A DNA stretch of 64,000 bases, taken from NCBI GenBank assembly GCA_025041195.1, contig JAKCFM010000001.1:2170001-2234000 (forward strand). Direction: 5' to 3'. This stretch comes from Halobacteriales archaeon YIM A00013. Its GTDB lineage: Archaea; Halobacteriota; Halobacteria; Halobacteriales; Haloarculaceae. The notes below the pieces were generated by a model, which did no database searches, was not told the origin of the DNA, and was given only the letters and a program-made list of their open reading frames with translations. Positions 1 through 64,000 of the stretch are shown in pieces (the stretch's first letter is position 1; each line of letters opens with the position of its first letter). A program made the position numbers and the translations under genes.

Positions 1-2
1 TC

Positions 3-755
3 GAGGGACTGATCGAGAACGACTGGTCGGAGACGCTCCCATGCTACCGGATGAACGGCACGGACACCAAGTGGTGGTATGACGACATCGTCGAGGTCAT
101 CGGACAGGCCGGCGAGTTCGTCGACACGATCATGGTGCCGATGGCGAACAACCCCGGTGTGGTCGCCTCCGTCGACAACCTGTTGACGGCCGTCGAAGAG
201 AACAACGGCCTCCCCGTGGGTGAGATCGGACTCCAGTGTCAGATCGAACACGCCGAGGGAATGACGAAGATCGAGTCGGTCGCAGAGGCCTCGGACCGCA
301 TCGAGTCGCTGGTGTTCGGCCCCGGCGATTACACCGCAAGCGTGGATGCGGCCGGGCTGACGATCGGCTCGGGCGAGGGCTATCCGGGCCACTACTGGCA
401 GTATCAGCTCTCACGAATCGCACACGTCGCCAAATCACACGGAATGCAGGTGATCGACGGGCCATACTCCGACATCGACAACGCGGCCGGATTTAACAAA
501 TCCTGTCAGAACGCGGCTCGCCTCGGCTGTGACGGCAAGTGGGCAATCCATCCAAGCCAGATCGAGCCGGCAAACGAAGTGTTTGCTCCAAGCCGTGAGG
601 AAGCGGATCGAGCAAAACGCATCGTCGATGAGTACGAGGCCGCAACCGACGCGGGATCCGGCGCGGTGAAAATCGACGGCGAGATGGTGGATGAAGCCAC
701 CAGAAAAATGGCCATCAACGTGATGCGCCAGGCCGACCAGGCCGGGATGTACTGA
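3..755 (+). CDS. HpcH/HpaI aldolase / citrate lyase beta (CitE-like) family protein, 5' truncated by window edge
   Basis: The reading frame is open from the window edge, so the N-terminus lies outside; about 250 residues remain. The family cleaves or forms C-C bonds in CoA thioesters such as malyl-CoA or citramalyl-CoA, with Mg2+ held by acidic residues. The sequence shows the family pattern: an Ile-Met-Val-Pro (IMVP) strand, the Gln-Ile-Glu (QIEH) segment, the V-F-G-P-G-D-Y metal and substrate loop, and the late K-W-A-I-H-P-S-Q-I motif typical of CitE-like lyases. In haloarchaea close homologues are annotated as L-malyl-CoA/beta-methylmalyl-CoA lyase, so a role in the methylaspartate or glyoxylate-linked acetyl-CoA pathway is plausible. 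The substrate cannot be settled from this fragment. Confidence 0.85.
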   Translation, partial: EGLIENDWSETLPCYRMNGTDTKWWYDDIVEVIGQAGEFVDTIMVPMANNPGVVASVDNLLTAVEENNGLPVGEIGLQCQIEHAEGMTKIESVAEASDRIESLVFGPGDYTASVDAAGLTIGSGEGYPGHYWQYQLSRIAHVAKSHGMQVIDGPYSDIDNAAGFNKSCQNAARLGCDGKWAIHPSQIEPANEVFAPSREEADRAKRIVDEYEAATDAGSGAVKIDGEMVDEATRKMAINVMRQADQAGMY

Positions 756-773
756 ACGCAACAGACTGCCAAC

Positions 774-1070
774 TCACTCTATCGTTTCCGTCGCGCCCCA
801 GCCACCGGTTGCATCCGCAGCCGGATGGGTCGTGTATTCGATTGTGGTCGATTCCGTGAGCGTGCCATCTCCGTGGACATCCGTGACGACGAACGGAACG
901 TAGTGTGCACCGCCACAACAGCCGGTGTCGACGAACTCTTCGAACTGGTCACCTTCGCTGAGTGTCTCGTGTGAGCGACGCAACCAGGCCCTGAAATGGG
1001 GCTGGTTGATCTGTAGTCGCCCCCAGTCACTCAGTTCGTCGGGATGGGAGAGAACGACGTGTGTGATCAT
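774..1070 (-). CDS. Conserved haloarchaeal hypothetical protein
   Basis: This is an acidic 98-residue protein lying 42 bases downstream of the RNase R gene on the same strand, possibly co-transcribed. The ATG at 1070 (M-I-T-H-V-V) is preferred because the longer frame up to 1112 would begin at the stop of the upstream gene. The most striking element is a D-T-G-C-C-G-G-A-H segment near residue 50, which could bind a metal or a thiol partner, followed by beta-rich sequence. I do not recognise a functional family. Confidence 0.6.
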   Translation of the reverse strand: MITHVVLSHPDELSDWGRLQINQPHFRAWLRRSHETLSEGDQFEEFVDTGCCGGAHYVPFVVTDVHGDGTLTESTTIEYTTHPAADATGGWGATETIE

Positions 1071-1112
1071 ACCACAATATACGGTCCCCGCAGCCGAGAA
1101 TGTTGCGGGCAA

Positions 1113-2408
1113 CTACTCCGCTTCTTCTTCGTCGTCGAGAATCTCAAGCCCGCGGTTGTTGACAGCGTACGGATCGAGACCAACCTCTTCGAGGAACTGC
1201 TTGTACTCGCGTTCACAGCGTTCTGCGGCCTGTTGTTTTTCGGAGGCCCGATCACAGAGCTGGAGGAGATCAACTGGCACATCGTTCGTATACACGATCC
1301 AGTGGTTGATCAGATCTGAAAGCCGTCGGATCGGACTGGTGAAATGGCCGTAGATCTCGAAATTGAGCGCGTGGTGGCCACCAAATGGATCGTTCATATA
1401 CTTTGCGCGAGGCATCACGCGCATCACCGCGCGCTGAATCTTGTTCAGCTGTCTGTCTGGCGCCGCCTCCAGCGCCGCGTTGACCGCCTTTCTGGGGTCA
1501 TCCCACGAGCTTCCGGGGATCGAGACGCCGTTGAGCTCCTGGATCTCCCGGAGCGCCTTGTCCCATTCGTCCGGCGAGGGCTGTGGATGAACGCGATACA
1601 TGGCCTCAACGCCACGATCCCACATGAGTTCGTGTGTGACGGCTTTGTTCGCCTTGAGCATGCACTCCTCGATAATAGTGTGTGCGCGATCGCGGCTCGG
1701 ATTCAACACGAGCGAGCCATCGGCCTTCCGCTGTTCGTGCATCTGATCGGCGAGTTCGAAGACGAGTGCACATTCATCGTGCAACGGCGCGTCCGGATCG
1801 TCGAGACGCTGTTCGCACTCGTTGTAGGTGAGGCGCTCGTCACTGTTGATAACGGATTTGTAGATATCGATCTCTTCGTACGAGAGCGTCTCCGGGTCGA
1901 GATGCATTTCGACCGTGTGTGCTAGACGGTCCTCCTGGGGAACGAGTGAACAGACCGTCTCTGCGAGCACCGGCGGAAGCATATGAATCGTGTAGGCCGG
2001 AAGATAGACGGTGTTGCCCCGCTCAATCGCCTCTTTCCACATACTGCTTTCGGGATGGACGTAGTGGGTGACGTCTGCGATATGAACCCAGAGGATGAAC
2101 TCCTCATCCGTCCGTTCGATGCTGATGGCGTCATCGAAATCCTGCGCGTCGATGGGATCAGTCGTCCACGTCGTTTTCTCGCGTAAGTCCACTCGCTCGT
2201 CGATTTCCCCCTCGATTTCAGCACCCACAGTGTCCGTTCGCTCGGTTGCCTCCTCGATGACTTCGGGGGGGAACGCATCTCGGATTTCGAACTTCTCAAA
2301 GAGCTCTTCGCGTTTGTTTTCCAGATGGCGTGCCAGCTCAGCGTCGATCGTGACCGGCCCCTGGCCTTCGGCCGTCCCAGCCGCGGCTTGATCCTGAGGA
2401 TTGCTCAT
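1113..2408 (-). CDS. rnr: RNase R-type exoribonuclease (RNB domain)
   Basis: A 3'-5' exoribonuclease for RNA turnover. The 431-residue protein is almost only the RNB catalytic domain. It has a short N-terminal region, then the hallmark I-D-A-Q-D-F-D-D-A segment at residues 86-94 with the Mg-binding aspartates, H-I-A-D-V-T-H-Y-V near 115, and late F-T-S-P-I-R-R and D-L-I-N-H motifs. The cold-shock and S1 RNA-binding domains of bacterial RNase R are absent, so it is much shorter than the ~800-residue bacterial enzyme. Haloarchaea lack the archaeal exosome and are known to use this small RNase R instead (established for Haloferax). A small zinc-binding protein gene lies 51 bases upstream on the same strand. 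Confidence 0.93.
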   Translation of the reverse strand: MSNPQDQAAAGTAEGQGPVTIDAELARHLENKREELFEKFEIRDAFPPEVIEEATERTDTVGAEIEGEIDERVDLREKTTWTTDPIDAQDFDDAISIERTDEEFILWVHIADVTHYVHPESSMWKEAIERGNTVYLPAYTIHMLPPVLAETVCSLVPQEDRLAHTVEMHLDPETLSYEEIDIYKSVINSDERLTYNECEQRLDDPDAPLHDECALVFELADQMHEQRKADGSLVLNPSRDRAHTIIEECMLKANKAVTHELMWDRGVEAMYRVHPQPSPDEWDKALREIQELNGVSIPGSSWDDPRKAVNAALEAAPDRQLNKIQRAVMRVMPRAKYMNDPFGGHHALNFEIYGHFTSPIRRLSDLINHWIVYTNDVPVDLLQLCDRASEKQQAAERCEREYKQFLEEVGLDPYAVNNRGLEILDDEEEAE

Positions 2409-2453
2409 ACCGAACGTACAGGAGAGGGATAGTTAGCTTTCGCGGTGAGGACA

Positions 2454-2759
2454 CTACCGATCGTCGAACTGCACCGATTGATTTTCAAATTCGGAGACGA
2501 GCTGGTAGTAGCGCCGAATGAACTCGGCGTTCGTACTGCCCGATGACTGCTCTACGGCGACGAGGAGTTGCTCTAGGCGCTCGCGGGAGTGGTGATCAAT
2601 CTCTCGGTAGCACGGCTTACAGAGGTGCTCGAACGATTTCTTCCGTCGATTCCAGCGATTACCCTGTTTGTCGTACTCGCGCGCAGACGACCGGGAGACC
2701 CTCGACCCACAGCTGATGCAGGTGACACAGTCACGTGATCCGAGCCCTAGATCCCACAT
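2454..2759 (-). CDS. Small zinc-ribbon haloarchaeal protein (DUF7562-like)
   Basis: A 101-residue basic and hydrophilic protein starting M-W-D-L-G-L-G-S-R-D. It contains C-I-S-C-G near the N-terminus and C-K-P-C about 40 residues later, giving a C2-C2 zinc ribbon, followed by a helical acidic tail. The shape, including the S-R-S-S-A-R-E-Y-D segment between the cysteine pairs, matches a conserved haloarchaeal family that I associate with DUF7562; no function is known to me. An upstream in-frame ATG at 2786 exists, but the downstream start fits the family better. It precedes RNase R on the same strand, which hints at an RNA-related role but does not prove it. Confidence 0.7.
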   Translation of the reverse strand: MWDLGLGSRDCVTCISCGSRVSRSSAREYDKQGNRWNRRKKSFEHLCKPCYREIDHHSRERLEQLLVAVEQSSGSTNAEFIRRYYQLVSEFENQSVQFDDR

Positions 2760-2825
2760 ACTCTGTAGGCTCTCTCGTGAGAGCACTTAGCTTTACACCA
2801 CAGTTTATTGATTATAAGTTGTCAT

Positions 2826-3896
2826 TCACCAGCCGGCGACCTGATCGAGATCGTCGAGAAACGCCTCAAGCATCGATCGAGTAACGTGGGGCATCATAAC
2901 GACACGAAGTTCGTCAGCACCAGTTTTCGAGATTCGCCAGCCCTCCTCGCGCAGGGTAGAGATTGTTGCTGCAGGGAGATCCGCCGACACGAGCGGGAGT
3001 TCGGGTGAGACCACTGAAACGCCCCGCGCAGTGAGTTCATCGGCCAGCCACTCGGCGTTTTCCTGAGCGGTTTCGGCGGCCGACCGATAGCCATCCGGCC
3101 AGAGCGCCTCCATCGCGGCGACGGCACTTGCGACACCCGCCCCACTTCTCGTGCCGGTGAGGGTCACCTGTGAGGTGGATTCGAGATACGGGGTGTCAAT
3201 AGCCAGCGGATCAAGCAACGCAGCTGAGCGGGCGAGCAAGCCACCCGCAGGCACGACCGCCTGGCCCATCTTGTGTGGATCGATCGTCATCGTGTCGATC
3301 TCGGCGTCGGCAAAGTTCCAGTTGTGGTCGGTGAACGGGAGAACAAATCCGCCCCAGGCCGCATCGACGTGACAGAGCGCGCCATACTCATGGGCGAGCG
3401 TCGCAATCTCCGGAATTGGATCGACGCGCCCATACTCGGTCGTTCCGGCGACACCAACAACCAGCACGGTGTTCGAATCAACCAGCGTTTCCATCGCCGA
3501 TAGATCGGCCCTGTACTCAGAAAGCGGCGCACGACGGAGTTCGACCGAGAGCACATCCGCCGCCTTTGTGAAGCTGAAATGGGCGCTTTCGGGCACTACC
3601 ACGTTCGGCTGTCCGCCTGCCTGTTTGTTTCGAGCCCGATTTCGAGCGATCCTGACGGCCTGAATGTTCGCCTCCGTTCCACCCGACGCGATGTAGCCAG
3701 CGGCCTCCGGATGGCCAGCGAGTTCGCCGAGCAGTTCGACCGCTTCGGTCTCCAGTCTCCCGACGGTTTCGTAGGTCCCCGGATCGCCAGGATTAGTGGC
3801 CAGAAACCGCTCTGCGGCGGCGCGGGCGGCCGGATGGGGAACCGTACACATCGATGAGAGAACACGAGCAAAATCCTGCGGTTCGGCCCGCTGCAT
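2826..3896 (-). CDS. mfnA: MfnA-type PLP-dependent decarboxylase (L-tyrosine / L-aspartate decarboxylase)
   Basis: A 356-residue group II PLP decarboxylase. The PLP lysine is in the T-I-D-P-H-K-M-G-Q segment, the cofactor-facing H-V-D-A-A-W-G-G motif precedes it, and the G-G-T-E-A-N-I substrate loop lies near residue 72. The start M-Q-R-A-E-P leads directly into [14 protein letters not shown], as in archaeal MfnA. In methanogens MfnA makes tyramine for methanofuran. Haloarchaea lack methanofuran, and there the enzyme is thought to make beta-alanine from aspartate for coenzyme A. Aspartate decarboxylase is therefore the more likely activity here. Confidence 0.88.
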
Positions 3897-3984
3897 GGCT
3901 ACTCTATAAAACTCGTGGCTTTATCCATTGCGTTATCCCGTCAGTTTTCCTGTGTATCTCCGCCGGCGATCGGTTGGACGGATA

Positions 3985-5676
3985 TCACTCGATTGAAATG
4001 TCGTAGACGATCGTCAGAAACGGCCGGCCAAACAGCCACATTCGGTGTTCTGCGGTGCATTCGATCGATTGGTCCGGGGCTGGACGGATCCGGAACGTCT
4101 CATGCATGGGGAGCCGGAGTGGCCCGATCGGCGTGCGGATGAACATGCCCGTGTCGGTCGTCGGGCCGTCAGATCGGAGCGATAGCCCCGCACTGTCCGG
4201 GAGCGCCTCCATCCACAACACCGCAGAGAGCGTACTCCAGGGGAGTGGGAGCCCGATTGACATCGTCGCTCCATCACCACTCAGATCGGTGGTGTAGGCG
4301 GCGACGAACACGGCGTCGCCGGTCGTCATATCCTCTCGAATCCAGGCTCGAACGTCATCGCGGCCATCGGCGTCATCGTTCACGTCGACGATTCGACTGT
4401 TCGTCCGGTGAGAGCCTGCGTCGGGGCCAGGAAGGGCGAGCTGGCCGATTTTGGTGGTGAGCCGGGTACCGAGTTGCGCAAGTAGTCGAAAGCCTGCGTG
4501 GTAAGTCAGCTCGTAGTCGAGTTCGTACTCTGCAGTTCGTTCGTAGAAGCGCCGAACTGCTGGATCGACGGCTGTCGGATCGAAATCGTCGCGTTCGTAC
4601 GCTGCAAGCGAGCGCAGCTGCCCGATCGGCGTGCCAGGACCGTCGAGATCGTTGCGCGAGAGATAGTCGCTCCCAACACGTCCGTTTGAGGAAAGCGCAC
4701 TCAGCGAAACCGTTGCGGGCTGGAGTGTCGGCGGGGGATCGATCGCCCAACCGACTGCGCTCAGGAGAGCAAAGCCAATCGCGTTGAGCTGTCCGTGGAG
4801 GCGGACCATTGTCTCGATCGTCAGCCCGAAGAGCTGGCGCTCAAGAAAGACGGACAGTCCAAACACGAGTGCAAACACCATTGACACCGAGACGGCAGTC
4901 GCTCCGATCGCAAGCAAGAGCTGTTGTAGCGGGTGTGTTCGCCGTGGGACGAGCCACGCCAGTACACCCAGACCGAAGCTCGTGATGGCGGCCGTCAGAA
5001 TGACCACCGAGACAATCTCGACGATCGGCGATAGCGTGATTCCGGCGGCGATCAGCCCGGGACCGATAATGATCGCGAGCGTACTCCATCGGTACCACAG
5101 ACGGCGACGGTGAGATCGAGTGTAATCAATCGCCCGACCAGCCAGTCCGGCGAGTGTCGCCACCGCAAAGCCAGCGTAATGAAAATGAACCGCGGTGAAA
5201 AAGACGATCAGTGGCCCAAAATCCAGCGGGGTGAGTCCCGCGCGACTCAGCAGGAGCCAACCACCGCCCACTGGTAGATAGAGCAGTCCAGCGTCGACGG
5301 CCAGCGCAGCGATCGGCCGGAAGCCACGATACCCGACCCGCTGGACGCCCCAGAGTGCGACCAGCAGCGTGACGAAAAACCAGGGGAGCGCCAAAAGTGC
5401 CCCACGCACTCCTGCCGGTTGTGTGAACGAGACGAGCAGCGCAGTAGCCCCAATGGGTTGTGCGAGCAAGGCGTACTGCTGAAAGCGTGACTGAAACGAC
5501 CGATCGAGCTGATGAACGAGCACCTCCACGACGACCAGCGGAGAAAGCAACAACAGCCACTCGAATCGTGTGAATATACCAAGCGCACCCAAAATCAGCC
5601 AGGCAGCGCCACCGAGCACGGCGCTGAGCGTTGTCAATCGGTGCAGCCGGGCCGGATCCACCTGAAACTCGCGCAC
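3985..5676 (-). CDS. YndJ-like multi-pass membrane protein
   Basis: About 563 residues: an N-terminal membrane part of roughly ten hydrophobic segments (to about residue 320) and a soluble C-terminal part rich in beta strands. The A-V-H-F-H-Y-A-G-F motif inside the membrane region is characteristic of the YndJ family, whose function is not established. I chose the GTG at 5676 because a TTTTATC box sits about 25 bases upstream, which fits a leaderless transcript. A longer frame would begin at the ATG at 5757. The gene is divergent from the RidA gene, with about 130 bases between the two proposed starts. Confidence 0.7.
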   Translation of the reverse strand: MREFQVDPARLHRLTTLSAVLGGAAWLILGALGIFTRFEWLLLLSPLVVVEVLVHQLDRSFQSRFQQYALLAQPIGATALLVSFTQPAGVRGALLALPWFFVTLLVALWGVQRVGYRGFRPIAALAVDAGLLYLPVGGGWLLLSRAGLTPLDFGPLIVFFTAVHFHYAGFAVATLAGLAGRAIDYTRSHRRRLWYRWSTLAIIIGPGLIAAGITLSPIVEIVSVVILTAAITSFGLGVLAWLVPRRTHPLQQLLLAIGATAVSVSMVFALVFGLSVFLERQLFGLTIETMVRLHGQLNAIGFALLSAVGWAIDPPPTLQPATVSLSALSSNGRVGSDYLSRNDLDGPGTPIGQLRSLAAYERDDFDPTAVDPAVRRFYERTAEYELDYELTYHAGFRLLAQLGTRLTTKIGQLALPGPDAGSHRTNSRIVDVNDDADGRDDVRAWIREDMTTGDAVFVAAYTTDLSGDGATMSIGLPLPWSTLSAVLWMEALPDSAGLSLRSDGPTTDTGMFIRTPIGPLRLPMHETFRIRPAPDQSIECTAEHRMWLFGRPFLTIVYDISIE

Positions 5677-5807
5677 AGTGGAATGTCCACTGCACGAGAT
5701 AAAATCATTGTCGGAGGACGACCCCAGCAACGTGCCCGAACGCGGTCTCTCCGGCAATCGGTGTCTATCTCCGTCACCCTTTTATTCCATTATAGTAACA
5801 ATTGTCC

Positions 5808-6275
5808 GTGAAAAAGACCATCCTCGCTCCAGAGCTGGCCGACCTCCCGGGGAGTGATTACGAGACGACCGCTTCCTCGCTGGCGGTCATTACACATCAC
5901 GATGACCACCGGGCGGTGAACGTTTCGGGGTTGGCATACCCAGGGGTCGAAACGATCACGGCGCAGACGCGAGCGATACTCGAATTTCTCGAAAAACTAC
6001 TCAAAACTGAGCTGGATGGGTCGCTCGACGACGTAACGGTCACCCGGTTTTTCGTGGTGGAGTCGAAACTCACCACGGAAACGAGAACCAGAATCCACGA
6101 ATGCCGCCACGAATTCTTTTCATCCACACACCGTCCGGCAAGCACGATGGTCGGAGTTTCTGCACTTGCTGACGAGCGGATGCACGTTGAACTCGAAGCA
6201 GAAGCCGTGATTCCGGATTCCGGATGGGAGACGAACGTCGTTTCGCTATCGGCTGGAGCGGACGGTGAGAATTGA
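5808..6275 (+). CDS. RidA/YjgF/YER057c/UK114 family protein
   Basis: A 155-residue single-domain protein of the RidA family, many of whose members hydrolyse reactive enamine/imine intermediates from PLP enzymes. The C-terminal half carries the family pattern of H-R-P-A-S-T-M-V-G-V followed by a M-H-V-E-L-E-A-E-A strand. The N-terminal half is longer than in classical 125-residue RidA, as is common in haloarchaeal members. The canonical catalytic Arg is plausibly in the H-R-P-A-S segment. The GTG at 5808 is 22-28 bases after a TTTTATT box (5780-5786), which supports a leaderless start; a TTG six bases upstream is the alternative. Confidence 0.75.
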   Translation: MKKTILAPELADLPGSDYETTASSLAVITHHDDHRAVNVSGLAYPGVETITAQTRAILEFLEKLLKTELDGSLDDVTVTRFFVVESKLTTETRTRIHECRHEFFSSTHRPASTMVGVSALADERMHVELEAEAVIPDSGWETNVVSLSAGADGEN

Positions 6276-6283
6276 TAATTGGG

Positions 6284-6733
6284 CTAGAAATTTCCAAGGA
6301 AGCAGTTGGCCGCCTCCATATACACTATATCAACCAACGAGAGAATACCGATCGGAACGAGGGCGGCAACGATCGAGAGCACACCGTCCAGCGATAGAGA
6401 ACCCGACCCCGAAACGGAGAGCATCAGCCGGAGGAACCCCTTCAGCACGAAGTAGACTACCACGAGCTGGATGCTCCGATGAAACACCCAGATCACTGCC
6501 CCCGTACAGAGTGCTGCGTCCTTTGCTCCCAGAATAGTCCCAACCCCGTACACCGCCACGAACACGGAGAACACCACTACCGAAACGCCAAGCGAGAGCA
6601 AAATGTCGTGGCGGCCTGGCAAAAACAACCCATATCTGCCGTACTTGCCGTATTTTTTTGCCGTGCTGGCGTACCCCTTTCCTTGCTTGATTGGCCCAAA
6701 CAACAGCAGTGGACCACCGCCACTCTGTGCCAT
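6284..6733 (-). CDS. Hypothetical membrane protein
   Basis: A 149-residue protein with a short Gly/Lys/Tyr-rich cytosolic N-terminus (repeated Lys-Tyr-Gly), then about three hydrophobic segments at roughly residues 45-67, 75-100 and 115-140. No recognised domain. It converges with the RidA gene, with eight bases between the two stop codons. Haloarchaea carry many such small membrane proteins. Confidence 0.55.
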   Translation of the reverse strand: MAQSGGGPLLLFGPIKQGKGYASTAKKYGKYGRYGLFLPGRHDILLSLGVSVVVFSVFVAVYGVGTILGAKDAALCTGAVIWVFHRSIQLVVVYFVLKGFLRLMLSVSGSGSLSLDGVLSIVAALVPIGILSLVDIVYMEAANCFLGNF

Positions 6734-6834
6734 ACACTGAACGTACTCTCACCGCCGAATGAAAATATTACTGAAACAAGTGAACGAATACAAATAGCGA
6801 ACGGATGCAACCAGTACGCAGACGCAAGTATCCC

Positions 6835-9117
6835 TTATTCGCGAACGGATTCGAGCAAGAGCTTCTGTTCGACGCGTTTGACCTCATGCTGGACGTCCCT
6901 GACGGCGTCAATGTTGGCGCTAATTGAACTCACGCCGGTGTTGACGAGATACTGCACCATCCGTGGCTTCGAGCCGGCCTGCCCACAGATGCTCGTGTCG
7001 ACGCCGTTTTCGCGACACGTTTCGATCGTGTCGCCGATGAGCTGTAACACGGCCGGGTGGAGTTCGTCGAACCGGCCAGCAACGTTCTCATTGTTTCGAT
7101 CGACAGCGAGCGTATACTGCGTCAGATCGTTCGTTCCAAAGGACGCGAACTTGATCCCAGCAGTTGCCATCTCATCGACACAGAGCGCGCTGGCTGGTGT
7201 TTCGATCATCACACCCCAGGATCTGATATCGGGGTCGATCCCGGCGTCTTCCATGAGAGATTTCGCCCGATAGACGTCTTCAGCGTCGTTGACGAGCGGG
7301 AACATGATCTCGACGTTGTCGTAGCCCATATCGAAGAGACGACGGAACGCCTCAAGTTCGTGCTCGAACAGCTCCGTCCGGTCGAGACTCCGACGAATGC
7401 CACGATAGCCAAGCATCGGATTGTGTTCGTCTGGTTCGTCACCGCCGCCTTCGAGCTGGCGGAACTCGTCAGTTGGCGCATCGAGCGTTCGAACTCGTAC
7501 CGGCCGTGGGTAGAACTCATCCGCCACGTGGCGAACGCCGCTGACGATCTCCTCGATATAGGCATCAACGCCGTGATCCTCGATGTATTTTCGAGGGGTC
7601 TTGTTCGTCGAGAGGATCATGTGCTCAAGCCGGAGCAGCCCGACACCGTCCGCACCAGTTGCTGCTGCACGCTGGGCCGCATCCGGAATCGAGACGTTCA
7701 CCTTCACCTCCGTCGCGGTCATCGGCTTGACCGGATTCTGTGGTTTTACGTCAGCAAACTGCTCGTCGTGGTCCGGTTCTTTCGTTTTCCCCGCTTCGAC
7801 CGTCCCTTTATCACCGTCGATGGTGAGCAGCTGTCCATCAGAAACTTCCGCTGTTGCACTGGTGGCTCCGACGACGGCCGGAACGCCGAGTTCGCGGGAG
7901 ACAATCGCTGCGTGTGACGTCATCCCTCCCTCGTCGGTGATGATGCCATCGGCGCGTTTCATCGCTGGCACCATATCCGGGGTCGTCATCTCCGTGACGA
8001 TGATGTCGCCTTCACCAACCTTATCGAGCTGATCAAGCTTGGTGACGATCTGTGCCGGTCCCGTTGCGACGCCAGGACTCGCACCCAATCCCTTGACGAG
8101 CACGTCGGCCTGCTGTTTTTGTTGTTGGACGCCACCACCATCGGTTGCTTCTCCGGCGATGGGTGTCTCGGACTCGGTGATCGTCGTAATCGGTCGTGAC
8201 TGGAGCATGAACACCTCGCCGTCGATGATCGCCCATTCTACGTCCTGGGGCGTATCGTAATGAGTTTCGACCAGCTGACCGAGTTCAGTGAGTCGCTCGA
8301 TTTCGCCGTTGGCGAGCACCCGTTCGGTTCGTTTTTCCTCTGGCACGTCGGTCTCGACCGTTTCGCCAGTCTCGGGGTCTTTCACGTGCTGCACCTTCTT
8401 ATCGGCAACCGTGACGGTCGTTGGTTCGGCCGTCTCGGGATCGATGACGTAGTTGTCCGGTGAGACTGACCCGGAGACGACGGCCTCGCCAAGCCCCCAC
8501 GCCGCCTCAACGATGATCTCATCCGCACCAGTCGATGGGTGGCTGGTGAACATAACGCCGCTTTTCTCTGCATCGACCATCTGCTGGACGACAACCGCGA
8601 TGTCGACCAGATCGTGATCGAAGCCCTGCTCTTCACGGTAGTAAATCGCGCGCTTGGTGAACAGCGACGCCCAGCACTCTTTGACCCGCTCTAGGAGGTG
8701 CTCACGGGTGATGTTCAGAAAGGTCTCCTGTTGGCCAGCAAAGCTTGCGTCCGGGAGATCTTCTGCGGTGGCAGACGAGCGGACGGCAACGAATGAATCG
8801 CCATCACCGAGCTCGTCGTACGCCGACACGATGCCTTCAGCGATATCCTCGGGGAGTTCGGTCTCCAGAATCAGCTCGGCCGCCCGCTCCTGGGCCGCCG
8901 CCAGCGCCGAGGAATCGTCAGGATCGATGTCGACCGCCTCAAACAGCGCCGTATCGATCCCCGTCTGCTCGATGAACGACCGATACGTCCCCGCCGTTAC
9001 AACGAATCCTCCGGGAACAGGCAGACCGGCCCCCGTGAGTTCGCCGAGCGACGCCCCTTTCCCACCAACGGAATCGAGGTCGTCCGACCCGATCGTATCC
9101 AGCCAGAGTACAGCCAT
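6835..9117 (-). CDS. ppsA: Phosphoenolpyruvate synthase (pyruvate, water dikinase)
   Basis: Converts pyruvate, ATP and water to PEP, AMP and phosphate for gluconeogenesis. The 760-residue protein has the standard order: an N-terminal ATP-grasp domain (S-V-G-G-K-G-A-S-L-G-E-L at the start, then V-A-V-R-S-S-A-T-A-E-D-L), a swivelling phosphohistidine domain with G-G-M-T-S-H-A-A-I-V-S-R-E-L-G holding the phosphorylated His, and a C-terminal PEP/pyruvate TIM barrel ending with F-G-T-N-D-L-T-Q and the C-G-Q-A-G catalytic loop. The ATG at 9117 (M-A-V-L-W-L-D) is chosen over an upstream one at 9180 because it starts exactly where the family begins. It faces away from the next gene across a 298-base divergent intergenic region. 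Confidence 0.97.
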   Translation of the reverse strand: MAVLWLDTIGSDDLDSVGGKGASLGELTGAGLPVPGGFVVTAGTYRSFIEQTGIDTALFEAVDIDPDDSSALAAAQERAAELILETELPEDIAEGIVSAYDELGDGDSFVAVRSSATAEDLPDASFAGQQETFLNITREHLLERVKECWASLFTKRAIYYREEQGFDHDLVDIAVVVQQMVDAEKSGVMFTSHPSTGADEIIVEAAWGLGEAVVSGSVSPDNYVIDPETAEPTTVTVADKKVQHVKDPETGETVETDVPEEKRTERVLANGEIERLTELGQLVETHYDTPQDVEWAIIDGEVFMLQSRPITTITESETPIAGEATDGGGVQQQKQQADVLVKGLGASPGVATGPAQIVTKLDQLDKVGEGDIIVTEMTTPDMVPAMKRADGIITDEGGMTSHAAIVSRELGVPAVVGATSATAEVSDGQLLTIDGDKGTVEAGKTKEPDHDEQFADVKPQNPVKPMTATEVKVNVSIPDAAQRAAATGADGVGLLRLEHMILSTNKTPRKYIEDHGVDAYIEEIVSGVRHVADEFYPRPVRVRTLDAPTDEFRQLEGGGDEPDEHNPMLGYRGIRRSLDRTELFEHELEAFRRLFDMGYDNVEIMFPLVNDAEDVYRAKSLMEDAGIDPDIRSWGVMIETPASALCVDEMATAGIKFASFGTNDLTQYTLAVDRNNENVAGRFDELHPAVLQLIGDTIETCRENGVDTSICGQAGSKPRMVQYLVNTGVSSISANIDAVRDVQHEVKRVEQKLLLESVRE

Positions 9118-9415
9118 TGCGTATTCGATAGCTCGCCAAGGCGAATAAAGAACCTTCCGACCGACGCGAATAGAATTCACTCGAAAGTGGATTGTAGATT
9201 GGACCGAGTGTTGCCCGAAAGGACAGAGCTAATTGCTTGTATGAGATCGATTGGGTGCGAGTAGTTATGTATTACCATGACCCCGACCACCTTGATTTTT
9301 TCGGAAATATTCACTATCGGATGGCAGCCACGTGTTCCACGGTGCGATCGGAGCGATTGCCGTGGGAACCCACCTCTGGCAATTTTTATCCGTGGTGGGA
9401 GGTGAGGACCAGCAT
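9118..9415. promoter_or_regulatory. Divergent intergenic region between ppsA and the phosphoribosyltransferase
   Basis: Roughly 300 bases with no supportable gene. A TATA-like A-rich/T-rich stretch at 9380-9390 (caatttttatc) lies about 27-35 bases before the phosphoribosyltransferase ATG, in the position expected for a short-leader haloarchaeal promoter. An AT-rich stretch beyond 9117 would serve ppsA. No operator or riboswitch structure is evident. Confidence 0.45.
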
Positions 9416-10114
9416 ATGAGCGACCTTCCCGAGGAATTTCCGAGTACGATCACCACCTGGGATTACATCTATGATCTCTGTCGAGCGGTATCGCAGCAGG
9501 TGAAAGCGGCCGATTTCGAGCCTGATGTTGTGGTTGCGCTTGCCCGGGGTGGCTGGTTTGGTGGCCGCTGTCTCTGTGATTTTCTCGGGCTGGACGATCT
9601 GACGAGCTTGAAAATGGAACATTACGTCGGCACGGCCCAGAAGGCAGACGAACCGCAGGTTCGGTATCCAATGCCCGAAGGTAGCGTCGCCGGCAAGGAC
9701 GTTCTGATCATTGATGACATCGCAGACACTGGCGAGTCGATCCGACACGCCCGCAACTACGTCGAAGATCGCGATCCGGCGGCCGTGAAGACGGCGACGT
9801 TACAGCTACTAGAAACGAGCGAAGTGGAGCCGGATTTCGTCGGCGAGCGACTCGACGAATGGGCGTGGGTCGTCTATCCGTGGAACTTCATCGAGGATAT
9901 GATCGAGCTGATCAGTGGTGTGATGACCAAGGCCGACCAGGAAACGTTCACGAAAGCTGATATTCGCCACTATCTCCAGGCGTTTCACGACGTGGATCGG
10001 ATGTCGATGGAGATCGCGCAGCCAAATCGGTTTGCGGAAGTGCTCACGGAGATGGAACGCCGTGAAGTGCTCACCGAGACTGACGGGCAGTATACGCTCA
10101 TTTCCTCGGTCTGA
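9416..10114 (+). CDS. Purine-type phosphoribosyltransferase with C-terminal extension
   Basis: A 232-residue type I phosphoribosyltransferase, which joins a base to PRPP. The PRPP loop is visible as V-L-I-I-D-D-I-A-D-T-G-E-S (about residues 99-111), preceded by the V-V-V-A-L-A-R-G-G-W-F-G-G loop. The family is usually annotated as xanthine/guanine or hypoxanthine phosphoribosyltransferase. A C-terminal extension of about 70 residues ends with a helix and a short L-T-E-T-D-G-Q-Y hairpin that looks like a small winged-helix segment. It sits 52 bases upstream of the MTA phosphorylase gene, which releases adenine, so the pair fits purine salvage. The exact base cannot be read from sequence. Confidence 0.82.
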   Translation: MSDLPEEFPSTITTWDYIYDLCRAVSQQVKAADFEPDVVVALARGGWFGGRCLCDFLGLDDLTSLKMEHYVGTAQKADEPQVRYPMPEGSVAGKDVLIIDDIADTGESIRHARNYVEDRDPAAVKTATLQLLETSEVEPDFVGERLDEWAWVVYPWNFIEDMIELISGVMTKADQETFTKADIRHYLQAFHDVDRMSMEIAQPNRFAEVLTEMERREVLTETDGQYTLISSV

Positions 10115-10166
10115 GTCGTCGGTTGGAACCCGGAACTGTTTGTAGCCACCCCACCAACGGAGTCCT

Positions 10167-11018
10167 ATGACGATCGGATTCATCGGTGGGAGCGGCATCT
10201 ACGAATCGCTCGAGATCGAAGCGAGCCACACCGAACACGTCGAGACGCCGTTTGGCGAGCCGAGTGCGCCAGTCACGGTCGGGAATCTCGGCGGGACCGA
10301 GATTGCGTTTTTGCCACGTCACGGCGAAAACCACGAATATTCCCCCAGTGAGGTGCCGTATCGGGCGAACATCCACGCGTTGAAACAGCTCGGCGTCGAT
10401 CGGGTGCTCTCTAGCAACGCCGTCGGGAGTCTTCGCGAGGACCTCCCGCCGCAGACGCTGCTCGTTCCGGATCAGCTGTTCGATCGGACGCGCAATCGTC
10501 CGCGAACGTTCTACGAAGACGGCATTGTCGTGCATCTGAGCCTGGCCGAGCCGTACTGTCCGCATATGGTCGACCATCTCACTGAGTGTGGGGATGCAAC
10601 CAGTGCCACCCTTCAGCAGGGCGGGACGTACGTCTGTATCGAGGGGCCACAGTTTTCGACGAGAGCCGAGAGCGAGTTCTATCGATCGAACGGCTGGGAT
10701 GTCGTCGGGATGACGGCCGTCCCCGAGGCAGCGCTCGCAAGAGAAGCAGAGCTCTGTTATGCGACCGTCACCGGCGTGACGGATTACGACGTGTGGAAGC
10801 GTGACGCCGAGGTGTCGCTCCAGGAGGTGCTCGACAACGCTGCGGCCAACGAAGCGGCGATCAAGCAGGTGATCGAGCGCGCCATCGAAACGATGCCCGA
10901 CGACCACGACTGTGGGTGTCAGCACGCACTGGACGGGACGATCAACACCCCCGCAGCGGCAATTCCACCCGAAACGAAGGCGAAAACCGAGCTGCTCGTT
11001 GGCGAGTATCTGGAATAA
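10167..11018 (+). CDS. mtnP: S-methyl-5'-thioadenosine phosphorylase
   Basis: A 283-residue PNP/MTAP-family phosphorylase that splits methylthioadenosine with phosphate into adenine and methylthioribose-1-phosphate. Seen in order: G-F-I-G-G-S-G-I-Y at the start (phosphate loop), P-R-H-G-E-N-H-E-Y-S-P-S-E-V-P-Y-R-A-N near 50-70, S-N-A-V-G-S-L, an E-G-P-Q-F-S-T-R-A-E segment, G-M-T-A-V-P-E-A, and V-T-D-Y-D-V-W for purine recognition. A Cys pair (C-G-C) lies near the C-terminus. The preceding phosphoribosyltransferase could recycle released base. Haloarchaeal methionine salvage beyond this step is not encoded nearby. Confidence 0.94.
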   Translation: MTIGFIGGSGIYESLEIEASHTEHVETPFGEPSAPVTVGNLGGTEIAFLPRHGENHEYSPSEVPYRANIHALKQLGVDRVLSSNAVGSLREDLPPQTLLVPDQLFDRTRNRPRTFYEDGIVVHLSLAEPYCPHMVDHLTECGDATSATLQQGGTYVCIEGPQFSTRAESEFYRSNGWDVVGMTAVPEAALAREAELCYATVTGVTDYDVWKRDAEVSLQEVLDNAAANEAAIKQVIERAIETMPDDHDCGCQHALDGTINTPAAAIPPETKAKTELLVGEYLE

Positions 11019-11092
11019 CGTGGGTCGCTCCGCCAGGAACGGTCACCACCAGCACACAGTTTTATGTGGCAACACACACACGACTGACACAT

Positions 11093-11359
11093 ATGTCAAC
11101 AGACGGATCGCCAGAGCCAACTGCTGTTCGACAGGCTGTTCGGGATGGGATCGTCGACGGTGTGCAGTCAGTGCTTTCGATTGTGCTCTGGTCGGTGCTG
11201 TCGATTCTGAGTCTGCTGTCCAGCGTCGGGCTCGTAGCATTCGGTACAACGACATCGGAGGGGGTGGTATCGCTGGGACTGGTTGGGCTCGGCGCGTTCA
11301 TCGTTGTCTGTAGTGTCTATCTGTTGTATCTGCTCCACTGGGTAGATCGTCGCCGCTGA
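11093..11359 (+). CDS. Small two-helix membrane protein
   Basis: An 88-residue protein with two hydrophobic helices at roughly residues 22-50 and 55-80, a polar N-terminus and an Arg-rich end (W-V-D-R-R-R). The ATG at 11093 is supported by a TTTTATG box at 11060-11066, about 27 bases upstream. No family recognised. It converges with the hydroxyacid dehydrogenase gene. Confidence 0.6.
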   Translation: MSTDGSPEPTAVRQAVRDGIVDGVQSVLSIVLWSVLSILSLLSSVGLVAFGTTTSEGVVSLGLVGLGAFIVVCSVYLLYLLHWVDRRR

Positions 11360-11373
11360 TCGCCGTGTGCGCC

Positions 11374-12330
11374 TCAGACGATTCGATTTGTTAGTTCTTC
11401 GAGATCGCCGTCCACGTATGCGCGGTAGTTCTTCGCAACGATCGACGCACAGCGATCCATATACGCGGGCGTCGCGCCGGCAGTGTGAGGCGTCAACAGC
11501 ACGTTTGAGAGCTTCCACAGCACTGAATCGCCGGGGAGAGGTTCAGTTGCGGTCACATCAAGTGCGGCTCCGCCGATCCAGTCGCGCTGGAGCGCCCGTT
11601 CGAGCGCGGGTTCGTCCACGAGTCCGCCGCGGCCGACGTTAATCAAAACAGCGTCGTCGTTCATCGTCCGCAACGCCTGTGTATCGATCATTGTCCGCGT
11701 CTGTTCGGTGAGCGGACAGCAGAGAACGACGTGGTCCGAGCGGACCAGCAGCGATTCGAGATCCTCTGGGCCCACGAGCTCATCAACCAGCTCGCCGCCA
11801 GTGGACAGGTCGCGTTTCAACCCGATTGTTTCGACACCGAACGGCGTTGCTAGCTCTGCGACCCTACTACCGATCGCTCCTAGACCGACAATGCCAACGG
11901 TCGAGCCGTGGAGTTCGCCAACAGGATAGCGTTCGAAGACGCCACGCTGCTGGTTCGAAACGGCGGCCAGAAAGTTGCGCGCAAACGCGAGCATGTAGCC
12001 GATCGCCTGTTCGGCGGCTGGCTGGGCGTGCACCCCGGAAGCGCTGGTGAGAATGATCTCACGCGATTCGATCGTTGCAACGTCGTAGGAATCAACGCCG
12101 GCGCTCAGCGCCTGTATCCAGTCGAGCGAGTGCGCTCTCGCGAGCAGTTCGTCGGTGAGTCCGAACGTGACGAGGATCTCCGCGCTCTCTATCGCTGAGC
12201 GCGTTCCAGCAGGCGTCGGACGATACTCGACCGACACGTCTTCCAGCGTCGACTGCAGCGCGTTCGTAAGTGTCGAGGCCTCCTCGCTATCGAGCGTATA
12301 TCCCAGCAGAATCGATGGCTGTGTACCCAT
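11374..12330 (-). CDS. D-isomer-specific 2-hydroxyacid dehydrogenase (copy 1)
   Basis: A 318-residue NAD(P)-dependent dehydrogenase that interconverts a 2-oxoacid and a D-2-hydroxyacid. The nucleotide fold has G-I-V-G-L-G-A-I-G-S-R (about 147-157). The catalytic trio is present: Arg in N-V-G-R-G-G, Glu in T-A-T-E-P-L and His in L-L-T-P-H-T-A-G. The substrate domain keeps the A-L-S-A-G-V-D signature. The true substrate is unknown; annotations in this family (glyoxylate, phosphoglycerate, lactate) are not decisive. A close paralogue lies at 43499-44449, with nearly identical blocks such as the S-G-V-H-A-Q-P-A-A-E-Q-A-I-G-Y-M segment. Confidence 0.9.
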   Translation of the reverse strand: MGTQPSILLGYTLDSEEASTLTNALQSTLEDVSVEYRPTPAGTRSAIESAEILVTFGLTDELLARAHSLDWIQALSAGVDSYDVATIESREIILTSASGVHAQPAAEQAIGYMLAFARNFLAAVSNQQRGVFERYPVGELHGSTVGIVGLGAIGSRVAELATPFGVETIGLKRDLSTGGELVDELVGPEDLESLLVRSDHVVLCCPLTEQTRTMIDTQALRTMNDDAVLINVGRGGLVDEPALERALQRDWIGGAALDVTATEPLPGDSVLWKLSNVLLTPHTAGATPAYMDRCASIVAKNYRAYVDGDLEELTNRIV

Positions 12331-12377
12331 AGCGGGTGCTCGAACGCGACGGACGTAGCCTTTGGTGAAGGTGGAAC

Positions 12378-13304
12378 TCAGTCACGATCGTCTATACAGG
12401 TGATCTCACGATTCTCGGTGTCTATTCGGATCGTGCCACCGACCGGGATGGGTACGTGTGGATCGGTGTGACCGAACGGGAGATCGAACACCACCGTCGC
12501 AGCAGGTGCATACCGATCGCGAGCTTCCAGGATTGTCTGGCGCTGTTCGCTTGCATAGGTAACGCGTTCTTCGTTCGAACGTGGCTCGCGATGTCGGGTT
12601 TTGGGCCGTCCGACGAGAATTGCATCAAACTGCGCCAACAGGCCACGTTCACCACAACAGCGAAGAATGCGTTCAACGGTCGTCGCCGAAGGAAGTTCTT
12701 CGGAGGTTTCGAGCAACAGAACACCCCCATCGATCGTTTCGGGGACACAACAATCCGCCGCGAGCAGCCACTGGATCACTTCTAGACAGCCACCCCAGCA
12801 CCGACCTTTGACCACACCTGTGTCACCTGGATGCCACCGCCAGCCGTTCGTGGAGTCCCACGTTCGGCTCGTTCCATACGGCGCAACGTCGTCGGTCCAT
12901 TTTTCAGCTGATTCAATCGAACCGATCGTGGGCTCAAACAGCGCTCGGTGGAGATAGCGCTCCGTGTACGCAGGAAGTGATGAATCAAGCGAAAGCCCGG
13001 GGATCAGTTGTCCACCGTAGTACGATACAAGCCCAATCGAAGAGAGATAGGAGTGTAACACGGTGTTATCGCTGATCCCGAAAAATCGAGTCGGATTCGC
13101 TCGGAGTAGCGCCTCTTCCAGGTGCTCGCAGATTGTGAGCTGATCGTCACCACCAGTTGCTGCGAAAACTGCTTCAATTGATTACGACGAGAACGCGTCG
13201 TGGAGCGCCTTGGCTCGCGCTTCGGGATGAGACCGTAACCACTCTGCATCGCGATGACATGTGTCGGACACCACCGGCTCCAGAACGAACAGGTGATGGA
13301 ACAC
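12378..13304 (-). pseudogene. S66 family LD-carboxypeptidase / MccF-like peptidase, interrupted by an in-frame stop
   Basis: S66 serine peptidases cleave amide bonds near D-amino acids or, in the MccF branch, inactivate peptidyl nucleotide antibiotics. The downstream frame (12378-13181) has G-G-D-D-Q, the G-I-S-D-N-T nucleophile segment, S-Y-Y-G-G-Q, L-L-L-E-T-S-E-E and the late F-G-H-T-D-P-H His region. In the same frame, just upstream, is a recognisable N-terminal piece (L-E-P-V-V ... W-L-R-S-H-P-E-A-R-A-K-A-L-H-D-A-F). A TAA at 13182-13184 separates the two, and the first ~25 residues of the family (V-A-V-V-A-P-S region) are missing. All visible catalytic residues survive downstream of the stop, so the lesion may be recent or a sequencing error. 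Alternatively translation could start at the GTG at 13061. Confidence 0.75.
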
Positions 13305-13417
13305 GCATACCCGCGCAGTACCAGCTACAGACCAATAGAGACTGCCATACCAACACATCGCAGTGGTCACTCCCGAGCAGTTGTCACGCGAGCCGACGAA
13401 ACCGACCGCGAAAATCC

Positions 13418-13522
13418 TCAGCGACCGCTGTCTCGAACGTACAACAGCGCCTGTGCTAGCTCCTGGGGGTCCACACGCCCCTCCGTCTCCGCAAGCCGTT
13501 CTCTCATTCGATCGGGTGTCAT
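13418..13522 (-). CDS. Possible 34-residue small protein
   Basis: A short ATG-to-TGA frame with haloarchaeal-looking composition (M-T-P-D-R-M-R-E-R-L-A-E-T-E-G, then P-Q-E-L-A-Q-A-L-L-Y-V-R-D). It would form one amphipathic helix. An AT-rich promoter-like stretch (aaatataaatctta) lies 20-45 bases upstream. It is in front of the broken S66 gene and could be a remnant of another truncated gene. No family recognised. Confidence 0.3.
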   Translation of the reverse strand: MTPDRMRERLAETEGRVDPQELAQALLYVRDSGR

Positions 13523-13600
13523 GAGTTGACATAGCAATCCATCAAATATAAATCTTACCCACAACGAACTATGATAAAATATAACTACAACTGTTAGAAA

Positions 13601-14470
13601 TTAATTTGGCTCCGGTGCTGTCTTCGTTTCCTCGGTTGCGTGGATCCAGAGATCTTCGAACAGTTCGTCTTGTTCGAGACGGACGACGCCACGATGTGCC
13701 AGAAACAACAGCGCAAGAAATGTTTCGACGCGCGAGCCACCGCTCTCTGCGATTTCGGCGTACAGCACCTCTGCACGGCCTCGATCATACTGCGTTCGTA
13801 GTTTCGTCTCAACCGCGTCGATGACCGCCTCGATATCCTCTGCATGCGCCGTGCCGGTGACATCGGTCTCGGTCGGCTCATCGTCCATCCGGAGATCATC
13901 CGCGGTGCGATAGTCCAGCGTTTGCGTGCCGCGGGTGTAGCCACTCGGCGAGTCACTGGTGTCGTACGTTCTGGACTCCTTCCAGCGGGTGCCGGCCTCC
14001 CGATCGCGGAGCTCCCTGACAAGCTCATCAAGCGTTTGTGGAACGCCACGCACGCGTTTTCGTTCGAGTCGCCGATCCATCTCCCGTTCGAGCGTATCGA
14101 ACGGATCGTTCTCATCAAGCGGTCCACCGCCAGCAGCTGGAGCGCCAGAGCGTTCCTCCCAGGCCTGTTCCCACGGCGCTAACTCCTCGGTTTCCTCTGG
14201 CGCATCGGGTTCGGTGAGGGCGTCGCTTTTCATCCGCAACAACACGCTGGCGTAGAACAGTGCTCGCCCCCCTACCCGGAGATCAGCGGACTCAACCGCA
14301 TCGAGAAATCGATCAGTGACCGTTACGATGTCGATGTCCCACGGATCGATCTCCCCGTCTTCTGCCAGCTGGACGAGCAGTTCAACCGGCTCAACCGACG
14401 TCTCATCGGTTTCGGTATCCTCCGACGATTGCCCATTTGTCCCATCACCCTCATCGATCAGTTCAGTCAT
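13601..14470 (-). CDS. scpA: Segregation and condensation protein A (kleisin)
   Basis: A 289-residue kleisin that bridges the two SMC heads. After an acidic, Thr/Glu-rich leader, the kleisin N-terminal domain appears as P-V-E-L-L-V-Q-L-A-E-D-G-E-I-D-P-W-D-I-D-I-V-type sequence (about residues 27-48), followed by the conserved L-Y-A-S-V-L-L-R-M-K-S helix. An acidic, Gly/Pro-rich middle links to a C-terminal winged helix (about 220-275) with E-T-F-L-A-L-L-F-L-A-H-R-G and V-R-L-E-Q-D. It overlaps the 3' end of smc by eight bases, so the two are translationally coupled. ScpB is not seen in the window. Confidence 0.92.
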   Translation of the reverse strand: MTELIDEGDGTNGQSSEDTETDETSVEPVELLVQLAEDGEIDPWDIDIVTVTDRFLDAVESADLRVGGRALFYASVLLRMKSDALTEPDAPEETEELAPWEQAWEERSGAPAAGGGPLDENDPFDTLEREMDRRLERKRVRGVPQTLDELVRELRDREAGTRWKESRTYDTSDSPSGYTRGTQTLDYRTADDLRMDDEPTETDVTGTAHAEDIEAVIDAVETKLRTQYDRGRAEVLYAEIAESGGSRVETFLALLFLAHRGVVRLEQDELFEDLWIHATEETKTAPEPN

Positions 14471-17400
14471 TCGCAGTAACCTCAGGCGGTGACTCCTCGC
14501 TCAGGTCAATGCCCGTGACTGCACTCACGTTGTCCTGGTGCATCGTCACCCCAATCGCCCGTTCGGAGCGCTCTAGCAGGGCCGAGCGATGAGAAACGAC
14601 GATGAACTGAGCTTTTCCTGCTAGCTCGTCGATCAGCTCACCGACGGCATCCGCATTCGCCGCATCAAGAAACGCATCAACCTCATCAAGCGCATAAAAT
14701 GGAGCAGGGTTGAAGCGCTGAATCGCAAAGACGAACGCTAGCGCTGTCAATGACTTCTCACCGCCTGACATCGCAGCAAGGCGCTGAACGGGCTTATCGC
14801 CGGGCTGGGCCTTCATTGTCAGGCCACCGTCGAACGGATCGTCTTCATTTTCGAGAAAGAGCGTGCCAGAGCCATCGGATAGCCGAGAGAAAATCGTCTC
14901 GAACTGCTCGTTGATCGCCTCGTAGGCCTCCATGAAGGAGGCCTTTTTCTTCTGTTCGAACGACTCGATTCGGGTTTCGATGCCGTTGCGCTCTTCGAGA
15001 AGGGTTTCTCGGCGGGTTTCAAGCTCATCAAGCTCGGCCGCAACGCGGTCGTACTCATCGATCGCAAGCATGTTGACCGGTTCGAGCGCTGCCATCTCCC
15101 CTTCGAGTCGTTCGATATTTGCTTCGACCGTGTCGTGGTCTGGAATCGACTCTGGGTCGTACTCCTCAACGGCGGTTTCAAGTTCGGAGATCTCCTCGGT
15201 CAGTCGGTTGCGGCGTTCGGTGAGTGACTCCAGCCGACTCTCGGTCCGATCGACGGCGTCGCTCGCGCTGTCGAGTTCCTCGTGTGCGTCGTTCAACGAC
15301 GATTTGAGCTCTGATCGTTCTGCTTTCAGCTCGGCGAGTTCTTCTTCTAGCTCGGCCACCTGCTCGTGTTTGTTCGCAAGACGAGCCTCGTGTTCGGTGA
15401 CCGATGATTCGAGCTCCTCAATCCGCTCGGTTGCGGTTTTCGTGCGCTCTTTGGCGCGTTCGATCGTCGATTCGAGCTCCTCGATCGTCTCCTGGGTGTA
15501 CTCCGCTTCGAGCTCCGCCTCGGTGAGCTGATCGTCGATAGTACGCATCTCCTCGCGGGTGTCCGCGATCGATGCTCGAATCGATTCGGCGCGCTCAGTC
15601 AGCTCTGCCACCGCAGAGTTTCGGAGCTCGGTTTCGAGCGAATCAATCTCCTCGGAAACCGTTTCTAGCTCGTCGTTTTTGGCCTCGATTGTCGCCTCGA
15701 TCGTCGCCATTTCGTCTGCGACTTCCTCGCGCTGGGCTTCAATCTCGTCTTGCGTGTCGTTTTTGCGCTCAATCTCGTCGCGAACCGCTTCGATCTCGTT
15801 GTCAACATCGTCAATCTCACTGTGGATCTCACGAACCTGATCGGTCGCTTTCGACTGTCGATCACGGACGTCATCGAGTTTTGATTCGACATCACGAAGC
15901 GATTCGCGCAGGGTGCGACGGCGCTCTTCTAGTTCGGTAATCCGCTCTGCAACCCGCTCAAGACGGCTGGTATCTGAAGAAAACGAAAACGGCGTGCTCG
16001 CGTTCGAGCCACCAGTCATAGCACCACTTTTCTCGATCAGATCGCCGCCAAGCGTCGCCATGCGATACTCACCCATCAGCTCGCGTGCGGTTTCGATATC
16101 CTCGACAACGAGAGTATCGCCGAGTACGTACGAAAATACGCCTGCATACTCCCGATCGAAGGACACCAGATTGACCGCGAAATCAATGACGCCGTCGTGG
16201 TCCGGAAGCGAGCCGGTCGATCGCCGACGCATTTTCGTGACCGGCAAAAACGTTGCACGGCCGGCGTTCCGAGATTTGAGATGCTCGATACACTGCTGTC
16301 CAACGCCGTCGTCCTCGACCACGACGTGGGCCATTCGGCCGCCCGCTGCCGTCTCACACGCCACGGCGTGCCGACCGGAGACGCTCCCAAGCTCGCTGAC
16401 AGTGCCGTAGACGCCATTGATCTGGCTGTTGAGTACTGTCGAAACCGCACGCCCGTACGAACGCTCCTGGTTGTCGTCGGTCTGGGCTTCGAGCTCGGCG
16501 TACTCCTGTCGATACGACTCAAGTTCGTCTTCGAGCTCGTCGAGTTCGCGCTGGCGCTCGTATTTTTCGTCTCGAACCTCATTTACCGCCTCCTGGACGG
16601 TGGCTTTGTTCTCTTTTGTGGCTGCCAGTTCGGCTTCGAGATCCTCACGGGTGGTTTCAAGCTCCGGGATTTTCGCTTCGAGCGACTCGATCGACTCTGC
16701 GAGCTCCCGAAGTTCGTTCGATCGGCGTCGCGCGGCATCGAGCAACCGATCCTGCTCGCGCTGGACGTCGTTTTTCTCGGATTTGATCGTTTCGAGGCGC
16801 TCTCGTTTTGCTTCGAGTTCGGTTTTTAACCGTTCGTACTCGTCGTCTTCAGCCTCAATCTCGGTTTCGACGCTGTCAAGTTCGGCCTGCGATTCCTGGA
16901 TGTCGGCCTTGAGCGAGGCCTTCTCGACCTTTGCCCGCTTGATGGTTGCCTGAATCTCTTCGAGCGATTCTCGTTTTTTATCGAGCTTGACGAACGCCGT
17001 TGATCGCTCATTTTCGGCGTCTTCAGCCCGCTCTCGGGCAGTTTCGATCGCGTCGTTCGTCCGGGATATCTCGCCTTTGATCTCTTCGATCTCCTGTTTC
17101 ACCCGGAGCTGTTCGTCCTCGCCAGTGCGTTCAATCTCGGCGTTGAGATCCTCAAGGTCTTCCTCCAGCCGCTGGACCGCACGGCGCTTATCAGACTGCT
17201 CCGTTCGTTTTTCCAAAAGCGAGCTCTCAACCCGTTCGATCGAAGCCGCCGTGCTCTTGAGACGGTCGCGTTTTGCTTCTAGCTCTGCGGCCGTCAGATA
17301 GCTCTCGTACTCTTCTTTCTCGTCTCTGAGCGACTGATACTCAAGTGCGGTCTCGCGCTCATCGGAGAGCTGCTCCATCCGCTCGTGTTTTTCTTCAATG

Positions 17401-18038
17401 CGGAGATCCGCTTCGTCCATCCGCTCGCGAACGACCTCAAGTTCGTCCATGGCGTCTGCCTTTCTGGCGTCAAACTCCGCGACGCCAGCGATCTCGTCGA
17501 TGATTCTGCGACGATTGCCGGCCGACATGTTGATGATCTCGGTCACGTCGCCCTGCATCACCACGTTGTACCCCTCGGGCGTCACGCCAACCTGTGCCAG
17601 CAGATCCTTGATGTCGGAGAGATTCACCGACCGGCCGTTGAGATAGTAGTACGAGTAGTAGTTGTCCGACGTCTCTTTCACGCGTCGCTTGACTGTGATC
17701 TCGTCGGTATCGCCGATCGAATCCGTACCCGCCGCGTTGATTACCTGCGAGCGAGCGATCGTCCCGTCGCCGTTGTCGAACACCACCTCGACGCTTGCCT
17801 CGCGCTCGCCCGTATGCGTGGCGTCCGTGTCGTCAGGGTTGTATATCAGATCCGTGAGTTTCTCTGCGCGGATCCCTGAGGTGCGCGCGAGTCCGAGCGC
17901 GAACAGCACCGAATCGATGATGTTCGACTTTCCCGACCCGTTCGGACCACTTATCGTGGTGAAGTCCTCGTAGAACGGAATTCGCGTCTTCCTTCCAAAA
18001 CTCTTGAAATCGTCCAGTACGAGTTCTTTGATGTGCAT
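14463..18038 (-). CDS. smc: Chromosome segregation/condensation ATPase SMC
   Basis: A 1191-residue SMC protein. Walker A (G-P-N-G-S-G-K-S-N) is at residues 31-39, followed by two long coiled coils (about 170-505 and 680-1010) rich in Glu, Arg and Leu heptads. They flank a hinge at about 520-640 that contains V-Y-G-T-V-S-E-L-G and G-R-A-T-F-L-P. The C-terminal head has the ABC signature L-A-A-M-S-G-G-E-K-S-L-T-A-L-A and Walker B with F-Y-A-L-D-E-V-D-A-F-L-D. It forms an operon with scpA (overlapping) and with the small coiled-coil protein 30 bases upstream. The start at 18038 (M-H-I-K-E-L-V-L-D) is exactly the family start. Confidence 0.98.
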   Translation of the reverse strand: MHIKELVLDDFKSFGRKTRIPFYEDFTTISGPNGSGKSNIIDSVLFALGLARTSGIRAEKLTDLIYNPDDTDATHTGEREASVEVVFDNGDGTIARSQVINAAGTDSIGDTDEITVKRRVKETSDNYYSYYYLNGRSVNLSDIKDLLAQVGVTPEGYNVVMQGDVTEIINMSAGNRRRIIDEIAGVAEFDARKADAMDELEVVRERMDEADLRIEEKHERMEQLSDERETALEYQSLRDEKEEYESYLTAAELEAKRDRLKSTAASIERVESSLLEKRTEQSDKRRAVQRLEEDLEDLNAEIERTGEDEQLRVKQEIEEIKGEISRTNDAIETARERAEDAENERSTAFVKLDKKRESLEEIQATIKRAKVEKASLKADIQESQAELDSVETEIEAEDDEYERLKTELEAKRERLETIKSEKNDVQREQDRLLDAARRRSNELRELAESIESLEAKIPELETTREDLEAELAATKENKATVQEAVNEVRDEKYERQRELDELEDELESYRQEYAELEAQTDDNQERSYGRAVSTVLNSQINGVYGTVSELGSVSGRHAVACETAAGGRMAHVVVEDDGVGQQCIEHLKSRNAGRATFLPVTKMRRRSTGSLPDHDGVIDFAVNLVSFDREYAGVFSYVLGDTLVVEDIETARELMGEYRMATLGGDLIEKSGAMTGGSNASTPFSFSSDTSRLERVAERITELEERRRTLRESLRDVESKLDDVRDRQSKATDQVREIHSEIDDVDNEIEAVRDEIERKNDTQDEIEAQREEVADEMATIEATIEAKNDELETVSEEIDSLETELRNSAVAELTERAESIRASIADTREEMRTIDDQLTEAELEAEYTQETIEELESTIERAKERTKTATERIEELESSVTEHEARLANKHEQVAELEEELAELKAERSELKSSLNDAHEELDSASDAVDRTESRLESLTERRNRLTEEISELETAVEEYDPESIPDHDTVEANIERLEGEMAALEPVNMLAIDEYDRVAAELDELETRRETLLEERNGIETRIESFEQKKKASFMEAYEAINEQFETIFSRLSDGSGTLFLENEDDPFDGGLTMKAQPGDKPVQRLAAMSGGEKSLTALAFVFAIQRFNPAPFYALDEVDAFLDAANADAVGELIDELAGKAQFIVVSHRSALLERSERAIGVTMHQDNVSAVTGIDLSEESPPEVTAND

Positions 18039-18068
18039 CGGTTGTGATAAAAAGACCGACGCCGACGG

Positions 18069-18344
18069 TCAGGCGACGATGATCTCGTCCGAGTCCGTTT
18101 CGGTCTCTGCTGTCGATTCTTCGTCGTCCGACGAATAGCTATCGACTTCGTCCAACAGCGACGAGATCGTATCTGAACCGGATTCCGTCGACTGAGCTGC
18201 GGACGTGGTGTCCGATTCGGTCGACGCTTCCAGTTCCGCGAGTCGTTCTTTGCATTCGAGGAGTTCGTCTGTGAGCCCCGTTACCGTGGCCTCTAACTCC
18301 CGAACCTGGTTCTCCAGCTTCTCGACTCGGTTGCTACCGCCCAT
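18069..18344 (-). CDS. Small acidic coiled-coil protein of the smc operon
   Basis: A 91-residue protein: a Gly-Gly-Ser start, a coiled coil of about 40 residues (V-E-K-L-E-N-Q-V-R-E-L-E and onward) with a single Cys, and then a long disordered Ser/Asp/Glu/Thr tail ending D-E-I-I-V-A. It lies 30 bases upstream of smc on the same strand. Similar short proteins occur next to smc in haloarchaea (DUF7518-like, from memory). A structural partner or regulator of the SMC complex is plausible but unproven. Confidence 0.75.
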   Translation of the reverse strand: MGGSNRVEKLENQVRELEATVTGLTDELLECKERLAELEASTESDTTSAAQSTESGSDTISSLLDEVDSYSSDDEESTAETETDSDEIIVA

Positions 18345-18435
18345 ATCGATAAGCGCCTCCCAAAGCGTATAAAATTGCGTCAGACATATACATAGAAATT
18401 GACAATAATCTCGGTGTGGATCGGAACCAAAGCGG

Positions 18436-18597
18436 TTAGACCATTGCGTTGCCGATTGAAATGACTGTGATAAGTATCATACAAGTGAGAAGCGTTCCCC
18501 CGACCAGTAGTAGCGTGGCGTGCACCCAGCGTGTTGTGCGGGAGGTGTTAGCGGTGCGATCCTGAACGCGGGTGGACTTCTCGCGCTGTTGACCCAT
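18436..18597 (-). CDS. 53-residue single-span membrane protein
   Basis: A small frame with ATG at 18597 and TAA at 18436. It encodes a basic, Gln/Arg/Thr-rich N-terminus (M-G-Q-Q-R-E-K-S-T-R) and one strongly hydrophobic helix (about residues 28-52: A-T-L-L-L-V-G-G-T-L-L and onward). The positive-inside pattern and clean start support a real small membrane protein. No family is recognised. It fills an otherwise empty 400-base gap between the smc operon and the rhodanese gene; the rest of that gap shows only AT-rich promoter-like sequence. Confidence 0.5.
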   Translation of the reverse strand: MGQQREKSTRVQDRTANTSRTTRWVHATLLLVGGTLLTCMILITVISIGNAMV

Positions 18598-18744
18598 ACG
18601 TTGAGCTGTCTCCATGCACCTTCAAAAGAACACCGCAATACCCATTCGAGTATACAGATATCAATTTAAAATCAAAGTTAGTAATAGCGACCAATCAGTT
18701 GTCAAAGGGATACTTTACAGTGGGCAAAATACGGCCTAGCAGGT

Positions 18745-19638
18745 ATGAGTTCGACCGAAGCAGGCTACGCGAACGACGTTCTGGTGTCGGCAGATTGGGT
18801 TGAATCGCGTTTGGACGAGTTCGAGTCCGACGATCCAGAGCTCCGGCTGCTCGAAGTGAACAGCCCGGAGTCTCCCGACGACGATTTTCCGTCTCGATAC
18901 GACGAGGGCCACATCCGCGGCGCAGTAGGCTTTCAGTGGGACGAAGATCTCTCCGATCCTGTCCGTCGGGATATCCTCGATAAAGAGCAGTTCGAGCGAA
19001 CGCTTGGGGAGGCGGGGATCACGGAGGATTCGACGGTCGTTTTCTACGGTGATGGCTGGGTTGCCAACTGGTTTGCGTTGTTTGCTTACTGGGAGTTCAA
19101 ATACTACGGCCACGAGGATGCGAGAGTGCTCAACGGTGGCAAAGACTACTGGGTAAACGAGGACTATCCACTCACGAACAACTCACCGCAGTTTTCTCCG
19201 CAGACGTACAGTGCACGCGGCCCGTTCGAGGGGATTCGTGCGTACAAAGGCGATGTCGAACACGCGATGGAGAGTGGACTTCCAATGGTCGACGTGCGCT
19301 CACCCGAAGAGTTCACCGGTGAGATTCTCGCTCCCGAAGGGCTCCAGGAAACCGCACAGCGTGGCGGGCACATTCCAGGGGCGAGCAACGTCCCAACGGC
19401 CACTGTTCTGGAAGATGATGGGCGCTTTAAAAGTGCCGAGGAGCTACGATCGATCTATGAATCGCACGACGTGACGTCGGATCAGGCCGTCGTTACCTAC
19501 TGTCGGGTTGGCGAACGTTCCTCAATTGCCTGGTTCGTGCTCACGGAGCTGCTCGGCTTCGACGATGTGGAAAACTATGATGGCTCCTGGACCGAGTGGG
19601 GGAACACGATCAGGGCGCCAATCGAGCGTGGGGAGTAA
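18745..19638 (+). CDS. tssA: Two-domain sulfurtransferase (rhodanese, thiosulfate/3-mercaptopyruvate type)
   Basis: A 297-residue tandem rhodanese. The N-terminal inactive domain has the Y-D-E-G-H-I-R-G-A-V segment (about 52-61) and V-V-F-Y-G-D-G in place of a catalytic Cys loop. The C-terminal domain has P-M-V-D-V-R-S-P-E-E-F, G-H-I-P-G-A-S-N-V-P and the active loop T-Y-C-R-V-G-E-R-S-S, with Cys near residue 252. It transfers sulfur from thiosulfate or mercaptopyruvate to a thiol acceptor. The loop sequence C-R-V-G-E-R is of the thiosulfate sulfurtransferase type. It is monocistronic in appearance, with a possible promoter (tactttacagtgg) about 30 bases upstream. Confidence 0.9.
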   Translation: MSSTEAGYANDVLVSADWVESRLDEFESDDPELRLLEVNSPESPDDDFPSRYDEGHIRGAVGFQWDEDLSDPVRRDILDKEQFERTLGEAGITEDSTVVFYGDGWVANWFALFAYWEFKYYGHEDARVLNGGKDYWVNEDYPLTNNSPQFSPQTYSARGPFEGIRAYKGDVEHAMESGLPMVDVRSPEEFTGEILAPEGLQETAQRGGHIPGASNVPTATVLEDDGRFKSAEELRSIYESHDVTSDQAVVTYCRVGERSSIAWFVLTELLGFDDVENYDGSWTEWGNTIRAPIERGE

Positions 19639-19848
19639 CACACCAGATACAGTCCATCACAAACGGGCCAATATTTTTATATAAAATTCGATGATTCGAC
19701 CGTTTTCTTCGTAGTGAACCGGAGTATCATGCGGAGTAGAGCGACGTACAGCAAAAGTCATAAACCATAACCCGACAGTACTACTAGCTGAACGGAATGA
19801 GTCTTACGAATCAGCCTGAGAACCGTCAATCCGGCGTCGTATATTGAT

Positions 19849-20733
19849 ATGAAATTTGAAGCGCAGTCGTCCACACGGAGAGCTGTCCTGAGTGGGACCT
19901 CCACCGCACTCATCGGGATCCTCGCGGGATGTCTCAGTGGTGACACTGACAAAACCCAGGCCACCACTGACCCCGCGACTGGAGGAGGAACTGGCAGGCC
20001 AGGGTCCGATGCGACGACCACGGATTCAAGCGGAACGTACGTTCAGACCGCAGAACAAACCGGACCAACAGTTCCAAACGACGAAGACAAAGAACCAGAA
20101 GAACCGCTTTCCCCGCCATTTCGTGTTGGATCCGGAACTACGGGGTACGACATCGCACTCGACAACAATCCTGTTATCTCTGCAACCGATGATCCGGCAG
20201 TTGATATCTATATGTGGACCGACTATCAGTGCCGGTTTTGTAGAAAGTTTGAAGGGAACGGCCTTGGTTATCTCGTCGCCAACGACGTTCGAGAGAAGGT
20301 CGCCCGAATTGTCATGCTGAACTACCCACACAAGGGTGGAAACTCGATGACGGCAGCCGTGATGGCAAAATGTCTCTGGGAACAGGTCAAAGACGACGAC
20401 CCGCAACTGTTCTGGGAGTGGCATCACACCGTCTTCAACAATCAACAGCTTCCCGAGCAGTCCTGGTCTTCACGGTCGAGTCTTCTGCAATATGCCCGTA
20501 ACATTAACGGGATCGACGCCCCTTCGCTCGATCAGTGCATGCAAGCAAACCGCACGGACCATGAGGAAACGATCCGCGCCGAGAAACAACGTGGAATGGA
20601 CGAGGGGATCAAGGAGACCCCCGGCTTTGTCATCTACCATCGCGATTCTGAAGCCACCTCGCCGCCGCTGATGGCCGCCCAGCCCTACACCACGTTCGAA
20701 ACGCAGATTTACCAGCTACGAAACAACGCATGA
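19849..20733 (+). CDS. Tat-exported DsbA-like thioredoxin-fold lipoprotein
   Basis: A 294-residue secreted thiol-disulfide oxidoreductase candidate. A twin Arg at residues 10-11, a hydrophobic stretch and a L-A-G-C lipobox (Cys28) mark Tat export and lipid anchoring. A Thr/Gly/Pro/Glu-rich linker of about 70 residues follows. The thioredoxin-fold DsbA domain starts at about 115 with W-T-D-Y-Q-C-R-F-C-R-K-F, a CxxC at 128/131, and ends with T-P-G-F-V-I-Y, the cis-Pro region. Its stop codon overlaps the start of the next gene (ATGA), so it is tightly coupled to a membrane protein that also has a CxxC motif. It probably makes or transfers disulfides on the outside of the cell. Confidence 0.85.
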   Translation: MKFEAQSSTRRAVLSGTSTALIGILAGCLSGDTDKTQATTDPATGGGTGRPGSDATTTDSSGTYVQTAEQTGPTVPNDEDKEPEEPLSPPFRVGSGTTGYDIALDNNPVISATDDPAVDIYMWTDYQCRFCRKFEGNGLGYLVANDVREKVARIVMLNYPHKGGNSMTAAVMAKCLWEQVKDDDPQLFWEWHHTVFNNQQLPEQSWSSRSSLLQYARNINGIDAPSLDQCMQANRTDHEETIRAEKQRGMDEGIKETPGFVIYHRDSEATSPPLMAAQPYTTFETQIYQLRNNA

Positions 20734-21299
20734 GTGTAGATTTCGACAGTTATCGCCAAACAGGACTCAAAGAACTACGGTCGTTCAGTGACGAGTTGGT
20801 CCTCGCGCTGCGCTATCCGTTCGAGCGAATCAGCCGGGTTGCGCTCACCCTCGGCGTGGGGGTCGTGACGTTCTATTTCCTTATCCTGTTCGCACAGCCC
20901 CAGGGATTGATGACAGTGCTCAGAAATCCGGAGTTCATCACCCTCACCTGGCTTGAACAGATGTTCATGATCAACTTTACCACGATCTATCACGAGTCCG
21001 TGCTCATCGTGGCCATTAACGGCATTTATGCGATTCTAACCGGCGTTGCGATAACGAACATGATTGCCCAGCTCCGCATGATGCAGGTCGGGAGCGTAGC
21101 CAATGTGGGCGGAATCCTGCCCGGGCTGTTCGCCGCCGGCTGTGCGAGCTGTGGCCCCGGTCTCTACGCAATCTTTGGCATCACGGGTGCCATGTCAGTC
21201 CTTCCGTTCCAGCAGAGTCTCCTTCGATTCGGTGGCATTGCCCTCTTCTTGGTGTTTCTTGGGCTGTCCGGAGATCCACGGTCCTGTTCGATCGACTGA
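20730..21299 (+). CDS. Four-span membrane protein with intramembrane CxxC motif
   Basis: A 189-residue protein with hydrophobic segments at about 36-57, 88-112, 122-150 and 160-178. The striking feature is G-L-F-A-A-G-C-A-S-C-G-P-G-L, with cysteines 138 and 141 inside or at the edge of the third span, flanked by Gly and Pro. It overlaps the DsbA-like lipoprotein gene by four bases. Similar Gly-Cys-Ala-x-Cys-Gly membrane segments occur in archaeal proteins without assigned function. A membrane partner that reoxidises or reduces the lipoprotein is a reasonable inference; metal handling is the alternative. Confidence 0.75.
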   Translation: MSVDFDSYRQTGLKELRSFSDELVLALRYPFERISRVALTLGVGVVTFYFLILFAQPQGLMTVLRNPEFITLTWLEQMFMINFTTIYHESVLIVAINGIYAILTGVAITNMIAQLRMMQVGSVANVGGILPGLFAAGCASCGPGLYAIFGITGAMSVLPFQQSLLRFGGIALFLVFLGLSGDPRSCSID

Positions 21300-21569
21300 T
21301 CAGTGATCGAACGACCGTAGGATCCCACCGCAGTTTGGCACGTGCACAGTACCGTTCTTCCACAACCCAGTGTGTCGACTGAACAGTGTGATCGGTACCG
21401 GATGGACTATCGAACGAGCGGATAAAGACCAAGAAAACATACAGTTTCTATATTTGAGAATTCTTCCATGAGTTCCCTCTTGTTATTCGACATGTATGGG
21501 GATATAGCGAATGAAAGCTGCGCTACCAGCATTATTATGGGTGGGGCGATTGTTGGGCTAGTCGCCACA

Positions 21570-22856
21570 ATGAGACCGCTATCAACCCGTCGAGCCTTCA
21601 TTGCCACCACTGGAACCGTTGGTATCACGTCGATTGCTGGCTGTTCATCCATTCTTGGAGGAATGGGCGGCGATAATAGCAATAAAACAACATCACCTGG
21701 ATCGAATTCGAAAGCCGAGACGAAAGGCGCTCCAGGTGGGCCCGGCAAATCAGTAGACACGTTCGAGGACGTCAAGTCGAACTGGGGGATCAGTTACGGG
21801 AAGCTGTCGACGACAAAGCAGGATGTCTATCAGGGATCACAGTCGCTCGTGCTTGAGCCCAAAAAGAGCGCCAAAAAGACCGTTACCAAAATCACCCGAT
21901 CGTTTTACCCCGAGGCCCTTGATCTGAGCAGCCACAACCTCTCTCTGGCGGTGAAGGTCAAAAAGCCAGAGACCGTGAAAATAAAGGTAGAAATTATTGC
22001 ACCAGCGGACAGCTCGAAGCTGCAATCCACACGCTACATCCCAAAAGAGCTGGATGAGTGGGTTCGATTCGACCTTGGATACACGAGTAAGAAGGGCGAT
22101 CCTGTCATGAACAATGTGGCCGAGTTGAATCTCCAGATCGGACCGACACCAGACAACACGCCGTTTACCGTGCTCATCGACGATCTGCGGAAGGTGCCGG
22201 CGGCATCGAAGGGAAAGGTGATGTTTCAGTTCGACGACGGTCACATCAGCGCACGAGACACCGTATATCCGGTTTTCAAAGAGAAAGGCTGGTCCGGAAC
22301 GGTTGGCGTTATCCCCGACGCCGTTGGTTCAGAAGATCGGATCACCGAACAGCATATGCGTGAAATGGGGAAAAACGGCTGGGATATGATCGGCCATGCC
22401 AGCGAACTGTTGCCTAACCACTCTCCTGAGGAACAGCGACGCATTCTCCAGCGAACGAAGCAGTATCTCGATGTCAAGGGGTTCAAAAACGGGGCGAAAC
22501 ACTTCATTGCGCCGTACAACCGGGTGAACGGCGCGACACTCACGTTGTTCAACGAGCTGTTCGATTCGGCGTATCTCCAGGGTGGCGCCCCAAACAACGC
22601 GAAACAGCCGTCGAATCCCGGATTCATCTCTCGGGTCAACGGCGAAGATATCCAGGGAACACAACGGATTGTGGATATGGCCGACGAGTTCAATCAGCTG
22701 GCCGTTATCTACTTCCATCGCGTTGGCACGGAGTACGACGGGTTCTCACTTGAGGACTTTCGCACGGTGGCTAATTACGTCGGCTCGAAGGAGGTCGACG
22801 TGATCACGCCATCACAGCTGTTCCAATCGGACAACAGCAAATCAAACGGAAACTAA
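21570..22856 (+). CDS. Secreted polysaccharide deacetylase-family lipoprotein
   Basis: A 428-residue protein starting M-R-P-L-S-T-R-R-A-F, with a Tat twin-Arg and a S-I-A-G-C lipobox at Cys25. A Ser/Gly/Lys linker is followed by a beta-sandwich, carbohydrate-binding-like domain (about 60-205, with I-D-D-L-R at its end). A NodB-like deacetylase domain then begins at V-M-F-Q-F-D-D-G-H (motif 1, metal Asp) and G-H-A-S-E-L-L-P-N-H (motif 2 histidines). Motifs further on are weaker (I-A-P-Y-N-R, Y-F-H-R-V). It probably trims N- or O-acetyl groups on surface or environmental polysaccharides. The start at 21570 is favoured over 21468 because the Tat signal begins there. Confidence 0.85.
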   Translation: MRPLSTRRAFIATTGTVGITSIAGCSSILGGMGGDNSNKTTSPGSNSKAETKGAPGGPGKSVDTFEDVKSNWGISYGKLSTTKQDVYQGSQSLVLEPKKSAKKTVTKITRSFYPEALDLSSHNLSLAVKVKKPETVKIKVEIIAPADSSKLQSTRYIPKELDEWVRFDLGYTSKKGDPVMNNVAELNLQIGPTPDNTPFTVLIDDLRKVPAASKGKVMFQFDDGHISARDTVYPVFKEKGWSGTVGVIPDAVGSEDRITEQHMREMGKNGWDMIGHASELLPNHSPEEQRRILQRTKQYLDVKGFKNGAKHFIAPYNRVNGATLTLFNELFDSAYLQGGAPNNAKQPSNPGFISRVNGEDIQGTQRIVDMADEFNQLAVIYFHRVGTEYDGFSLEDFRTVANYVGSKEVDVITPSQLFQSDNSKSNGN

Positions 22857-22859
22857 GTG

Positions 22860-23259
22860 AATTGATATCACACCCCACTGTAGCGGTAAAACTAATATAT
22901 CCCCGATAATATACGGGTAGTAGCTACCGTTCAGGTGTCTTCGATGGTGACCAACCGCACTTCACGCCGACTTTTCGCCCCACAGCCATCTGGGCTGGAA
23001 TGCTCCAGCAAGGACGGCCATGGAGGGTCTGCGGTTGGGTGCACCACCGGTTCCGGGAATACACCAACAACTGCCGCGGTCTGATCGCGGCCACCGGGAC
23101 CACCGATTCGCGGTGGGCCCCAACCTGCTGGGTGTTTTTGCCAGAATCGTTCTCTCACAGGGAGCGCTCTCTGGTTTTCCATACACCGTTATTCCCGACG
23201 TGCCTGGACGGACGCGGCTTACACGGCCGGCGGTCGAGTTCGATTCTCGACGGGAACCT
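22860..23259. other. Gene-poor 400-base stretch with no recognisable gene
   Basis: Several overlapping short frames exist on both strands, but none has a convincing start, composition or family match. The first 60 bases after the deacetylase stop are AT-rich and could hold a terminator or promoter. The remainder is GC-rich and may be decayed coding sequence. I find no repeat or RNA gene that I can support. Confidence 0.3.
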
Positions 23260-23571
23260 ATGACAATAGAGAAAGGAGTTCTCGTTGTCACTGTCCGCGC
23301 AACAATCACCCTCTGGGTGGGACGGGGAGCGACAGGCGACTTGCGGGCCGGTGCCATGACGGTACTCACTGACGCGAGCCCCGTTATCGGGGTTGATGCG
23401 CTCGAAGTCACCGGCTTTCGGCCGACAGCGACCGATATCCGGGTGGATCTCAAGGCAACAGTGAAACTCCACACTCCACGGAGTGATATCCAGTCGACGG
23501 AAGGAGCGCTCTGTGATGGATTCGGTATTATCAGTGCCGATATAAACTGGCTTACAGAGGGCAACCCATAA
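23260..23571 (+). CDS. Hypothetical haloarchaeal protein
   Basis: A 103-residue frame starting M-T-I-E-K-G with haloarchaeal composition. It alternates beta-strand stretches (V-L-V-V-T-V-R-A-T-I-T-L, V-D-L-K-A-T-V-K-L) with a helix, ending in C-D-G-F-G-I. This looks like a small alpha/beta domain of the kind found in haloarchaeal proteins of unknown function. The frame continues upstream to 23020 without a stop, but that extension has poor composition. The antisense frame is longer (22962-23582) but is rich in Ser/Pro/Arg and is judged a shadow. Confidence 0.5.
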   Translation: MTIEKGVLVVTVRATITLWVGRGATGDLRAGAMTVLTDASPVIGVDALEVTGFRPTATDIRVDLKATVKLHTPRSDIQSTEGALCDGFGIISADINWLTEGNP

Positions 23572-23697
23572 CAGGTGTCCAAAACACAACATCGAATGGT
23601 ATGAAATTTTGCTACTACTCAACCACTACAGTGATTGTGTAGTTATTCCTCACATTTGGAACACATATATGAATGCATGCGTGGTACTAACTCACGT

Positions 23698-24180
23698 ATG
23701 GGTGCAGATGCACAAGCACGAACGGAGACGGTGAACAGCGTGAGTAATCAGGGCTGGGATGGCGGCGTGGTTGGCGGGCTCGTCGGTGCCATAGTGATGG
23801 GCGCAATGATCTGGCTGCAACAACCAGCCGTCCTCGACGGTGCAATTCCGGCGATGTACACGCTTGAGGGGGCTGCTGTCGGCTGGGTAGCTCATCTCCT
23901 CCACGGTGCACTATTCGGGCTGATGTTCGTTGCGTTCCTCCAGATGCCGCTGTTGAACCGACTCAGTGACACAGTCGTTACGGCCGGCCTGGTTGGCCTT
24001 CTCTATGGTGGAGCGCTCTGGGTTGTCGCTGCTGGGATTATCATGCCAGTTTGGCTGCAGACACTCGGGTTCGCCGGTGCACCCGCCGTCCCGAACTGGA
24101 CGATCTCGGGGAGTTTGATCCCGCATCTGGTTTACGGCGTGTTGCTCGGTGTTGTCTATCCGTTCTTCGCTGGACGGTGA
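23698..24180 (+). CDS. Hypothetical four-helix membrane protein
   Basis: A 160-residue protein with a polar N-terminus (G-A-D-A-Q-A-R-T-E-T) and four hydrophobic segments at roughly 22-42, 55-80, 92-115 and 130-157, rich in Gly-Gly and Gly-x-x-x-Gly packing motifs. The layout resembles haloarchaeal small membrane proteins sometimes seen near histidine kinases. No function assigned. The start is taken as the ATG at 23698; an upstream Met at 23635 is less likely. Confidence 0.65.
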   Translation: MGADAQARTETVNSVSNQGWDGGVVGGLVGAIVMGAMIWLQQPAVLDGAIPAMYTLEGAAVGWVAHLLHGALFGLMFVAFLQMPLLNRLSDTVVTAGLVGLLYGGALWVVAAGIIMPVWLQTLGFAGAPAVPNWTISGSLIPHLVYGVLLGVVYPFFAGR

Positions 24181-24272
24181 CGGCCGAAGTACTGCAGCGT
24201 GACGCCACCAATGTTTCCACGGGTGCACTCCGATGGCCGATAGGTGGCCATTTACCCACGCCACTAGTTCCG

Positions 24273-25130
24273 ATGGGTATGGAACTCATCGCACACGGCG
24301 GCGCCGGTAGCGCGGTCGAGAATCCGAACGAGCGAGCGGCCGTTCTCGAAACCGCAGTCGAAACCGGACAAACAGAGACGACAGCGCTTTCGGCAGCGAT
24401 TGCGGCCGTGAAAGTGCTCGAAGACGCTCCCTCGTTCAACGCCGGCGTGGGGGGTGCCATCCAATCAGACGGTGTCGTCCGAACGGACGCCGGTGTCATG
24501 ACAAACGACAGATCGGTTGGCGCGGCCTGTTCGATGGCTGGCGTCGCACACGCGAGCGACGTTGCTCGGGTCGTCCTCGAAACGACGCCACACGTGCTTG
24601 TCTCCGGGGAGGGGGCAATCTCACTGGCTGACAACGCCGGGATCGACACCGACGTTGAACTGCTGTGTGACCGAACGCGCTCGCGCTGGAACGAGCTCGA
24701 CGTACCGGGGTCGTCGACCGACGCGCAGCTATCGTTCGTCCGCGAGCAGTTTGGGGGCCACGACACGGTCGGTGCGGTGGCGGCTGACGGCGAAGAGATC
24801 GCCGCGTGCACCTCGACAGGCGGTCGCTGGTGCGCGCTGGCGGGACGCGTCGGTGACGTTCCACAGGTCGGGTCAGGATTTTACTGCACGCACGCGGGCG
24901 GCGCAAGTGCAACCGGCGAGGGTGAATCGATCGCCCGGGTGACGCTTGCCAGACGTGCCGTCGACCACCTGGAGCTGGGTCGTGATCCAGCCGACGCAGC
25001 GACGCTCGCAATCGAGGAGCTCGAAGATATCACCGGCGGAGTGGCCGGTGTCATCGTGATGGATCGCGACGGGAACGCTGGGAGCGCATTCAACACGGAG
25101 ATGATGCAGACTGGCTCGACCAGTGACTGA
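24273..25130 (+). CDS. Isoaspartyl peptidase / plant-type L-asparaginase (Ntn hydrolase)
   Basis: A 285-residue proenzyme that would cleave itself before the nucleophilic Thr in G-G-H-D-T-V-G-A-V-A (about residue 168) to give alpha and beta chains. Seen features are the N-terminal H-G-G-A-G-S, the A-G-V-G-G-A-I-Q-S-D-G-V-V-R-T-D-A block and the A-A-C-S-M-A-G-V-A-H segment. In the beta chain are the G-D-V-P-Q-V-G-S-G-F-Y motif and T-H-A-G-G-A-S-A-T-G-E-G-E binding loops. The enzyme repairs or degrades isoaspartyl peptides and hydrolyses asparagine. The start is M-G-M-E-L; a Met two codons later is an equal choice. It is followed by map, 44 bases downstream. Confidence 0.9.
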   Translation: MGMELIAHGGAGSAVENPNERAAVLETAVETGQTETTALSAAIAAVKVLEDAPSFNAGVGGAIQSDGVVRTDAGVMTNDRSVGAACSMAGVAHASDVARVVLETTPHVLVSGEGAISLADNAGIDTDVELLCDRTRSRWNELDVPGSSTDAQLSFVREQFGGHDTVGAVAADGEEIAACTSTGGRWCALAGRVGDVPQVGSGFYCTHAGGASATGEGESIARVTLARRAVDHLELGRDPADAATLAIEELEDITGGVAGVIVMDRDGNAGSAFNTEMMQTGSTSD

Positions 25131-25174
25131 TTGGAGAGCACAACGCCTTTCGTCGCTTCGACCGCAGGGAACCT

Positions 25175-26071
25175 ATGAGCGATGTCGATCTCACAGAAGA
25201 GCAGTACGAAAAACACCGCGAGGCGGGCGAGATTCTGGCGACCGTTCGTGAGGGCGCCGCAGAGCGTGTCGAAGTCGGTGCGAGCCATCTGGAGGTGGCT
25301 GAGTGGGCCGAAAATGAGATCCGCGAGCTCGGCGGGAAACCCGCATTTCCGGTCAACATCAGCATCGATCACGAGGCAGCACACGCCACGCCAGGCGTCG
25401 ATGACGAGGCGACGTTCGGCGAGGAGATGGTCAATCTGGATCTTGGTGTGCATATCGATGGTTGGCTGGCCGACACGGCGATCACCGTCGATCTCTCTGG
25501 CCACGATGAACTCGCTGAGGCATCCGAGCAGGCGCTCGATGGAGCACTCGAAATCATCGAGCCAGGCGTTCACACCGGCGAAATCGGTGCAGAAATTGAA
25601 TCGATCATCGACGGCTACGGCTTTAATCCCGTCGTCAATCTCACTGGACACGGCCTGGGCCACTGGCAACAACACGTTTCGCCGAACATTCCAAACCGGG
25701 GCGTCGACTCCGGTGTCGAGCTTTCTGTCGGTGACGTGGTAGCGATCGAACCGTTCGCTACTGATGGCGGTGGCAAGGTAAACGAAGGCTCCACCGAAGA
25801 GATCTTCGCGCTCGAACACGAGCGGTCCGTGCGAAATCGACGGGCGCGAGAGGCACTTGAGCAGATCACTGCGGAGTTCAAAACGCTCCCGTTTGCCGTC
25901 CGATGGCTAGACGTTGATCGCCCCACGATGGCCATTCGTCGGCTGCAGCGTTCCAACGTCGTCCACAGCTATCCGGTGTTGCAAGAAAACGCCGGCCGGC
26001 TCGTGAGCCAGAAAGAACACACGATTATCGTCACGGAAGATGGCTGTGAGATAACCACCAAATCGGAGTGA
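25175..26071 (+). CDS. map: Methionine aminopeptidase type II
   Basis: Removes the N-terminal Met from new proteins using two metal ions. The 298-residue length and the insertion in the second half mark the archaeal/eukaryotic type II. The five metal ligands and catalytic His are visible: H in N-I-S-I-D-H-E-A-A-H-A-T-P-G, Asp pair in N-L-D-L-G-V-H-I-D-G-W-L-A-D-T-A, His in T-G-H-G-L-G-H, Glu in A-I-E-P-F-A and the final Glu in V-T-E-D-G-C-E-I-T. It abuts the convergent small membrane protein gene with no spacer. Confidence 0.97.
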   Translation: MSDVDLTEEQYEKHREAGEILATVREGAAERVEVGASHLEVAEWAENEIRELGGKPAFPVNISIDHEAAHATPGVDDEATFGEEMVNLDLGVHIDGWLADTAITVDLSGHDELAEASEQALDGALEIIEPGVHTGEIGAEIESIIDGYGFNPVVNLTGHGLGHWQQHVSPNIPNRGVDSGVELSVGDVVAIEPFATDGGGKVNEGSTEEIFALEHERSVRNRRAREALEQITAEFKTLPFAVRWLDVDRPTMAIRRLQRSNVVHSYPVLQENAGRLVSQKEHTIIVTEDGCEITTKSE

Positions 26072-26296
26072 TCAGAGTCCACCAGCGCCGACAACGATCG
26101 TCCCAGTCGTGAGGACGGACTCTACCGCACCGGATCCAAGCAACCACAACACGCCGGCAATCACGGCGACGATAATCACGATCTTCATTGCGAGATTCAA
26201 CAGAAAGCGACCGACCAACAACACCGCGACGACGACGGCCAGCGTGATGAAGAAGTTCTGATCCACCACCGGCTGGAGTGTGATGAGTGTGTCCAT
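26072..26296 (-). CDS. Small two-helix membrane protein
   Basis: A 74-residue, very hydrophobic protein with two helices (about 15-35 and 36-58) and a glycine-rich C-terminus. Almost no charged residues. No family recognised. Its stop codon lies next to the map stop codon, so the two transcripts converge. Confidence 0.6.
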   Translation of the reverse strand: MDTLITLQPVVDQNFFITLAVVVAVLLVGRFLLNLAMKIVIIVAVIAGVLWLLGSGAVESVLTTGTIVVGAGGL

Positions 26297-26628
26297 GCAT
26301 CTGGCTGTCGCTCAATCACGTAAAACATACCGATCGATCGACGAGGAGTGTCGCCACCACCCAACGATTTCGTCTCGAAACCGAACGCCCAACGCCGCAT
26401 AGTGGACGAAACGTTCACTTTCACTCCGGTCCAATAATCGTTATTGAGACCCACAATAGACGAACAGAGCGTGCAATCCATCGCCCGTAGAGCCACGTGT
26501 GATCACACTATCACATACGTCCTGAGCCGTAGCGTTGAAATGATTCGCAGTCGGACCCGCCTTTCATCGATGACCCGAAACCGAGACCAGCCAGTAGCAG
26601 CGGTACAACCGCATGCGGGGAGTGGAGT
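26297..26628. promoter_or_regulatory. Divergent intergenic region upstream of nrdJ with a 12-bp palindrome
   Basis: About 330 bases with no supportable gene. A perfect 12-base palindrome (gtgtgatcacac) is at 26497-26508. It overlaps a looser inverted arrangement, gtgtgat ... atcacat, that runs to about 26516. It lies 120 bases before the nrdJ ATG and could be an operator. I see no conserved cobalamin riboswitch features, although the downstream enzyme uses B12. Confidence 0.4.
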
Positions 26629-29600
26629 ATGAGCCAGCCAGACCACTCCGCGTCCGCCGCAGAGATCACCATTCCGATCAAACGGACAGAGGCAGATACC
26701 CTAGAGGAGCGCCTGACCGAGAACGCCTACAACAACATCTTGCCCGCGCGATATCTCCGTCAGGATGCCGACGGGAATCTGACCGAATCCCAGGAGGAGC
26801 TGTTCGAGCGGATCGCGAAAAACGTCGCCCTGGCAGAAGCCGTCTTCGAGAGCCGCCGTCGCGACACGGAGATCGCAGTGACGCCGGACCAGCTCAAGCC
26901 CGACCATCCACGTCGCGATGAGCTCGCAAGCGACGTGTTCGGTGCTGGCGTGCAGATCGGCGACGATGCTGAAACGGCGCTTTCTGTCTACAACGTCAAT
27001 AAGTTCGCCTACGACACTGTCGTTCCAGAGCTTCCAGCAGAGATTCGTGAGCACGTCGAAACGACCGCCGAAACGTTCCAGGAGGAGATGGAGCGGCTTT
27101 CGTTTATTCCAAACTCGCCGACGATCATGAACGCCGGCGACGAACTGCAGCAGCTCTCCGCGTGTTTCGTCATGTCGCCCGACGACGATCTGACCGATAT
27201 TCACGAAACCGCCAAAAACGCCGCAGAAGTCTTCCAGAGCGGTGGCGGCTGTGGCTATGCGTTCTGGCAGCTCCGGCCGTACGGCGACGCAGTCGGCTCA
27301 ACCGGCGGGATCGCGTCGGGGCCGATCACGTTCATGCGAACGTACGATCAGCTGTGTGAAACGATCGCGCAGGGTGGAACCCGTCGCGGCGCACAGATGG
27401 GCGTGATGCGGGTCTCACACCCTGACGTTATCGAGTTCATCCACTCCAAAAACAAGGACGTCTCATTGGCTCACTGTCTTCGATTGAACGACCCGGACGA
27501 CTACACGTACACCTCCTTTAGCGAGGCGCTCGAAGAGGCCCGCAGCCTCATCGACGAAGATGGACGCGTCCCCAAACACCTCCGCAACGCAGTCGAGGGG
27601 CATCTCTCCAACTTCAACATCTCTGTGGGCGTCACCGACGGGTTCATGGACGCGCTGTACGCCGGCGAGGAGTTCACGTTCACGAACCCACGCACCGAAG
27701 AGCCACACATTGCAACAGCGGAAACGAAGGAGATGTACGGCCGCTACGATCTTGGCGAGTACGTCGAGGTCGGCGAAGAGCTCTCCATTCCTGCTGAACT
27801 CATCTGGGAGCGCATCATCCAGGGCGCACACGAAAACGGAGAACCCGGCGTTATCTATCTCGAACGGGTGAACAAAGAGCACTCATTCGATGTTTCCGAG
27901 CATCCAGACCATACGATTTTAGCAACAAATCCCTGCGGTGAACAGCCGTTGGAGGAGTATGAGGCCTGTAACCTCGGACATATCAATCTCTCCACGCTGG
28001 CTGCAGAGGATGCGCCGGACTGGCGTGTCTGGAACGATGAGCACGGTGCGGCGTACGACTCACAGGAAGCCGCCGTCGAGGCGTTCCTTGAGGCGTCGCT
28101 CGCCACCGAGGAGTTCGACCGGCGCATCGAGATCGGGACCCGATTCCTTGAGAACGTCGTGACGATGTCGGACTTTCCTGTCGAAGAAATCGAAGAAAAG
28201 GTCCGCGACATGCGCAAGATCGGGCTGGGGATCATGGGACTGGCCCAGCTTTACATCCAGCTCGGCGTTCGCTATGGCTCCGATGTGGGCAACGAGATTG
28301 CTCGCCAGATCATGGTCCGCATTAACCATGAATCGAAGTGGACCTCTCACGAGCTTGCTGAACAACGGGGCAGCTTCAACGACTGGGACGACTCGAAGTA
28401 CGCCAATCCGACCGCCTACGCCGACTGGTTCGAGCACCACACGGGGCTTTCGGCCGACGACTGGGAAGATGGCTTCCCGATCAGGAATCACAACACCGTC
28501 ACAATTGCGCCAACTGGCACCACCTCCATGGTGGGCAACACGACGGGTGGCTGTGAGCCGATCTACAACGTCGCCTACTACAAGAACGTCTCCGACGACG
28601 TGCAGGGTGATGAGATGCTCGTCGAGTTCGACGATTACTTCCTGCGCGTGTTAGAGGCAAACGACATCGACGTGGATGCAGTCAAAGAGGAGGCCATCGA
28701 GCAGATGGCAGCCAACGAGTTCGACGGGATTGACTCACTCACCACGGTTCCGGCTGCGATCAGCGAGCTGTTCGTCGTCACCGCTGATATCTCTGCCAAA
28801 GAGCACGCTGCCGTCCAGTGTGCGTGTCAGGCTGGCGTTGATTCCTCTATTTCGAAGACGGTGAACGCGCCACACGACTCAACGAAGGCAGACGCTCGTG
28901 AGGTGTTCGAGTACATCTACGACCACGGCGGGAAAGGCGTCACCTACTACCGCGATGGGACACGCTCGAAGCAGGTGTTGACCACACGCGCCGATAATGC
29001 TGAATTCGCCGACGAGAACGAGGCTGCAGCCGTCATCGTCGAGCAGATTCAGCAGGCGTTTGGCGACATCGAGACGTTCCTCGGAAACGAGACCGTTCAG
29101 GAGACCGAGGCGCTGAACATCGAAGAGTTGCTCAAGGGACGCACGGGCACCGCGTACGCACGCGAACGGCCACGACCCGACGTGCTCAGTGGTGTGACCC
29201 AGCGCATCGACACGGGCTACGGGAAGATGTACGTCAACATCAACGAGGACGAAAGCGGCGAACCGTTCGAGCTGTTCGCCACGATCGGTAACTCCGGTGG
29301 CTTTACCGCCTCATTCACCGAGGGCCTGGCAAAAACGATCAGCTATGCGCTCCGCTCCGGTGTGGATCCGTATGAGATCGCCGAGGATCTGCAGGGGATT
29401 CGCAGTCCGAAAGTCGCCTGGGATAAAGGCGAGCAGATCAACTCCATTCCGGATGCAATCGGTGTGGCGATGCGTCGCTATCTCGACAACGAGATCGATA
29501 AGCCGTATCCACAACAGCAGCCACTGACGGAGGTGGCCGAGGCGAGCGACGAGGATGGCCACTCAGACACGCAATCTCTGATCGATGCGGGAGAGAGCCC

Positions 29601-29685
29601 GGAGTGTCCGGACTGTGGTTCGATGTCGCTGTATTTCAGCGAAGGGTGTAAAACCTGTGAGAGCTGTGGCTGGTCGGAGTGCTGA
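26629..29685 (+). CDS. nrdJ: Adenosylcobalamin-dependent ribonucleoside-diphosphate reductase (class II)
   Basis: Makes deoxyribonucleotides, with a thiyl radical generated from adenosylcobalamin, so it works with or without oxygen. The 1018-residue protein has an N-terminal helical part and a 10-stranded barrel beginning around N-S-P-T-I-M-N-A-G and L-S-A-C-F-V-M (first redox Cys). The finger loop carries the radical Cys and Glu in N-P-C-G-E-Q-P-L-E-E-Y-E-A-C-N-L-G. Next come A-P-T-G-T-T-S and C-A-C-Q-A-G-V-D. A C-terminal domain of about 150 residues resembles the TSCPD type and ends in a zinc ribbon, C-P-D-C-G ... C-K-T-C-E-S-C-G-W-S-E-C. No inteins are visible. A 37-residue zinc protein gene follows 43 bases later. 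Confidence 0.96.
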   Translation: MSQPDHSASAAEITIPIKRTEADTLEERLTENAYNNILPARYLRQDADGNLTESQEELFERIAKNVALAEAVFESRRRDTEIAVTPDQLKPDHPRRDELASDVFGAGVQIGDDAETALSVYNVNKFAYDTVVPELPAEIREHVETTAETFQEEMERLSFIPNSPTIMNAGDELQQLSACFVMSPDDDLTDIHETAKNAAEVFQSGGGCGYAFWQLRPYGDAVGSTGGIASGPITFMRTYDQLCETIAQGGTRRGAQMGVMRVSHPDVIEFIHSKNKDVSLAHCLRLNDPDDYTYTSFSEALEEARSLIDEDGRVPKHLRNAVEGHLSNFNISVGVTDGFMDALYAGEEFTFTNPRTEEPHIATAETKEMYGRYDLGEYVEVGEELSIPAELIWERIIQGAHENGEPGVIYLERVNKEHSFDVSEHPDHTILATNPCGEQPLEEYEACNLGHINLSTLAAEDAPDWRVWNDEHGAAYDSQEAAVEAFLEASLATEEFDRRIEIGTRFLENVVTMSDFPVEEIEEKVRDMRKIGLGIMGLAQLYIQLGVRYGSDVGNEIARQIMVRINHESKWTSHELAEQRGSFNDWDDSKYANPTAYADWFEHHTGLSADDWEDGFPIRNHNTVTIAPTGTTSMVGNTTGGCEPIYNVAYYKNVSDDVQGDEMLVEFDDYFLRVLEANDIDVDAVKEEAIEQMAANEFDGIDSLTTVPAAISELFVVTADISAKEHAAVQCACQAGVDSSISKTVNAPHDSTKADAREVFEYIYDHGGKGVTYYRDGTRSKQVLTTRADNAEFADENEAAAVIVEQIQQAFGDIETFLGNETVQETEALNIEELLKGRTGTAYARERPRPDVLSGVTQRIDTGYGKMYVNINEDESGEPFELFATIGNSGGFTASFTEGLAKTISYALRSGVDPYEIAEDLQGIRSPKVAWDKGEQINSIPDAIGVAMRRYLDNEIDKPYPQQQPLTEVAEASDEDGHSDTQSLIDAGESPECPDCGSMSLYFSEGCKTCESCGWSEC

Positions 29686-29728
29686 TTCGACCGCAACCGT
29701 TTGAACGACACGGGTAGTACACACTCAC

Positions 29729-29842
29729 ATGCCGGCTGGCCGACCCTGTCCACGCTGTGAACGACCGATGGCCCACCGCCACTGCAAATACGTCTGTCCA
29801 GCGCACGGCGTGATATACGACTGTTCAGACACGTTCTGGTAA
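29729..29842 (+). CDS. 37-residue zinc-finger microprotein
   Basis: A complete small frame with six Cys and three His in 37 residues: R-P-C-P-R-C-E near the start, H-R-H-C-K-Y-V-C-P-A-H-G in the middle and Y-D-C-S-D-T-F-W at the end. The pairs C-x-x-C and C-x(3)-C-x-x-H are enough for one or two zinc sites. Haloarchaea are known to express many such double-CxxC or CxxC/CxxH microproteins. It lies just after nrdJ on the same strand and ends two bases from the stop of the convergent tetR gene. Its function is unknown. Confidence 0.65.
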   Translation: MPAGRPCPRCERPMAHRHCKYVCPAHGVIYDCSDTFW

Positions 29843-29844
29843 GC

Positions 29845-30438
29845 TTACGCGAGCAACTGACTGTCGAGATACGCATCGAGCGCATCTCTGAGCGCTCCGA
29901 GCGACCGATCACTTCGGGAAACGCGATCGACACGTCCGCCGCGAATGAGTGCGACGAGCAATCTGGCACTCTCGTTTGAATCAACCGCACGGAACGTCTC
30001 CTGCTCGATTCCTGTTTCGATATAGCCCGCGATAGTTTCTCTGAGTAGCGTGTCGATCCGATCGAACTGCTCGCGAAACGACTCGTGGTGTGGCGCCTGC
30101 GCACGGAGTTCGAGAAGCACCACATGGAACTCGTGCTCCGATTCGTCAAGTTCACGAGGGAGTACCCGATCGAAAAATGCCCTGAGCTGTGCCTCTGCGT
30201 CCTGTTCGTCCACCACAGACACGTCAGCCGCAAATTCCTCAATCACATACCCCAGAAAGGCACTCAACAGCGCATCCTTATCGTCATAATGATAGTATAA
30301 CGATGATTTGCTCATTGGTAGTTCGTTGGCGATTTTCGCCATCGATAGCGCGGCGTAGCCGTGTTCGCACAGCGCTGTGTACGTAGCCGCCATGATCTCT
30401 GATTGAGGGTCATCCGAAGAACCACCTGGAAACGACAT
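29845..30438 (-). CDS. TetR/AcrR family transcriptional regulator
   Basis: A 197-residue repressor-type protein. The N-terminal helix-turn-helix has A-L-S-M-A-K-I-A-N-E-L-P-M-S-K-S-S-L-Y-Y-H-Y, followed by D-K-D-A-L-L. The C-terminal ligand domain is helical and acidic. The start M-S-F-P-G-G (30438) is chosen over the longer frame to 30510. It is divergent from the DUF5830-like gene, separated by about 117 bases, so self-regulation and control of that neighbour are possible. The ligand is unknown. Confidence 0.85.
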   Translation of the reverse strand: MSFPGGSSDDPQSEIMAATYTALCEHGYAALSMAKIANELPMSKSSLYYHYDDKDALLSAFLGYVIEEFAADVSVVDEQDAEAQLRAFFDRVLPRELDESEHEFHVVLLELRAQAPHHESFREQFDRIDTLLRETIAGYIETGIEQETFRAVDSNESARLLVALIRGGRVDRVSRSDRSLGALRDALDAYLDSQLLA

Positions 30439-30555
30439 GATATCGGTCGAATGGGATGTCACAAAGAAGTAGGTTCCGGCTTGCATCCAGCCGGGATCGG
30501 ACGCTCGCACGAATCAATCACCACATATTTTGTTCAACCGTCGACAATCACGGGT

Positions 30556-30912
30556 GTGACCGAGGATCCAGTGGAACTGGGAGTGCAGTTGCTGGCCCGG
30601 CTAGAGCACGCAGAGCTCTCACTGGCCGGGCTCATCGACCGGCTTGAGATGATCACCACCCATCCTGCCACCACCAGGGCGATCCTCGACACCGCAGAAA
30701 CCAGGGGGATCATCGAACGCGACGGCGACACGGTACGGCCAACGAGCGGGCAGTTTCTCTCGTTCGAGAGCGATGTGATCACCAAAACGGGTGAGTTCGA
30801 CTGTCGCCGGTGTGGAACGACGATCTCGACGGGCTATTTCATGCAGTTGCCTGCCGGCGAACACGGACCCTTTGGTTCGACGTGCATCCGGAAGGTGACG
30901 GGCCGCGACTGA
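30556..30912 (+). CDS. DUF5830-like protein with zinc motif
   Basis: A 118-residue haloarchaeal protein beginning at GTG (V-T-E-D-P-V-E-L-G). The first 60 residues are helical and look like a compact winged helix (A-E-L-S-L-A-G-L-I-D-R-L ... A-I-L-D-T-A-E-T-R-G-I-I-E-R). The second half is a beta domain with F-D-C-R-R-C-G-T-T-I and a single later Cys in G-S-T-C-I-R-K, a likely zinc site. The pattern, including the conserved V-R-P-T-S-G and G-P-F-G-S ends, matches what is called DUF5830. A nucleic-acid-binding role is possible. Confidence 0.75.
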   Translation: MTEDPVELGVQLLARLEHAELSLAGLIDRLEMITTHPATTRAILDTAETRGIIERDGDTVRPTSGQFLSFESDVITKTGEFDCRRCGTTISTGYFMQLPAGEHGPFGSTCIRKVTGRD

Positions 30913-30963
30913 GTACATCGAATTGAGAAGGTTAAAGTCTACCAGGGGGTAAGGGATGACTGC

Positions 30964-31099
30964 GCCCGGGTGGCTTAGCTGGACATAGCGCCGCACTCAT
31001 AGGGTAACACCGTGCGGTACCACCGCCTCCCTGGGGTTGCCGTCGCAACCCCATACCTGGGACATGCGGAGATCGTGGGTTCGGAGCCCACCCCGGGCA
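30964..31099 (+). tRNA. tRNA-Met (elongator, CAU) with a 62-nt intron
   Basis: The acceptor stem is 7 bp (30964-30970 pairs with 31092-31098, discriminator A). A D arm follows, then the anticodon stem ccgca/tgcgg, anticodon CAT at 30998-31000 and a T arm with stem gtggg/cccac (T loop ttcggag, with G at the usually A 58 position). An intron of about 62 bases (about 31002-31063) interrupts the anticodon loop after position 37. It contains a 7-bp hairpin ggggttg/caacccc and flanking sequence that could form the bulge-helix-bulge cut by the archaeal splicing endonuclease. Haloarchaea characteristically carry an intron in the elongator tRNA-Met. CCA is not encoded. Boundaries may shift by one base. 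Confidence 0.92.
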
Positions 31100-31191
31100 T
31101 TCACTCTTCATTCGTTTGTGAGCTGTTCTCATACGTAACGTCATTAGCGGGGATCACAACCAATTTACCAGAAAGCATATTCAGTCCATAT

Positions 31192-32253
31192 ATGAGCGCT
31201 TTCTTTACGTCTCATCGGTCACGAATGGGTCGGACTCGAAAAGGTCTAGCCATTGTGACGATGTATTTTATGGCGGCCATGGCCTGGGCAGTCAGACGTA
31301 GTTGGCGAGTTACCCAGGGTCAAACCCCACCCGCCTCTGATTTCATACTCGTCTGGCAGCCGATTGCAGAGCGGGTGATCGCCGGTGCGCCGTTGTACAG
31401 TTCGGGAGTTGCTGATAATAAGCCGCCACTATTTTTTGCAATTGATATCCTTACCGCAATGTCAGGATATCACACTGTAGTGTTTATTCTGCTCACTGGA
31501 ATCGTAAACGGACTGATTGCCGTCGTCCTCTGGCGAATTGGCCGACAGTACGACAGTGAGTTCGCCGGTGTGCTCGCTGGTGTGTTATATCTCGCGTGTA
31601 TGCCGCTGTTCGAGGGACAGTACATTCAGGCTGGATCGTACACGGTGTTGTTCGTCTTGCTCGCGATCCAGACTGACCGTGCCCTGTGGAGTGGTGTCTG
31701 GATCGCCATTTCGGGGTTGATATACCAGTATTCAGTGATTCTGGTGCCGGTCGTATTCGGCTACCAGTATCTTCGTGACAGTCGTGCGCCAGTCAAGCGA
31801 GGAGGTTTCTATATTGCAGGTGGACTCTTCACCGTTGTCGTTGTGTTCCTCGGTGTTGCTCTCGTTTACTCACCCAGAAGTGCACTACTTGGACTCCACT
31901 GGAGCTTCGGGCTCCCCACAGGTGTTACCAGCGAGCCAGTGAAAACCTGGACCACCAGTCCCGACACGTATGCCAGTGGCCTCTGGATTCTCACCAATCA
32001 AGCCGAATGGACGAACGGAATCAAACACGCCGGGAAGTTGCTCATTCCGCTGCTGATTCCAGCGGCCTTTGCGATTCGAAGCCAGCTGGGACAGCTCACT
32101 GAGGACTCACTTTCCACGCTGGCTCTGGTGTTTGCCCTCGTTTCGTGCGTTCCGTTTTTCATTCGATCGTATCTCGATTATATGATTCTCTCGCTCCCGT
32201 TTTTCTGTCTTCTCGCCAGTGAAGGTGTGCAGTCAGTGATACGATCGCGCTGA
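31192..32253 (+). CDS. Multi-span membrane protein, possible glycosyltransferase of the PMT/GT-C type
   Basis: A 353-residue protein with about nine hydrophobic helices. An acidic loop after the first helix (about residue 50, S-D-F) and the later L-Y-S-S-G-V-A-D-N-K-P-P-L-F-F segment match the loop pattern of lipid-linked sugar transferases of the GT-C fold (A-P-L-Y ... D-N-K-P-P). Such enzymes use polyprenyl-phosphate sugars. The gene stands alone, next to a tRNA gene. The start is ATG 31192, with a second Met at 31225. The substrate is unknown and the GT-C call is moderately supported. Confidence 0.65.
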   Translation: MSAFFTSHRSRMGRTRKGLAIVTMYFMAAMAWAVRRSWRVTQGQTPPASDFILVWQPIAERVIAGAPLYSSGVADNKPPLFFAIDILTAMSGYHTVVFILLTGIVNGLIAVVLWRIGRQYDSEFAGVLAGVLYLACMPLFEGQYIQAGSYTVLFVLLAIQTDRALWSGVWIAISGLIYQYSVILVPVVFGYQYLRDSRAPVKRGGFYIAGGLFTVVVVFLGVALVYSPRSALLGLHWSFGLPTGVTSEPVKTWTTSPDTYASGLWILTNQAEWTNGIKHAGKLLIPLLIPAAFAIRSQLGQLTEDSLSTLALVFALVSCVPFFIRSYLDYMILSLPFFCLLASEGVQSVIRSR

Positions 32254-32306
32254 GCGCCCAGTGTGATCGGCTGGCTGGACCTGCGACGGGAAGCGTCGAA
32301 TAGCTG

Positions 32307-32720
32307 CTACCCATTTCGCCAGACACAGAGATAGCTGATCGGTAGCAACGCAACGATGATACCAGGAGTGTAGAGTACCTGTGTGAACGGATCCGGCGGA
32401 AGGAGCATCACACCAACGGGCAGTGCCGTCACTGGTGGCAGTCCAAGCGTCCCGAGCAACCGCTCGCGTCGTGATGGTGGCTGGTTTCGCGGGCCAAGTC
32501 GATGGCGGAGGAGAAGATAGACGAATCCAAACGGAGCGAGCGTGAAAAACACCGATCCCCAGCGGTCAGGATGCGCGCGACCACGGGCGGCCACGTCATG
32601 GGAGACCCAGCGCGAGACACAGACGCTACCGCAGACGACGACGAGGACCACGACGACGAAGACGAACTGAACGCCAAGGGGCCAACTGATAGATGTTTCC
32701 ATGGATGATAGGTACTGCAT
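32307..32720 (-). CDS. Hypothetical membrane protein
   Basis: A 137-residue protein with three hydrophobic segments (about 17-40, 56-72 and 98-135), an Arg-rich loop after the second (L-R-H-R-L-G-P-R-N) and a short polar end. No family recognised. Starts at 32720 (M-Q-Y-L) and 32702 (M-E-T-S) are both possible. It converges with the upstream membrane protein gene. Confidence 0.5.
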   Translation of the reverse strand: MQYLSSMETSISWPLGVQFVFVVVVLVVVCGSVCVSRWVSHDVAARGRAHPDRWGSVFFTLAPFGFVYLLLRHRLGPRNQPPSRRERLLGTLGLPPVTALPVGVMLLPPDPFTQVLYTPGIIVALLPISYLCVWRNG

Positions 32721-33105
32721 GCTGGCGGAAATACGTCCCTCCTGCTCATGCGCTACTGGTTGCGGTTCAGGTGCGACTACAGTTTCACCAGCAACTCCGT
32801 GTCGATCGACCCGCACACGAAGTGGGGGGTGATCAACGTATCACCCTGTTGTTCTCGCCGATGGGCTTTTGACTGTAGCTGTCAAACAGGAACATGGTCT
32901 CTGGCCAGTGATTGGAGACCAACCGATGGGTACTACCGACCCGTCGTGTACATTCTTGGATAGCGGTGCTGGCCGAACAAACGGCCGGCCAGTGTCGTTC
33001 TGCCACCGACTACGCCGCAGTGTCGGGTCTCAAACCGTCGCGAGTATAGGAACAGCCTCGAATCCGAGGCCAAACGGTTACCCGTTCGTCCCCGCCCGAT
33101 AGCCC
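32721..33105. other. 385-base intergenic region without a supportable gene
   Basis: A plus-strand frame from 32869 to 33102 stays open but its composition does not look like a haloarchaeal protein. The inverted stretch ggccgaacaaacggcc at about 32970-32985 could form a short hairpin. The remainder would contain the promoters of the two flanking, divergently transcribed genes. Confidence 0.3.
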
Positions 33106-34200
33106 ATGCAGATAACGAACGTCACCCAGTATCACCTCGAACACGCTATGGACGAGCCCTTTCACCCAACGTGGATTCCGTCGTATCCACAGTCAATCCA
33201 CGAGTGTGAGCTGTTCGAGATAGAAACGGACGAGGGGATCACCGGCTATGCGGCGAGTCCGAGTTTTGCGGGTGGCCTCGACTACGAAGCCCCGCTCTCG
33301 TACTTTTTGCTGGGCGAGGATCCGCACAACATCACCGGCATCCGCAAGAAACTCGAGTCCATTGGGCTGATCGGGCCACGCAGTTGGCACGTCGAGCACG
33401 CGCTGTGGGATATCATCGGAAAGGATGCCGGAAAGCCGGTGTACGAGTTGCTCGGTGGAGCGCATGCCGAGATTCCAGTGTACGCATCGACGGGCCAAGT
33501 GATGGATGCAGACGAGCGAATCGACTACATCGAGCGGCGAATAGCCGAGGGGTTTGAGGCCGTGAAACTCCGGATCACCGATCCCGAACAGACGGATATC
33601 GTCCGGGAGATTCGCGAGGCGTTTCCCGAGCTGACACTGATGGTCGATGCGAACAAGGGGTGGGCCGTGCGCGTGATGGACGACGAAACAGCCTGGAGCT
33701 ACAGCGAGGCACTGGCCGTGGCTCGCGATCTCGAATCGATCGGCGGCGTTGCGTGGCTCGAAGAGCCACTCGATCGCCACGATTTCGATGGCTATGTTCG
33801 ATTGCGCGAGGCGACTGACATCGCGATTGCCGGCGGAGAGTTCGATGATGGCGTCTGGCAGCTCCACGAAGCGCTTGAGCGCGGGGCGTACGACATCATC
33901 CAGCCCGATGCGGCACTGGCAACAGGGATTGAGGGGGGCAAGGAGATTGCTGCACACGCGGCCCAGAACGGCGTCGAATTCGTCCCTCACACCTGGACGA
34001 ACGGGCTCGGCTTCGTTGCGAATCTCCATCTCGTGTGTGCCGTTGGCGGACGTTGGTGTGAGTACTCTATCGAACCGCCCTGGACGCCAGCCGTCCGCGA
34101 TTTCATGCTCACCGAGCCGCTCACACAGGAGGGTGGGACGATTGCCCCACCCAGTGAGCCAGGCCTTGGCGTCGAAATCGACCCAGCCATCCTCGACTGA
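33106..34200 (+). CDS. Mandelate racemase / muconate lactonizing enzyme family protein (enolase superfamily)
   Basis: A 364-residue enzyme. The enolase N-terminal capping domain is at about 1-125 and the barrel follows. The first acid/base residue is Lys in V-K-L-R (K154). Metal ligands appear as Asp in M-V-D-A-N-K-G-W (D181), Glu in W-L-E-E-P-L and Glu in A-G-G-E-F-D. The His in V-P-H-T-W-T-N-G near 300 with an upstream Asp (Q-P-D-A) makes it a mandelate racemase-type member. These enzymes abstract a proton alpha to a carboxylate; haloarchaeal members often act as sugar-acid dehydratases, but no sugar genes are near. The substrate is left open. It lies 39 bases before sufS, which seems coincidental. 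Confidence 0.88.
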   Translation: MQITNVTQYHLEHAMDEPFHPTWIPSYPQSIHECELFEIETDEGITGYAASPSFAGGLDYEAPLSYFLLGEDPHNITGIRKKLESIGLIGPRSWHVEHALWDIIGKDAGKPVYELLGGAHAEIPVYASTGQVMDADERIDYIERRIAEGFEAVKLRITDPEQTDIVREIREAFPELTLMVDANKGWAVRVMDDETAWSYSEALAVARDLESIGGVAWLEEPLDRHDFDGYVRLREATDIAIAGGEFDDGVWQLHEALERGAYDIIQPDAALATGIEGGKEIAAHAAQNGVEFVPHTWTNGLGFVANLHLVCAVGGRWCEYSIEPPWTPAVRDFMLTEPLTQEGGTIAPPSEPGLGVEIDPAILD

Positions 34201-34239
34201 CCGAAGCAGTGTTTTGTCTGGGGGACTTTCGTTCAGGTA

Positions 34240-35484
34240 ATGAAAGCGAGCACCACCGAGTCGCTGGATATTGCGGCCATCCGGTCGGACTTTCCGATTC
34301 TCCAGCGGGAGGTCAATGAGACGCCGCTCGTGTATCTCGACAACGCTGCGACGAGTCAGACGCCCGAGCCGGTCGTCGAGACGATCGCAGACTACTACCG
34401 CCACACAAATTCCAACGTCGAGCGCGGGATTCATCAGCTGAGTCAAGAGGCTTCGATTGCCTACGAAGAGGCCCACGACCGCGTCGCCGAGTTCATCGGC
34501 GCGACTGGCGGCCGCGAGGAGGTCATCTTCACGAAAAACACCACGGAGTCGATCAACATCGTCGCCGCCGCCTGGGGACTCGAAGCGCTCGGTCCTGGTG
34601 ATGAGATCGTGACCACGCAGATGGAACACCACTCCTCGCTCGTCACCTTTCAGCAGCTGGCCGAGCGGACGGGGGCGACGATCAAATTCGTCGAGATCGA
34701 CGATGAGGGCTATCTGGACATGGACCACGCACGTGAGTGCATCACCGACGACACGAAACTCGTCTCCGTGGTCCACGCCTCGAACACGCTCGGAACGATC
34801 AATCCGGTTGCAGAGATCTCCGAGATCGCCCACAACCACGGCGCGCTCGTGCTCGTTGACGGCGCACAGTCCGCACCACACCAGCCAATCGATGTGGAAG
34901 CGATCGATGCGGACTTCTTTGCCTTTTCCGGGCACAAGATGTGTGGGCCGACGGGGATCGGCGTGCTGTATGGCAAGCGCGAACTCCTCGAATCGATGCA
35001 GCCGTACCTCTACGGTGGCGGAATGGTCCGCAAAGTGACTTACGAGGAGACCACTTTCGAGGAGCTCCCATGGAAGTTCGAAGCAGGAACGCCCGTGATC
35101 GCACAGGGAATCGCGCTGGCCAAGGCGTGTGACTATCTCGATGCAATCGGCATGGATCGCATCGAGGCCCACGGCCAGGAGCTTGCAGCGTACGCCCACG
35201 ACCGACTCTCCTCGTTCGACGACATCGAGATCTACGGCCCGCCGGCCGACGATCGCGCTGGGCTCGTTTCGTTTAACGTTGATGGTGTTCACGCGCACGA
35301 TCTATCATCGATCGTCAACGATCACGGCGTGGCAATTCGTGCTGGTGATCACTGTACGCAGCCGCTGCACGACACGCTCGGGATTGCGGCCTCCGCGCGT
35401 GCATCGTTCTACCTCTATAACACGCGTGAAGAGGTCGACGTCCTGATCGAGGCGATCGACGACGCCAGACAGCTGTTTGCGTGA
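34240..35484 (+). CDS. sufS: Cysteine desulfurase SufS
   Basis: A 414-residue PLP enzyme that removes sulfur from cysteine and passes it as persulfide to a scaffold for Fe-S assembly. Seen: V-Y-L-D-N-A-A-T-S-Q near the start, the T-T-E-S-I-N-I segment, Q-M-E-H-H-S for PLP contacts, the D-G-A-Q-S motif, the PLP lysine in F-S-G-H-K-M-C-G-P-T-G and the active Cys in R-A-G-D-H-C-T-Q-P. The last segment is of the group II SufS type. The usual partner sufU lies 3.8 kb downstream on the same strand, with three surface-protein genes between them. Confidence 0.96.
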   Translation: MKASTTESLDIAAIRSDFPILQREVNETPLVYLDNAATSQTPEPVVETIADYYRHTNSNVERGIHQLSQEASIAYEEAHDRVAEFIGATGGREEVIFTKNTTESINIVAAAWGLEALGPGDEIVTTQMEHHSSLVTFQQLAERTGATIKFVEIDDEGYLDMDHARECITDDTKLVSVVHASNTLGTINPVAEISEIAHNHGALVLVDGAQSAPHQPIDVEAIDADFFAFSGHKMCGPTGIGVLYGKRELLESMQPYLYGGGMVRKVTYEETTFEELPWKFEAGTPVIAQGIALAKACDYLDAIGMDRIEAHGQELAAYAHDRLSSFDDIEIYGPPADDRAGLVSFNVDGVHAHDLSSIVNDHGVAIRAGDHCTQPLHDTLGIAASARASFYLYNTREEVDVLIEAIDDARQLFA

Positions 35485-35608
35485 GTAGTGAACGACGACG
35501 ATACATCAGCCCGAAACGTCGGGTAACTCGTTCTGTGGCAGGGGGCGTTCTCGAATAAAACGGAAAGCAGTCTGAATTGAGCCTCGAAGATGGGGCGAAA
35601 TAGAATGA

Positions 35609-35643
35609 ATGCAGAATAGTCTTCTAATAGAACAGAGTCATAG
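35609..35643 (+). promoter_or_regulatory. Promoter-proximal 35-bp element, copy A
   Basis: This 35-base stretch lies 11 bases before the ATG of the first PGF-CTERM gene. It is identical at 34 of 35 positions to 38048-38082, in front of the third gene. It contains an AT-rich ctaatag box about 25 bases before the start, which fits a core promoter. A looser version (cagaat-nn-tc-nnn-taatag) is at 36780-36798, before the second gene. The three genes are likely expressed under the same control. Confidence 0.7.
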
Positions 35644-35653
35644 AAAATAATTA

Positions 35654-36760
35654 ATGGATAGTAAGCCGTCACTGTCACGAATTGGGACCGCGACGATCAT
35701 CCTACTGATTCTCATTGGAATGGTGATTCCGCTGGGTGCTGGGGCGGGCGAAAAAGAACCCAATGAACCAAATGACGCGCAAGGGGCCGCCACGCAGATT
35801 ACGGGGGAGTCTATTGAAGGGGAGATTTCTGTATCCGGTGGAACCGACTGGTTTGCAAAAGAGTATTCCAAAGGAGATAGCATTTCGGTAGTTGTCACTA
35901 AAAAAATCACTGATAGAGGGCTAAAGATGTCTCTTCATGCACCAAACGGAACAGAATTGGATAACACAACTGCTCGACATGGCGTTGATATCACTGAACT
36001 CTCCGCAAAGGCCCGGCAACAAGGAAAGTATGGTATCAAAATCCAAGGGATTGTGCCAGAAATTAATAGTACTTCATATACGATTCACACTTCGTACAAC
36101 GGAAAGGTAATTCCCACAAATACTAAATTTGAATCCGGTACCACAACGGAGATTGAACCAAACGATGTGGATGGTGAAGCACAATACATTAATAAATCAC
36201 ATATTAGAGGATACGTGAATGGTACAGATGTCCATGATAAATATGCCATCCAAGTTAGGAAAGGAGAAAAAATTTCGTTCCTACTAGAGAAGGATGTTTC
36301 TAGTCGGAGGGCATATATATTCACCCTATCGACGAGAGATGAAAACGGCGAGGTGCAAAGAGCCAAAGAGAAAGAAATAGTAAAAGGTGATGAAAGAGGC
36401 CAGATAGTTATACAAGCGAAACGAAATGGGACTCATATATTCACCTTATACGGTACCTATCGGAGTAGAGATGAAAAAGACCCATCGTACTATTCAATCA
36501 CAGTGAAGAGTTTAGGAATTGAACCACTTCCTTCAGAACAAGCGACGACACCCACACAGGCTACCGCAACCGCCGAACCAACGGAACAAGCCACTGAAAC
36601 CCCGCCCAAGCAAGGAGGAATTGATATCCAGTCAGGGGCAGACTCAGAATCCCCAAACAGTGAGTCTTCAACCACAGAGCTATTTGGACCAGGCTTTACG
36701 GGATCTGGGGCAATCGTTGCACTCCTACTCACCGGATTGTTCGGCTGGCGTCGATCCTGA
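35654..36760 (+). CDS. Secreted PPC-domain protein with PGF-CTERM sorting signal (copy 1)
   Basis: A 368-residue surface protein. A Sec signal peptide (hydrophobic to about residue 31) is followed by E-P-N-E-P-N-D-A. Two repeats of about 125 residues have the layout of bacterial pre-peptidase C-terminal (PPC) domains: E-P-N-D-x-x-G-A, then D-W-F-A-K-E-Y and beta strands (first), and E-P-N-D-V-D-G-E-A with D-K-Y-A-I-Q-V (second). A Thr/Pro/Glu linker leads to L-F-G-P-G-F-T-G, a hydrophobic helix and W-R-R-S, which is the PGF-CTERM signal cut by archaeosortase ArtA. Many N-x-T/S sites (for example N-G-T, N-K-S) suggest N-glycosylation. It is the first of three tandem paralogues; function unknown, perhaps surface binding. 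Confidence 0.85.
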   Translation: MDSKPSLSRIGTATIILLILIGMVIPLGAGAGEKEPNEPNDAQGAATQITGESIEGEISVSGGTDWFAKEYSKGDSISVVVTKKITDRGLKMSLHAPNGTELDNTTARHGVDITELSAKARQQGKYGIKIQGIVPEINSTSYTIHTSYNGKVIPTNTKFESGTTTEIEPNDVDGEAQYINKSHIRGYVNGTDVHDKYAIQVRKGEKISFLLEKDVSSRRAYIFTLSTRDENGEVQRAKEKEIVKGDERGQIVIQAKRNGTHIFTLYGTYRSRDEKDPSYYSITVKSLGIEPLPSEQATTPTQATATAEPTEQATETPPKQGGIDIQSGADSESPNSESSTTELFGPGFTGSGAIVALLLTGLFGWRRS

Positions 36761-36821
36761 CGGTTCTTCAGAATTAATTCAGAATCCTCATATAATAGCA
36801 GACGGACGCAATACGTAGTAA

Positions 36822-37844
36822 ATGAATAGTAAGATATCACAAACACAGGTTGTCGTTATCACAGTAGTGACAATTATTCTCGCTGGTCTCGTTGTTTCAC
36901 CGGTTGCAGGTGCAAGTGAAGAAGAGAGCGAACCAAATGACGCTCCAGGTGCAACAACCCTGATCTCAGGCAGTTCCATCGACGGAAAAATCAGTTCAGA
37001 GGGCGATGAGGACTGGGTTGGGAAAAAATATGATTCGGGAGAGAAAGTCACCTTTACCGTAGCAAAACCGCTCTGGAACCACGGATTGAAGGTGTCACTG
37101 CACGGGCCGAATGGATCACAGTTGGACAACACCACTGTCAGAAAGGGCGTCGATGTTGCAACAGTCTCAGTGACCGCACAGGACGCTGGATTCCACGCTG
37201 TAAGAATTCAGGGAATCGGACCAGATCGTCAGGGGGCGAACTACACCGTCCACACCGACCCCGATAAGCAACAGGACCCAACCAAAGTACACCTACCGCC
37301 CGGGATGGTCCAAGATACCGAGCCAAACAACGGCTCACTCGAAGCACAAAAGGTCGATAAAAAATCCGTAAGTGGTGTCCTCAATGATGCCTTTGATCTG
37401 GATGTATATGCCATCCAGGTAACTGAAGGTGAAAAGGTATCAATATTGATTGAAAATATGAATAATAAGAATCGAATAAAGTATAATATATATTCGCCTG
37501 CAGATTTAGAGGGCGACCGCAATGAGTTAGCTGATGAGAGCATCTATGATGACCCACGGTCTCAGTTCGTCGTTACTCCTGAAAGGAGTGGTACTATACT
37601 TGTCAAATTGGATGGGTCACTTTATGATGATTCTTTGATGAAGTACAAAATTGATGTTTCGTATCCGGGTCGAACATCCACACCGTCTGATGACAAACAG
37701 TCAAATGATCAATCGAGTGAATCCAGCGAATCAGGAGGTTCCGAGGATTCAGAGATGACGAAGCTGTTCGGACCGGGCTTTACTGGACCTGCTGCGATTC
37801 TCGCGCTCCTCCTCACAGGGCTGTTTGGCAGGCGTCGTACCTGA
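36822..37844 (+). CDS. Secreted PPC-domain protein with PGF-CTERM sorting signal (copy 2)
   Basis: A 340-residue paralogue with the same architecture: signal peptide to about residue 30, then E-P-N-D-A-P-G-A-T-T and a first PPC-like repeat with E-D-W-V-G-K-K-Y and the shared L-D-N-T-T-V-R-K-G-V-D. A second repeat follows with E-P-N-N-G-S-L-E-A and L-D-V-Y-A-I-Q-V-T. A short Ser/Asp/Gln linker leads to L-F-G-P-G-F-T-G-P, a hydrophobic helix and G-R-R-R-T. It is the most divergent of the three in the middle, while its signal and C-terminal anchor match copy 3 closely. It starts 61 bases after copy 1. Confidence 0.85.
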   Translation: MNSKISQTQVVVITVVTIILAGLVVSPVAGASEEESEPNDAPGATTLISGSSIDGKISSEGDEDWVGKKYDSGEKVTFTVAKPLWNHGLKVSLHGPNGSQLDNTTVRKGVDVATVSVTAQDAGFHAVRIQGIGPDRQGANYTVHTDPDKQQDPTKVHLPPGMVQDTEPNNGSLEAQKVDKKSVSGVLNDAFDLDVYAIQVTEGEKVSILIENMNNKNRIKYNIYSPADLEGDRNELADESIYDDPRSQFVVTPERSGTILVKLDGSLYDDSLMKYKIDVSYPGRTSTPSDDKQSNDQSSESSESGGSEDSEMTKLFGPGFTGPAAILALLLTGLFGRRRT

Positions 37845-38092
37845 ATCCCTTGTCTTTGTATCGCAACAGTGCTGGCATTCGCTGAGATACCGAGCTGGTA
37901 AATCGAAATCAAGATTGATGGCGGGCATTTAGCGTCACATATCAGCCGATCGGGGACCGGTCGAAAAAGCCATCCTGTTCAATTGTAATTGAGGCGTAGC
38001 ACCTGATCGACTGCCAAGCTGATCGCATCATCTGGCCGGCTGTTAGAATGCAGAATATTCTTCTAATAGAACAGAGTCATAGCAATTAGCTA
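37845..38092. promoter_or_regulatory. Spacer between copies 2 and 3 with promoter element copy B
   Basis: About 250 bases without a gene. Positions 38048-38082 repeat the 35-base element found before copy 1 (34 of 35 identical), again ending 10 bases before the ATG. The remaining sequence shows nothing I can name. Confidence 0.6.
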
Positions 38093-39211
38093 ATGGATAG
38101 TAAGAAGTCACTGTCACGTATTGGAACTGCGACGATCGTCCTGCTGGTACTCATTGGAATGGCAGTTCCACTGGGTGCAGGAGCTGGCGAAAAAGAACCA
38201 AACGAACCGAATGACGCGCAGGGAGCCGCCACACCGATAACTGGTGATTCCATAGACGGTGAGATTTCAGTATCCGGTGGAACTGACTGGTTCGCAAAAG
38301 AATACACCAAGGGTGATGAAATATCAATTGTTATAACGAAAAAGCTCAAGCATTATGGCTTGAAGTTGTCTCTTCACGCGCCTAATGGCACAGAATTGGA
38401 TAATACTACGGCCCGACAGGGAGTAGATATTGCACAACTTACAGCCAAAGCATCAGAACCAGGAGAATATGCTGTTAAAATTCAAGGGATAGATGATGAA
38501 AAGATGGGGATGGGGTACGTCGTGCATACTTCCTACCATGGGAAAATCGAAGTAACAGACACAGAATTCAGTGACGGAACAGCTCACGAGACAGAGCCAA
38601 ACGATGAGGTGTCGAATGCAACATACGTTAATAAAAGCCATATAAGCGGAGAAATGAGCGATATAGAAGATGATAAAAGGGATGGATTTGCTTTCCAAGT
38701 AAGAAAGGGAGAGAAAATCTCAATCTTGGTGGAGATGGACAATCCCGAACACAGGATCTATCTCTTCCAATTGACCACGATAGATCGCTACGGTGACCGA
38801 TCCAGAGCAATTGAAGAAGAGATAGACTATGGAGATGAAAGGGGTCAAGTCGTAGCCCAGGCCAAAAGAAATGGAACCTTCATAGTTACATTACTTGGTA
38901 ATCAGAAGCCAGATATAGAAGACCTTCCACACACATATTCTGTCAAAATTAAAAGCTACGGGGTACATCCACTTCCATCAGAAGATAGCACATCGACTCC
39001 AACGCAAACCGCTACATCTGAAACCGAGTCTAAATCACCAGAAATGACCTCCCAGCAAACCGAGTCAAAGAACACATCTACCACGGAGGATTCACAGAAT
39101 GACACCAGCACCGATTCCGACGCCACGGAACTGTTCGGACCGGGCTTTACAGGACCTACTGCGATTCTCGCGCTCCTCCTCACAGGGCTGTTCGGCTGGC
39201 GTCGATCCTAA
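38093..39211 (+). CDS. Secreted PPC-domain protein with PGF-CTERM sorting signal (copy 3)
   Basis: A 372-residue paralogue. The first ~75 residues are nearly identical to copy 1 (for example S-R-I-G-T-A-T-I, then G-A-G-A-G-E-K-E-P-N-E-P-N-D-A-Q-G-A-A-T). Two PPC-like repeats follow, with D-W-F-A-K-E-Y and E-P-N-D-E-V-S-N-A as landmarks. The Ser/Thr/Glu linker before L-F-G-P-G-F-T-G-P is the longest of the three, and W-R-R-S ends the protein. Together the trio lies between sufS and sufU on the same strand. It is exported by Sec and probably anchored after ArtA cleavage. Confidence 0.85.
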   Translation: MDSKKSLSRIGTATIVLLVLIGMAVPLGAGAGEKEPNEPNDAQGAATPITGDSIDGEISVSGGTDWFAKEYTKGDEISIVITKKLKHYGLKLSLHAPNGTELDNTTARQGVDIAQLTAKASEPGEYAVKIQGIDDEKMGMGYVVHTSYHGKIEVTDTEFSDGTAHETEPNDEVSNATYVNKSHISGEMSDIEDDKRDGFAFQVRKGEKISILVEMDNPEHRIYLFQLTTIDRYGDRSRAIEEEIDYGDERGQVVAQAKRNGTFIVTLLGNQKPDIEDLPHTYSVKIKSYGVHPLPSEDSTSTPTQTATSETESKSPEMTSQQTESKNTSTTEDSQNDTSTDSDATELFGPGFTGPTAILALLLTGLFGWRRS

Positions 39212-39276
39212 AAAAACCGGTTGCGCTTCAACAGCACGATACGTTTTTCCGGCGGTAGCGACTATCCAGGATAACG

Positions 39277-39693
39277 ATGGGACTGGGCTCAGATATGTAT
39301 CGCCAGCAGATCCTCGATCACTACAAAAATCCCCGCAACTACGGTGAACTCGAGGACCCAACGTTCTCACACACCGGCGAAAACCCGACGTGTGGCGACA
39401 CGATCCAGATGGACGTTGTGCTGGCCGACGACGAGGAAACGATCGAACGGGTGGCGTTCTCCGGCGATGGCTGTGCGATCAGCCAGGCAAGCGCATCGTT
39501 GCTCACCGAGATGCTCACGGGGATGACGCTCGAAGAACTCAACGAACTCGACCGCGACGACGTGATTGAGTTGCTCGGCGTCGATATCAGCCCGATGCGA
39601 GTCAAATGTGCGGTCCTCGCCGAGAAGGTCGCACAGGACGGTGCGAAGATCCACACCGGCGAAATCGAAATCGATTCGACGAAAACCGAGTAA
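39277..39693 (+). CDS. sufU: Fe-S cluster assembly scaffold / sulfur acceptor SufU (NifU/IscU family)
   Basis: A 138-residue IscU-type protein. The three conserved cysteines are visible: Cys in N-P-T-C-G-D, Cys in G-D-G-C-A-I-S-Q-A-S and Cys in M-R-V-K-C-A-V-L-A. The N-terminus Y-R-Q-Q-I-L-D-H-Y-K-N-P-R-N-Y-G is the family signature. The Asp after the first Cys and the insert between the second and third Cys are of the SufU type that accepts persulfide from SufS. Its partner sufS lies upstream, beyond the three surface genes. Confidence 0.95.
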   Translation: MGLGSDMYRQQILDHYKNPRNYGELEDPTFSHTGENPTCGDTIQMDVVLADDEETIERVAFSGDGCAISQASASLLTEMLTGMTLEELNELDRDDVIELLGVDISPMRVKCAVLAEKVAQDGAKIHTGEIEIDSTKTE

Positions 39694-39770
39694 CGACACC
39701 ATTACCGGTTATTTTTGCCACAACGGACGAGTGCGACTATCTCGACTACATACTGACCAGAGAGAGTGTC

Positions 39771-40511
39771 ATGTCCGATCCGAACACGGAACTACTGCAG
39801 GTGGACCTCGACGTGTGGCACCCGGACTGCTGGACGACGGAGCTGAGCGAAGAAACCGGTGCAGGAGTGCTGGGCCACGGAAGCGTGGTAACCGGTGGAG
39901 ACGCAAGCGAGCGATGCACGATCTACGGCCAGTCAGCCCAACAGGTCGAGACCGCGTGGTCAGTCGCCAAACAGTCCGCACGCATCGAACACATTCACCC
40001 ACTCCACGCACAACCACGCCAGCGCGCGGGAGACACCGCAGCCATCGGCCGATTCGTCCAGGACGTTGTTATCGAATACGACACAACAGAAGGGATCGGA
40101 CCAGGGTTTGCAGCGCGTGGCTTTCTGCTGGATCGTAGTTCCAGAATGACCGACGGACGTGAGCGGTGGCCGCTGCTCATAGCGACCGATCGGTCGACGA
40201 TCGATCACAAGCTCGAATCATTGCGAGAAGAATACGATGCGGCGATTGATCTCCGAGGGCTCGAAACTGCAGAACGCAACGCAATAGACAGGTGTTCACC
40301 GTCCATCGATCAACTCACGCCGCGCCAGCGCGAAGCGTTTGAACTCGCACGAAGTCGTGGCTACTACGAATGGCCCCGTAGCGTGAGTGCAACGGATCTT
40401 GCCGCCGAACTCTCGGTCTCGAAAAGCACATTCCTCGAACACCTGCGCGGTGCTGAACGACAACTGCTCTGTGGTGAACAGCACGATACTCGATCCCACC
40501 CGAACATGTGA
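39771..40511 (+). CDS. Bacterioopsin-activator-like HTH regulator (HTH_10 type)
   Basis: A 246-residue regulator. The N-terminal ~190 residues form a sensor region without recognised domain; early Cys residues (H-P-D-C-W, E-R-C-T) could bind metal or ligand. The C-terminal HTH_10 domain (about 190-240) has L-T-P-R-Q-R-E-A-F-E-L-A-R-S-R-G-Y-Y-E-W-P-R, then A-T-D-L-A-A-E-L-S-V-S-K-S-T-F-L-E-H-L-R, the pattern of Bat and its many haloarchaeal relatives. It lies downstream of sufU and before a methyltransferase gene. The regulated genes are unknown. Confidence 0.85.
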   Translation: MSDPNTELLQVDLDVWHPDCWTTELSEETGAGVLGHGSVVTGGDASERCTIYGQSAQQVETAWSVAKQSARIEHIHPLHAQPRQRAGDTAAIGRFVQDVVIEYDTTEGIGPGFAARGFLLDRSSRMTDGRERWPLLIATDRSTIDHKLESLREEYDAAIDLRGLETAERNAIDRCSPSIDQLTPRQREAFELARSRGYYEWPRSVSATDLAAELSVSKSTFLEHLRGAERQLLCGEQHDTRSHPNM

Positions 40512-40585
40512 GGCCAACTATCTTCTGCAGTGGGGGGTTCGGTTCACATGCCCCCGTCACTCCCCGAGTCCCTCCCCATTCACCT

Positions 40586-41287
40586 ATGTCGGGACCTAGT
40601 CGTGCGCAATGGACAGAACTGTACAGTGAAACGGTCGATAGCGACGCCTGTTTGATGCCGACCGATCCCCTTCCGTTCGTTGATGAAATCGAAACCAAAC
40701 TCTCCGAAGAGTCCTGTGAGCGTGTGTTAGAAGCAGCCGCAGGCGAAGGGAGAAACACACAACGGCTCGCGTCGGTCGTGTCTGAATATCACGCCTGTGA
40801 TATCAGTGCTGACGCATTACAGACCTGTAAACGGCGGGCTGGCCACCAGGCAACGATTCGGGAGGCCGACATTCGATCGTTACCGTATACGTCGCCTTTT
40901 GATGCCACGTTACTGCTCGATGCACTCACACATTTTCGCGACGTCGAACTCGCCCTTCGTGAACTGCAGCGGGTGACCGCGACGGACGGCTACGTGATTT
41001 TTAACATGCCAATCGATGGCGACGACGCAGCAACCAGCGGCGAACTGATCGCCGATTACGGTCCGGTGTGTGAATACGAATATCGCAACGACAGCTATTC
41101 GACGACATATATGTTCATCAGCAACTACGGACAGTTCTGTGAACTGCTGTCGTCACTGCAGCTCTCCATTGACTGTGTGAGCTCCTGGGAGTGGCGAGAT
41201 CCACCACATCCAGAATACCGAAACAACACACACGACCACAAGAATCTCTTATTATATGCCAGAGTGACAGATGCACGGGGGAACTGA
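40586..41287 (+). CDS. Class I SAM-dependent methyltransferase
   Basis: A 233-residue protein of the UbiE/small-molecule methyltransferase type. Motif I is V-L-E-A-A-A-G-E-G-R-N (residues 46-56), slightly unusual with Ala-Ala for Gly. The acidic residue after strand 2 is in C-D-I-S, followed by R-E-A-D-I-R-S-L-P-Y and L-L-L-D-A-L-T-H-F (motif IV). The C-terminal half has beta strands with many Tyr. Its last 17 bases overlap the azlC start, so expression is linked. The substrate is unknown. Confidence 0.85.
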   Translation: MSGPSRAQWTELYSETVDSDACLMPTDPLPFVDEIETKLSEESCERVLEAAAGEGRNTQRLASVVSEYHACDISADALQTCKRRAGHQATIREADIRSLPYTSPFDATLLLDALTHFRDVELALRELQRVTATDGYVIFNMPIDGDDAATSGELIADYGPVCEYEYRNDSYSTTYMFISNYGQFCELLSSLQLSIDCVSSWEWRDPPHPEYRNNTHDHKNLLLYARVTDARGN

Positions 41288-41993
41288 AGAGATCGCTCGC
41301 AGTCAGTTCACAGCCGATGGGTTTGTTCGTGGGCTCCGAGAGAGCATCCCCATCGCCGTTGCGGTGTTCACCTACGGCGTCGTGTTTGGCGTTCTTGCAC
41401 GCCAGACGCCGCTCGGAACCATCGAAACACTACTCATGAGCGTGACCGTTTTTGCGGCTTCGGCGCAGTTTGTCGTGCTCGATCTGTGGCGCACACCGCT
41501 AGCTGTTATCCCGATCGTCATCACCACGGTCGCCGTGAATCTTCGCCATCTGTTGCTGTCAGCGGCACTTGAGCCCTGGTTCTCCCGGCTGAAGCGCGGA
41601 CGAATCTACGGAACGCTGTTTTTCCTGAACGACGAATCGTGGGGCTTGACGATGCGTGCCCATTCGGACGGTGAAACGGATGGGGCCTATCTTCTCGGGA
41701 GTGGCTGTCTCGTTTTCGTTGCCTGGGTGAGCGCAACTGGCGTTGGCCTCACTGCTGGTGGGCTCATCAGCGATCCCACCCGATTCGGCCTCGATATGGC
41801 GTTTGCGGCCGTCTACATTGCGTTGCTAGTTGGCGTCTGGGACGGCCGGTCGGACGCCGTTCCGGTTGCCGTAGGGGGTGGCGTTGCACTCGTGGCGTCG
41901 ATGGTTCTTGCGGGGAGCTGGCATATCATCATCGGTGGACTCGCCGGAAGTCTTGCCGGCGTCGTCCGTGACGAACTGGGTGGACACCAATGA
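41271..41993 (+). CDS. azlC: AzlC family branched-chain amino acid exporter, large subunit
   Basis: A 240-residue membrane protein with about seven spans. The AzlC signature appears as F-T-Y-G-V-V-F-G-V-L-A-R-Q in the first helix region, A-A-S-A-Q-F-V in the next and V-N-L-R-H-L-L-L-S-A-A-L later. With AzlD it forms a pump for branched-chain or related amino acids. It overlaps both neighbours, 17 bases with the methyltransferase gene upstream and four with azlD downstream. Confidence 0.92.
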   Translation: MHGGTEEIARSQFTADGFVRGLRESIPIAVAVFTYGVVFGVLARQTPLGTIETLLMSVTVFAASAQFVVLDLWRTPLAVIPIVITTVAVNLRHLLLSAALEPWFSRLKRGRIYGTLFFLNDESWGLTMRAHSDGETDGAYLLGSGCLVFVAWVSATGVGLTAGGLISDPTRFGLDMAFAAVYIALLVGVWDGRSDAVPVAVGGGVALVASMVLAGSWHIIIGGLAGSLAGVVRDELGGHQ

Positions 41994-42292
41994 ACGCTAT
42001 CGGCGTGCTCGCAATCGCAGGCATGGCTGTTGGGACGTATCTCACACGGATTGGTGGCTACTGGCTCGTCAGTCGATTCGAGTTGACATCCAGGGCCAGG
42101 GCCTGGCTCGAATACGTTCCAGCAGCAGTGCTTGCGTCGCTTGTCGTGCCAGAGCTCACCACTGGCGGGCCAGAAAAACTCGTGGCCGGGATGGGCGTGT
42201 TGTTCGTCTCCTACCGGTGGGGAAATATCCTCTACTCAATGCTTGCCGGCATCGGTCTCGTCCTGGTTTTCAGACAGCTACCGTTCGGGTGA
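41990..42292 (+). CDS. azlD: AzlD family branched-chain amino acid exporter, small subunit
   Basis: A 100-residue protein with about three to four hydrophobic helices. The typical T-Y-L-T-R-I-G-G-Y-W-L early segment and Y-V-P-A-A-V-L-A-S-L-V motif are present. It overlaps azlC by ATGA, as expected for the obligate partner of the AzlC transporter. It ends four bases from the convergent radA gene. Confidence 0.92.
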   Translation: MNAIGVLAIAGMAVGTYLTRIGGYWLVSRFELTSRARAWLEYVPAAVLASLVVPELTTGGPEKLVAGMGVLFVSYRWGNILYSMLAGIGLVLVFRQLPFG

Positions 42293-42296
42293 GCAC

Positions 42297-43325
42297 CTAC
42301 TCGGGTTTCAGTCCAGCACCTTCGACGCGCATTACGGCTTCGCCATCAGGCAGATTCGGTGCGTCAACGAGTTTGACGATCCGCTTGTTCGCTTTCGATT
42401 TTCGCAGGTACATACGGAAGGTGGATTTGTGCCCAAGGATGTTGCCACCGATCGGCTTCGTGGGGTCGCCGAAGAAGGCGTCCGGATTCGACTGCACCTG
42501 ATTGGTGACGAGAACGGCCGCATTGTAGAGATTGCCCAGTCGATCGAGATCGTGGAGGTGTTTGTTGAGCTTTTGCTGGCGGTTGGCGAGCTCACCACGG
42601 CCAACGTACTCCGCACGGAAATGTGCCGTCAGCGAGTCGATACAGACCAGCCGTACTGGATATTCACTGTTTTCGTGTTCGCTGGCGATCTCCTGGGCCT
42701 TCTCGGCGAGCAAAATCTGGTGGTTCGAATTGAACGCCTTGGCCACGTGGATGTAATCCAGAAACGTGTCGATGAGTTCCTCAAGTGCGGCCTCGTCGGT
42801 TGCATCCCCCTCGATTTCGCGGTCTTCCATTGCGGCCTCGATCAGTGAATCGTCGAGTCCACGGACCATCTCGTCGATCCGTTCGGGCCGGAAGGTGTCT
42901 TCCGAATCCACGAAGATCGCGCTTCCGCCGAGTCCGCCAACCGATTTTGGCAGCTGGACGTTCACCGCGAGCTGGTGGGTGATCTGGGATTTGCCCGCAC
43001 CGAACTCGCCGTACACCTCCGTGATCGACTGGGTCTCGACGCCGCCGCCGAGCATCTCGTCAATTTCGTCGATCTGGAACTGGAGTTTGCCGATGCGCTC
43101 GCGTCGCTGGAGGACCGACGTCCCAGTCTCAAAGCCGCCGATGTCGGCCTGCTCACGCGCGGCCTGGATAATATCGTGGGCCGTCGACTCGCCCACGTCT
43201 GCGGTGTTCGAAAGCTCGGCGGGGCTCGCGACCGCAATTCCCTGAAACGAATCGTAGCCGTTGTCCGTCAACTTCTCGGCCGTGGCCGGTCCCACGCCCG
43301 GGAGGTTCTCTAGATCAGTCGCCAT
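42297..43325 (-). CDS. radA: DNA repair and recombination protein RadA
   Basis: The archaeal Rad51/RecA recombinase, 342 residues. The N-terminal HhH domain ([15 protein letters not shown]) is followed by a linker and the RecA core with Walker [10 protein letters not shown] and Walker B L-V-C-I-D-S-L. The FxxA-like polymerisation motif and the L1/L2 DNA-binding loops (T-N-Q-V ... P-I-G-G-N-I-L) fit. The N-terminus [10 protein letters not shown] at 43325 is the usual start; the frame is open a little further. It converges with azlD. Confidence 0.97.
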
Positions 43326-43498
43326 GCACTCGGCTTGTCCCTCACCACTCATAAACGCTCGTTAACACCAGAGTGAAAGTGAAACAGTGGGGATGGCGAG
43401 GGTATAATATATCGATTTGATGCTGTTCGTCTCGGTCATCCCGATCCAACAGTCCCCGTTGAGAACAGATAGGGTCGTGCGATGACTGGGTGTGTAGT

Positions 43499-44449
43499 AT
43501 GGAAGAAGACTGGCCGATAGTTCTTCCGTATACGCTTGATTCGGAGGAGGCGAACGTGCTACTCGATGCTCTGCACTCTGAGCTCCCAGGGGTATCTATC
43601 GAATACCACGCGACACCGTCAGCAACAAAGGAAGCTCTCACCGACGCACCGATCGTGGTAGCGTTTGGATTCCCCGACGAGTTGCTCTCACATGCTGAAT
43701 CACTCCATTGGGTGCAGGCCCTCAGCGCTGGTGTGAACACGTACAACGTCGACGAATTACAACAACGAGACGTCAAACTCACTACGGTATCGGGTGTCCA
43801 TGCTCAGCCAGCAGCCGAACAGGCGATCGGATACATGCTCGCATTCGAGCGCGGGTTTCCTGTGGCATTTCGTAACCAAAATCGCGGCGTCTGGGAACGC
43901 TACGATGTGGGTGAACTCCATGACTCGACTGTTGGGATCATCGGTCTGGGGTCGATTGGCGAACGGGTAGCCGAGCTCGCCAGTGCGTTCGGTGTTGAGA
44001 CGATCGGATTGAAACGCGATCTCTCCACTGGTGGTGATGTGGTTGATGAGTTGGTCGGACCCGACGGATTGGAATCGCTTCTTGTGCGATCAGATCATGT
44101 CGTGCTTGCATGTCCGCTCACCGATGAAACTCGGAATATGATCGACCAAACCGCTCTCAAGACAATGAATAACAATGGAGTGTTACTCAACGTCGCTCGC
44201 GGTGGATTGGTTGAGCACTCAGCACTGGTCCAGGCACTCCAACGGGATTGGATACGCGGTGCGGCGCTTGATGTCGTAGCAAGTGAACCGCTGGACGGTG
44301 ATTCTCCATTGTGGGACCTCTCGAACGTTATCCTTACTCCCCATATGGCAGGCCTGACGCCGCGCTATATGGAACGCTGTGCAGCAATTGTCGCGGATAA
44401 CTACCGCGCGTTCGTTGCGGGGGATCCGCTGCAGAATCGCGTCGTATAG
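43499..44449 (+). CDS. D-isomer-specific 2-hydroxyacid dehydrogenase (copy 2)
   Basis: A 316-residue paralogue of the enzyme at 11374-12330. The same landmarks are seen: A-L-S-A-G-V-N, G-I-I-G-L-G-S-I-G-E-R for the cofactor, N-V-A-R-G-G with the catalytic Arg, V-A-S-E-P-L with Glu and T-P-H-M-A-G with His. The two align almost gap-free and share long identical stretches around Q-A-L-S-A-G-V and the G-L-K-R-D-L-S-T-G-G block. Start at ATG 43499 (M-E-E-D-W). The different upstream neighbours suggest separate regulation. Confidence 0.9.
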   Translation: MEEDWPIVLPYTLDSEEANVLLDALHSELPGVSIEYHATPSATKEALTDAPIVVAFGFPDELLSHAESLHWVQALSAGVNTYNVDELQQRDVKLTTVSGVHAQPAAEQAIGYMLAFERGFPVAFRNQNRGVWERYDVGELHDSTVGIIGLGSIGERVAELASAFGVETIGLKRDLSTGGDVVDELVGPDGLESLLVRSDHVVLACPLTDETRNMIDQTALKTMNNNGVLLNVARGGLVEHSALVQALQRDWIRGAALDVVASEPLDGDSPLWDLSNVILTPHMAGLTPRYMERCAAIVADNYRAFVAGDPLQNRVV

Positions 44450-44505
44450 CTGACTTTCTCAACCCTGGCGTTAAATTTACAAATTCATCGAGATAACTTA
44501 TTTTG

Positions 44506-44718
44506 ATGGGAATTGATAACCCTCAATCGCTAACAATAATAGGGGCAGTATTGGTGGCGACTTACCTTGGTGGTCTCACTTTGTTCGCACTAATAGAATC
44601 GCCGGCTCGAAGCATGGAGATGTCTACAAACGTGGTATACATCTTGTCAGTGATTTTAGCAAGTTCTGGATTTATACGTGGCTTCCCGAAAATCATGTCT
44701 AATAAGAAACAGTCGTAA
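44506..44718 (+). CDS. Small two-helix hypothetical membrane protein
   Basis: A 70-residue frame with two hydrophobic segments (about 9-30 and 42-58), a charged loop and an N-K-K-Q-S end. It is AT-rich compared with its neighbours and lies next to an integrase remnant. It has no recognised family. It may be a cargo or remnant of the inserted element. Confidence 0.4.
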   Translation: MGIDNPQSLTIIGAVLVATYLGGLTLFALIESPARSMEMSTNVVYILSVILASSGFIRGFPKIMSNKKQS

Positions 44719-44745
44719 ATGCATTATATTTAAATTTGTCATCGC

Positions 44746-45009
44746 CTACCCATATAAATATGATACTAAAAGTATAATTACTAGTCTTGAAGCGCCTACC
44801 TCAGACTTTCGTACTACTGTAGTGTCCTCCAAAGATTTTGACGGTTTTATCTTCCCGAAGAGCAAGGAACGTCGTATCAATCGCACTGTGATTGGAAGAT
44901 TGTGTAGCTGGGCTGACTGGCACAGCAGCACTCGATAGACGCTCTTGGGGCCACTCTTCGTGTAATCGCCTGAGTCAATCAAGTCCACCGTACTTTCATC
45001 AAATGTCAT
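44746..45009 (-). CDS. Small ORF downstream of the integrase remnant
   Basis: Its ATG overlaps the TGA of the integrase remnant (ATGA), the arrangement often seen for a short gene behind haloarchaeal integrases. The first 30 residues (M-T-F-D-E-S-T-V-D-L-I-D-S-G-D-Y) look acidic and haloarchaeal. After about residue 32 the composition changes to basic and hydrophobic, so the reading frame may be truncated or fused to unrelated sequence. I do not recognise the family. Confidence 0.4.
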   Translation of the reverse strand: MTFDESTVDLIDSGDYTKSGPKSVYRVLLCQSAQLHNLPITVRLIRRSLLFGKIKPSKSLEDTTVVRKSEVGASRLVIILLVSYLYG

Positions 45010-45365
45010 AGTGCGACTTTCGTCATGGATTCAATGATGTTGTCCTCAGACGGGGCTGAGAGGTACGGGTCGATCGCGTCGTAGCTTGACCAGCCATCGA
45101 GCACTATCACGATCCGTGGTGAGTCACCCTCCTCACCGAGCAGGTGGTTCGCCCAGCATTGGCGGAGGTCATGCGTCGACACAAGGGGGAAGTCATCGTC
45201 GCCGGTATGAACGTTTGAACTCGCGACGAGGAATATCTCATCACACGGGACTGGCTCGAGACCACGGCTACGGATGTGGGCTTCGAGGTCGTCCTTTCAG
45301 AGCCAGTGAATGCGTTCGGCGAAAGCGTCGTTCTTCTCGGCAAGTAATGCTCTTGGTGCGAATCC
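45006..45365 (-). pseudogene. Tyrosine recombinase (XerC/D-type integrase) C-terminal remnant
   Basis: On the minus strand the frame reads L-L-A-E-K-N-D-A-F, then after an in-frame TGA at 45297-45299 continues K-D-D-L-E-A-H-I-R and S-T-H-D-L-R-Q-C-W-A-N-H-L-L. H-x-L-R is the catalytic His-Arg motif. It continues to D-G-W-S-S-Y-D-A-I-D-P-Y-L, with the late Trp/His position and the nucleophile Tyr, and ends D-N-I-I-E-S-M. The conserved first Arg and the N-terminal half are missing, and a TAA at 45366 closes the frame. This is a decayed insertion, probably a plasmid- or provirus-type integrase. The plus-strand frame over the same bases is judged a shadow. Confidence 0.75.
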
Positions 45366-45395
45366 TTACCCTCCGCCCGGTCTGATCTCAGTTCT

Positions 45396-45947
45396 ATGAC
45401 CGATGCTGATCCGCTTCCCACCGCAGAGTTCATCCACCATACGGCGCTTACTGTTCCCGATCTCGATGAAGCGGTTGCCTTCTTCGTCGAGGGGCTGGGC
45501 TGTGAAGAACTGTATCGGAAAGGACCATTCGGCGATCCCGATGGTGATTCAATGGAACGGCGTCTCGGTGTGCATCCGGATGCTGTCGCCGAACTCGCAA
45601 TGGTGCGCTGTGGACCCACAATGAATCTGGAACTGTTCGAGTGGGACGCTCCAGATCAGGACGAGACTGCACCAACGCTCGCTGATAACGGCGCAACACA
45701 CATTGGAATCCAGGTCGGGTCGATCGATCGGGCGCTATCGGTGCTCTCAGATCGGGATGGTGTCGAAGTACTCGACGAACCACAGACCAATGAGGACGGC
45801 CCGACGGCTGGCCTCACGTACGTGTTTTGTCGGACTGACTGGGGGCTGATGCTTGAACTGCTTGAAGCACCCGATGCAATGCCCTACGAGCAAGCGACTG
45901 ATACACGGCTGTTCGATCCTGCCACGCCATGGAACCAGGCTGAATAG
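45396..45947 (+). CDS. VOC (glyoxalase/bleomycin resistance/dioxygenase) family protein
   Basis: A 183-residue protein with the vicinal oxygen chelate fold. The N-terminal H-H-T-A-L-T-V-P-D-L-D-E-A-V-A-F-F carries the first metal His, and N-L-E-L-F-E-W and H-I-G-I-Q-V carry the Glu and second His. A final acidic ligand is in L-M-L-E-L-L-E. It could be a glyoxalase I, an epimerase or an extradiol-type dioxygenase; the fold does not decide. It lies 1.4 kb from the aromatic cluster, on the opposite strand. Confidence 0.85.
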   Translation: MTDADPLPTAEFIHHTALTVPDLDEAVAFFVEGLGCEELYRKGPFGDPDGDSMERRLGVHPDAVAELAMVRCGPTMNLELFEWDAPDQDETAPTLADNGATHIGIQVGSIDRALSVLSDRDGVEVLDEPQTNEDGPTAGLTYVFCRTDWGLMLELLEAPDAMPYEQATDTRLFDPATPWNQAE

Positions 45948-46073
45948 CATCTCTCCTTTGGCTATAGCTTTCACTATAGCAATGCTATGGCTGTTGCCCG
46001 GAGGTGCTGTAGTGGTCAAGTTCTGAGGTGCACGCCATGAAATATTAGGTTTCTATCTGATGATATTTAATTA

Positions 46074-46211
46074 ATGACCGATAGTTCGAACACGTATGAT
46101 CCAGAGGTTGATCACGAGCGACTGCAGCTCGTCGCGTCAGAGCAAGGTGGGCCGATCGAGGGCTCGAAGTCCTTACGGGCACGGTACTCTCCGTTCAAAT
46201 ATTCGCACTGA
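46074..46211 (+). CDS. 45-residue hypothetical protein
   Basis: A short frame (M-T-D-S-S-N-T-Y-D-P-E-V-D-H-E-R-L) of strongly haloarchaeal composition, ending in a basic R-A-R-Y-S-P-F-K. An AT-rich promoter-like sequence (gatatttaattaatg) precedes it. It could be the N-terminus of a truncated gene left by the nearby insertion. I do not recognise a function. Confidence 0.35.
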   Translation: MTDSSNTYDPEVDHERLQLVASEQGGPIEGSKSLRARYSPFKYSH

Positions 46212-46264
46212 AGGCAGTGACGCTTGTCTCGGACAGCAATCACCATAGCGAAAAAGTAACGACC

Positions 46265-47608
46265 TTACAGCGACCAGTTGGTCTCCACTCTATCGGGGGC
46301 ATCGACAACGATAACGTTCTGGGAGAACTTCTCGATCCGCGTCGTGACCGGACTTTCGCCGCTGCGTTTTAACGCACCCCACGGCGAGAAATGCGAAATG
46401 ATCGTCGGGTCTCGATTGAAACAGACGCGTGCAGTTGACGCTTTGAGCGTGTCGAGATACTGCTCAGGCGTCTCCGAGAAGATCGTCATGCTCAAACCGT
46501 GTTCACGACGGGTGAAGAACGATTTGACCGCGTCGATCGAGTCCCACGTATCGTACCACGCACACGGACCGAACAGTTCGCTCGTCTCCATTCCATCCTG
46601 GAACTGAAGGAGTTGGACGGGACTGTCATCGAGCACAACGAACGGTTCGGCGTCTGGTGCGTGGGCGCTGACTGTGCGTGCCACGTCAGTAGTTTCGGCC
46701 TGTGGGTCGCCGGGAGTAACAGTCTGGAGCTGCCGATCTAACTCTGCCTCGAATTCGTCTGCAACTGCCTCGCTCACGAGGAGCCCTGAAGGGGTCGAAC
46801 ACAGCTGACCGTTGCATCGAGTCAGCGCGCGAACAAACGTCTGTGCAGCCGTTTCGGGATCACTATCAACGACGAACACGCCATTACCCTCGCCTTCAAC
46901 ATTGCTCTCGATTCCAGCGTTTGCCGCTGCTTCTTTGATCTCCGGATAGTAATTGCTACTCCCTTCATAATGCAGCAGATCGAACCGTGAGAGAATCTCA
47001 GAGTCATAGATGATCTCCGGTTCGGTGAACACCATATTCACACGATCTTTAAACCGTTTGAAAAAAGGAGCAAGCAGTACGGCTGCAGATGCTGGCGTCC
47101 GTGTCGAGGGGCGCACCGTCACGTCGTTGCCCGCCACGAGCGCCGATGCGACGTTCACCGGAGCGAGAATTGTTGCATTGCGTGGCGTGACCATCAACAC
47201 GTGTCCAATCGGCCGAGAAACGGTCTGCACACGCCGGTCGTGCTCGGTCGTCGCGTTATAATCGAGGCCATCCACCGACTCATCTTGGAGATGCTGTGCG
47301 TACGTACGCAATCCCGAAAGATACCGTGGAATGCTATCGATCCGGTCGAAGCAGTCCGAAAGCGGATAGTCGGTTTCTTCACACAAGACCGCAGCGTATT
47401 CCTGGCGGTTCTCCTGATATACCGCTGCGATAGCCTCGAGCTCGCTGAACACGTCAGTCGGGCGTGCCTTGCTGGTCTCGATCGCTTCGAACGCGGACGC
47501 TCCAGCGTATCCGATCGACGTCCCTCCCTTTTCTCGCAATTCGTCGTGTGTGTACTGACCATCTACAAACGATTCAACTGGTTCGGATAACATCGTGATT
47601 TGTGACAT
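46265..47608 (-). CDS. Aldehyde dehydrogenase family protein
   Basis: A 447-residue NAD(P)-dependent dehydrogenase. The catalytic Cys is C270 in R-C-N-G-Q-L-C-S-T-P. The general base Glu is probably E238 or E240 in N-V-E-G-E-G-N, in place of the more usual E-L-G-G motif. The cofactor strand V-T-P-R-N-A-T and the P-S-T-R-T-P segment match the family's T-P-W-N and K-P-S-E positions. It is shorter than classical 490-residue ALDHs. It is the most 3' gene of the aromatic cluster and could oxidise an aldehyde released after ring cleavage, as the ALDH domain of PaaZ does in phenylacetate degradation. The substrate is inferred only. Confidence 0.85.
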   Translation of the reverse strand: MSQITMLSEPVESFVDGQYTHDELREKGGTSIGYAGASAFEAIETSKARPTDVFSELEAIAAVYQENRQEYAAVLCEETDYPLSDCFDRIDSIPRYLSGLRTYAQHLQDESVDGLDYNATTEHDRRVQTVSRPIGHVLMVTPRNATILAPVNVASALVAGNDVTVRPSTRTPASAAVLLAPFFKRFKDRVNMVFTEPEIIYDSEILSRFDLLHYEGSSNYYPEIKEAAANAGIESNVEGEGNGVFVVDSDPETAAQTFVRALTRCNGQLCSTPSGLLVSEAVADEFEAELDRQLQTVTPGDPQAETTDVARTVSAHAPDAEPFVVLDDSPVQLLQFQDGMETSELFGPCAWYDTWDSIDAVKSFFTRREHGLSMTIFSETPEQYLDTLKASTARVCFNRDPTIISHFSPWGALKRSGESPVTTRIEKFSQNVIVVDAPDRVETNWSL

Positions 47609-47691
47609 CTATTTATGATTATTGTACGGAACACTAATATCCGGCAGTGTACCGTATGTTAGCTCTTTTTGTTCTATACGTTGGTTCGATA

Positions 47692-48654
47692 TCAACGAAT
47701 AGCAGCAATGCCGTCGAGAGATTCTCGGTCGTGTGATGTGCCGAACGATTGTACTGGTCCGACGGGGACAATTCCGGAGGGGTTAATGTCGGGGTGGCTC
47801 CGGAAGTAGTGTTCTTTGATGTGGTCCATATCGACCGTCCCGGCCACCCGAGGAAGCTGGTAGAGATCCCGTGTGAATCCCCAGAGATGGTCGTACTCAA
47901 CGAGGCGGTGGCGGTTACACTTGAAGTGGGTGTAATAGACGGCCTCAAACCGAACGAGCGTTACGAACAGCCGCAGATCCGCCAGCGTTAGCTGTTGTCC
48001 GACGAGAAAACGCTGTTCTGCAAGCCGTTGGTCGTACCGGTCGAGCGCCTCGAACAGCCCGGCGATAGCTGTCTCATACGCCGACTGTGTGTCTGCGAAC
48101 CCGGCCCTGTAAACGGCCGTGTTGATTGCTCCGTATAGGTCTTCGATGGTCGTGTCGATCTCTGTCCGCAGCGCCGAGGGATAGAGATCAATACCTGCCG
48201 TCTCGGCTAAGCTGGAGGCGAGTTGGCGCATGATTTCGACCGACTCGTTGTTGACGATGGTTTCGTTTTCGGTATCCCACAACACCGGTACGGTCACTTT
48301 GCCAGTGTAGTTAGGTTCAGCTGCAGTGTACAGCTCCCGGAGATAGTCGGCCCCGATCTGTGATTCGGAGGTACAGCCCGATTTCTCGGGGGTAAACTCC
48401 CACCCATCGGTTCGTCGGTGAGGATCAACGATATCCATCGAGAGTGTGTCTTCACAATCAAGTAACGCCCGAACGAGCACCACCCCATGGGCCCACGGAC
48501 AGGCCCTGGAAACGTACAGATGGTATCTGTCCGGTTCGATCGGATGGGCCTCCGTTCCAAGCGAGGCGCGAAACGCTGTGGGCTCACGCTCACGCTCAGG
48601 TGTGTTGTCCAATTCGTCGGCGGTTCTCCACGTTCCATCGATCAATTGTCCCAT
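47692..48654 (-). CDS. Glutathionyl-hydroquinone reductase-like / ECM4-YqjG family GST
   Basis: A 320-residue Xi-class GST relative. The redox Cys is C52 in Y-V-S-R-A-C-P-W-A-H-G, with G in place of the usual R after C-P-W-A-H. Y-L-R-E-L-Y and the V-P-V-L-W-D thioredoxin-fold end follow. The C-terminal helical domain has R-F-L-V-G and L-A-D-L-R-L-F-V-T-L-V-R-F, typical of the family. These enzymes reduce thiol adducts of hydroquinones. Haloarchaea use gamma-glutamylcysteine, so that thiol may be the partner. The start is M-G-Q-L-I-D-G, seven bases after the stop of the DsbA-like gene, so they form an operon. Confidence 0.9.
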   Translation of the reverse strand: MGQLIDGTWRTADELDNTPEREREPTAFRASLGTEAHPIEPDRYHLYVSRACPWAHGVVLVRALLDCEDTLSMDIVDPHRRTDGWEFTPEKSGCTSESQIGADYLRELYTAAEPNYTGKVTVPVLWDTENETIVNNESVEIMRQLASSLAETAGIDLYPSALRTEIDTTIEDLYGAINTAVYRAGFADTQSAYETAIAGLFEALDRYDQRLAEQRFLVGQQLTLADLRLFVTLVRFEAVYYTHFKCNRHRLVEYDHLWGFTRDLYQLPRVAGTVDMDHIKEHYFRSHPDINPSGIVPVGPVQSFGTSHDRESLDGIAAIR

Positions 48655-48661
48655 CTGTGGT

Positions 48662-49465
48662 TTACTCCCAGAAGATCCCCGATCCGCGTTCGATTCGTGT
48701 GACGTGACCATCGTCAGCGAGTGTTTCGAGTCGGTCGAGTGCGTCCTCATGTGAGAGGCCATACACCTCTTCGACCTCCCGGGTGGCAACACGTCTGAAC
48801 ATATCAAGGAATTCGACGAGTGCTGGGGGCTCACGCTGGTCCAGAGTGGGGTCGACCGTTGTAAGCGCAGTCACGATCGCTTTCGTAGACTGATAGCCAC
48901 GAAGCAGTCGTCGGTTTTCGCCGTTTTTGACGAGGTACGACGGAAACGCCTTCGCCCCGGTTTGGAGTGTGCGTCTCATGTCCGCTTCAAACGCCTCCCG
49001 TGCGCGTTCGCTCGCGAGATCCTCGCGGAACTGTTCGACATCAAGGCCAACCTGTCCGGCGAGTTCGGCCAGTTCATCTGGCTCTTCGGGGGTGTATCGT
49101 TCCGAAGCCCCAGCTTCACGGAGCCGCCGAAGATAGCTGTCAGCAAGCGCCTGGCTCTGGAACTCGGCTGCCTTGTACGCGATGTTCGCGGGATGGCTCG
49201 AATTGAGCGGATCTTCGAGCCATACACCGGCATCAACCGGCATTCCGTGGCGCTCGGCCGCCTCTTCCCAGTGTGGCGAAACATCCGCAGGGGTGCGAAT
49301 TCCGTTGGCACGGTCGTGGAACGTCTCGAAATCCTCAACCAATCCACCCATCACGAACTCTCGCTCGATCTGATCACCGAAACGAACGCGTATGTTTCGG
49401 AGCATCGGCTCCGAGCCCCACGACCACGTGCAAAACGGATCTGTGAAACAGACCAGTGAGGTCAT
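48662..49465 (-). CDS. DsbA-like protein with CxxS active site and C-terminal winged helix (copy 1)
   Basis: A 267-residue protein of the DsbA/COG3531 type. It begins F-T-D-P-F-C-T-W-S-W-G, so the active motif is C12-x-x-S15, with the second Cys of CxxC replaced. A helical insertion has the M-G-G-L-V-E-D and A-A-E-R-H-G-M-P-V landmarks, and the fold closes with A-F-P-S-Y-L, the cis-Pro strand. After about residue 210 a winged-helix segment follows (A-T-R-E-V-E-E-V-Y-G-L-S-H-E-D-A-L-D-R-L). No signal peptide, so it acts in the cytosol. Immediately downstream of doxX and before the GST. CxxS proteins cannot oxidise dithiols alone but can form mixed disulfides or isomerise; a thiol-sensing regulator is possible. 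Confidence 0.82.
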   Translation of the reverse strand: MTSLVCFTDPFCTWSWGSEPMLRNIRVRFGDQIEREFVMGGLVEDFETFHDRANGIRTPADVSPHWEEAAERHGMPVDAGVWLEDPLNSSHPANIAYKAAEFQSQALADSYLRRLREAGASERYTPEEPDELAELAGQVGLDVEQFREDLASERAREAFEADMRRTLQTGAKAFPSYLVKNGENRRLLRGYQSTKAIVTALTTVDPTLDQREPPALVEFLDMFRRVATREVEEVYGLSHEDALDRLETLADDGHVTRIERGSGIFWE

Positions 49466-49882
49466 TTACAGTCCAACTCCAATAGCGTACGGCCAATCGA
49501 TGCTCGCAAGGCTCGCAAAAACCAGTGCGCCACCGGCCAAGCCCACATTTTTCAGGAAATGGATCTGCTCGTTCTGACGATCCATCCCCTCGGCGTTCCA
49601 GAAGTCGTGCATGATGGGCGTGATGGCGACCAGAAAGCCTAGGATGGCCAGCGCACCGACCAGTGGATACACGCCGACCAATACCGATATCGACCCCGCG
49701 ATGACCAGCAAGCTGACCACCGGGACCGACACTGATGGGAATGGTGCACCCTTGCTTCCGGCATACGCAACCATTCCGTCCAGATCAAGCAGGTTGCCAA
49801 CTGCCAGGTATCCAAGTACCGCAGCGAACAGCACCCGACCGATGAGGAACAACTCACCGGATAGGCCCGCCGTGAACGCCAT
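49466..49882 (-). CDS. DoxX family membrane protein
   Basis: A 138-residue protein with four hydrophobic helices (about 8-28, 50-70, 71-90 and 108-130). It has the DoxX family features L-F-L-I-G-R-V-L-F-A, P-V-V-S-L-L-V-I-A-G-S and H-D-F-W near the third helix. Family members are linked to quinones, thiosulfate oxidation or redox defence. It is the first gene of a tight operon with the DsbA-like and GST genes. Confidence 0.85.
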   Translation of the reverse strand: MAFTAGLSGELFLIGRVLFAAVLGYLAVGNLLDLDGMVAYAGSKGAPFPSVSVPVVSLLVIAGSISVLVGVYPLVGALAILGFLVAITPIMHDFWNAEGMDRQNEQIHFLKNVGLAGGALVFASLASIDWPYAIGVGL

Positions 49883-50072
49883 CAGTTACCCACCCCGCAG
49901 TGGGAAACGCCAGTCAACTGTCGATCCATCCAGAGTCGCTCTATCGATTTCATCACACTCCTTTCTATACCTACCATTTATTTATAGATAAGGCAACATG
50001 AATTATATCACATGGCGGTATTGAAAGCAGATATACCGCATGAAACCGGGGAATACGAGCGATTGTAGTGAT

Positions 50073-50201
50073 TTATCCGAACTGCTCGAACGGTTCAGAA
50101 CAGTACTCACAGTAGTACAGCGTTCGACAGAGTGCAGAACCAATCTGCTGATGGAGACTAACGGCAGTGCCCTCACACACTGGACATATCACGTCACCCA
50201 T
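50073..50201 (-). CDS. PaaD-type zinc ribbon, encoded as a separate 42-residue protein
   Basis: This 42-residue protein (M-G-D-V-I-C-P-V-C-E-G) has C-P-V-C, a lone Cys in S-A-L-C-R and a final C-E-Y-C, with the Q-I-G-S-A and C-S-E-P-F-E-Q-F ending seen at the C-terminus of bacterial PaaD. In E. coli-type PaaD these residues are fused to the DUF59 domain. Here the DUF59 domain gene stops immediately upstream and the two overlap by one base (TAATG). It probably supports Fe insertion into, or electron transfer for, the PaaABC oxygenase. Confidence 0.8.
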   Translation of the reverse strand: MGDVICPVCEGTAVSLHQQIGSALCRTLYYCEYCSEPFEQFG

Positions 50202-50602
50202 TATTCTTTCATCATACTGTCTGATGGTTCCGTCGGCACCGCCAGTCCGAACTCGGTGAGTTCGTTTCGGCCGCGCTCGGTGATTCGTTGTGGTGTCCAT
50301 TCAGGTGTGTAGACGAGTGATACTTCGACAGTTTCGACCACGTCGGTATCACGAACAGCGTCGGTCACATCTGCACAGATTAGATCCCGGGCCGGGCAAC
50401 CGGAGTAGGTAAGCGTCAGGCTAATGGTTGCGACTTCCGCCGAGATTTCAACGTCGTAGATCAGCCCGAGATCAACGACACTAACCGGCAGCTCCGGATC
50501 TTCGACGGTTCGAAGCGCTTTCCAGATAGTACGTTCGTCGGCCGGAGCGTTTTCAAGTCGCCAGGGGAGGTCTGCAGGATAGGTACGGTCTTCGGCAATC
50601 AT
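50201..50602 (-). CDS. paaD: PaaD-like protein (DUF59/MIP18 domain)
   Basis: A 133-residue protein with the DUF59 fold. Seen features are V-E-D-P-E-L-P-V-S-V-V-D-L-G-L-I-Y (about 33-49), L-T-L-T-Y-S-G-C-P-A-R-D-L-I-C (conserved Cys) and V-E-V-S-L-V-Y-T-P-E-W-T-P. PaaD helps maturation of the phenylacetyl-CoA epoxidase, probably by delivering an Fe-S cluster or iron. The zinc ribbon that normally follows is encoded separately. It overlaps paaC by ATGA. Confidence 0.9.
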   Translation of the reverse strand: MIAEDRTYPADLPWRLENAPADERTIWKALRTVEDPELPVSVVDLGLIYDVEISAEVATISLTLTYSGCPARDLICADVTDAVRDTDVVETVEVSLVYTPEWTPQRITERGRNELTEFGLAVPTEPSDSMMKE

Positions 50603-51381
50603 GCGTGGTAGCCACTTGCTGGATGGTCCTTCGGGAGGTTCTCGGCGTGGATGCTATCGAGCAACTGCGTGAGATCAGCTGTATGCCCGCCGGTGCGGCC
50701 GTTGTGTTCGGGGGGGCTACCGGCAGCCGCTAGCGCCCCGTCAGAAACCTCGATCGGGAGACTGTCGATCGTCTCATCAACGGTCTTAAACCACTGATCA
50801 CGGAGTTCGTCAAATGGTATGCCGATCAACTCCGCAGACTGGTTGGTGATCGCAGGCTCGAACGAGAATAGGTCCGCACTCCGGGGTAAAAGCCGCTCAA
50901 AGGCGTTGCGCAGACGATGACGACCCTCTGCAGTCGAGACGAGACGAGCAAGCCATTGTTCTGCGTGTTCCCTGTGAAATATCTCCTCTGTAAGTATCGT
51001 ATTGGCCCGTCGAGCGATCGCTTCGTGGGCACCAGCACAAAGCGTTTCGAGCAGCTGTTGTTCGGCGGTATCATAGAGGAAGTTGATGACAATGGTATCT
51101 GCAAAGTCGGTGTGTTCTGTCTCGACGAGAACCGAATTTCGGCGCTCGTCCGGGCGCCGGTTGTAGCCAATGGCGTCGAGCGATTGGTCATCTTCCAGAA
51201 ACTCATACCAGAGTCGAGCATGGCCCATCTCGTCCTGTGCGATGCTTGAGAGAACATTGTCTTCTTCCATCGTCGGACCGACAGTCACCCACTCCGCATA
51301 GCGCTGGCTAGCGACAAACTCGTCGTCTGCAAGCGCCAGCAGAAGCTGCTCGACGGCGTCCGATCCACAGTGCACGCTCAT
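50599..51381 (-). CDS. paaC: PaaC-like subunit of CoA-ester ring epoxidase
   Basis: A 260-residue ferritin-like protein, the structural partner of PaaA in the PaaAC heterodimer. It has L-A-D-D-E-F-V-A-S-Q-R-Y, Q-D-E-M-G-H-A-R-L-W and L-T-E-E-I-F-H-R-E-H-A-E-Q-W. These correspond to the diiron-like helices, although PaaC itself is not catalytic. The C-terminal Q-L-L-D-S-I-H extension is acidic. ATGA overlaps join it to paaB and paaD. Confidence 0.92.
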   Translation of the reverse strand: MSVHCGSDAVEQLLLALADDEFVASQRYAEWVTVGPTMEEDNVLSSIAQDEMGHARLWYEFLEDDQSLDAIGYNRRPDERRNSVLVETEHTDFADTIVINFLYDTAEQQLLETLCAGAHEAIARRANTILTEEIFHREHAEQWLARLVSTAEGRHRLRNAFERLLPRSADLFSFEPAITNQSAELIGIPFDELRDQWFKTVDETIDSLPIEVSDGALAAAGSPPEHNGRTGGHTADLTQLLDSIHAENLPKDHPASGYHA

Positions 51382-51653
51382 GGGCTGCCTCCTGTCTCTG
51401 CGTACCACGAAACGTTTCGGTACTCTCGGTCGATCGTCGGCGTAAGCGTGGCATCGTCGGCTGTTGTCCGGCCGATCGCATTCTGTGGCATCACCCAGAT
51501 GCTCACCGGCTCGTTCCGAACATCCACGTTGCGCTTTGCCAACGAAAGAGCCATCTTCGTGTCGGATGCCGTCACCGTGATTGTGTGTTTGTGGGACTCC
51601 CCACGCTGCCACTGCACGAACACCTCGAACGCCTGCATCGTGTTATCTGTCAT
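51378..51653 (-). CDS. paaB: PaaB-like subunit of CoA-ester ring epoxidase
   Basis: A 91-residue small subunit. The F-E-V-F-V-Q-W-Q-R-G-E-S-H-K-H segment and the D-T-K-M-A-L-S-L-A-K-R-N helix are the PaaB signature, and the V-W-V-like strand is followed by I-W-V-M-P. It bridges PaaAC units in the complex and is required for activity. It overlaps paaC by four bases and sits four bases after paaA. Confidence 0.92.
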   Translation of the reverse strand: MTDNTMQAFEVFVQWQRGESHKHTITVTASDTKMALSLAKRNVDVRNEPVSIWVMPQNAIGRTTADDATLTPTIDREYRNVSWYAETGGSP

Positions 51654-51657
51654 TATA

Positions 51658-52623
51658 TCAATTTATTGTGTTAATAGAACCACTGTTCGTGAATCGGCTT
51701 GCTTTCTCATCTTCATTATATGCAACCATGGCTTCCCGGACCCAGGCAGTGTCTTCGAAGGCCGTCCTTCGTCTGTCGAGGCGTTGCTGTGTTTTTGGCC
51801 CATTACCAGAAACGATCGTGTTGAACTCCTCCCAATCCGGCGCGGTGTACTGCCACTTCTCGGCTGCGTCGTCGTAGTAGAAGTTCTCATCGGGAATTTC
51901 GATGTCGTATTTTCTGAGCTTTGGGACGTAGGTGTCGAAATATTGCTGGCGCAGTTCGTCGTTGGACTTTGGCTTGATGCCGAGTTCTACCATTCGTTTG
52001 CTTTTCTCGCTCTGATCATCGGAAAGCCCGAAGAACATCACCGCGCGAGGCCACCACCGATCGACGCCAGCCTGCAGACGCTCGCGTTTCGCTCGAGAAC
52101 CAGTCGCATACTCCCTGATAATATGCTCGCCATGGCGAATGTGAAATTCCTCTTCCCGACAGACACGCCGCATGATCCGCGCGTACGGTCCGTAGCTCGT
52201 GTCCATCAGCGAGTGCTGTAACTGCATCGCCGCGCCGTCGAGCATCCACGCTAGCAGTCCAATGTCAATCCATTCATCTGCCGGGTAATGAAACGCGTTT
52301 CCAAATCCGGTATTTCCGGCCAACAGTGACGTGAGCATCTCCTCACGATCCCGCCCTAAATTTTCGGCCAGCTGATACTGCATCTGGGCGTGACCGATTT
52401 CATCCTGATTCTTTGCGATGAGTGCGAGCTTGCGCTGATAACTGGGCGCCCGCGGAATCCACTCGCGCTCCGTGAATGCTCCCATGAACTCGCTGTTGGC
52501 CGTAAACTGAATGATACCACAGAGTAGGTCTCGATACTCGTCGGTGAGTGGATCACCTAACTCGATTATCTCCTCGTTTGCAAGCCGATCCTCGATCGAC
52601 AGCGTATTTTCTTCGATATGCAT
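51658..52623 (-). CDS. paaA: PaaA-like catalytic subunit of CoA-ester ring epoxidase
   Basis: A 321-residue ferritin-like diiron oxygenase. Iron ligands are carried on helices with N-Q-D-E-I-G-H-A-Q-M-Q and C-R-E-E-E-F-H-I-R-H-G-E-H. Regions W-M-L-D-G-A-A and M-F-F-G-L-S-D-D also match the family. PaaA epoxidises the aromatic ring of phenylacetyl-CoA using O2. In this cluster it is followed by paaB, paaC and paaD but not by the usual PaaE reductase. Its CoA substrate may be a different aromatic acid, because the upstream genes are trpE and trpG and a benzoate-type ligase lies nearby. Confidence 0.94.
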   Translation of the reverse strand: MHIEENTLSIEDRLANEEIIELGDPLTDEYRDLLCGIIQFTANSEFMGAFTEREWIPRAPSYQRKLALIAKNQDEIGHAQMQYQLAENLGRDREEMLTSLLAGNTGFGNAFHYPADEWIDIGLLAWMLDGAAMQLQHSLMDTSYGPYARIMRRVCREEEFHIRHGEHIIREYATGSRAKRERLQAGVDRWWPRAVMFFGLSDDQSEKSKRMVELGIKPKSNDELRQQYFDTYVPKLRKYDIEIPDENFYYDDAAEKWQYTAPDWEEFNTIVSGNGPKTQQRLDRRRTAFEDTAWVREAMVAYNEDEKASRFTNSGSINTIN

Positions 52624-52632
52624 AGTTTTGAT

Positions 52633-52953
52633 TTATTTCAATTGGATGTGGATTTCAGTGCCCTCCCGAACAATGTCAAAAGTGGGGACTTTGAGATCAC
52701 TGAACGTTGATTTTCCCGATTCGATATCGAAACGCCAGGAGTGAAACGGACAGGCAATCTTCGGAGTGTCACTCTCCATATCGTTCGGTGTCGATACGTA
52801 TCCCTTTCCCAGGGGGGCACCCATATGTGGACACCAGTTTTTGAAGGCGTGATAGGTGCCGTCGTGGTTGATGATGGCAATTTCGGTGTTTTCAACCCGT
52901 ATAAATCGCCGCTCTCCCGGCGGGAACGCTTCAACGGTGATCGTCTCACTCAT
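52633..52953 (-). CDS. Rieske-type [2Fe-2S] ferredoxin
   Basis: A 106-residue single-domain Rieske protein. Cluster ligands are C41/H43 in W-C-P-H-M-G and C68/H71 in C-P-F-H-S-W. It resembles NirD- or dioxygenase-type ferredoxins and has no membrane anchor. Placed between trpG and paaA and overlapping trpG by four bases, it probably carries electrons to the PaaABC oxygenase, a job done by PaaE in bacterial clusters. No reductase gene is nearby, so a general ferredoxin reductase would be needed. Confidence 0.92.
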   Translation of the reverse strand: MSETITVEAFPPGERRFIRVENTEIAIINHDGTYHAFKNWCPHMGAPLGKGYVSTPNDMESDTPKIACPFHSWRFDIESGKSTFSDLKVPTFDIVREGTEIHIQLK

Positions 52954-53576
52954 AGCTTTTTATTCTTCATACGTGTCAATGACTGGAGGAAATTCCGGAT
53001 GATGTCGTGTCCAGGCGTAGTGAGTATGCTCTCGGGGTGAAACTGCACACATTCGATGGGGTACTCCTGGTGGCGGATTCCCATAACGAGCGAGTCGGAT
53101 TCGGTAGTTGCCGACACCTCGAAGCCATCAGGAATATCCGTTGCGAGTAGCGAGTGGTACCGGCCAGCTTCAAATCCCTGCTCGATCCCCGCAAATACCC
53201 CCTTCTCGTCGTGAACGACTGACGAGGACATTCCGTGGACGGGATATGGAGCGTGGTCAACCGTGCCACCATAGGCGTAGATTGCGGTTTGGAGCCCGAG
53301 GCAGACACCGAGCGTCGGGATGTTCGTGCTTATCTCCCGGAGAACGTCGAGCGAAACGCCAACATCTCGCTCGTTTTTTGGGTGACCTGGACCCGGACTG
53401 ATAACGATTGCGTCGGGATCTGCACTCCGGACAGCTGCCAACGAGATCGTGTTCTGAACCACGTCTGTATTCGCCCATTGGCTGACGTACTCTACCAGGT
53501 TGTACGTGAACGAATCGTAATTATCAATGAGCAACACATCTGATCTGGGACGGCTCCGAGGGGTCGCGACACTCAT
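52950..53576 (-). CDS. trpG: Anthranilate synthase glutamine amidotransferase subunit
   Basis: A 208-residue class I glutamine amidotransferase. The opening V-L-L-I-D-N-Y-D-S-F-T-Y-N-L is the family start. The nucleophile Cys is in L-G-V-C-L-G-L-Q-T (the usual G-H-Q is G-L-Q). The His/Glu pair is in F-H-P-E-S-I, and the oxyanion loop S-P-G-P-G-H-P is present. It feeds ammonia to the TrpE subunit. Overlaps of four bases at both ends tie it to trpE and to the Rieske ferredoxin. Confidence 0.92.
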   Translation of the reverse strand: MSVATPRSRPRSDVLLIDNYDSFTYNLVEYVSQWANTDVVQNTISLAAVRSADPDAIVISPGPGHPKNERDVGVSLDVLREISTNIPTLGVCLGLQTAIYAYGGTVDHAPYPVHGMSSSVVHDEKGVFAGIEQGFEAGRYHSLLATDIPDGFEVSATTESDSLVMGIRHQEYPIECVQFHPESILTTPGHDIIRNFLQSLTRMKNKKL

Positions 53577-55147
53577 TGTACTTGTGGGGAGGTAATGGGC
53601 TGATTATCGTCTGGCATCTGGATGCTATCAAGAGCACTGAGGACGCCACCGAGTTTCTGTTCAGTCTCTTCGTACTCGCTATCTGGATCGCTATCATCGA
53701 CGACACCAGCACCAGCGCGGACGGTAATGTGGTCGTTCTCACGGTGTTCGATCGTCGCGGTTCGGATTGCGATCGCGAAATCCATCTTGTCGGTCCAGGA
53801 GAAATATCCGACACCACCGCCGTAGATTCCCCGTGGACTCGCCTCAATCTCGTCGATAATCTCCATTGCTCGTACCTTCGGTGCCCCCGACAGTGTTCCG
53901 ACGGGAAACGTCGCTGCCAGTGCATCGAACATGTCGTACTCAGAATCCAATTCGCCTGTGACGACGCTCTCGATATGTTGTACTGTGGTGTATTTGACCA
54001 CGTTCATGAACTCATCGACAGAAACGCTCCCAGGACGAGCCACCCGACGAACGTCGTTTCTGGCCAGATCAACGAGCATAACGTGTTCTGCTTGCTCTTT
54101 TTTATCAGAGAGAAGATTACCGGCCGCACTGCGATCTTCGATAGGACACGAACCACGTTGGCACGTTCCCGCCAGCGGATTTGATCTGATTGTCCCTTCC
54201 TGTACCGACACCAACGTCTCGGGACTCGCGCCGATCACGGACCGATCACCGAACTGAAGGAGGTACATGTATGGTGAGGGATTTTCTGCTCGAAGTCGCT
54301 CATAGAGGGCGTATGGATCCAGAGTTCCCTCGTAAGTCCGCTCTCTCGAAATTACCCCCTGGTAGATGTCACCATCAACGATGTGCTGTTTTGCGTTTCT
54401 CACCGCAGAACAGTACTCCCTTCGAGGACTACTGGTCGAACCAAGACACTCGAACGGTTCTGTCTCAAGCGTTGCCCCATCTAGTCGATCCACAACGCGC
54501 GCTATCTCTTCCACACACCGGTCATACAATCGGTCAGGATTGTCCTCGGGGTGGACTACCGGCGTGAACACTAGCGATGGGTGATGTTTGGTGTGATCAA
54601 AGACAATGGTTTTTGTGTTCAATACGAACTGCGCATCAGGAAGGTCTCCCGTGTCGGGTTTGTCCACTCGCTGATCGAGCCAGATATCATACACCGCATC
54701 ATACGACAAAAATCCTACTAAACCACCTTCGTACGGTGATTCTTCCGTCTCGAACGTCGTGTCAGCATCCGGAACGCTGTCTCTCAGCGTCTCGATCGTG
54801 TTATCGCCGTCAGCGGTGATGAGATCAGCGTATCGAGGGTCGTTGATCTCGATCGTGGCATCGTTGTCTGTGACGCTGATGGCTGCTGCCGGTTCGTATC
54901 CTATATAGGAAAAATGACGGTGGTCCACGGCGCCGGTCGCAGAAAACGCCCCGTCTGGATTTGTCGAAGATACCTTCTGTCCGTTTTCTAGAAGAAACGA
55001 GTAACCGCTGGCAGTCGTATCAGCCAGGGCCGCGTAGGCCGTCAGAGGATCAACGGACACCGGTAATTCGCTGGTGAGACGAACAACTACTGTCTCATCA
55101 GTATCGGCTTGCTCTTGGAACTGTTCGCGAGTGAGTGAAACGTTCAT
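53573..55147 (-). CDS. trpE: Anthranilate synthase component I (chorismate-binding), with altered feedback motif
   Basis: A 524-residue chorismate-using enzyme. The N-terminal regulatory part has F-L-L-E-N (residues 51-55). In tryptophan-inhibited TrpE this motif is L-L-E-S, and mutations of that Ser remove feedback control. The catalytic half has D-G-D-I-Y-Q-G-V-I-S-R, N-P-S-P-Y-M-Y-L-L, G-A-S-P-E-T-L-V, S-N-P-L-A-G-T, D-L-A-R-N-D and F-P-V-G-T-L-S-G-A-P-K. These are typical of anthranilate synthase and make a PabB or isochorismate role less likely. It is translationally coupled to trpG and followed by oxygenase genes instead of trp biosynthetic genes, so the anthranilate is probably used in this cluster. 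Confidence 0.9.
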   Translation of the reverse strand: MNVSLTREQFQEQADTDETVVVRLTSELPVSVDPLTAYAALADTTASGYSFLLENGQKVSSTNPDGAFSATGAVDHRHFSYIGYEPAAAISVTDNDATIEINDPRYADLITADGDNTIETLRDSVPDADTTFETEESPYEGGLVGFLSYDAVYDIWLDQRVDKPDTGDLPDAQFVLNTKTIVFDHTKHHPSLVFTPVVHPEDNPDRLYDRCVEEIARVVDRLDGATLETEPFECLGSTSSPRREYCSAVRNAKQHIVDGDIYQGVISRERTYEGTLDPYALYERLRAENPSPYMYLLQFGDRSVIGASPETLVSVQEGTIRSNPLAGTCQRGSCPIEDRSAAGNLLSDKKEQAEHVMLVDLARNDVRRVARPGSVSVDEFMNVVKYTTVQHIESVVTGELDSEYDMFDALAATFPVGTLSGAPKVRAMEIIDEIEASPRGIYGGGVGYFSWTDKMDFAIAIRTATIEHRENDHITVRAGAGVVDDSDPDSEYEETEQKLGGVLSALDSIQMPDDNQPITSPQVQ

Positions 55148-55293
55148 TGGTCAGCCCCATAGGGCGTAAAATCGTACGTTCCAAACATATATTCACAATG
55201 TCTGGATATTGCTGCTATTCCGTTCGTAATACGGCATCCAATAATGTGTGTTTCTACTGTATAGTGCATATCAGTTGATTGTTGAACATCCAT
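55144..55293 (-). CDS. 49-residue small protein at the head of the trpEG-paa operon
   Basis: A short frame beginning M-D-V-Q-Q-S-T-D-M-H and ending F-T-P-Y-G-A-D-Q, with two Cys. Its TGA overlaps the trpE ATG (ATGA), like the other gene joints of this operon, which supports translation. The composition is not especially acidic. There is no run of Trp codons, so it is not a classical Trp attenuation leader. Function unknown; a later Met at residue 9 is an alternative start. Confidence 0.5.
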   Translation of the reverse strand: MDVQQSTDMHYTVETHIIGCRITNGIAAISRHCEYMFGTYDFTPYGADQ

Positions 55294-55425
55294 TCTGTAA
55301 TCTAGAATTTGTATCTGTATAATATATAATTCATGTTTATTGGATGTTAGCAGGTGTGCATAGAACAACCTAGTAATTATCTCACACCATCAACTGAAAA
55401 ATTATATTCAAATCTTTGTTGTTAT

Positions 55426-56541
55426 TTATATATCGAGCACATCGAGCGCGTTTTCGCCGAAGATTTTCCGTTCAGCAGCTTGATCGAGCTTGGGAATCGT
55501 GAGGATAGTCGGGTAGTCGAAATCAAGGTGGGGAAAGTCACTCGTGTACAGTAGTGAGTCCACTCCGACCATCTCGATAATTTGTTTCAGGTTGATGCTT
55601 CCGGCGGGATCTTCGAGTGGCTGAGTTCCCCAGTAGAACTGCTCTCGGACGTATTCGCTCGGTTTTCGGTCGAGGTGAGGGAGATGTTCGCTTCGTCGCT
55701 CATAGTTTTTGTCCATCCGACCGATCAGCCATGGGATCCACGTGACTCCACCCTCCAAAAAGATGTGTTCGACATCGGGAAATCGTTCGGGAAGCCCCTG
55801 GAAAACGATGTTGGAGACGAGACTCATCGCCGCCTGGTTATATGCAGCAATGTTAGCAACGTCGGACTGAAGGTTAGGAGCACCATACAGCTGTCCCCAC
55901 GGAGGATTCGGGAACGAGGGATGATAGTCCATTGGTAAACCAACCTCCTGGGCGGCCGCAAAGATCGGTGCACACTGGGGATCACCCAACAGCGTATTTG
56001 ATGAGAAGTTAGCATGTACCGACACCATATCGTCCTCATCACCGAGCCGCCGAATCTCTGCAGCAGATTTTTCGGGGGCCTGAGGGGCGATACGGATCGA
56101 CCCTTTCAACCCATCATTGCCATCAAGGAAATTATCGAGAAGGTAGTCGTTGTATGCCTGACAGAGTGCAATCGCAAAATCCTGTTCTGGGACATCAGTG
56201 ATTCCTTCCAGTTGATGGCCGTGAAGTACGACGTAATCCGTGTTAAAACGGTCCATAAACGCCTGAATCCCTTCCGGGGTCGTCGTCTTGATCTCATCGC
56301 CAAGTTCGTGAGGGGTCGGGTCCAGATCGAATGGAAACGATCCAACCAACGAACGGGTGAGCGGATCGTCCGTCGTGAGCTGGTGCTTGACCCTGTCTTT
56401 GTACGGTTCGGGAACATACTTTGCAAACTCCGTCGAATAAGCGACGATTTCGTGAACGTCACTGTCTACAACCGTGTATTCTGCTATTCGATCGAGTGCA
56501 TCAGTCGTTGCCTCGTAACCGTCCGTTTGTTTAATAGTCAT
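55426..56541 (-). CDS. Amidohydrolase family protein, ACMSD / gamma-resorcylate decarboxylase-like (A)
   Basis: A 371-residue TIM-barrel metal hydrolase of the amidohydrolase-2 (ACMSD) branch. The N-terminal motif is V-D-S-D-V-H-E, where the usual H-x-H is D-x-H. Later landmarks are M-D-Y-H-P-S-F-P (metal His), F-L-E-G-G-V-T-W-I and the final L-Y-T-S-D-F-P-H-L-D with the catalytic Asp. Family members decarboxylate or hydrolyse aromatic or ring-opened acids, such as the product of 3-hydroxyanthranilate cleavage. A TAGATATA promoter box is 61-68 bases upstream. It is adjacent to the trpEG operon and to a similar enzyme. Confidence 0.88.
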   Translation of the reverse strand: MTIKQTDGYEATTDALDRIAEYTVVDSDVHEIVAYSTEFAKYVPEPYKDRVKHQLTTDDPLTRSLVGSFPFDLDPTPHELGDEIKTTTPEGIQAFMDRFNTDYVVLHGHQLEGITDVPEQDFAIALCQAYNDYLLDNFLDGNDGLKGSIRIAPQAPEKSAAEIRRLGDEDDMVSVHANFSSNTLLGDPQCAPIFAAAQEVGLPMDYHPSFPNPPWGQLYGAPNLQSDVANIAAYNQAAMSLVSNIVFQGLPERFPDVEHIFLEGGVTWIPWLIGRMDKNYERRSEHLPHLDRKPSEYVREQFYWGTQPLEDPAGSINLKQIIEMVGVDSLLYTSDFPHLDFDYPTILTIPKLDQAAERKIFGENALDVLDI

Positions 56542-56601
56542 GGTTTATATCCGTCTGATTGTATAATACTTCTCTCTAGATATTTATCTTTCGTAATAAG
56601 A

Positions 56602-56609
56602 TATATCTA
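56602..56609 (-). promoter_or_regulatory. TAGATATA element upstream of amidohydrolase A
   Basis: This minus-strand octamer is 61-68 bases before the ATG at 56541. The same octamer occurs at 59857-59864, 62881-62888 and 63788-63795, always in the spacer before a gene of this cluster. At this position it is too far for a TATA box of a leaderless gene, so it may be an operator here. Confidence 0.45.
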
Positions 56610-56635
56610 TCATAAATTACGATCGGTGGATGATT

Positions 56636-57004
56636 CTATTCTCCTGGCTTTTTCTCAGCGATCGTTTCGTCGCCTGCGGCGTTTGGTGCGCCAACAACGA
56701 GGAGCGTCGAGCGATCGTCTGCAGAGACACGTCGCCATGAAGCTGGAGGGACGGCCAGAAACTCCCCCGGTGACAGCGTCCAGTCCGTCTCGTCAACCTC
56801 AATGGTCACCCGTCCATCGATCAGGTAGTAGAGTTCTTCCTGTTGTGCGTGGTTATGCAAACTATTCGTTTCGCCTGCTTCGTACAGCCACACGTTTGGT
56901 CGCATTTGCTCGGTTTCGAGTGAGTAGCCGACGGATTTGAGCGACGGTTCGACGCCGTCCAGTTCGATTGCTTCGAGATCTGCAAGATCGACTCGTGTGA
57001 CCAT
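56636..57004 (-). CDS. Cupin domain protein
   Basis: A 122-residue single cupin. The metal motif is visible as L-H-N-H-A-Q-Q-E-E-L-Y-Y (H-x-H-x(3-4)-E) and a less complete second motif near P-P-A-S-W-R (the His is replaced). It overlaps the upstream amidohydrolase B stop by one base (TAATG) and is followed by amidohydrolase A. It may be a dioxygenase, an isomerase or a sensor for a pathway product. Confidence 0.88.
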   Translation of the reverse strand: MVTRVDLADLEAIELDGVEPSLKSVGYSLETEQMRPNVWLYEAGETNSLHNHAQQEELYYLIDGRVTIEVDETDWTLSPGEFLAVPPASWRRVSADDRSTLLVVGAPNAAGDETIAEKKPGE

Positions 57005-58053
57005 TATACTCCGTACACCTCCTGGGCGTTCGTTCGGAGGATGCGCTTGCGATCTATGGCATCCAATGTCGGTAGCGTCTCGATATCGTCGGCGTTCCAG
57101 TAGGGATATCCGGATGCATAGAGGACGTTTTCGACACCGACCATCTCGAGATACTGCACAAGCAGTTCATCTGGAAGCGCGGCCAGCGAGTAGGTCGTCA
57201 CCCAGCAATTGTCAGTAATATACTCGTGTGGTTCGCGTTGGATGGATGGAGAGAACTGTTCTAAATTCCGGTAGTATCGTGTCCCGCGCCATTTCGTCTG
57301 CGGGAGCCACCCAATGCCTTCCCCGGCCCAGACGACCGAAAGATCTGGAAACGAATCAAAGACACCCTGATACACCATACTCAACATGTTCGCCATATGG
57401 TTTTGGGCAAGGCTCGCATCGTAGGAGACGTGGTGTTCGGGAATTCCCCCCGCCGTCTGTCGGTGGACTGGATTCCCCGAACTGTGAACCGTTACGGCCA
57501 TTCCTGCCTCAACAGCCGCCTCGTAGATCGGGTAGTGATACTCGTGGCCCAGCGGGAGATCGCCCCCTCCGTAGAGCAACACGGTCACCATCTTCGGATC
57601 AGTGGCATATTTTCGGATCTCTGCGGCCGCAGCTTCTGGATTCTTCTGGGTCACGAGCACGCCACCTTTCAACCGATCAGACTCCGACAGCCACTCGCGT
57701 CTGAGAAGCTTGTTGTACGCCGAGGCAAGCGACGCTGCGTAGTCCGGATCGGGCTTTCCCGGCAGAAACTTCACCGCATGGCCGGTTAATATCCCTGTGG
57801 CAATTCTCCGTTCACGTGCGTACGTCTCAAACGTTTCCGGTGTGCGAAATTGTTCAGGTGCAACGTCTTCGTCCGTGTCCTCATTGAACGAAGCGTGATA
57901 CCATGGCAACGTCGGAACGAACGTACCACCGATCGGATCTTGGATTGCAGACTTGATTTTCAACCGGTCTCGCCACTTCGGATCCACAAGCTCGGACATC
58001 TTCTCAATGTTTACTGTCCATTGATGAAGACACGAATCCACAACATTTTCCAT
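57004..58053 (-). CDS. Amidohydrolase family protein, ACMSD-like (B)
   Basis: A 349-residue relative of the enzyme at 55426. The N-terminal metal motif reads V-D-S-C-L-H-Q, again lacking the first His. V-T-V-H-S-S-G-N-P and V-V-W-A-G-E-G-I-G-W-L-P are the middle landmarks, and the last is L-Y-A-S-G-Y-P-Y-W, where the expected S-D-x-P Asp is replaced by Gly. This suggests altered or lost metal chemistry, or a partner role for enzyme A. It overlaps the cupin gene by one base. The start is M-E-N-V-V-D, with an alternative Met four codons earlier. Confidence 0.85.
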   Translation of the reverse strand: MENVVDSCLHQWTVNIEKMSELVDPKWRDRLKIKSAIQDPIGGTFVPTLPWYHASFNEDTDEDVAPEQFRTPETFETYARERRIATGILTGHAVKFLPGKPDPDYAASLASAYNKLLRREWLSESDRLKGGVLVTQKNPEAAAAEIRKYATDPKMVTVLLYGGGDLPLGHEYHYPIYEAAVEAGMAVTVHSSGNPVHRQTAGGIPEHHVSYDASLAQNHMANMLSMVYQGVFDSFPDLSVVWAGEGIGWLPQTKWRGTRYYRNLEQFSPSIQREPHEYITDNCWVTTYSLAALPDELLVQYLEMVGVENVLYASGYPYWNADDIETLPTLDAIDRKRILRTNAQEVYGV

Positions 58054-58168
58054 CGTATTCACCACAACTCAGCAGACGGAGAAAATGTTTTCGGGTACAA
58101 ATTAATAGAATGGATATATATTCACACAGTCGTCATGGTTCGGGAACGACCAGAGAAGGATACATGTG

Positions 58169-59830
58169 CTACTCGCGTTCTCTTTCCCGGAGCAGATTTC
58201 GCTGTATTTTTCCGGATTCGGTCATGGGCAGTTCGTCGACGTATTCGATATCGCGTGGATATTTGTAGGGGGCAATCCGGTTTTTTACGTGATTTTGGAG
58301 TCGATTGGTCGTCTCAGGGGATGGTGAGTCCTCCTCGAGGATGACAAATGCCTTGACGATGGTTCCGCGCGTGTCGTCGGGGCTACCAACGACGGCAGTT
58401 TCTTTGACAGCGTCACACTCCTGGAGTACTTTCTCAATCTGTGGTCCAGGAACGTTGTAGCCACTGGTGATGATGAGGTCATCGCTCCGGCATTTGTGTT
58501 CAAACGAACCGTTTTCATGGTGGACAAAAATATCACCGGGAATTGACCAGCCATCCCTTACGGATTCTTCCTGTATTTCCGGCCGGTTCCAATACGACAC
58601 ACCGGTTGGTCCTCGAACCATGAGCAGTCCTGGTTCGCCACGATCGAGTTCTTCACCCGTTTCGGCGTCGACAACCTTACATTCATAGCCGGGGACGGGA
58701 TAGCCGGTGACCGACGGATCGACCGCATCGTCAACGGTGTGGCTGATGAAAATATGTAGCATCTCTGTCGTACCGATTCCATCTAGCAGCTTGATCCCCA
58801 GGTCCTCCTTCGCGCGGTTGTACGTGTCCGGTGTCAACGGCTCACCGGCACTGACTCCGATACGGAGCGAGGAGAGATCATATTCTGTTGCCGAGTTGTT
58901 CTTTTCCGACAGCATTTGATTGTATGCTGTTGGAACCGAGCCAAGCACGGTAATTCCGTACTGTTCGACGCCACTGAGAATCTTTTCTGGTGTCGCATCC
59001 TCGATGAGGCATGCGCTCGCGCCGAACCGTAGCGGAAATGCCGCGAGAAATCCATAGCCAAACGTGAATGCAAGTGGTGGGTTTCCACCGAACACATCCT
59101 CTGTACTCGGTGAGAGACAGTGTCGAGCGTAGGTGTCCGTAATAGAGAGAAGTTGTCGGTGGGTGTGTACGGTTCCTTTCGGCTGTCCGGTCGTCCCACT
59201 CGTATAAGCCAACAGCGCAATATCATCACGGTGGGTCTCGGAGACTACGGCGTCGGCAGATGCACCGCTGAGAAGTTCCGAATAACTCCGATAGTCATGA
59301 GTGATATCGTTGTTCTCGACGACAATAATTTCCTCCAAACCCGTCGCAGTAGCGTTGTCAACCGGTTCTAACAGTTCATCGTAGATGATCGCAAACCGTG
59401 CTCCCGAATCGTCGAGAACATATTCGATCTCCTCGGTCTGGAGGAGCTTCATCGATGGAACCGGGATCGCACCGATCTTCTGGATCGCTAAACAGGAAAC
59501 GATGTACTTCGGTCGGTTCGGAAACCGTATGAACACTCGGTCACCAGATTCGACACCGAGATCTAACAGCGCGTTTCCGAGCCGGTCAACCTGCTCACGC
59601 AGCTCTGCATACCTGATCTCCCTGTTTTCGAAGTGCACAGCGACATTTTCACCACGACCCTTCTCGACGTGCCGATCGACCATTTCAGTTGCTGCGTTGA
59701 GCTTCTTTGTATAATGAATCTCAGAAAGGCTGTACACTTCCTCGCTACTGTTGGCTGACGGAAGCGATTGAATTGCACTACTGATCTCTCCTCGCTCTTT
59801 TATCAGCGTGCCATCTGTTGGTTGTACCAT
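58169..59830 (-). CDS. Acyl-CoA/aryl-CoA ligase (benzoate or 2-aminobenzoate-CoA ligase type)
   Basis: A 553-residue ANL-family adenylating enzyme. It has the P-loop Y-T-S-G-T-T-G-Q-P-K-G, the aromatic-acid-ligase style Y-I-V-S-C-L-A-I-Q-K-I-G-A-I-P-V-P-S-M region, I-G-T-T-E-M (A5), I-P-G-D (A7) and the catalytic Lys in T-E-S-G-K-I-Q-R. It matches the benzoate- and 2-aminobenzoate-CoA ligase group in layout, but the exact acid is not readable. In this cluster it could activate anthranilate made by TrpEG for attack by PaaABC. A TAGATATA box is 27-34 bases upstream, at the TATA position. Confidence 0.9.
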   Translation of the reverse strand: MVQPTDGTLIKERGEISSAIQSLPSANSSEEVYSLSEIHYTKKLNAATEMVDRHVEKGRGENVAVHFENREIRYAELREQVDRLGNALLDLGVESGDRVFIRFPNRPKYIVSCLAIQKIGAIPVPSMKLLQTEEIEYVLDDSGARFAIIYDELLEPVDNATATGLEEIIVVENNDITHDYRSYSELLSGASADAVVSETHRDDIALLAYTSGTTGQPKGTVHTHRQLLSITDTYARHCLSPSTEDVFGGNPPLAFTFGYGFLAAFPLRFGASACLIEDATPEKILSGVEQYGITVLGSVPTAYNQMLSEKNNSATEYDLSSLRIGVSAGEPLTPDTYNRAKEDLGIKLLDGIGTTEMLHIFISHTVDDAVDPSVTGYPVPGYECKVVDAETGEELDRGEPGLLMVRGPTGVSYWNRPEIQEESVRDGWSIPGDIFVHHENGSFEHKCRSDDLIITSGYNVPGPQIEKVLQECDAVKETAVVGSPDDTRGTIVKAFVILEEDSPSPETTNRLQNHVKNRIAPYKYPRDIEYVDELPMTESGKIQRNLLRERERE

Positions 59831-59856
59831 GCTATTATATCAATGTTGATTGATAT

Positions 59857-59864
59857 TATATCTA
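59857..59864 (-). promoter_or_regulatory. TAGATATA element upstream of the aryl-CoA ligase
   Basis: The octamer is 27-34 bases before the ATG at 59830, at the position of a TATA box for a leaderless or short-leader transcript. The surrounding minus-strand sequence, cattagatataatatcaat, is also AT-rich. Confidence 0.5.
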
Positions 59865-60069
59865 ATGTAAATAGATAGTAATCAGATAACACGATAGAGA
59901 GCAGATATACTTCAGCGAACCACTGGTACTATAGTATATGTGGACTTCTGGCTACAGAATTCCTCTGGTCATGTACAGGGTTAGACCTGATTCTTGATCG
60001 TTCATCTATTAAAAAACTATAGAGACTCGTCAATCTTCCGTAGAACATCAGATATTGTATCTTCTATTG

Positions 60070-60870
60070 TTAATCAGTATAGTACCAAAATGCACCGGGT
60101 TCTCGCTCGATTCGCTGAATTCGGCCGTCATCCCTGAGTGCCTCAAGCGCCTGTTCGGCTTTCGGCACCGAGATATCATACACTTCAGCGACTTCTCGTG
60201 TTGTTACTCGTTTATAGTGTTCGACGAACGCCTTTAGCGGCCGAAGGGAAGTCGCCTGCAGGGAGGGGGCAACCGTGGTAACTGCTTCCATAAAGTCCTT
60301 TGCTGGGCGATCGCCAACGATTTGAATGCTTTTCTCCGGACCAGAGATCTGATAGGTTGGGAACGCTGTGACGCCGTGGTCCTGGGTTCGATCGAGATCC
60401 TGCTGGAGTTGCTCGTGGGCGGTCTCGCTGGTGAGCACGCTCTGGAACTGATCACTGTCGTAGCCGGTCTCGGTAGCGAGATGAACGAGCACGGTCTGCT
60501 GTTCGATGTCTCTGTGCTCTGTCGCAATAACTTCTCGAAGCCGGCGAAGATAGCAGTCTGCCAGGGTTTCGTCCAGGATCTGGGCGGCTTTGTAGGCAAC
60601 GCTTGCGAGGTAGCTCGAATGCTGTGGCACTGAATTCCATTTTTCGACATTGATTGGCATGCCATATTGGCTAGCTGCCGTCTGCCAGTGAGATGCGACG
60701 TTCGAAGAAAAATCGCAGTCGTCAGTGTCTGTTAATCCACCCATCACGAACACCACGGAGATATGATTACGGTAGTGCTCACGGAGCAACTGGAGCGTCG
60801 TCTCAGCGTTCCACGACCACGCACAGAGTGGATCCGTAAACTGTGTGATCGTGAGCGGTTCCTCAGTCAT
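60070..60870 (-). CDS. DsbA-like protein with CxxS active site and C-terminal winged helix (copy 2)
   Basis: A 266-residue paralogue of the gene at 48662. The motif is D-P-L-C-A-W-S-W, so C16-x-x-S19. The shared landmarks are V-M-G-G-L-T-D, C-Y-L-R-R-L-R-E, A-F-P-T-Y, and a C-terminal winged helix with R-V-T-T-R-E-V-A-E-V-Y-D-I. The start M-T-E-E-P-L (60870) is chosen over 60942. Monocistronic, between the ligase and the HxlR regulator. The region 60871-61268 upstream has no gene. Confidence 0.8.
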   Translation of the reverse strand: MTEEPLTITQFTDPLCAWSWNAETTLQLLREHYRNHISVVFVMGGLTDTDDCDFSSNVASHWQTAASQYGMPINVEKWNSVPQHSSYLASVAYKAAQILDETLADCYLRRLREVIATEHRDIEQQTVLVHLATETGYDSDQFQSVLTSETAHEQLQQDLDRTQDHGVTAFPTYQISGPEKSIQIVGDRPAKDFMEAVTTVAPSLQATSLRPLKAFVEHYKRVTTREVAEVYDISVPKAEQALEALRDDGRIQRIEREPGAFWYYTD

Positions 60871-61268
60871 CACTGTGTCCGGACGATGAAACACTAGTCG
60901 ATGTGCTGTCTGCAGTTTCTGACTGTAAACTACTGTGTTCATCGCTTAGTGTTCCCCGTAAATGAGCTGTAAAGTCCATATCATACCCCAATACCCTCAA
61001 TCAATATAGGATTCATATAACTAATACGTAACTAGGCAAAATCGATTATATCTGGTGTGCCAGGGCTTACTACCCATTTAATAATAGCCAATACTAAGTT
61101 AGCTGAGAGAATATGTGAATTGAAAATAATCACCGAAAATCGGGACGTGCGCTTTTCTCAAAGAACGATGATTGGCAGATTACTCGGATACCCGAGCGAG
61201 TAAACAGAAGGATGTCAATATAACTGTGTGATTCAGTTCGTCCGATTATTTTTAAATGCTTCTGAAAA
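60871..61268. other. AT-rich intergenic region between DsbA-like copy 2 and the HxlR regulator
   Basis: About 400 bases with no supportable gene on either strand. It is clearly more AT-rich than the flanking genes. It would contain the promoter of the DsbA-like gene and the terminator of the regulator gene. I see no repeats of note. Confidence 0.5.
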
Positions 61269-61655
61269 TCAACACTTATTTGATTTGTCTGGTCGGCCAT
61301 CAGTCTCGACTGAAACATCTTCGACCCATTCGTTTGCCCACTCATCCAGTTCCTCAAAGACGGATTCGAGTGCTTTTCCTTTCTCGGTCAAGCTGTAATA
61401 CACGGCAATCGGGGCTGCTTCTTCAGTACGGCGGTTGACGTACCCATTTTCGAGTAGCGAGTCGAGCGCATTCGAAAGGGTCCGAGATCGGGCGTGTGTC
61501 GAGCGCTTTAGTTCGTTAAACCGCATCTCTTCGTTCATTAATTCGTGGAGGATGTTGAGCCGCCAGATCTCACCAATTTCATTAAACGAACGAACCGATG
61601 GACAGGCACTCTTGTTCTGCTTTTCGATCTCTGTCTGCCGATCCTCTGCTGACAT
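61269..61655 (-). CDS. HxlR-type winged-helix transcriptional regulator
   Basis: A 128-residue HxlR-family protein: A-C-P-S-V-R near residue 18 (the C-P motif whose Cys senses aldehydes, quinones or oxidants in several homologues), then I-W-R-L-N-I-L-H-E-L, M-R-F-N-E-L-K-R-S-T and L-E-N-G-Y-V-N-R-R, the winged helix. It ends V-Y-Y-S-L-T-E-K-G-K-A-L. A second Cys is at the very C-terminus. TAGATA boxes lie 41-53 bases upstream. It is the most likely local regulator of the aromatic cluster. Confidence 0.9.
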   Translation of the reverse strand: MSAEDRQTEIEKQNKSACPSVRSFNEIGEIWRLNILHELMNEEMRFNELKRSTHARSRTLSNALDSLLENGYVNRRTEEAAPIAVYYSLTEKGKALESVFEELDEWANEWVEDVSVETDGRPDKSNKC

Positions 61656-61695
61656 AACAGTCACTAATTCAAATCGCATGTAAATAAATATAGTG

Positions 61696-61708
61696 TATCT
61701 AATATCTA
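61696..61708 (-). promoter_or_regulatory. Paired TAGATA elements upstream of the HxlR regulator
   Basis: Two overlapping-spaced copies of TAGATA (minus strand, ttagatattagata) lie 41-53 bases before the ATG at 61655. They resemble the other four promoter elements of the cluster but are not the perfect octamer. Autoregulation by the HxlR protein is an inference. Confidence 0.4.
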
Positions 61709-61805
61709 ACACCAATAGTTGGTAAATACACTGATAGCAGTGATCTGTTGGCCGTGGACTGGCAATACTGGAATGTATTCACAGGAGATACGCTGCGATT
61801 GTGTC

Positions 61806-62849
61806 CTACAGATTGTGGGGGGGTTTTATGACTGCTTTCAAGCGTGTATTGCCACTCATCATCCGCTCGTAGGCGGTGTCGACCTCCTCTAACGGATATG
61901 TATCGACCATTGGCTCGACGGCAAACATCGAACTAAATTCAAGTGTCTCTTCTGTGTGGTAAGCGTGACCGCAGTTCCACCCTTGAATCGAACGCCGACC
62001 GTTGACGAATTCAGCAAGCTCAACTTCCAGTTGGTGGTGTGGAACAGCGACCACGAGTAGTTGCCCGTGTGGTGAAAGCCCGCCGGTAACTGCTTCGATC
62101 GCATCGCTGTTCGGAGCAGTTGCAAGGATGACATCGGCGCCGCCCAGGTCGCTGAGCTCTACCGCGGGGTCGGTCGCGTTCGAGTCAATATAATGGTGTG
62201 CACCCATCTCGTGCGCAAGCGCTTTCTTTTCAGTCCCGCGAGAAACAGCAACCGTTTCGAATCCCATTTTCCGACTGAACTGGATTCCGGTGTGGCCCAC
62301 ACCTCCGATTCCCTGTACTGCGACGAGATCACCTGGTTGTGCGATACTCCGTCGCAGCGCATTGTACGACGTTAATCCCGCGCAAACGAGCGGTCCCGCC
62401 GTTACAGGATTGATACCGTCCGGAATCGCGGCGAGCGTCTCATGAGACGCAACCATATACTCAGCATACCCACCATCAGACGTAATTCCTGTTATTTCTT
62501 TATGTTCACAGTTAGTAAAATTCCCGTCACGGCACGTATCACAGACAAAACAGTGGCCACCGTGCCAGCCAACACCAACACGCTGTCCTGTACTCCATTC
62601 TGTTACGTCGGCGCCGACCGCATCGATCGTTCCTGCGACTTCGTGTCCAGGAATACGGGGATACTCGACATCAAATTCAGGCATGTCCCCGTCTTTCACG
62701 GCTGCATCGCCGTGACACACGCCACAGGCTTCAACTTTGATACGTACTTGGTCTGGACCTGGATCGGGTATCTTACGCTCAACGATCTCAAAGGCCCCAC
62801 CAGCAGAGCTGACTTGTGCAGCTTTCATCGTTCCATTTATGTTGCTCAT
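61806..62849 (-). CDS. Zinc-dependent alcohol dehydrogenase (MDR family)
   Basis: A 347-residue medium-chain dehydrogenase. The catalytic zinc Cys is in C-G-V-C-H-G-D, with G-H-E-V-A-G-T-I following. The structural zinc cysteines are in C-F-V-C-D-T-C-R-D-G-N-F-T-N-C. The nucleotide motif is G-I-G-G-V-G-H-T-G. The substrate could be a pathway alcohol/aldehyde. A TAGATATA box is 32-39 bases upstream. Confidence 0.92.
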   Translation of the reverse strand: MSNINGTMKAAQVSSAGGAFEIVERKIPDPGPDQVRIKVEACGVCHGDAAVKDGDMPEFDVEYPRIPGHEVAGTIDAVGADVTEWSTGQRVGVGWHGGHCFVCDTCRDGNFTNCEHKEITGITSDGGYAEYMVASHETLAAIPDGINPVTAGPLVCAGLTSYNALRRSIAQPGDLVAVQGIGGVGHTGIQFSRKMGFETVAVSRGTEKKALAHEMGAHHYIDSNATDPAVELSDLGGADVILATAPNSDAIEAVTGGLSPHGQLLVVAVPHHQLEVELAEFVNGRRSIQGWNCGHAYHTEETLEFSSMFAVEPMVDTYPLEEVDTAYERMMSGNTRLKAVIKPPHNL

Positions 62850-62880
62850 ATTGTATCTTTAGGTACTATATTATAATATT

Positions 62881-62888
62881 TATATCTA
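62881..62888 (-). promoter_or_regulatory. TAGATATA element upstream of the alcohol dehydrogenase
   Basis: The octamer is 32-39 bases before the ATG at 62849, embedded in gaatagatataaatattata. It could serve as a TATA box or an operator overlapping it. Confidence 0.5.
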
Positions 62889-62955
62889 TTCATACTGTCA
62901 AAGGTAATCATTTAGTATCCAGACGGTTACTGCCTGTGAACATGGCACCACTGGC

Positions 62956-63759
62956 TCATGTGGCATACTTCATATCTGCTCCTGCGTGACCAGAGGAGTC
63001 TGATTTAGTCAAAAAATCCAGCACAGGATCAATAACGATGTCGTCAGTTATTGTCTCGTGGCCGATGTTGTGTAGAGACGTTATGTGGCTCTGTGATAAC
63101 GCTTTGTCGATCTTCTTTGTGGCATCGCGGAAGTACGCTGAGCTCTCTTCTGCGTCCAGCAATAACGTCGGAGCCGAGACTGGTAGATCCGAACCCACTG
63201 TAGAGCCTTCTGCTGCGGTAATCTCACGGGCGAGGGTTCGTGCCGGTGTTCGCCTGACTGGTTCAGGAAGCTTATCACCGGTGAACGGCACAGAACCAAC
63301 CATTTCTATAAAGAACTGTCGCTTTGCATGCTCTTCTTGACCGTTCTCAACATACTCCCACAGTTCCGGAGCAAAATCAGGCCCCTCATCGTGAGGAGGA
63401 ACCGGTATTCTTGGTTCGTATAACACCAATTTAGTGATGTGATCTGACCGTTTGGCCGCTTCAAGCGCACAGTTCGCACCAAACGAATGACCGAATACTG
63501 CAACTGGCTCACCAATTGTGTCAATTAAGGCCAGTATATCCTCTGTCTCACGTTCCAACGAGTAGGTCTCACTATCTCCACTCTTTCCCCGTCCCCGGCG
63601 ATCGAACAGATAGACAGTAAAGTTATCCACAAATCGAGACGTACATGACTCCCACAACACACGAGAGACACCACATCCGTGAATGAGAAGTAAAGGTGGG
63701 CCTTCTCCCATCCGTTCGTAAGCGATCTTTGTTCCATCTGCAGACGTGACAAATGACAT
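62956..63759 (-). CDS. Alpha/beta hydrolase
   Basis: A 267-residue hydrolase. The oxyanion part is L-I-H-G-C-G-V-S, the nucleophile elbow G-H-S-F-G-A-N, and the late catalytic His is in I-G-H-E-T-I. The acid is probably Asp or Glu near L-L-L-D-A-E. The layout is that of ring-cleavage or ester hydrolases; the N-terminal segment starts M-S-F-V-T-S-A-D-G. The TAGATATA box is 29-36 bases upstream, at the TATA position. Confidence 0.9.
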   Translation of the reverse strand: MSFVTSADGTKIAYERMGEGPPLLLIHGCGVSRVLWESCTSRFVDNFTVYLFDRRGRGKSGDSETYSLERETEDILALIDTIGEPVAVFGHSFGANCALEAAKRSDHITKLVLYEPRIPVPPHDEGPDFAPELWEYVENGQEEHAKRQFFIEMVGSVPFTGDKLPEPVRRTPARTLAREITAAEGSTVGSDLPVSAPTLLLDAEESSAYFRDATKKIDKALSQSHITSLHNIGHETITDDIVIDPVLDFLTKSDSSGHAGADMKYAT

Positions 63760-63787
63760 GTGAATAAAACTGGGAGTGGGTATAGTA

Positions 63788-63795
63788 TATATCTA
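63788..63795 (-). promoter_or_regulatory. TAGATATA element upstream of the alpha/beta hydrolase
   Basis: The octamer is 29-36 bases before the ATG at 63759 and is preceded by another ttagat, giving ttagattagatata. The spacing fits a TATA box. Confidence 0.5.
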
Positions 63796-63831
63796 ATCTA
63801 AATCACATGTAACTAGGGTGTATATACAGCA

Positions 63832-64000
63832 TCAGGTGTACTTGAGGAAACAACAACTGAATATCTGTATTTCAATCTGATCACTGCCATTCTTGATGAA
63901 ATGAATCCCAAAATCATGCCGGAGTACAGTCGCCAAGTACAGAATGGCCGCGACTTCAAGGGCCTCGATCGCCCTTTCCAAATTCTTTGAGTGCGTTCGG
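63832..64000. other. Right-edge segment, both strands open, unclassified
   Basis: Both strands show an open frame here: minus strand from the edge to a TGA at 63832, and plus strand in the same register to a TGA near 63984. The plus-strand reading (for example L-I-T-A-I-L-D-E-M-N-P-K-I-M) has no start codon in a good position, and the minus-strand reading runs off the edge. Neither is recognised. It may belong to a gene outside the window or a decayed element. Confidence 0.25.

Follow-up and report, generated by a model that had tools for sequence, protein, structure and literature searches.

Why does a haloarchaeon couple genes for anthranilate synthase (trpE, trpG) to those for a Rieske ferredoxin and a phenylacetate-type (PaaABCD) oxygenase? 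The locus lies within a 64,000-nucleotide stretch of the genome of Halobacteriales archaeon YIM A00013 (hereafter, the window). We lean towards the reading that it encodes a dedicated oxidative pathway consuming anthranilate, most likely a biosynthetic one.

The cluster and its conservation

The trpE-trpG-Rieske-paaABCD run was found to sit inside a larger cluster of 17 genes, spanning about 46.3–60.9 kb of the window, with all listed genes on the minus strand. The features are as follows (percentages are identities in Natronobiforma):

46265..47608, minus: aldehyde dehydrogenase (ALDH) superfamily protein (PF00171; 72%)
47692..48654, minus: glutathionyl-hydroquinone-reductase-type GST, start inferred (closest PDB 6GZF, YqjG 3R3E, 4FQU, 4USS; 62%)
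48662..49465, minus: DsbA/FrnE-like protein, FrnE_dn (PF13743; 66%)
49466..49882, minus: DoxX-family membrane protein (PF07681; 75%)
50073 to about 50203, minus: PaaD zinc-ribbon domain as a separate small gene (PF23451; NF041869 partial)
50201..50602, minus: PaaD, FeS_assembly_P (SufT-like) domain (domain matches)
50599..51381, minus: PaaC-like structural subunit (TIGR02158, above cut-off)
51378..51653, minus: PaaB-like bridging subunit (PF06243; below NCBIfam cut-off)
51658..52623, minus: PaaA-like di-iron oxygenase subunit (TIGR02156, above cut-off; clade distinct from haloarchaeal phenylacetate PaaA)
52633..52953, minus: Rieske [2Fe-2S] ferredoxin, CxH/CxxH (PF00355; homologue beside the same oxygenase genes in genomes G122 and G032)
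52950..53576, minus: TrpG, glutamine amidotransferase subunit (NF041322, above cut-off; GVCLGL and FHPES present)
53573..55147, minus: TrpE, anthranilate synthase component I (TIGR01820, above cut-off; LLES replaced by LLEN)
55144..55368, minus: small ORF overlapping the trpE start (no Pfam or NCBIfam match; not conserved)
55426..56541, minus: AH2_a, PF04909 catalytic subunit of a predicted amidohydrolase-related dinuclear oxygenase (ARO; all AibH2 metal ligands kept; PMC7782822, PMC10811679)
56636..57004, minus: small cupin (Cupin_2), overlapping the AH2_b stop (PF07883; 60%)
57004..58065, minus: AH2_b, PF04909 partner subunit, AibH1-like (degenerate metal site)
58169..59830, minus: AMP-forming aryl-CoA ligase, predicted anthranilate-CoA ligase (closest PDB 2V7B, a benzoate-CoA ligase, and 4WV3, an anthranilate-CoA ligase; F255-T256-F257)
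60070..60942, minus: DsbA/FrnE-like thioredoxin-fold protein, FrnE_up (PF13743/PF01323; adjoins PaaA in Natronobiforma, 50%)

These gene identities, along with the catalytic residues and conserved clustering described below, can be read directly from sequence. Natronobiforma cellulositropha carries the same 17 genes in a stretch of about 18 kb, in permuted order and at 50–85% identity. This species belongs to a different family from the source archaeon. Recurrence of the rearranged set in another family makes a real, undescribed pathway look likelier than a chance neighbourhood. The first-pass annotation had suggested a search for conserved trpE-trpG-Rieske-paaABCD synteny. Among 392 sampled haloarchaeal genomes, the genes remain co-localized in Natronobiforma, but their order is rearranged and the cluster is present in only two of the 392. 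That it is known from two genomes only counts against our main reading. The same annotation knew of no pathway with this combination of genes, and our literature searches likewise found it nowhere described. A search of viral contigs for AH2_a gave no match.

The tightly coupled run consists of eight genes. ATGA joints were read directly at TrpE/TrpG, TrpG/Rieske, PaaB/PaaC and PaaC/PaaD, as was a TAATG joint between PaaD and the zinc ribbon; spacers of 9 and 4 bases separate Rieske/PaaA and PaaA/PaaB, respectively. Nine unidirectional genes had initially been counted, of which these eight hold, with their joints. The ninth, behind the joint at 55144, is the small ORF that precedes trpE; given that it matches no family and that an unrelated nitroreductase occupies its place in Natronobiforma, it is probably not a gene. 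The proposed translational coupling of trpEG to paaABCD stands in part: trpE, trpG and the Rieske gene stay coupled in both clusters, whereas paaABCD forms a separate run from trpEG in Natronobiforma.

Predicted anthranilate supply and activation

The catalytic motifs of TrpE and the Cys/His/Glu motifs of TrpG were located, and TrpE keeps the true anthranilate synthase motifs, including the His of QHIES. The LLES tryptophan-feedback motif is lost in both cluster TrpEs (LLEN and LFET) and kept in all 30 of the others checked. Since some true anthranilate synthases lack LLES, this loss bears on regulation rather than on membership. It need not abolish tryptophan inhibition, a point that counts against our main reading: an archaeal anthranilate synthase without LLES is still tryptophan-inhibited, according to the title of Tang 2001 as cited in PMC5054487. 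Duplication of a trp operon was rejected as the origin of the pair; the window contains no trpD or trpF, and a complete, separate trpDFEG lies elsewhere in the source genome.

The F-T-F motif of the CoA ligase is found in both clusters and aligns with F220-T221-F222 of AuaEII, in which T221 binds the 2-amino group (PMC11253843). The nearest haloarchaeal relatives (58–60% identical) and benzoate-CoA ligases carry F-A-Y, the benzoate motif. AuaEII contacts A293, G318, H324 and I325 are also matched (A, G, H, I) in both cluster ligases; the match is incomplete in that C319 is Thr in the cluster ligase, which counts against the main reading. There is good support for anthranilate as the probable ligase substrate. 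The earlier suggestion that anthranilate is CoA-activated and oxidized is supported by this pocket motif and by the loss of LLES in TrpE.

The two candidate oxygenases

The cluster PaaA keeps all di-iron ligands (Glu42, Glu72, His75, Asp126, Glu155, His158), the Lys68 bridge and Phe108, while lid residue Lys103 is Gly (reference residues from PMC4498308). It forms its own clade, and the source genome has a separate canonical paa locus. In Natronobiforma neither a canonical PaaA nor a PaaK was found, so phenylacetate metabolism is probably not the role of this PaaABCD; on the same ground, and given the permuted clustering in another family, an ordinary phenylacetate locus was rejected. No PaaE reductase, PaaK, PaaG or PaaZ occurs among the cluster genes. 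The 55-aa product of the gene called paaE at the Haloarcula paa locus is likewise not a reductase. With moderate confidence, the substrate of PaaABCD would be anthraniloyl-CoA, which it may epoxidize.

The two flanking "amidohydrolases" look like a second oxygenase, of the dinuclear AibH1H2 type, which the first-pass annotation had overlooked. Of the seven residues that form the AibH2 metal site, AH2_a has every one (Asp25, His27, His211, Glu265, Asp337, His340 and acidic 342, in motifs SDVHE, DYHPS, FLEGG and SDFPHLD); AH2_b has lost most of them. Assignment as ACMSD-like decarboxylases was rejected (PDB match E 5e-49 to AROs vs 3e-6 to ACMSD), as was a kynurenine-type route in which the cupin is 3-hydroxyanthranilate dioxygenase (Cupin_2, and not 3-HAO, is the one family that the cupin matches).

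The Rieske ferredoxin had been taken for the partner of PaaABCD. This does not agree with its distribution: it lies within 3 kb of the AibH1H2-type genes here, and in two other haloarchaea it belongs to such an oxygenase locus devoid of Paa or Trp genes (adjacent in G122, nearby in G032). As it accompanies this oxygenase alone in those genomes, the ferredoxin is most likely the electron donor of AH2_a/AH2_b, and a role as PaaE substitute is not favoured; sharing between both oxygenases is possible. No ferredoxin reductase was recognized in the cluster, which counts against the main reading.

The proposed pathway, its rivals and its relatives

The steps would be (i) synthesis of anthranilate from chorismate by TrpE/TrpG, probably outside tryptophan control, (ii) conversion to anthraniloyl-CoA by the ligase, (iii) oxidation of the CoA-bound ring to an epoxide or arenol by the PaaABCD-type di-iron oxygenase, (iv) addition of further oxygen by the Rieske-fed AibH1H2-type enzyme (AH2_a catalytic, AH2_b metal-dead), and (v) finishing or taming of a reactive quinone-like or thiol-linked product by the cupin, ALDH, GST, two DsbA/FrnE proteins and DoxX. 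The order of steps and the product are suggested only weakly by gene content. In its fullest form, as a first archaeal pathway of PaaABCD-type anthraniloyl-CoA oxidation followed by an ARO with a metal-dead partner, leading to a new metabolite (e.g., an aminohydroquinone, aminotropone or thiol adduct), the proposal is speculative. If correct, the Paa family would gain a new substrate, and AROs a place in an aromatic pathway of archaea. Known specialized metabolites of archaea are few, and the clusters that encode them are missed by standard detectors. In this case one conserved cassette, without a described counterpart in the literature searched, combines the supply of anthranilate with a CoA ligase of the anthranilate type and two dinuclear oxygenases unrelated to each other. 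Neither a hallmark gene of natural-product biosynthesis nor an exporter was recognized in the cluster, which counts against the main reading.

The strongest rival, which we nevertheless consider unlikely, is catabolism: anthranilate, or a close aromatic acid, would be degraded via CoA activation and hydroxylation, with trpEG a passenger or a bypass that replenishes anthranilate for tryptophan synthesis as the ligase depletes it. Catabolic pathways typically employ enzymes such as an aryl-CoA ligase, PaaABCD and an oxygenase; an ALDH is present, and the aib cluster is catabolic (PMC7782822). Moreover, the related PaaABCD genes of Natribaculum lie in an island that looks catabolic and lacks trpEG, with genes for an FAA hydrolase, an FAD monooxygenase and a cupin as neighbours; this counts against the main reading. 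However, the conserved set lacks ring-opening, enoyl-CoA hydratase, thiolase, PaaZ and transporter genes; a synthesis pair fixed within a degradation cluster in two families would be uneconomical, and a full trpDFEG is already available. Biosynthesis of an oxidized anthranilate-derived metabolite is favoured because quinone- and thiol-handling genes are present and ring-opening genes absent.

It is improbable that benzoate or salicylate, rather than anthranilate, is the acid activated, or that TrpE makes a different product (e.g., aminodeoxyisochorismate). In favour of this reading, the ligase is equally close to benzoate-CoA ligase 2V7B, and the related salicylate and isochorismate synthase families also match TrpE, but far below their cut-offs; both the F-T-F motif and the anthranilate synthase match and motifs speak against it. 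A second phenylacetyl-CoA epoxidase beside a spare tryptophan enzyme in a fortuitous neighbourhood, for which the above-cut-off PaaA and PaaC, di-iron ligands and Phe108 could be cited, is very improbable and already disfavoured by the permuted clustering, the lack of canonical PaaA and PaaK in Natronobiforma, the separate clade and the altered lid.

The anthranilate-consuming pathway that we favour resembles several known systems. In the 2-aminobenzoyl-CoA pathway of aerobic bacteria, anthranilate is also CoA-activated before ring oxidation; there, however, a flavoprotein monooxygenase/reductase carries out the oxidation, in place of PaaABCD or an ARO. The aurachin and PQS pathways likewise activate anthranilate with an AMP-forming ligase (AuaEII, with its F-T-F contacts, and PqsA), followed by polyketide-type extension, which is absent from this cluster. 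Phenylacetyl-CoA epoxidase PaaABC(D)E shares the A–D homologues and key residues, and differs in clade, the Lys103 lid, PaaE, nearby PaaK/G/Z and the link to trpEG and an aryl-CoA ligase. The AibH1H2/AibG three-component monooxygenase and other AROs share two PF04909 subunits, one with all AibH2 ligands, and a close Rieske gene; the cluster differs in being archaeal, in its partner's lost metal site, in the cupin gene between the subunit genes and in having no AibF-like reductase. Tropone clusters (trl, tda) start from phenylacetate with host paa genes, rather than from an anthranilate supply with its own PaaABCD and no PaaG/PaaZ, and with neither enoyl-CoA hydratase nor PaaZ among its conserved genes the present cluster is not assigned to them. 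The tda cluster contains a GST-family gene, as here (PMC7497051), and tropone clusters too join chorismate-supply genes to Paa-type ring oxidation for biosynthesis.

Extent and conservation of the gene cluster

The core of the cluster is a run of eight genes in one direction, for which the first-pass annotation had described nine: the joints it named hold for eight, but the open reading frame before trpE gave no match in a family profile search. The corresponding position in Natronobiforma cellulositropha is held by a nitroreductase gene, which overlaps the trpE start (locus L038, 14114–14785) and is without counterpart in the window.

55147 to 50073, minus strand: trpE, trpG, Rieske ferredoxin, paaA, paaB, paaC, paaD and PaaD zinc ribbon, head to tail
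50073–50203, within this run: haloarchaeal zinc-ribbon piece named 'PaaE' by NCBIfam

The latter is the PaaD zinc ribbon and not a PaaE reductase; the absence of PaaE is therefore masked by automatic annotation. Upstream of the run lie a CoA ligase, two PF04909 'amidohydrolases' (AH2_a, predicted catalytic, and AH2_b, its predicted partner subunit) with a cupin, and a FrnE/DsbA protein (FrnE_up); downstream are DoxX, FrnE_dn, GST and ALDH. The genes of the run and these flanking genes all recur within about 18 kb in Natronobiforma (L038; genome G267 contig 24, L072/L073).

Identity between window and Natronobiforma proteins
AH2_a: 85%
PaaA: 81%
AH2_b: 77%
TrpG: 75%
DoxX: 75%
ALDH: 72%
TrpE: 68%
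CoA ligase: 68%
FrnE_dn: 66%
GST: 62%
cupin: 60%
Rieske: 58%
FrnE_up: 50%

Gene order has changed between the two genomes: PaaABCD-AH2_a form one Natronobiforma run, nitroreductase-TrpE-TrpG-Rieske a second, and ligase-AH2_b-cupin lie on the strand opposite to the other runs. By sequence, conservation of the cluster is near certain, and because the set was kept despite rearrangement between two families, there is strong evidence that its genes function jointly. AH2_a at Natronobiforma-level similarity occurs in two of 392 genomes of the order, with none in six same-genus genomes and no further genome in the two families searched. It is an accessory cluster, probably a mobile one, with a G+C content of 53%, slightly lower than the 57% in the rest of the window; the Natronobiforma cluster shows a similarly small deficit (63% versus 65–67%).

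Predicted anthranilate supply and activation

TrpE and TrpG score above the cut-offs of the archaeal TrpE and haloarchaeal TrpG models (NCBIfam), respectively, and both contain the catalytic motifs; a complete trpDFEG lies elsewhere in the genome. The LLES motif of the allosteric tryptophan site (PMC6437058), present in 30 of 30 other haloarchaeal TrpEs compared (including the genome's second copy), reads LLEN in the window and LFET in the Natronobiforma cluster. Its change in both cluster enzymes suggests relaxed tryptophan feedback, although an archaeal enzyme without LLES is described as still inhibited (Tang 2001, as cited in PMC5054487).

In PDB comparisons, the ligase is about equally similar to benzoate-CoA ligase 2V7B and anthranilate-CoA ligase 4WV3 (AuaEII). 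AuaEII contacts anthranilate through F220, T221, F222, A293, G318, C319, H324 and I325, with T221 binding the 2-amino group (PMC11253843). The window and Natronobiforma ligases share F-T-F, A, G, H and I, and differ in C319 (T), whereas their nearest haloarchaeal relatives (58–60%; G128, G134, G120) carry the F-A-Y of benzoate-CoA ligases; two of these three adjoin PaaA/PaaC-like genes and an enoyl-CoA hydratase. Of the individual clues, this contrast speaks most strongly for anthranilate as the ligase substrate; anthranilate is quite likely the pathway entry.

A candidate for an archaeal route through a benzoyl-CoA epoxidase is present in G128 and G134 (L118 4882–11519, L119 7859–14495), where genes for a benzoate-type CoA ligase, an enoyl-CoA hydratase and a GNAT protein cluster with PaaA/PaaC/PaaD that diverge from those of the window (about 30%; Val at the Lys68 position).

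Two predicted oxygenases

The closest PDB structures to AH2_a and AH2_b are 8SM6–8SM9 and AibH1H2, amidohydrolase-related dinuclear oxygenases (PMC10811679, PMC10401708, PMC7782822). AH2_a keeps every AibH2 metal ligand and is very probably such an oxygenase; AH2_b, like its Natronobiforma and G122 counterparts, lost the first Asp, the Glu, and the last Asp with its His partner. In AibH1H2, too, a catalytic subunit is paired with a non-catalytic one, and AibG is the Rieske donor. In G122, where the vicinity is free of Paa and Trp genes, the Rieske gene lies between both subunit genes; in G032 both subunit genes and a Rieske gene accompany CoA ligases. Given AibG and these placements, we assign the Rieske ferredoxin to AH2_a/AH2_b; PaaABCD may share it. 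In the window genome and in Natronobiforma alike, the Rieske gene is coupled to trpEG, which would tie the dinuclear oxygenase to anthranilate as well. The G122 and G032 genes form two further haloarchaeal AibH1H2-like loci with a Rieske ferredoxin (L081 13644–16196, L123 8915–19410); the G122 partner subunit is without an intact metal site, and G032 also has a luciferase-like monooxygenase.

The di-iron ligands as well as Lys68 and Phe108 are conserved in PaaA of the window (residues, including Lys103, from PMC4498308). Together with the Natronobiforma protein and those of two Natribaculum species, it groups in a clade distinct from the phenylacetate PaaA of haloarchaea and bacteria; all four have Gly in place of the lid residue Lys103. 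A canonical paa locus is present elsewhere in the window genome, and Natronobiforma (96%-complete draft assembly) yielded no second PaaA and no PaaK above noise. Phenylacetyl-CoA is, on these grounds, an unlikely substrate; anthraniloyl-CoA is modestly favoured. The Natribaculum members are plasmid-borne, with genes for FAA hydrolase, FAD monooxygenase, a cupin and an adenylate-forming enzyme close by but no trpEG, so the clade is not confined to a single pathway. These plasmid loci (L079, L080, L121; PaaABCD 68–69%) form an aromatic island that also holds a ring-hydroxylating dioxygenase. A third PaaABCD type (47% PaaA) coexists with the canonical one in G047 and G113 (L010/L039, L009/L040), with a PaaK-like gene about 2 kb away in G047.

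Proposed product fate and comparison with tropone clusters

Complete degradation fits less well than formation of a quinone-like or electrophilic product, which would be handled by GST, DoxX and the FrnE/DsbA proteins: the genes conserved between window and Natronobiforma include no enoyl-CoA hydratase, thiolase or PaaZ, while GST is of the glutathionyl-hydroquinone reductase type and is accompanied by DoxX and two FrnE/DsbA proteins. On balance, the gene content points to a biosynthetic rather than catabolic cluster. The window cluster lacks the PaaG/PaaZ step of the trl and tda tropone clusters and is not classed with them; they do offer a precedent, in that chorismate supply and Paa chemistry are combined there for biosynthesis (PMC7497051).
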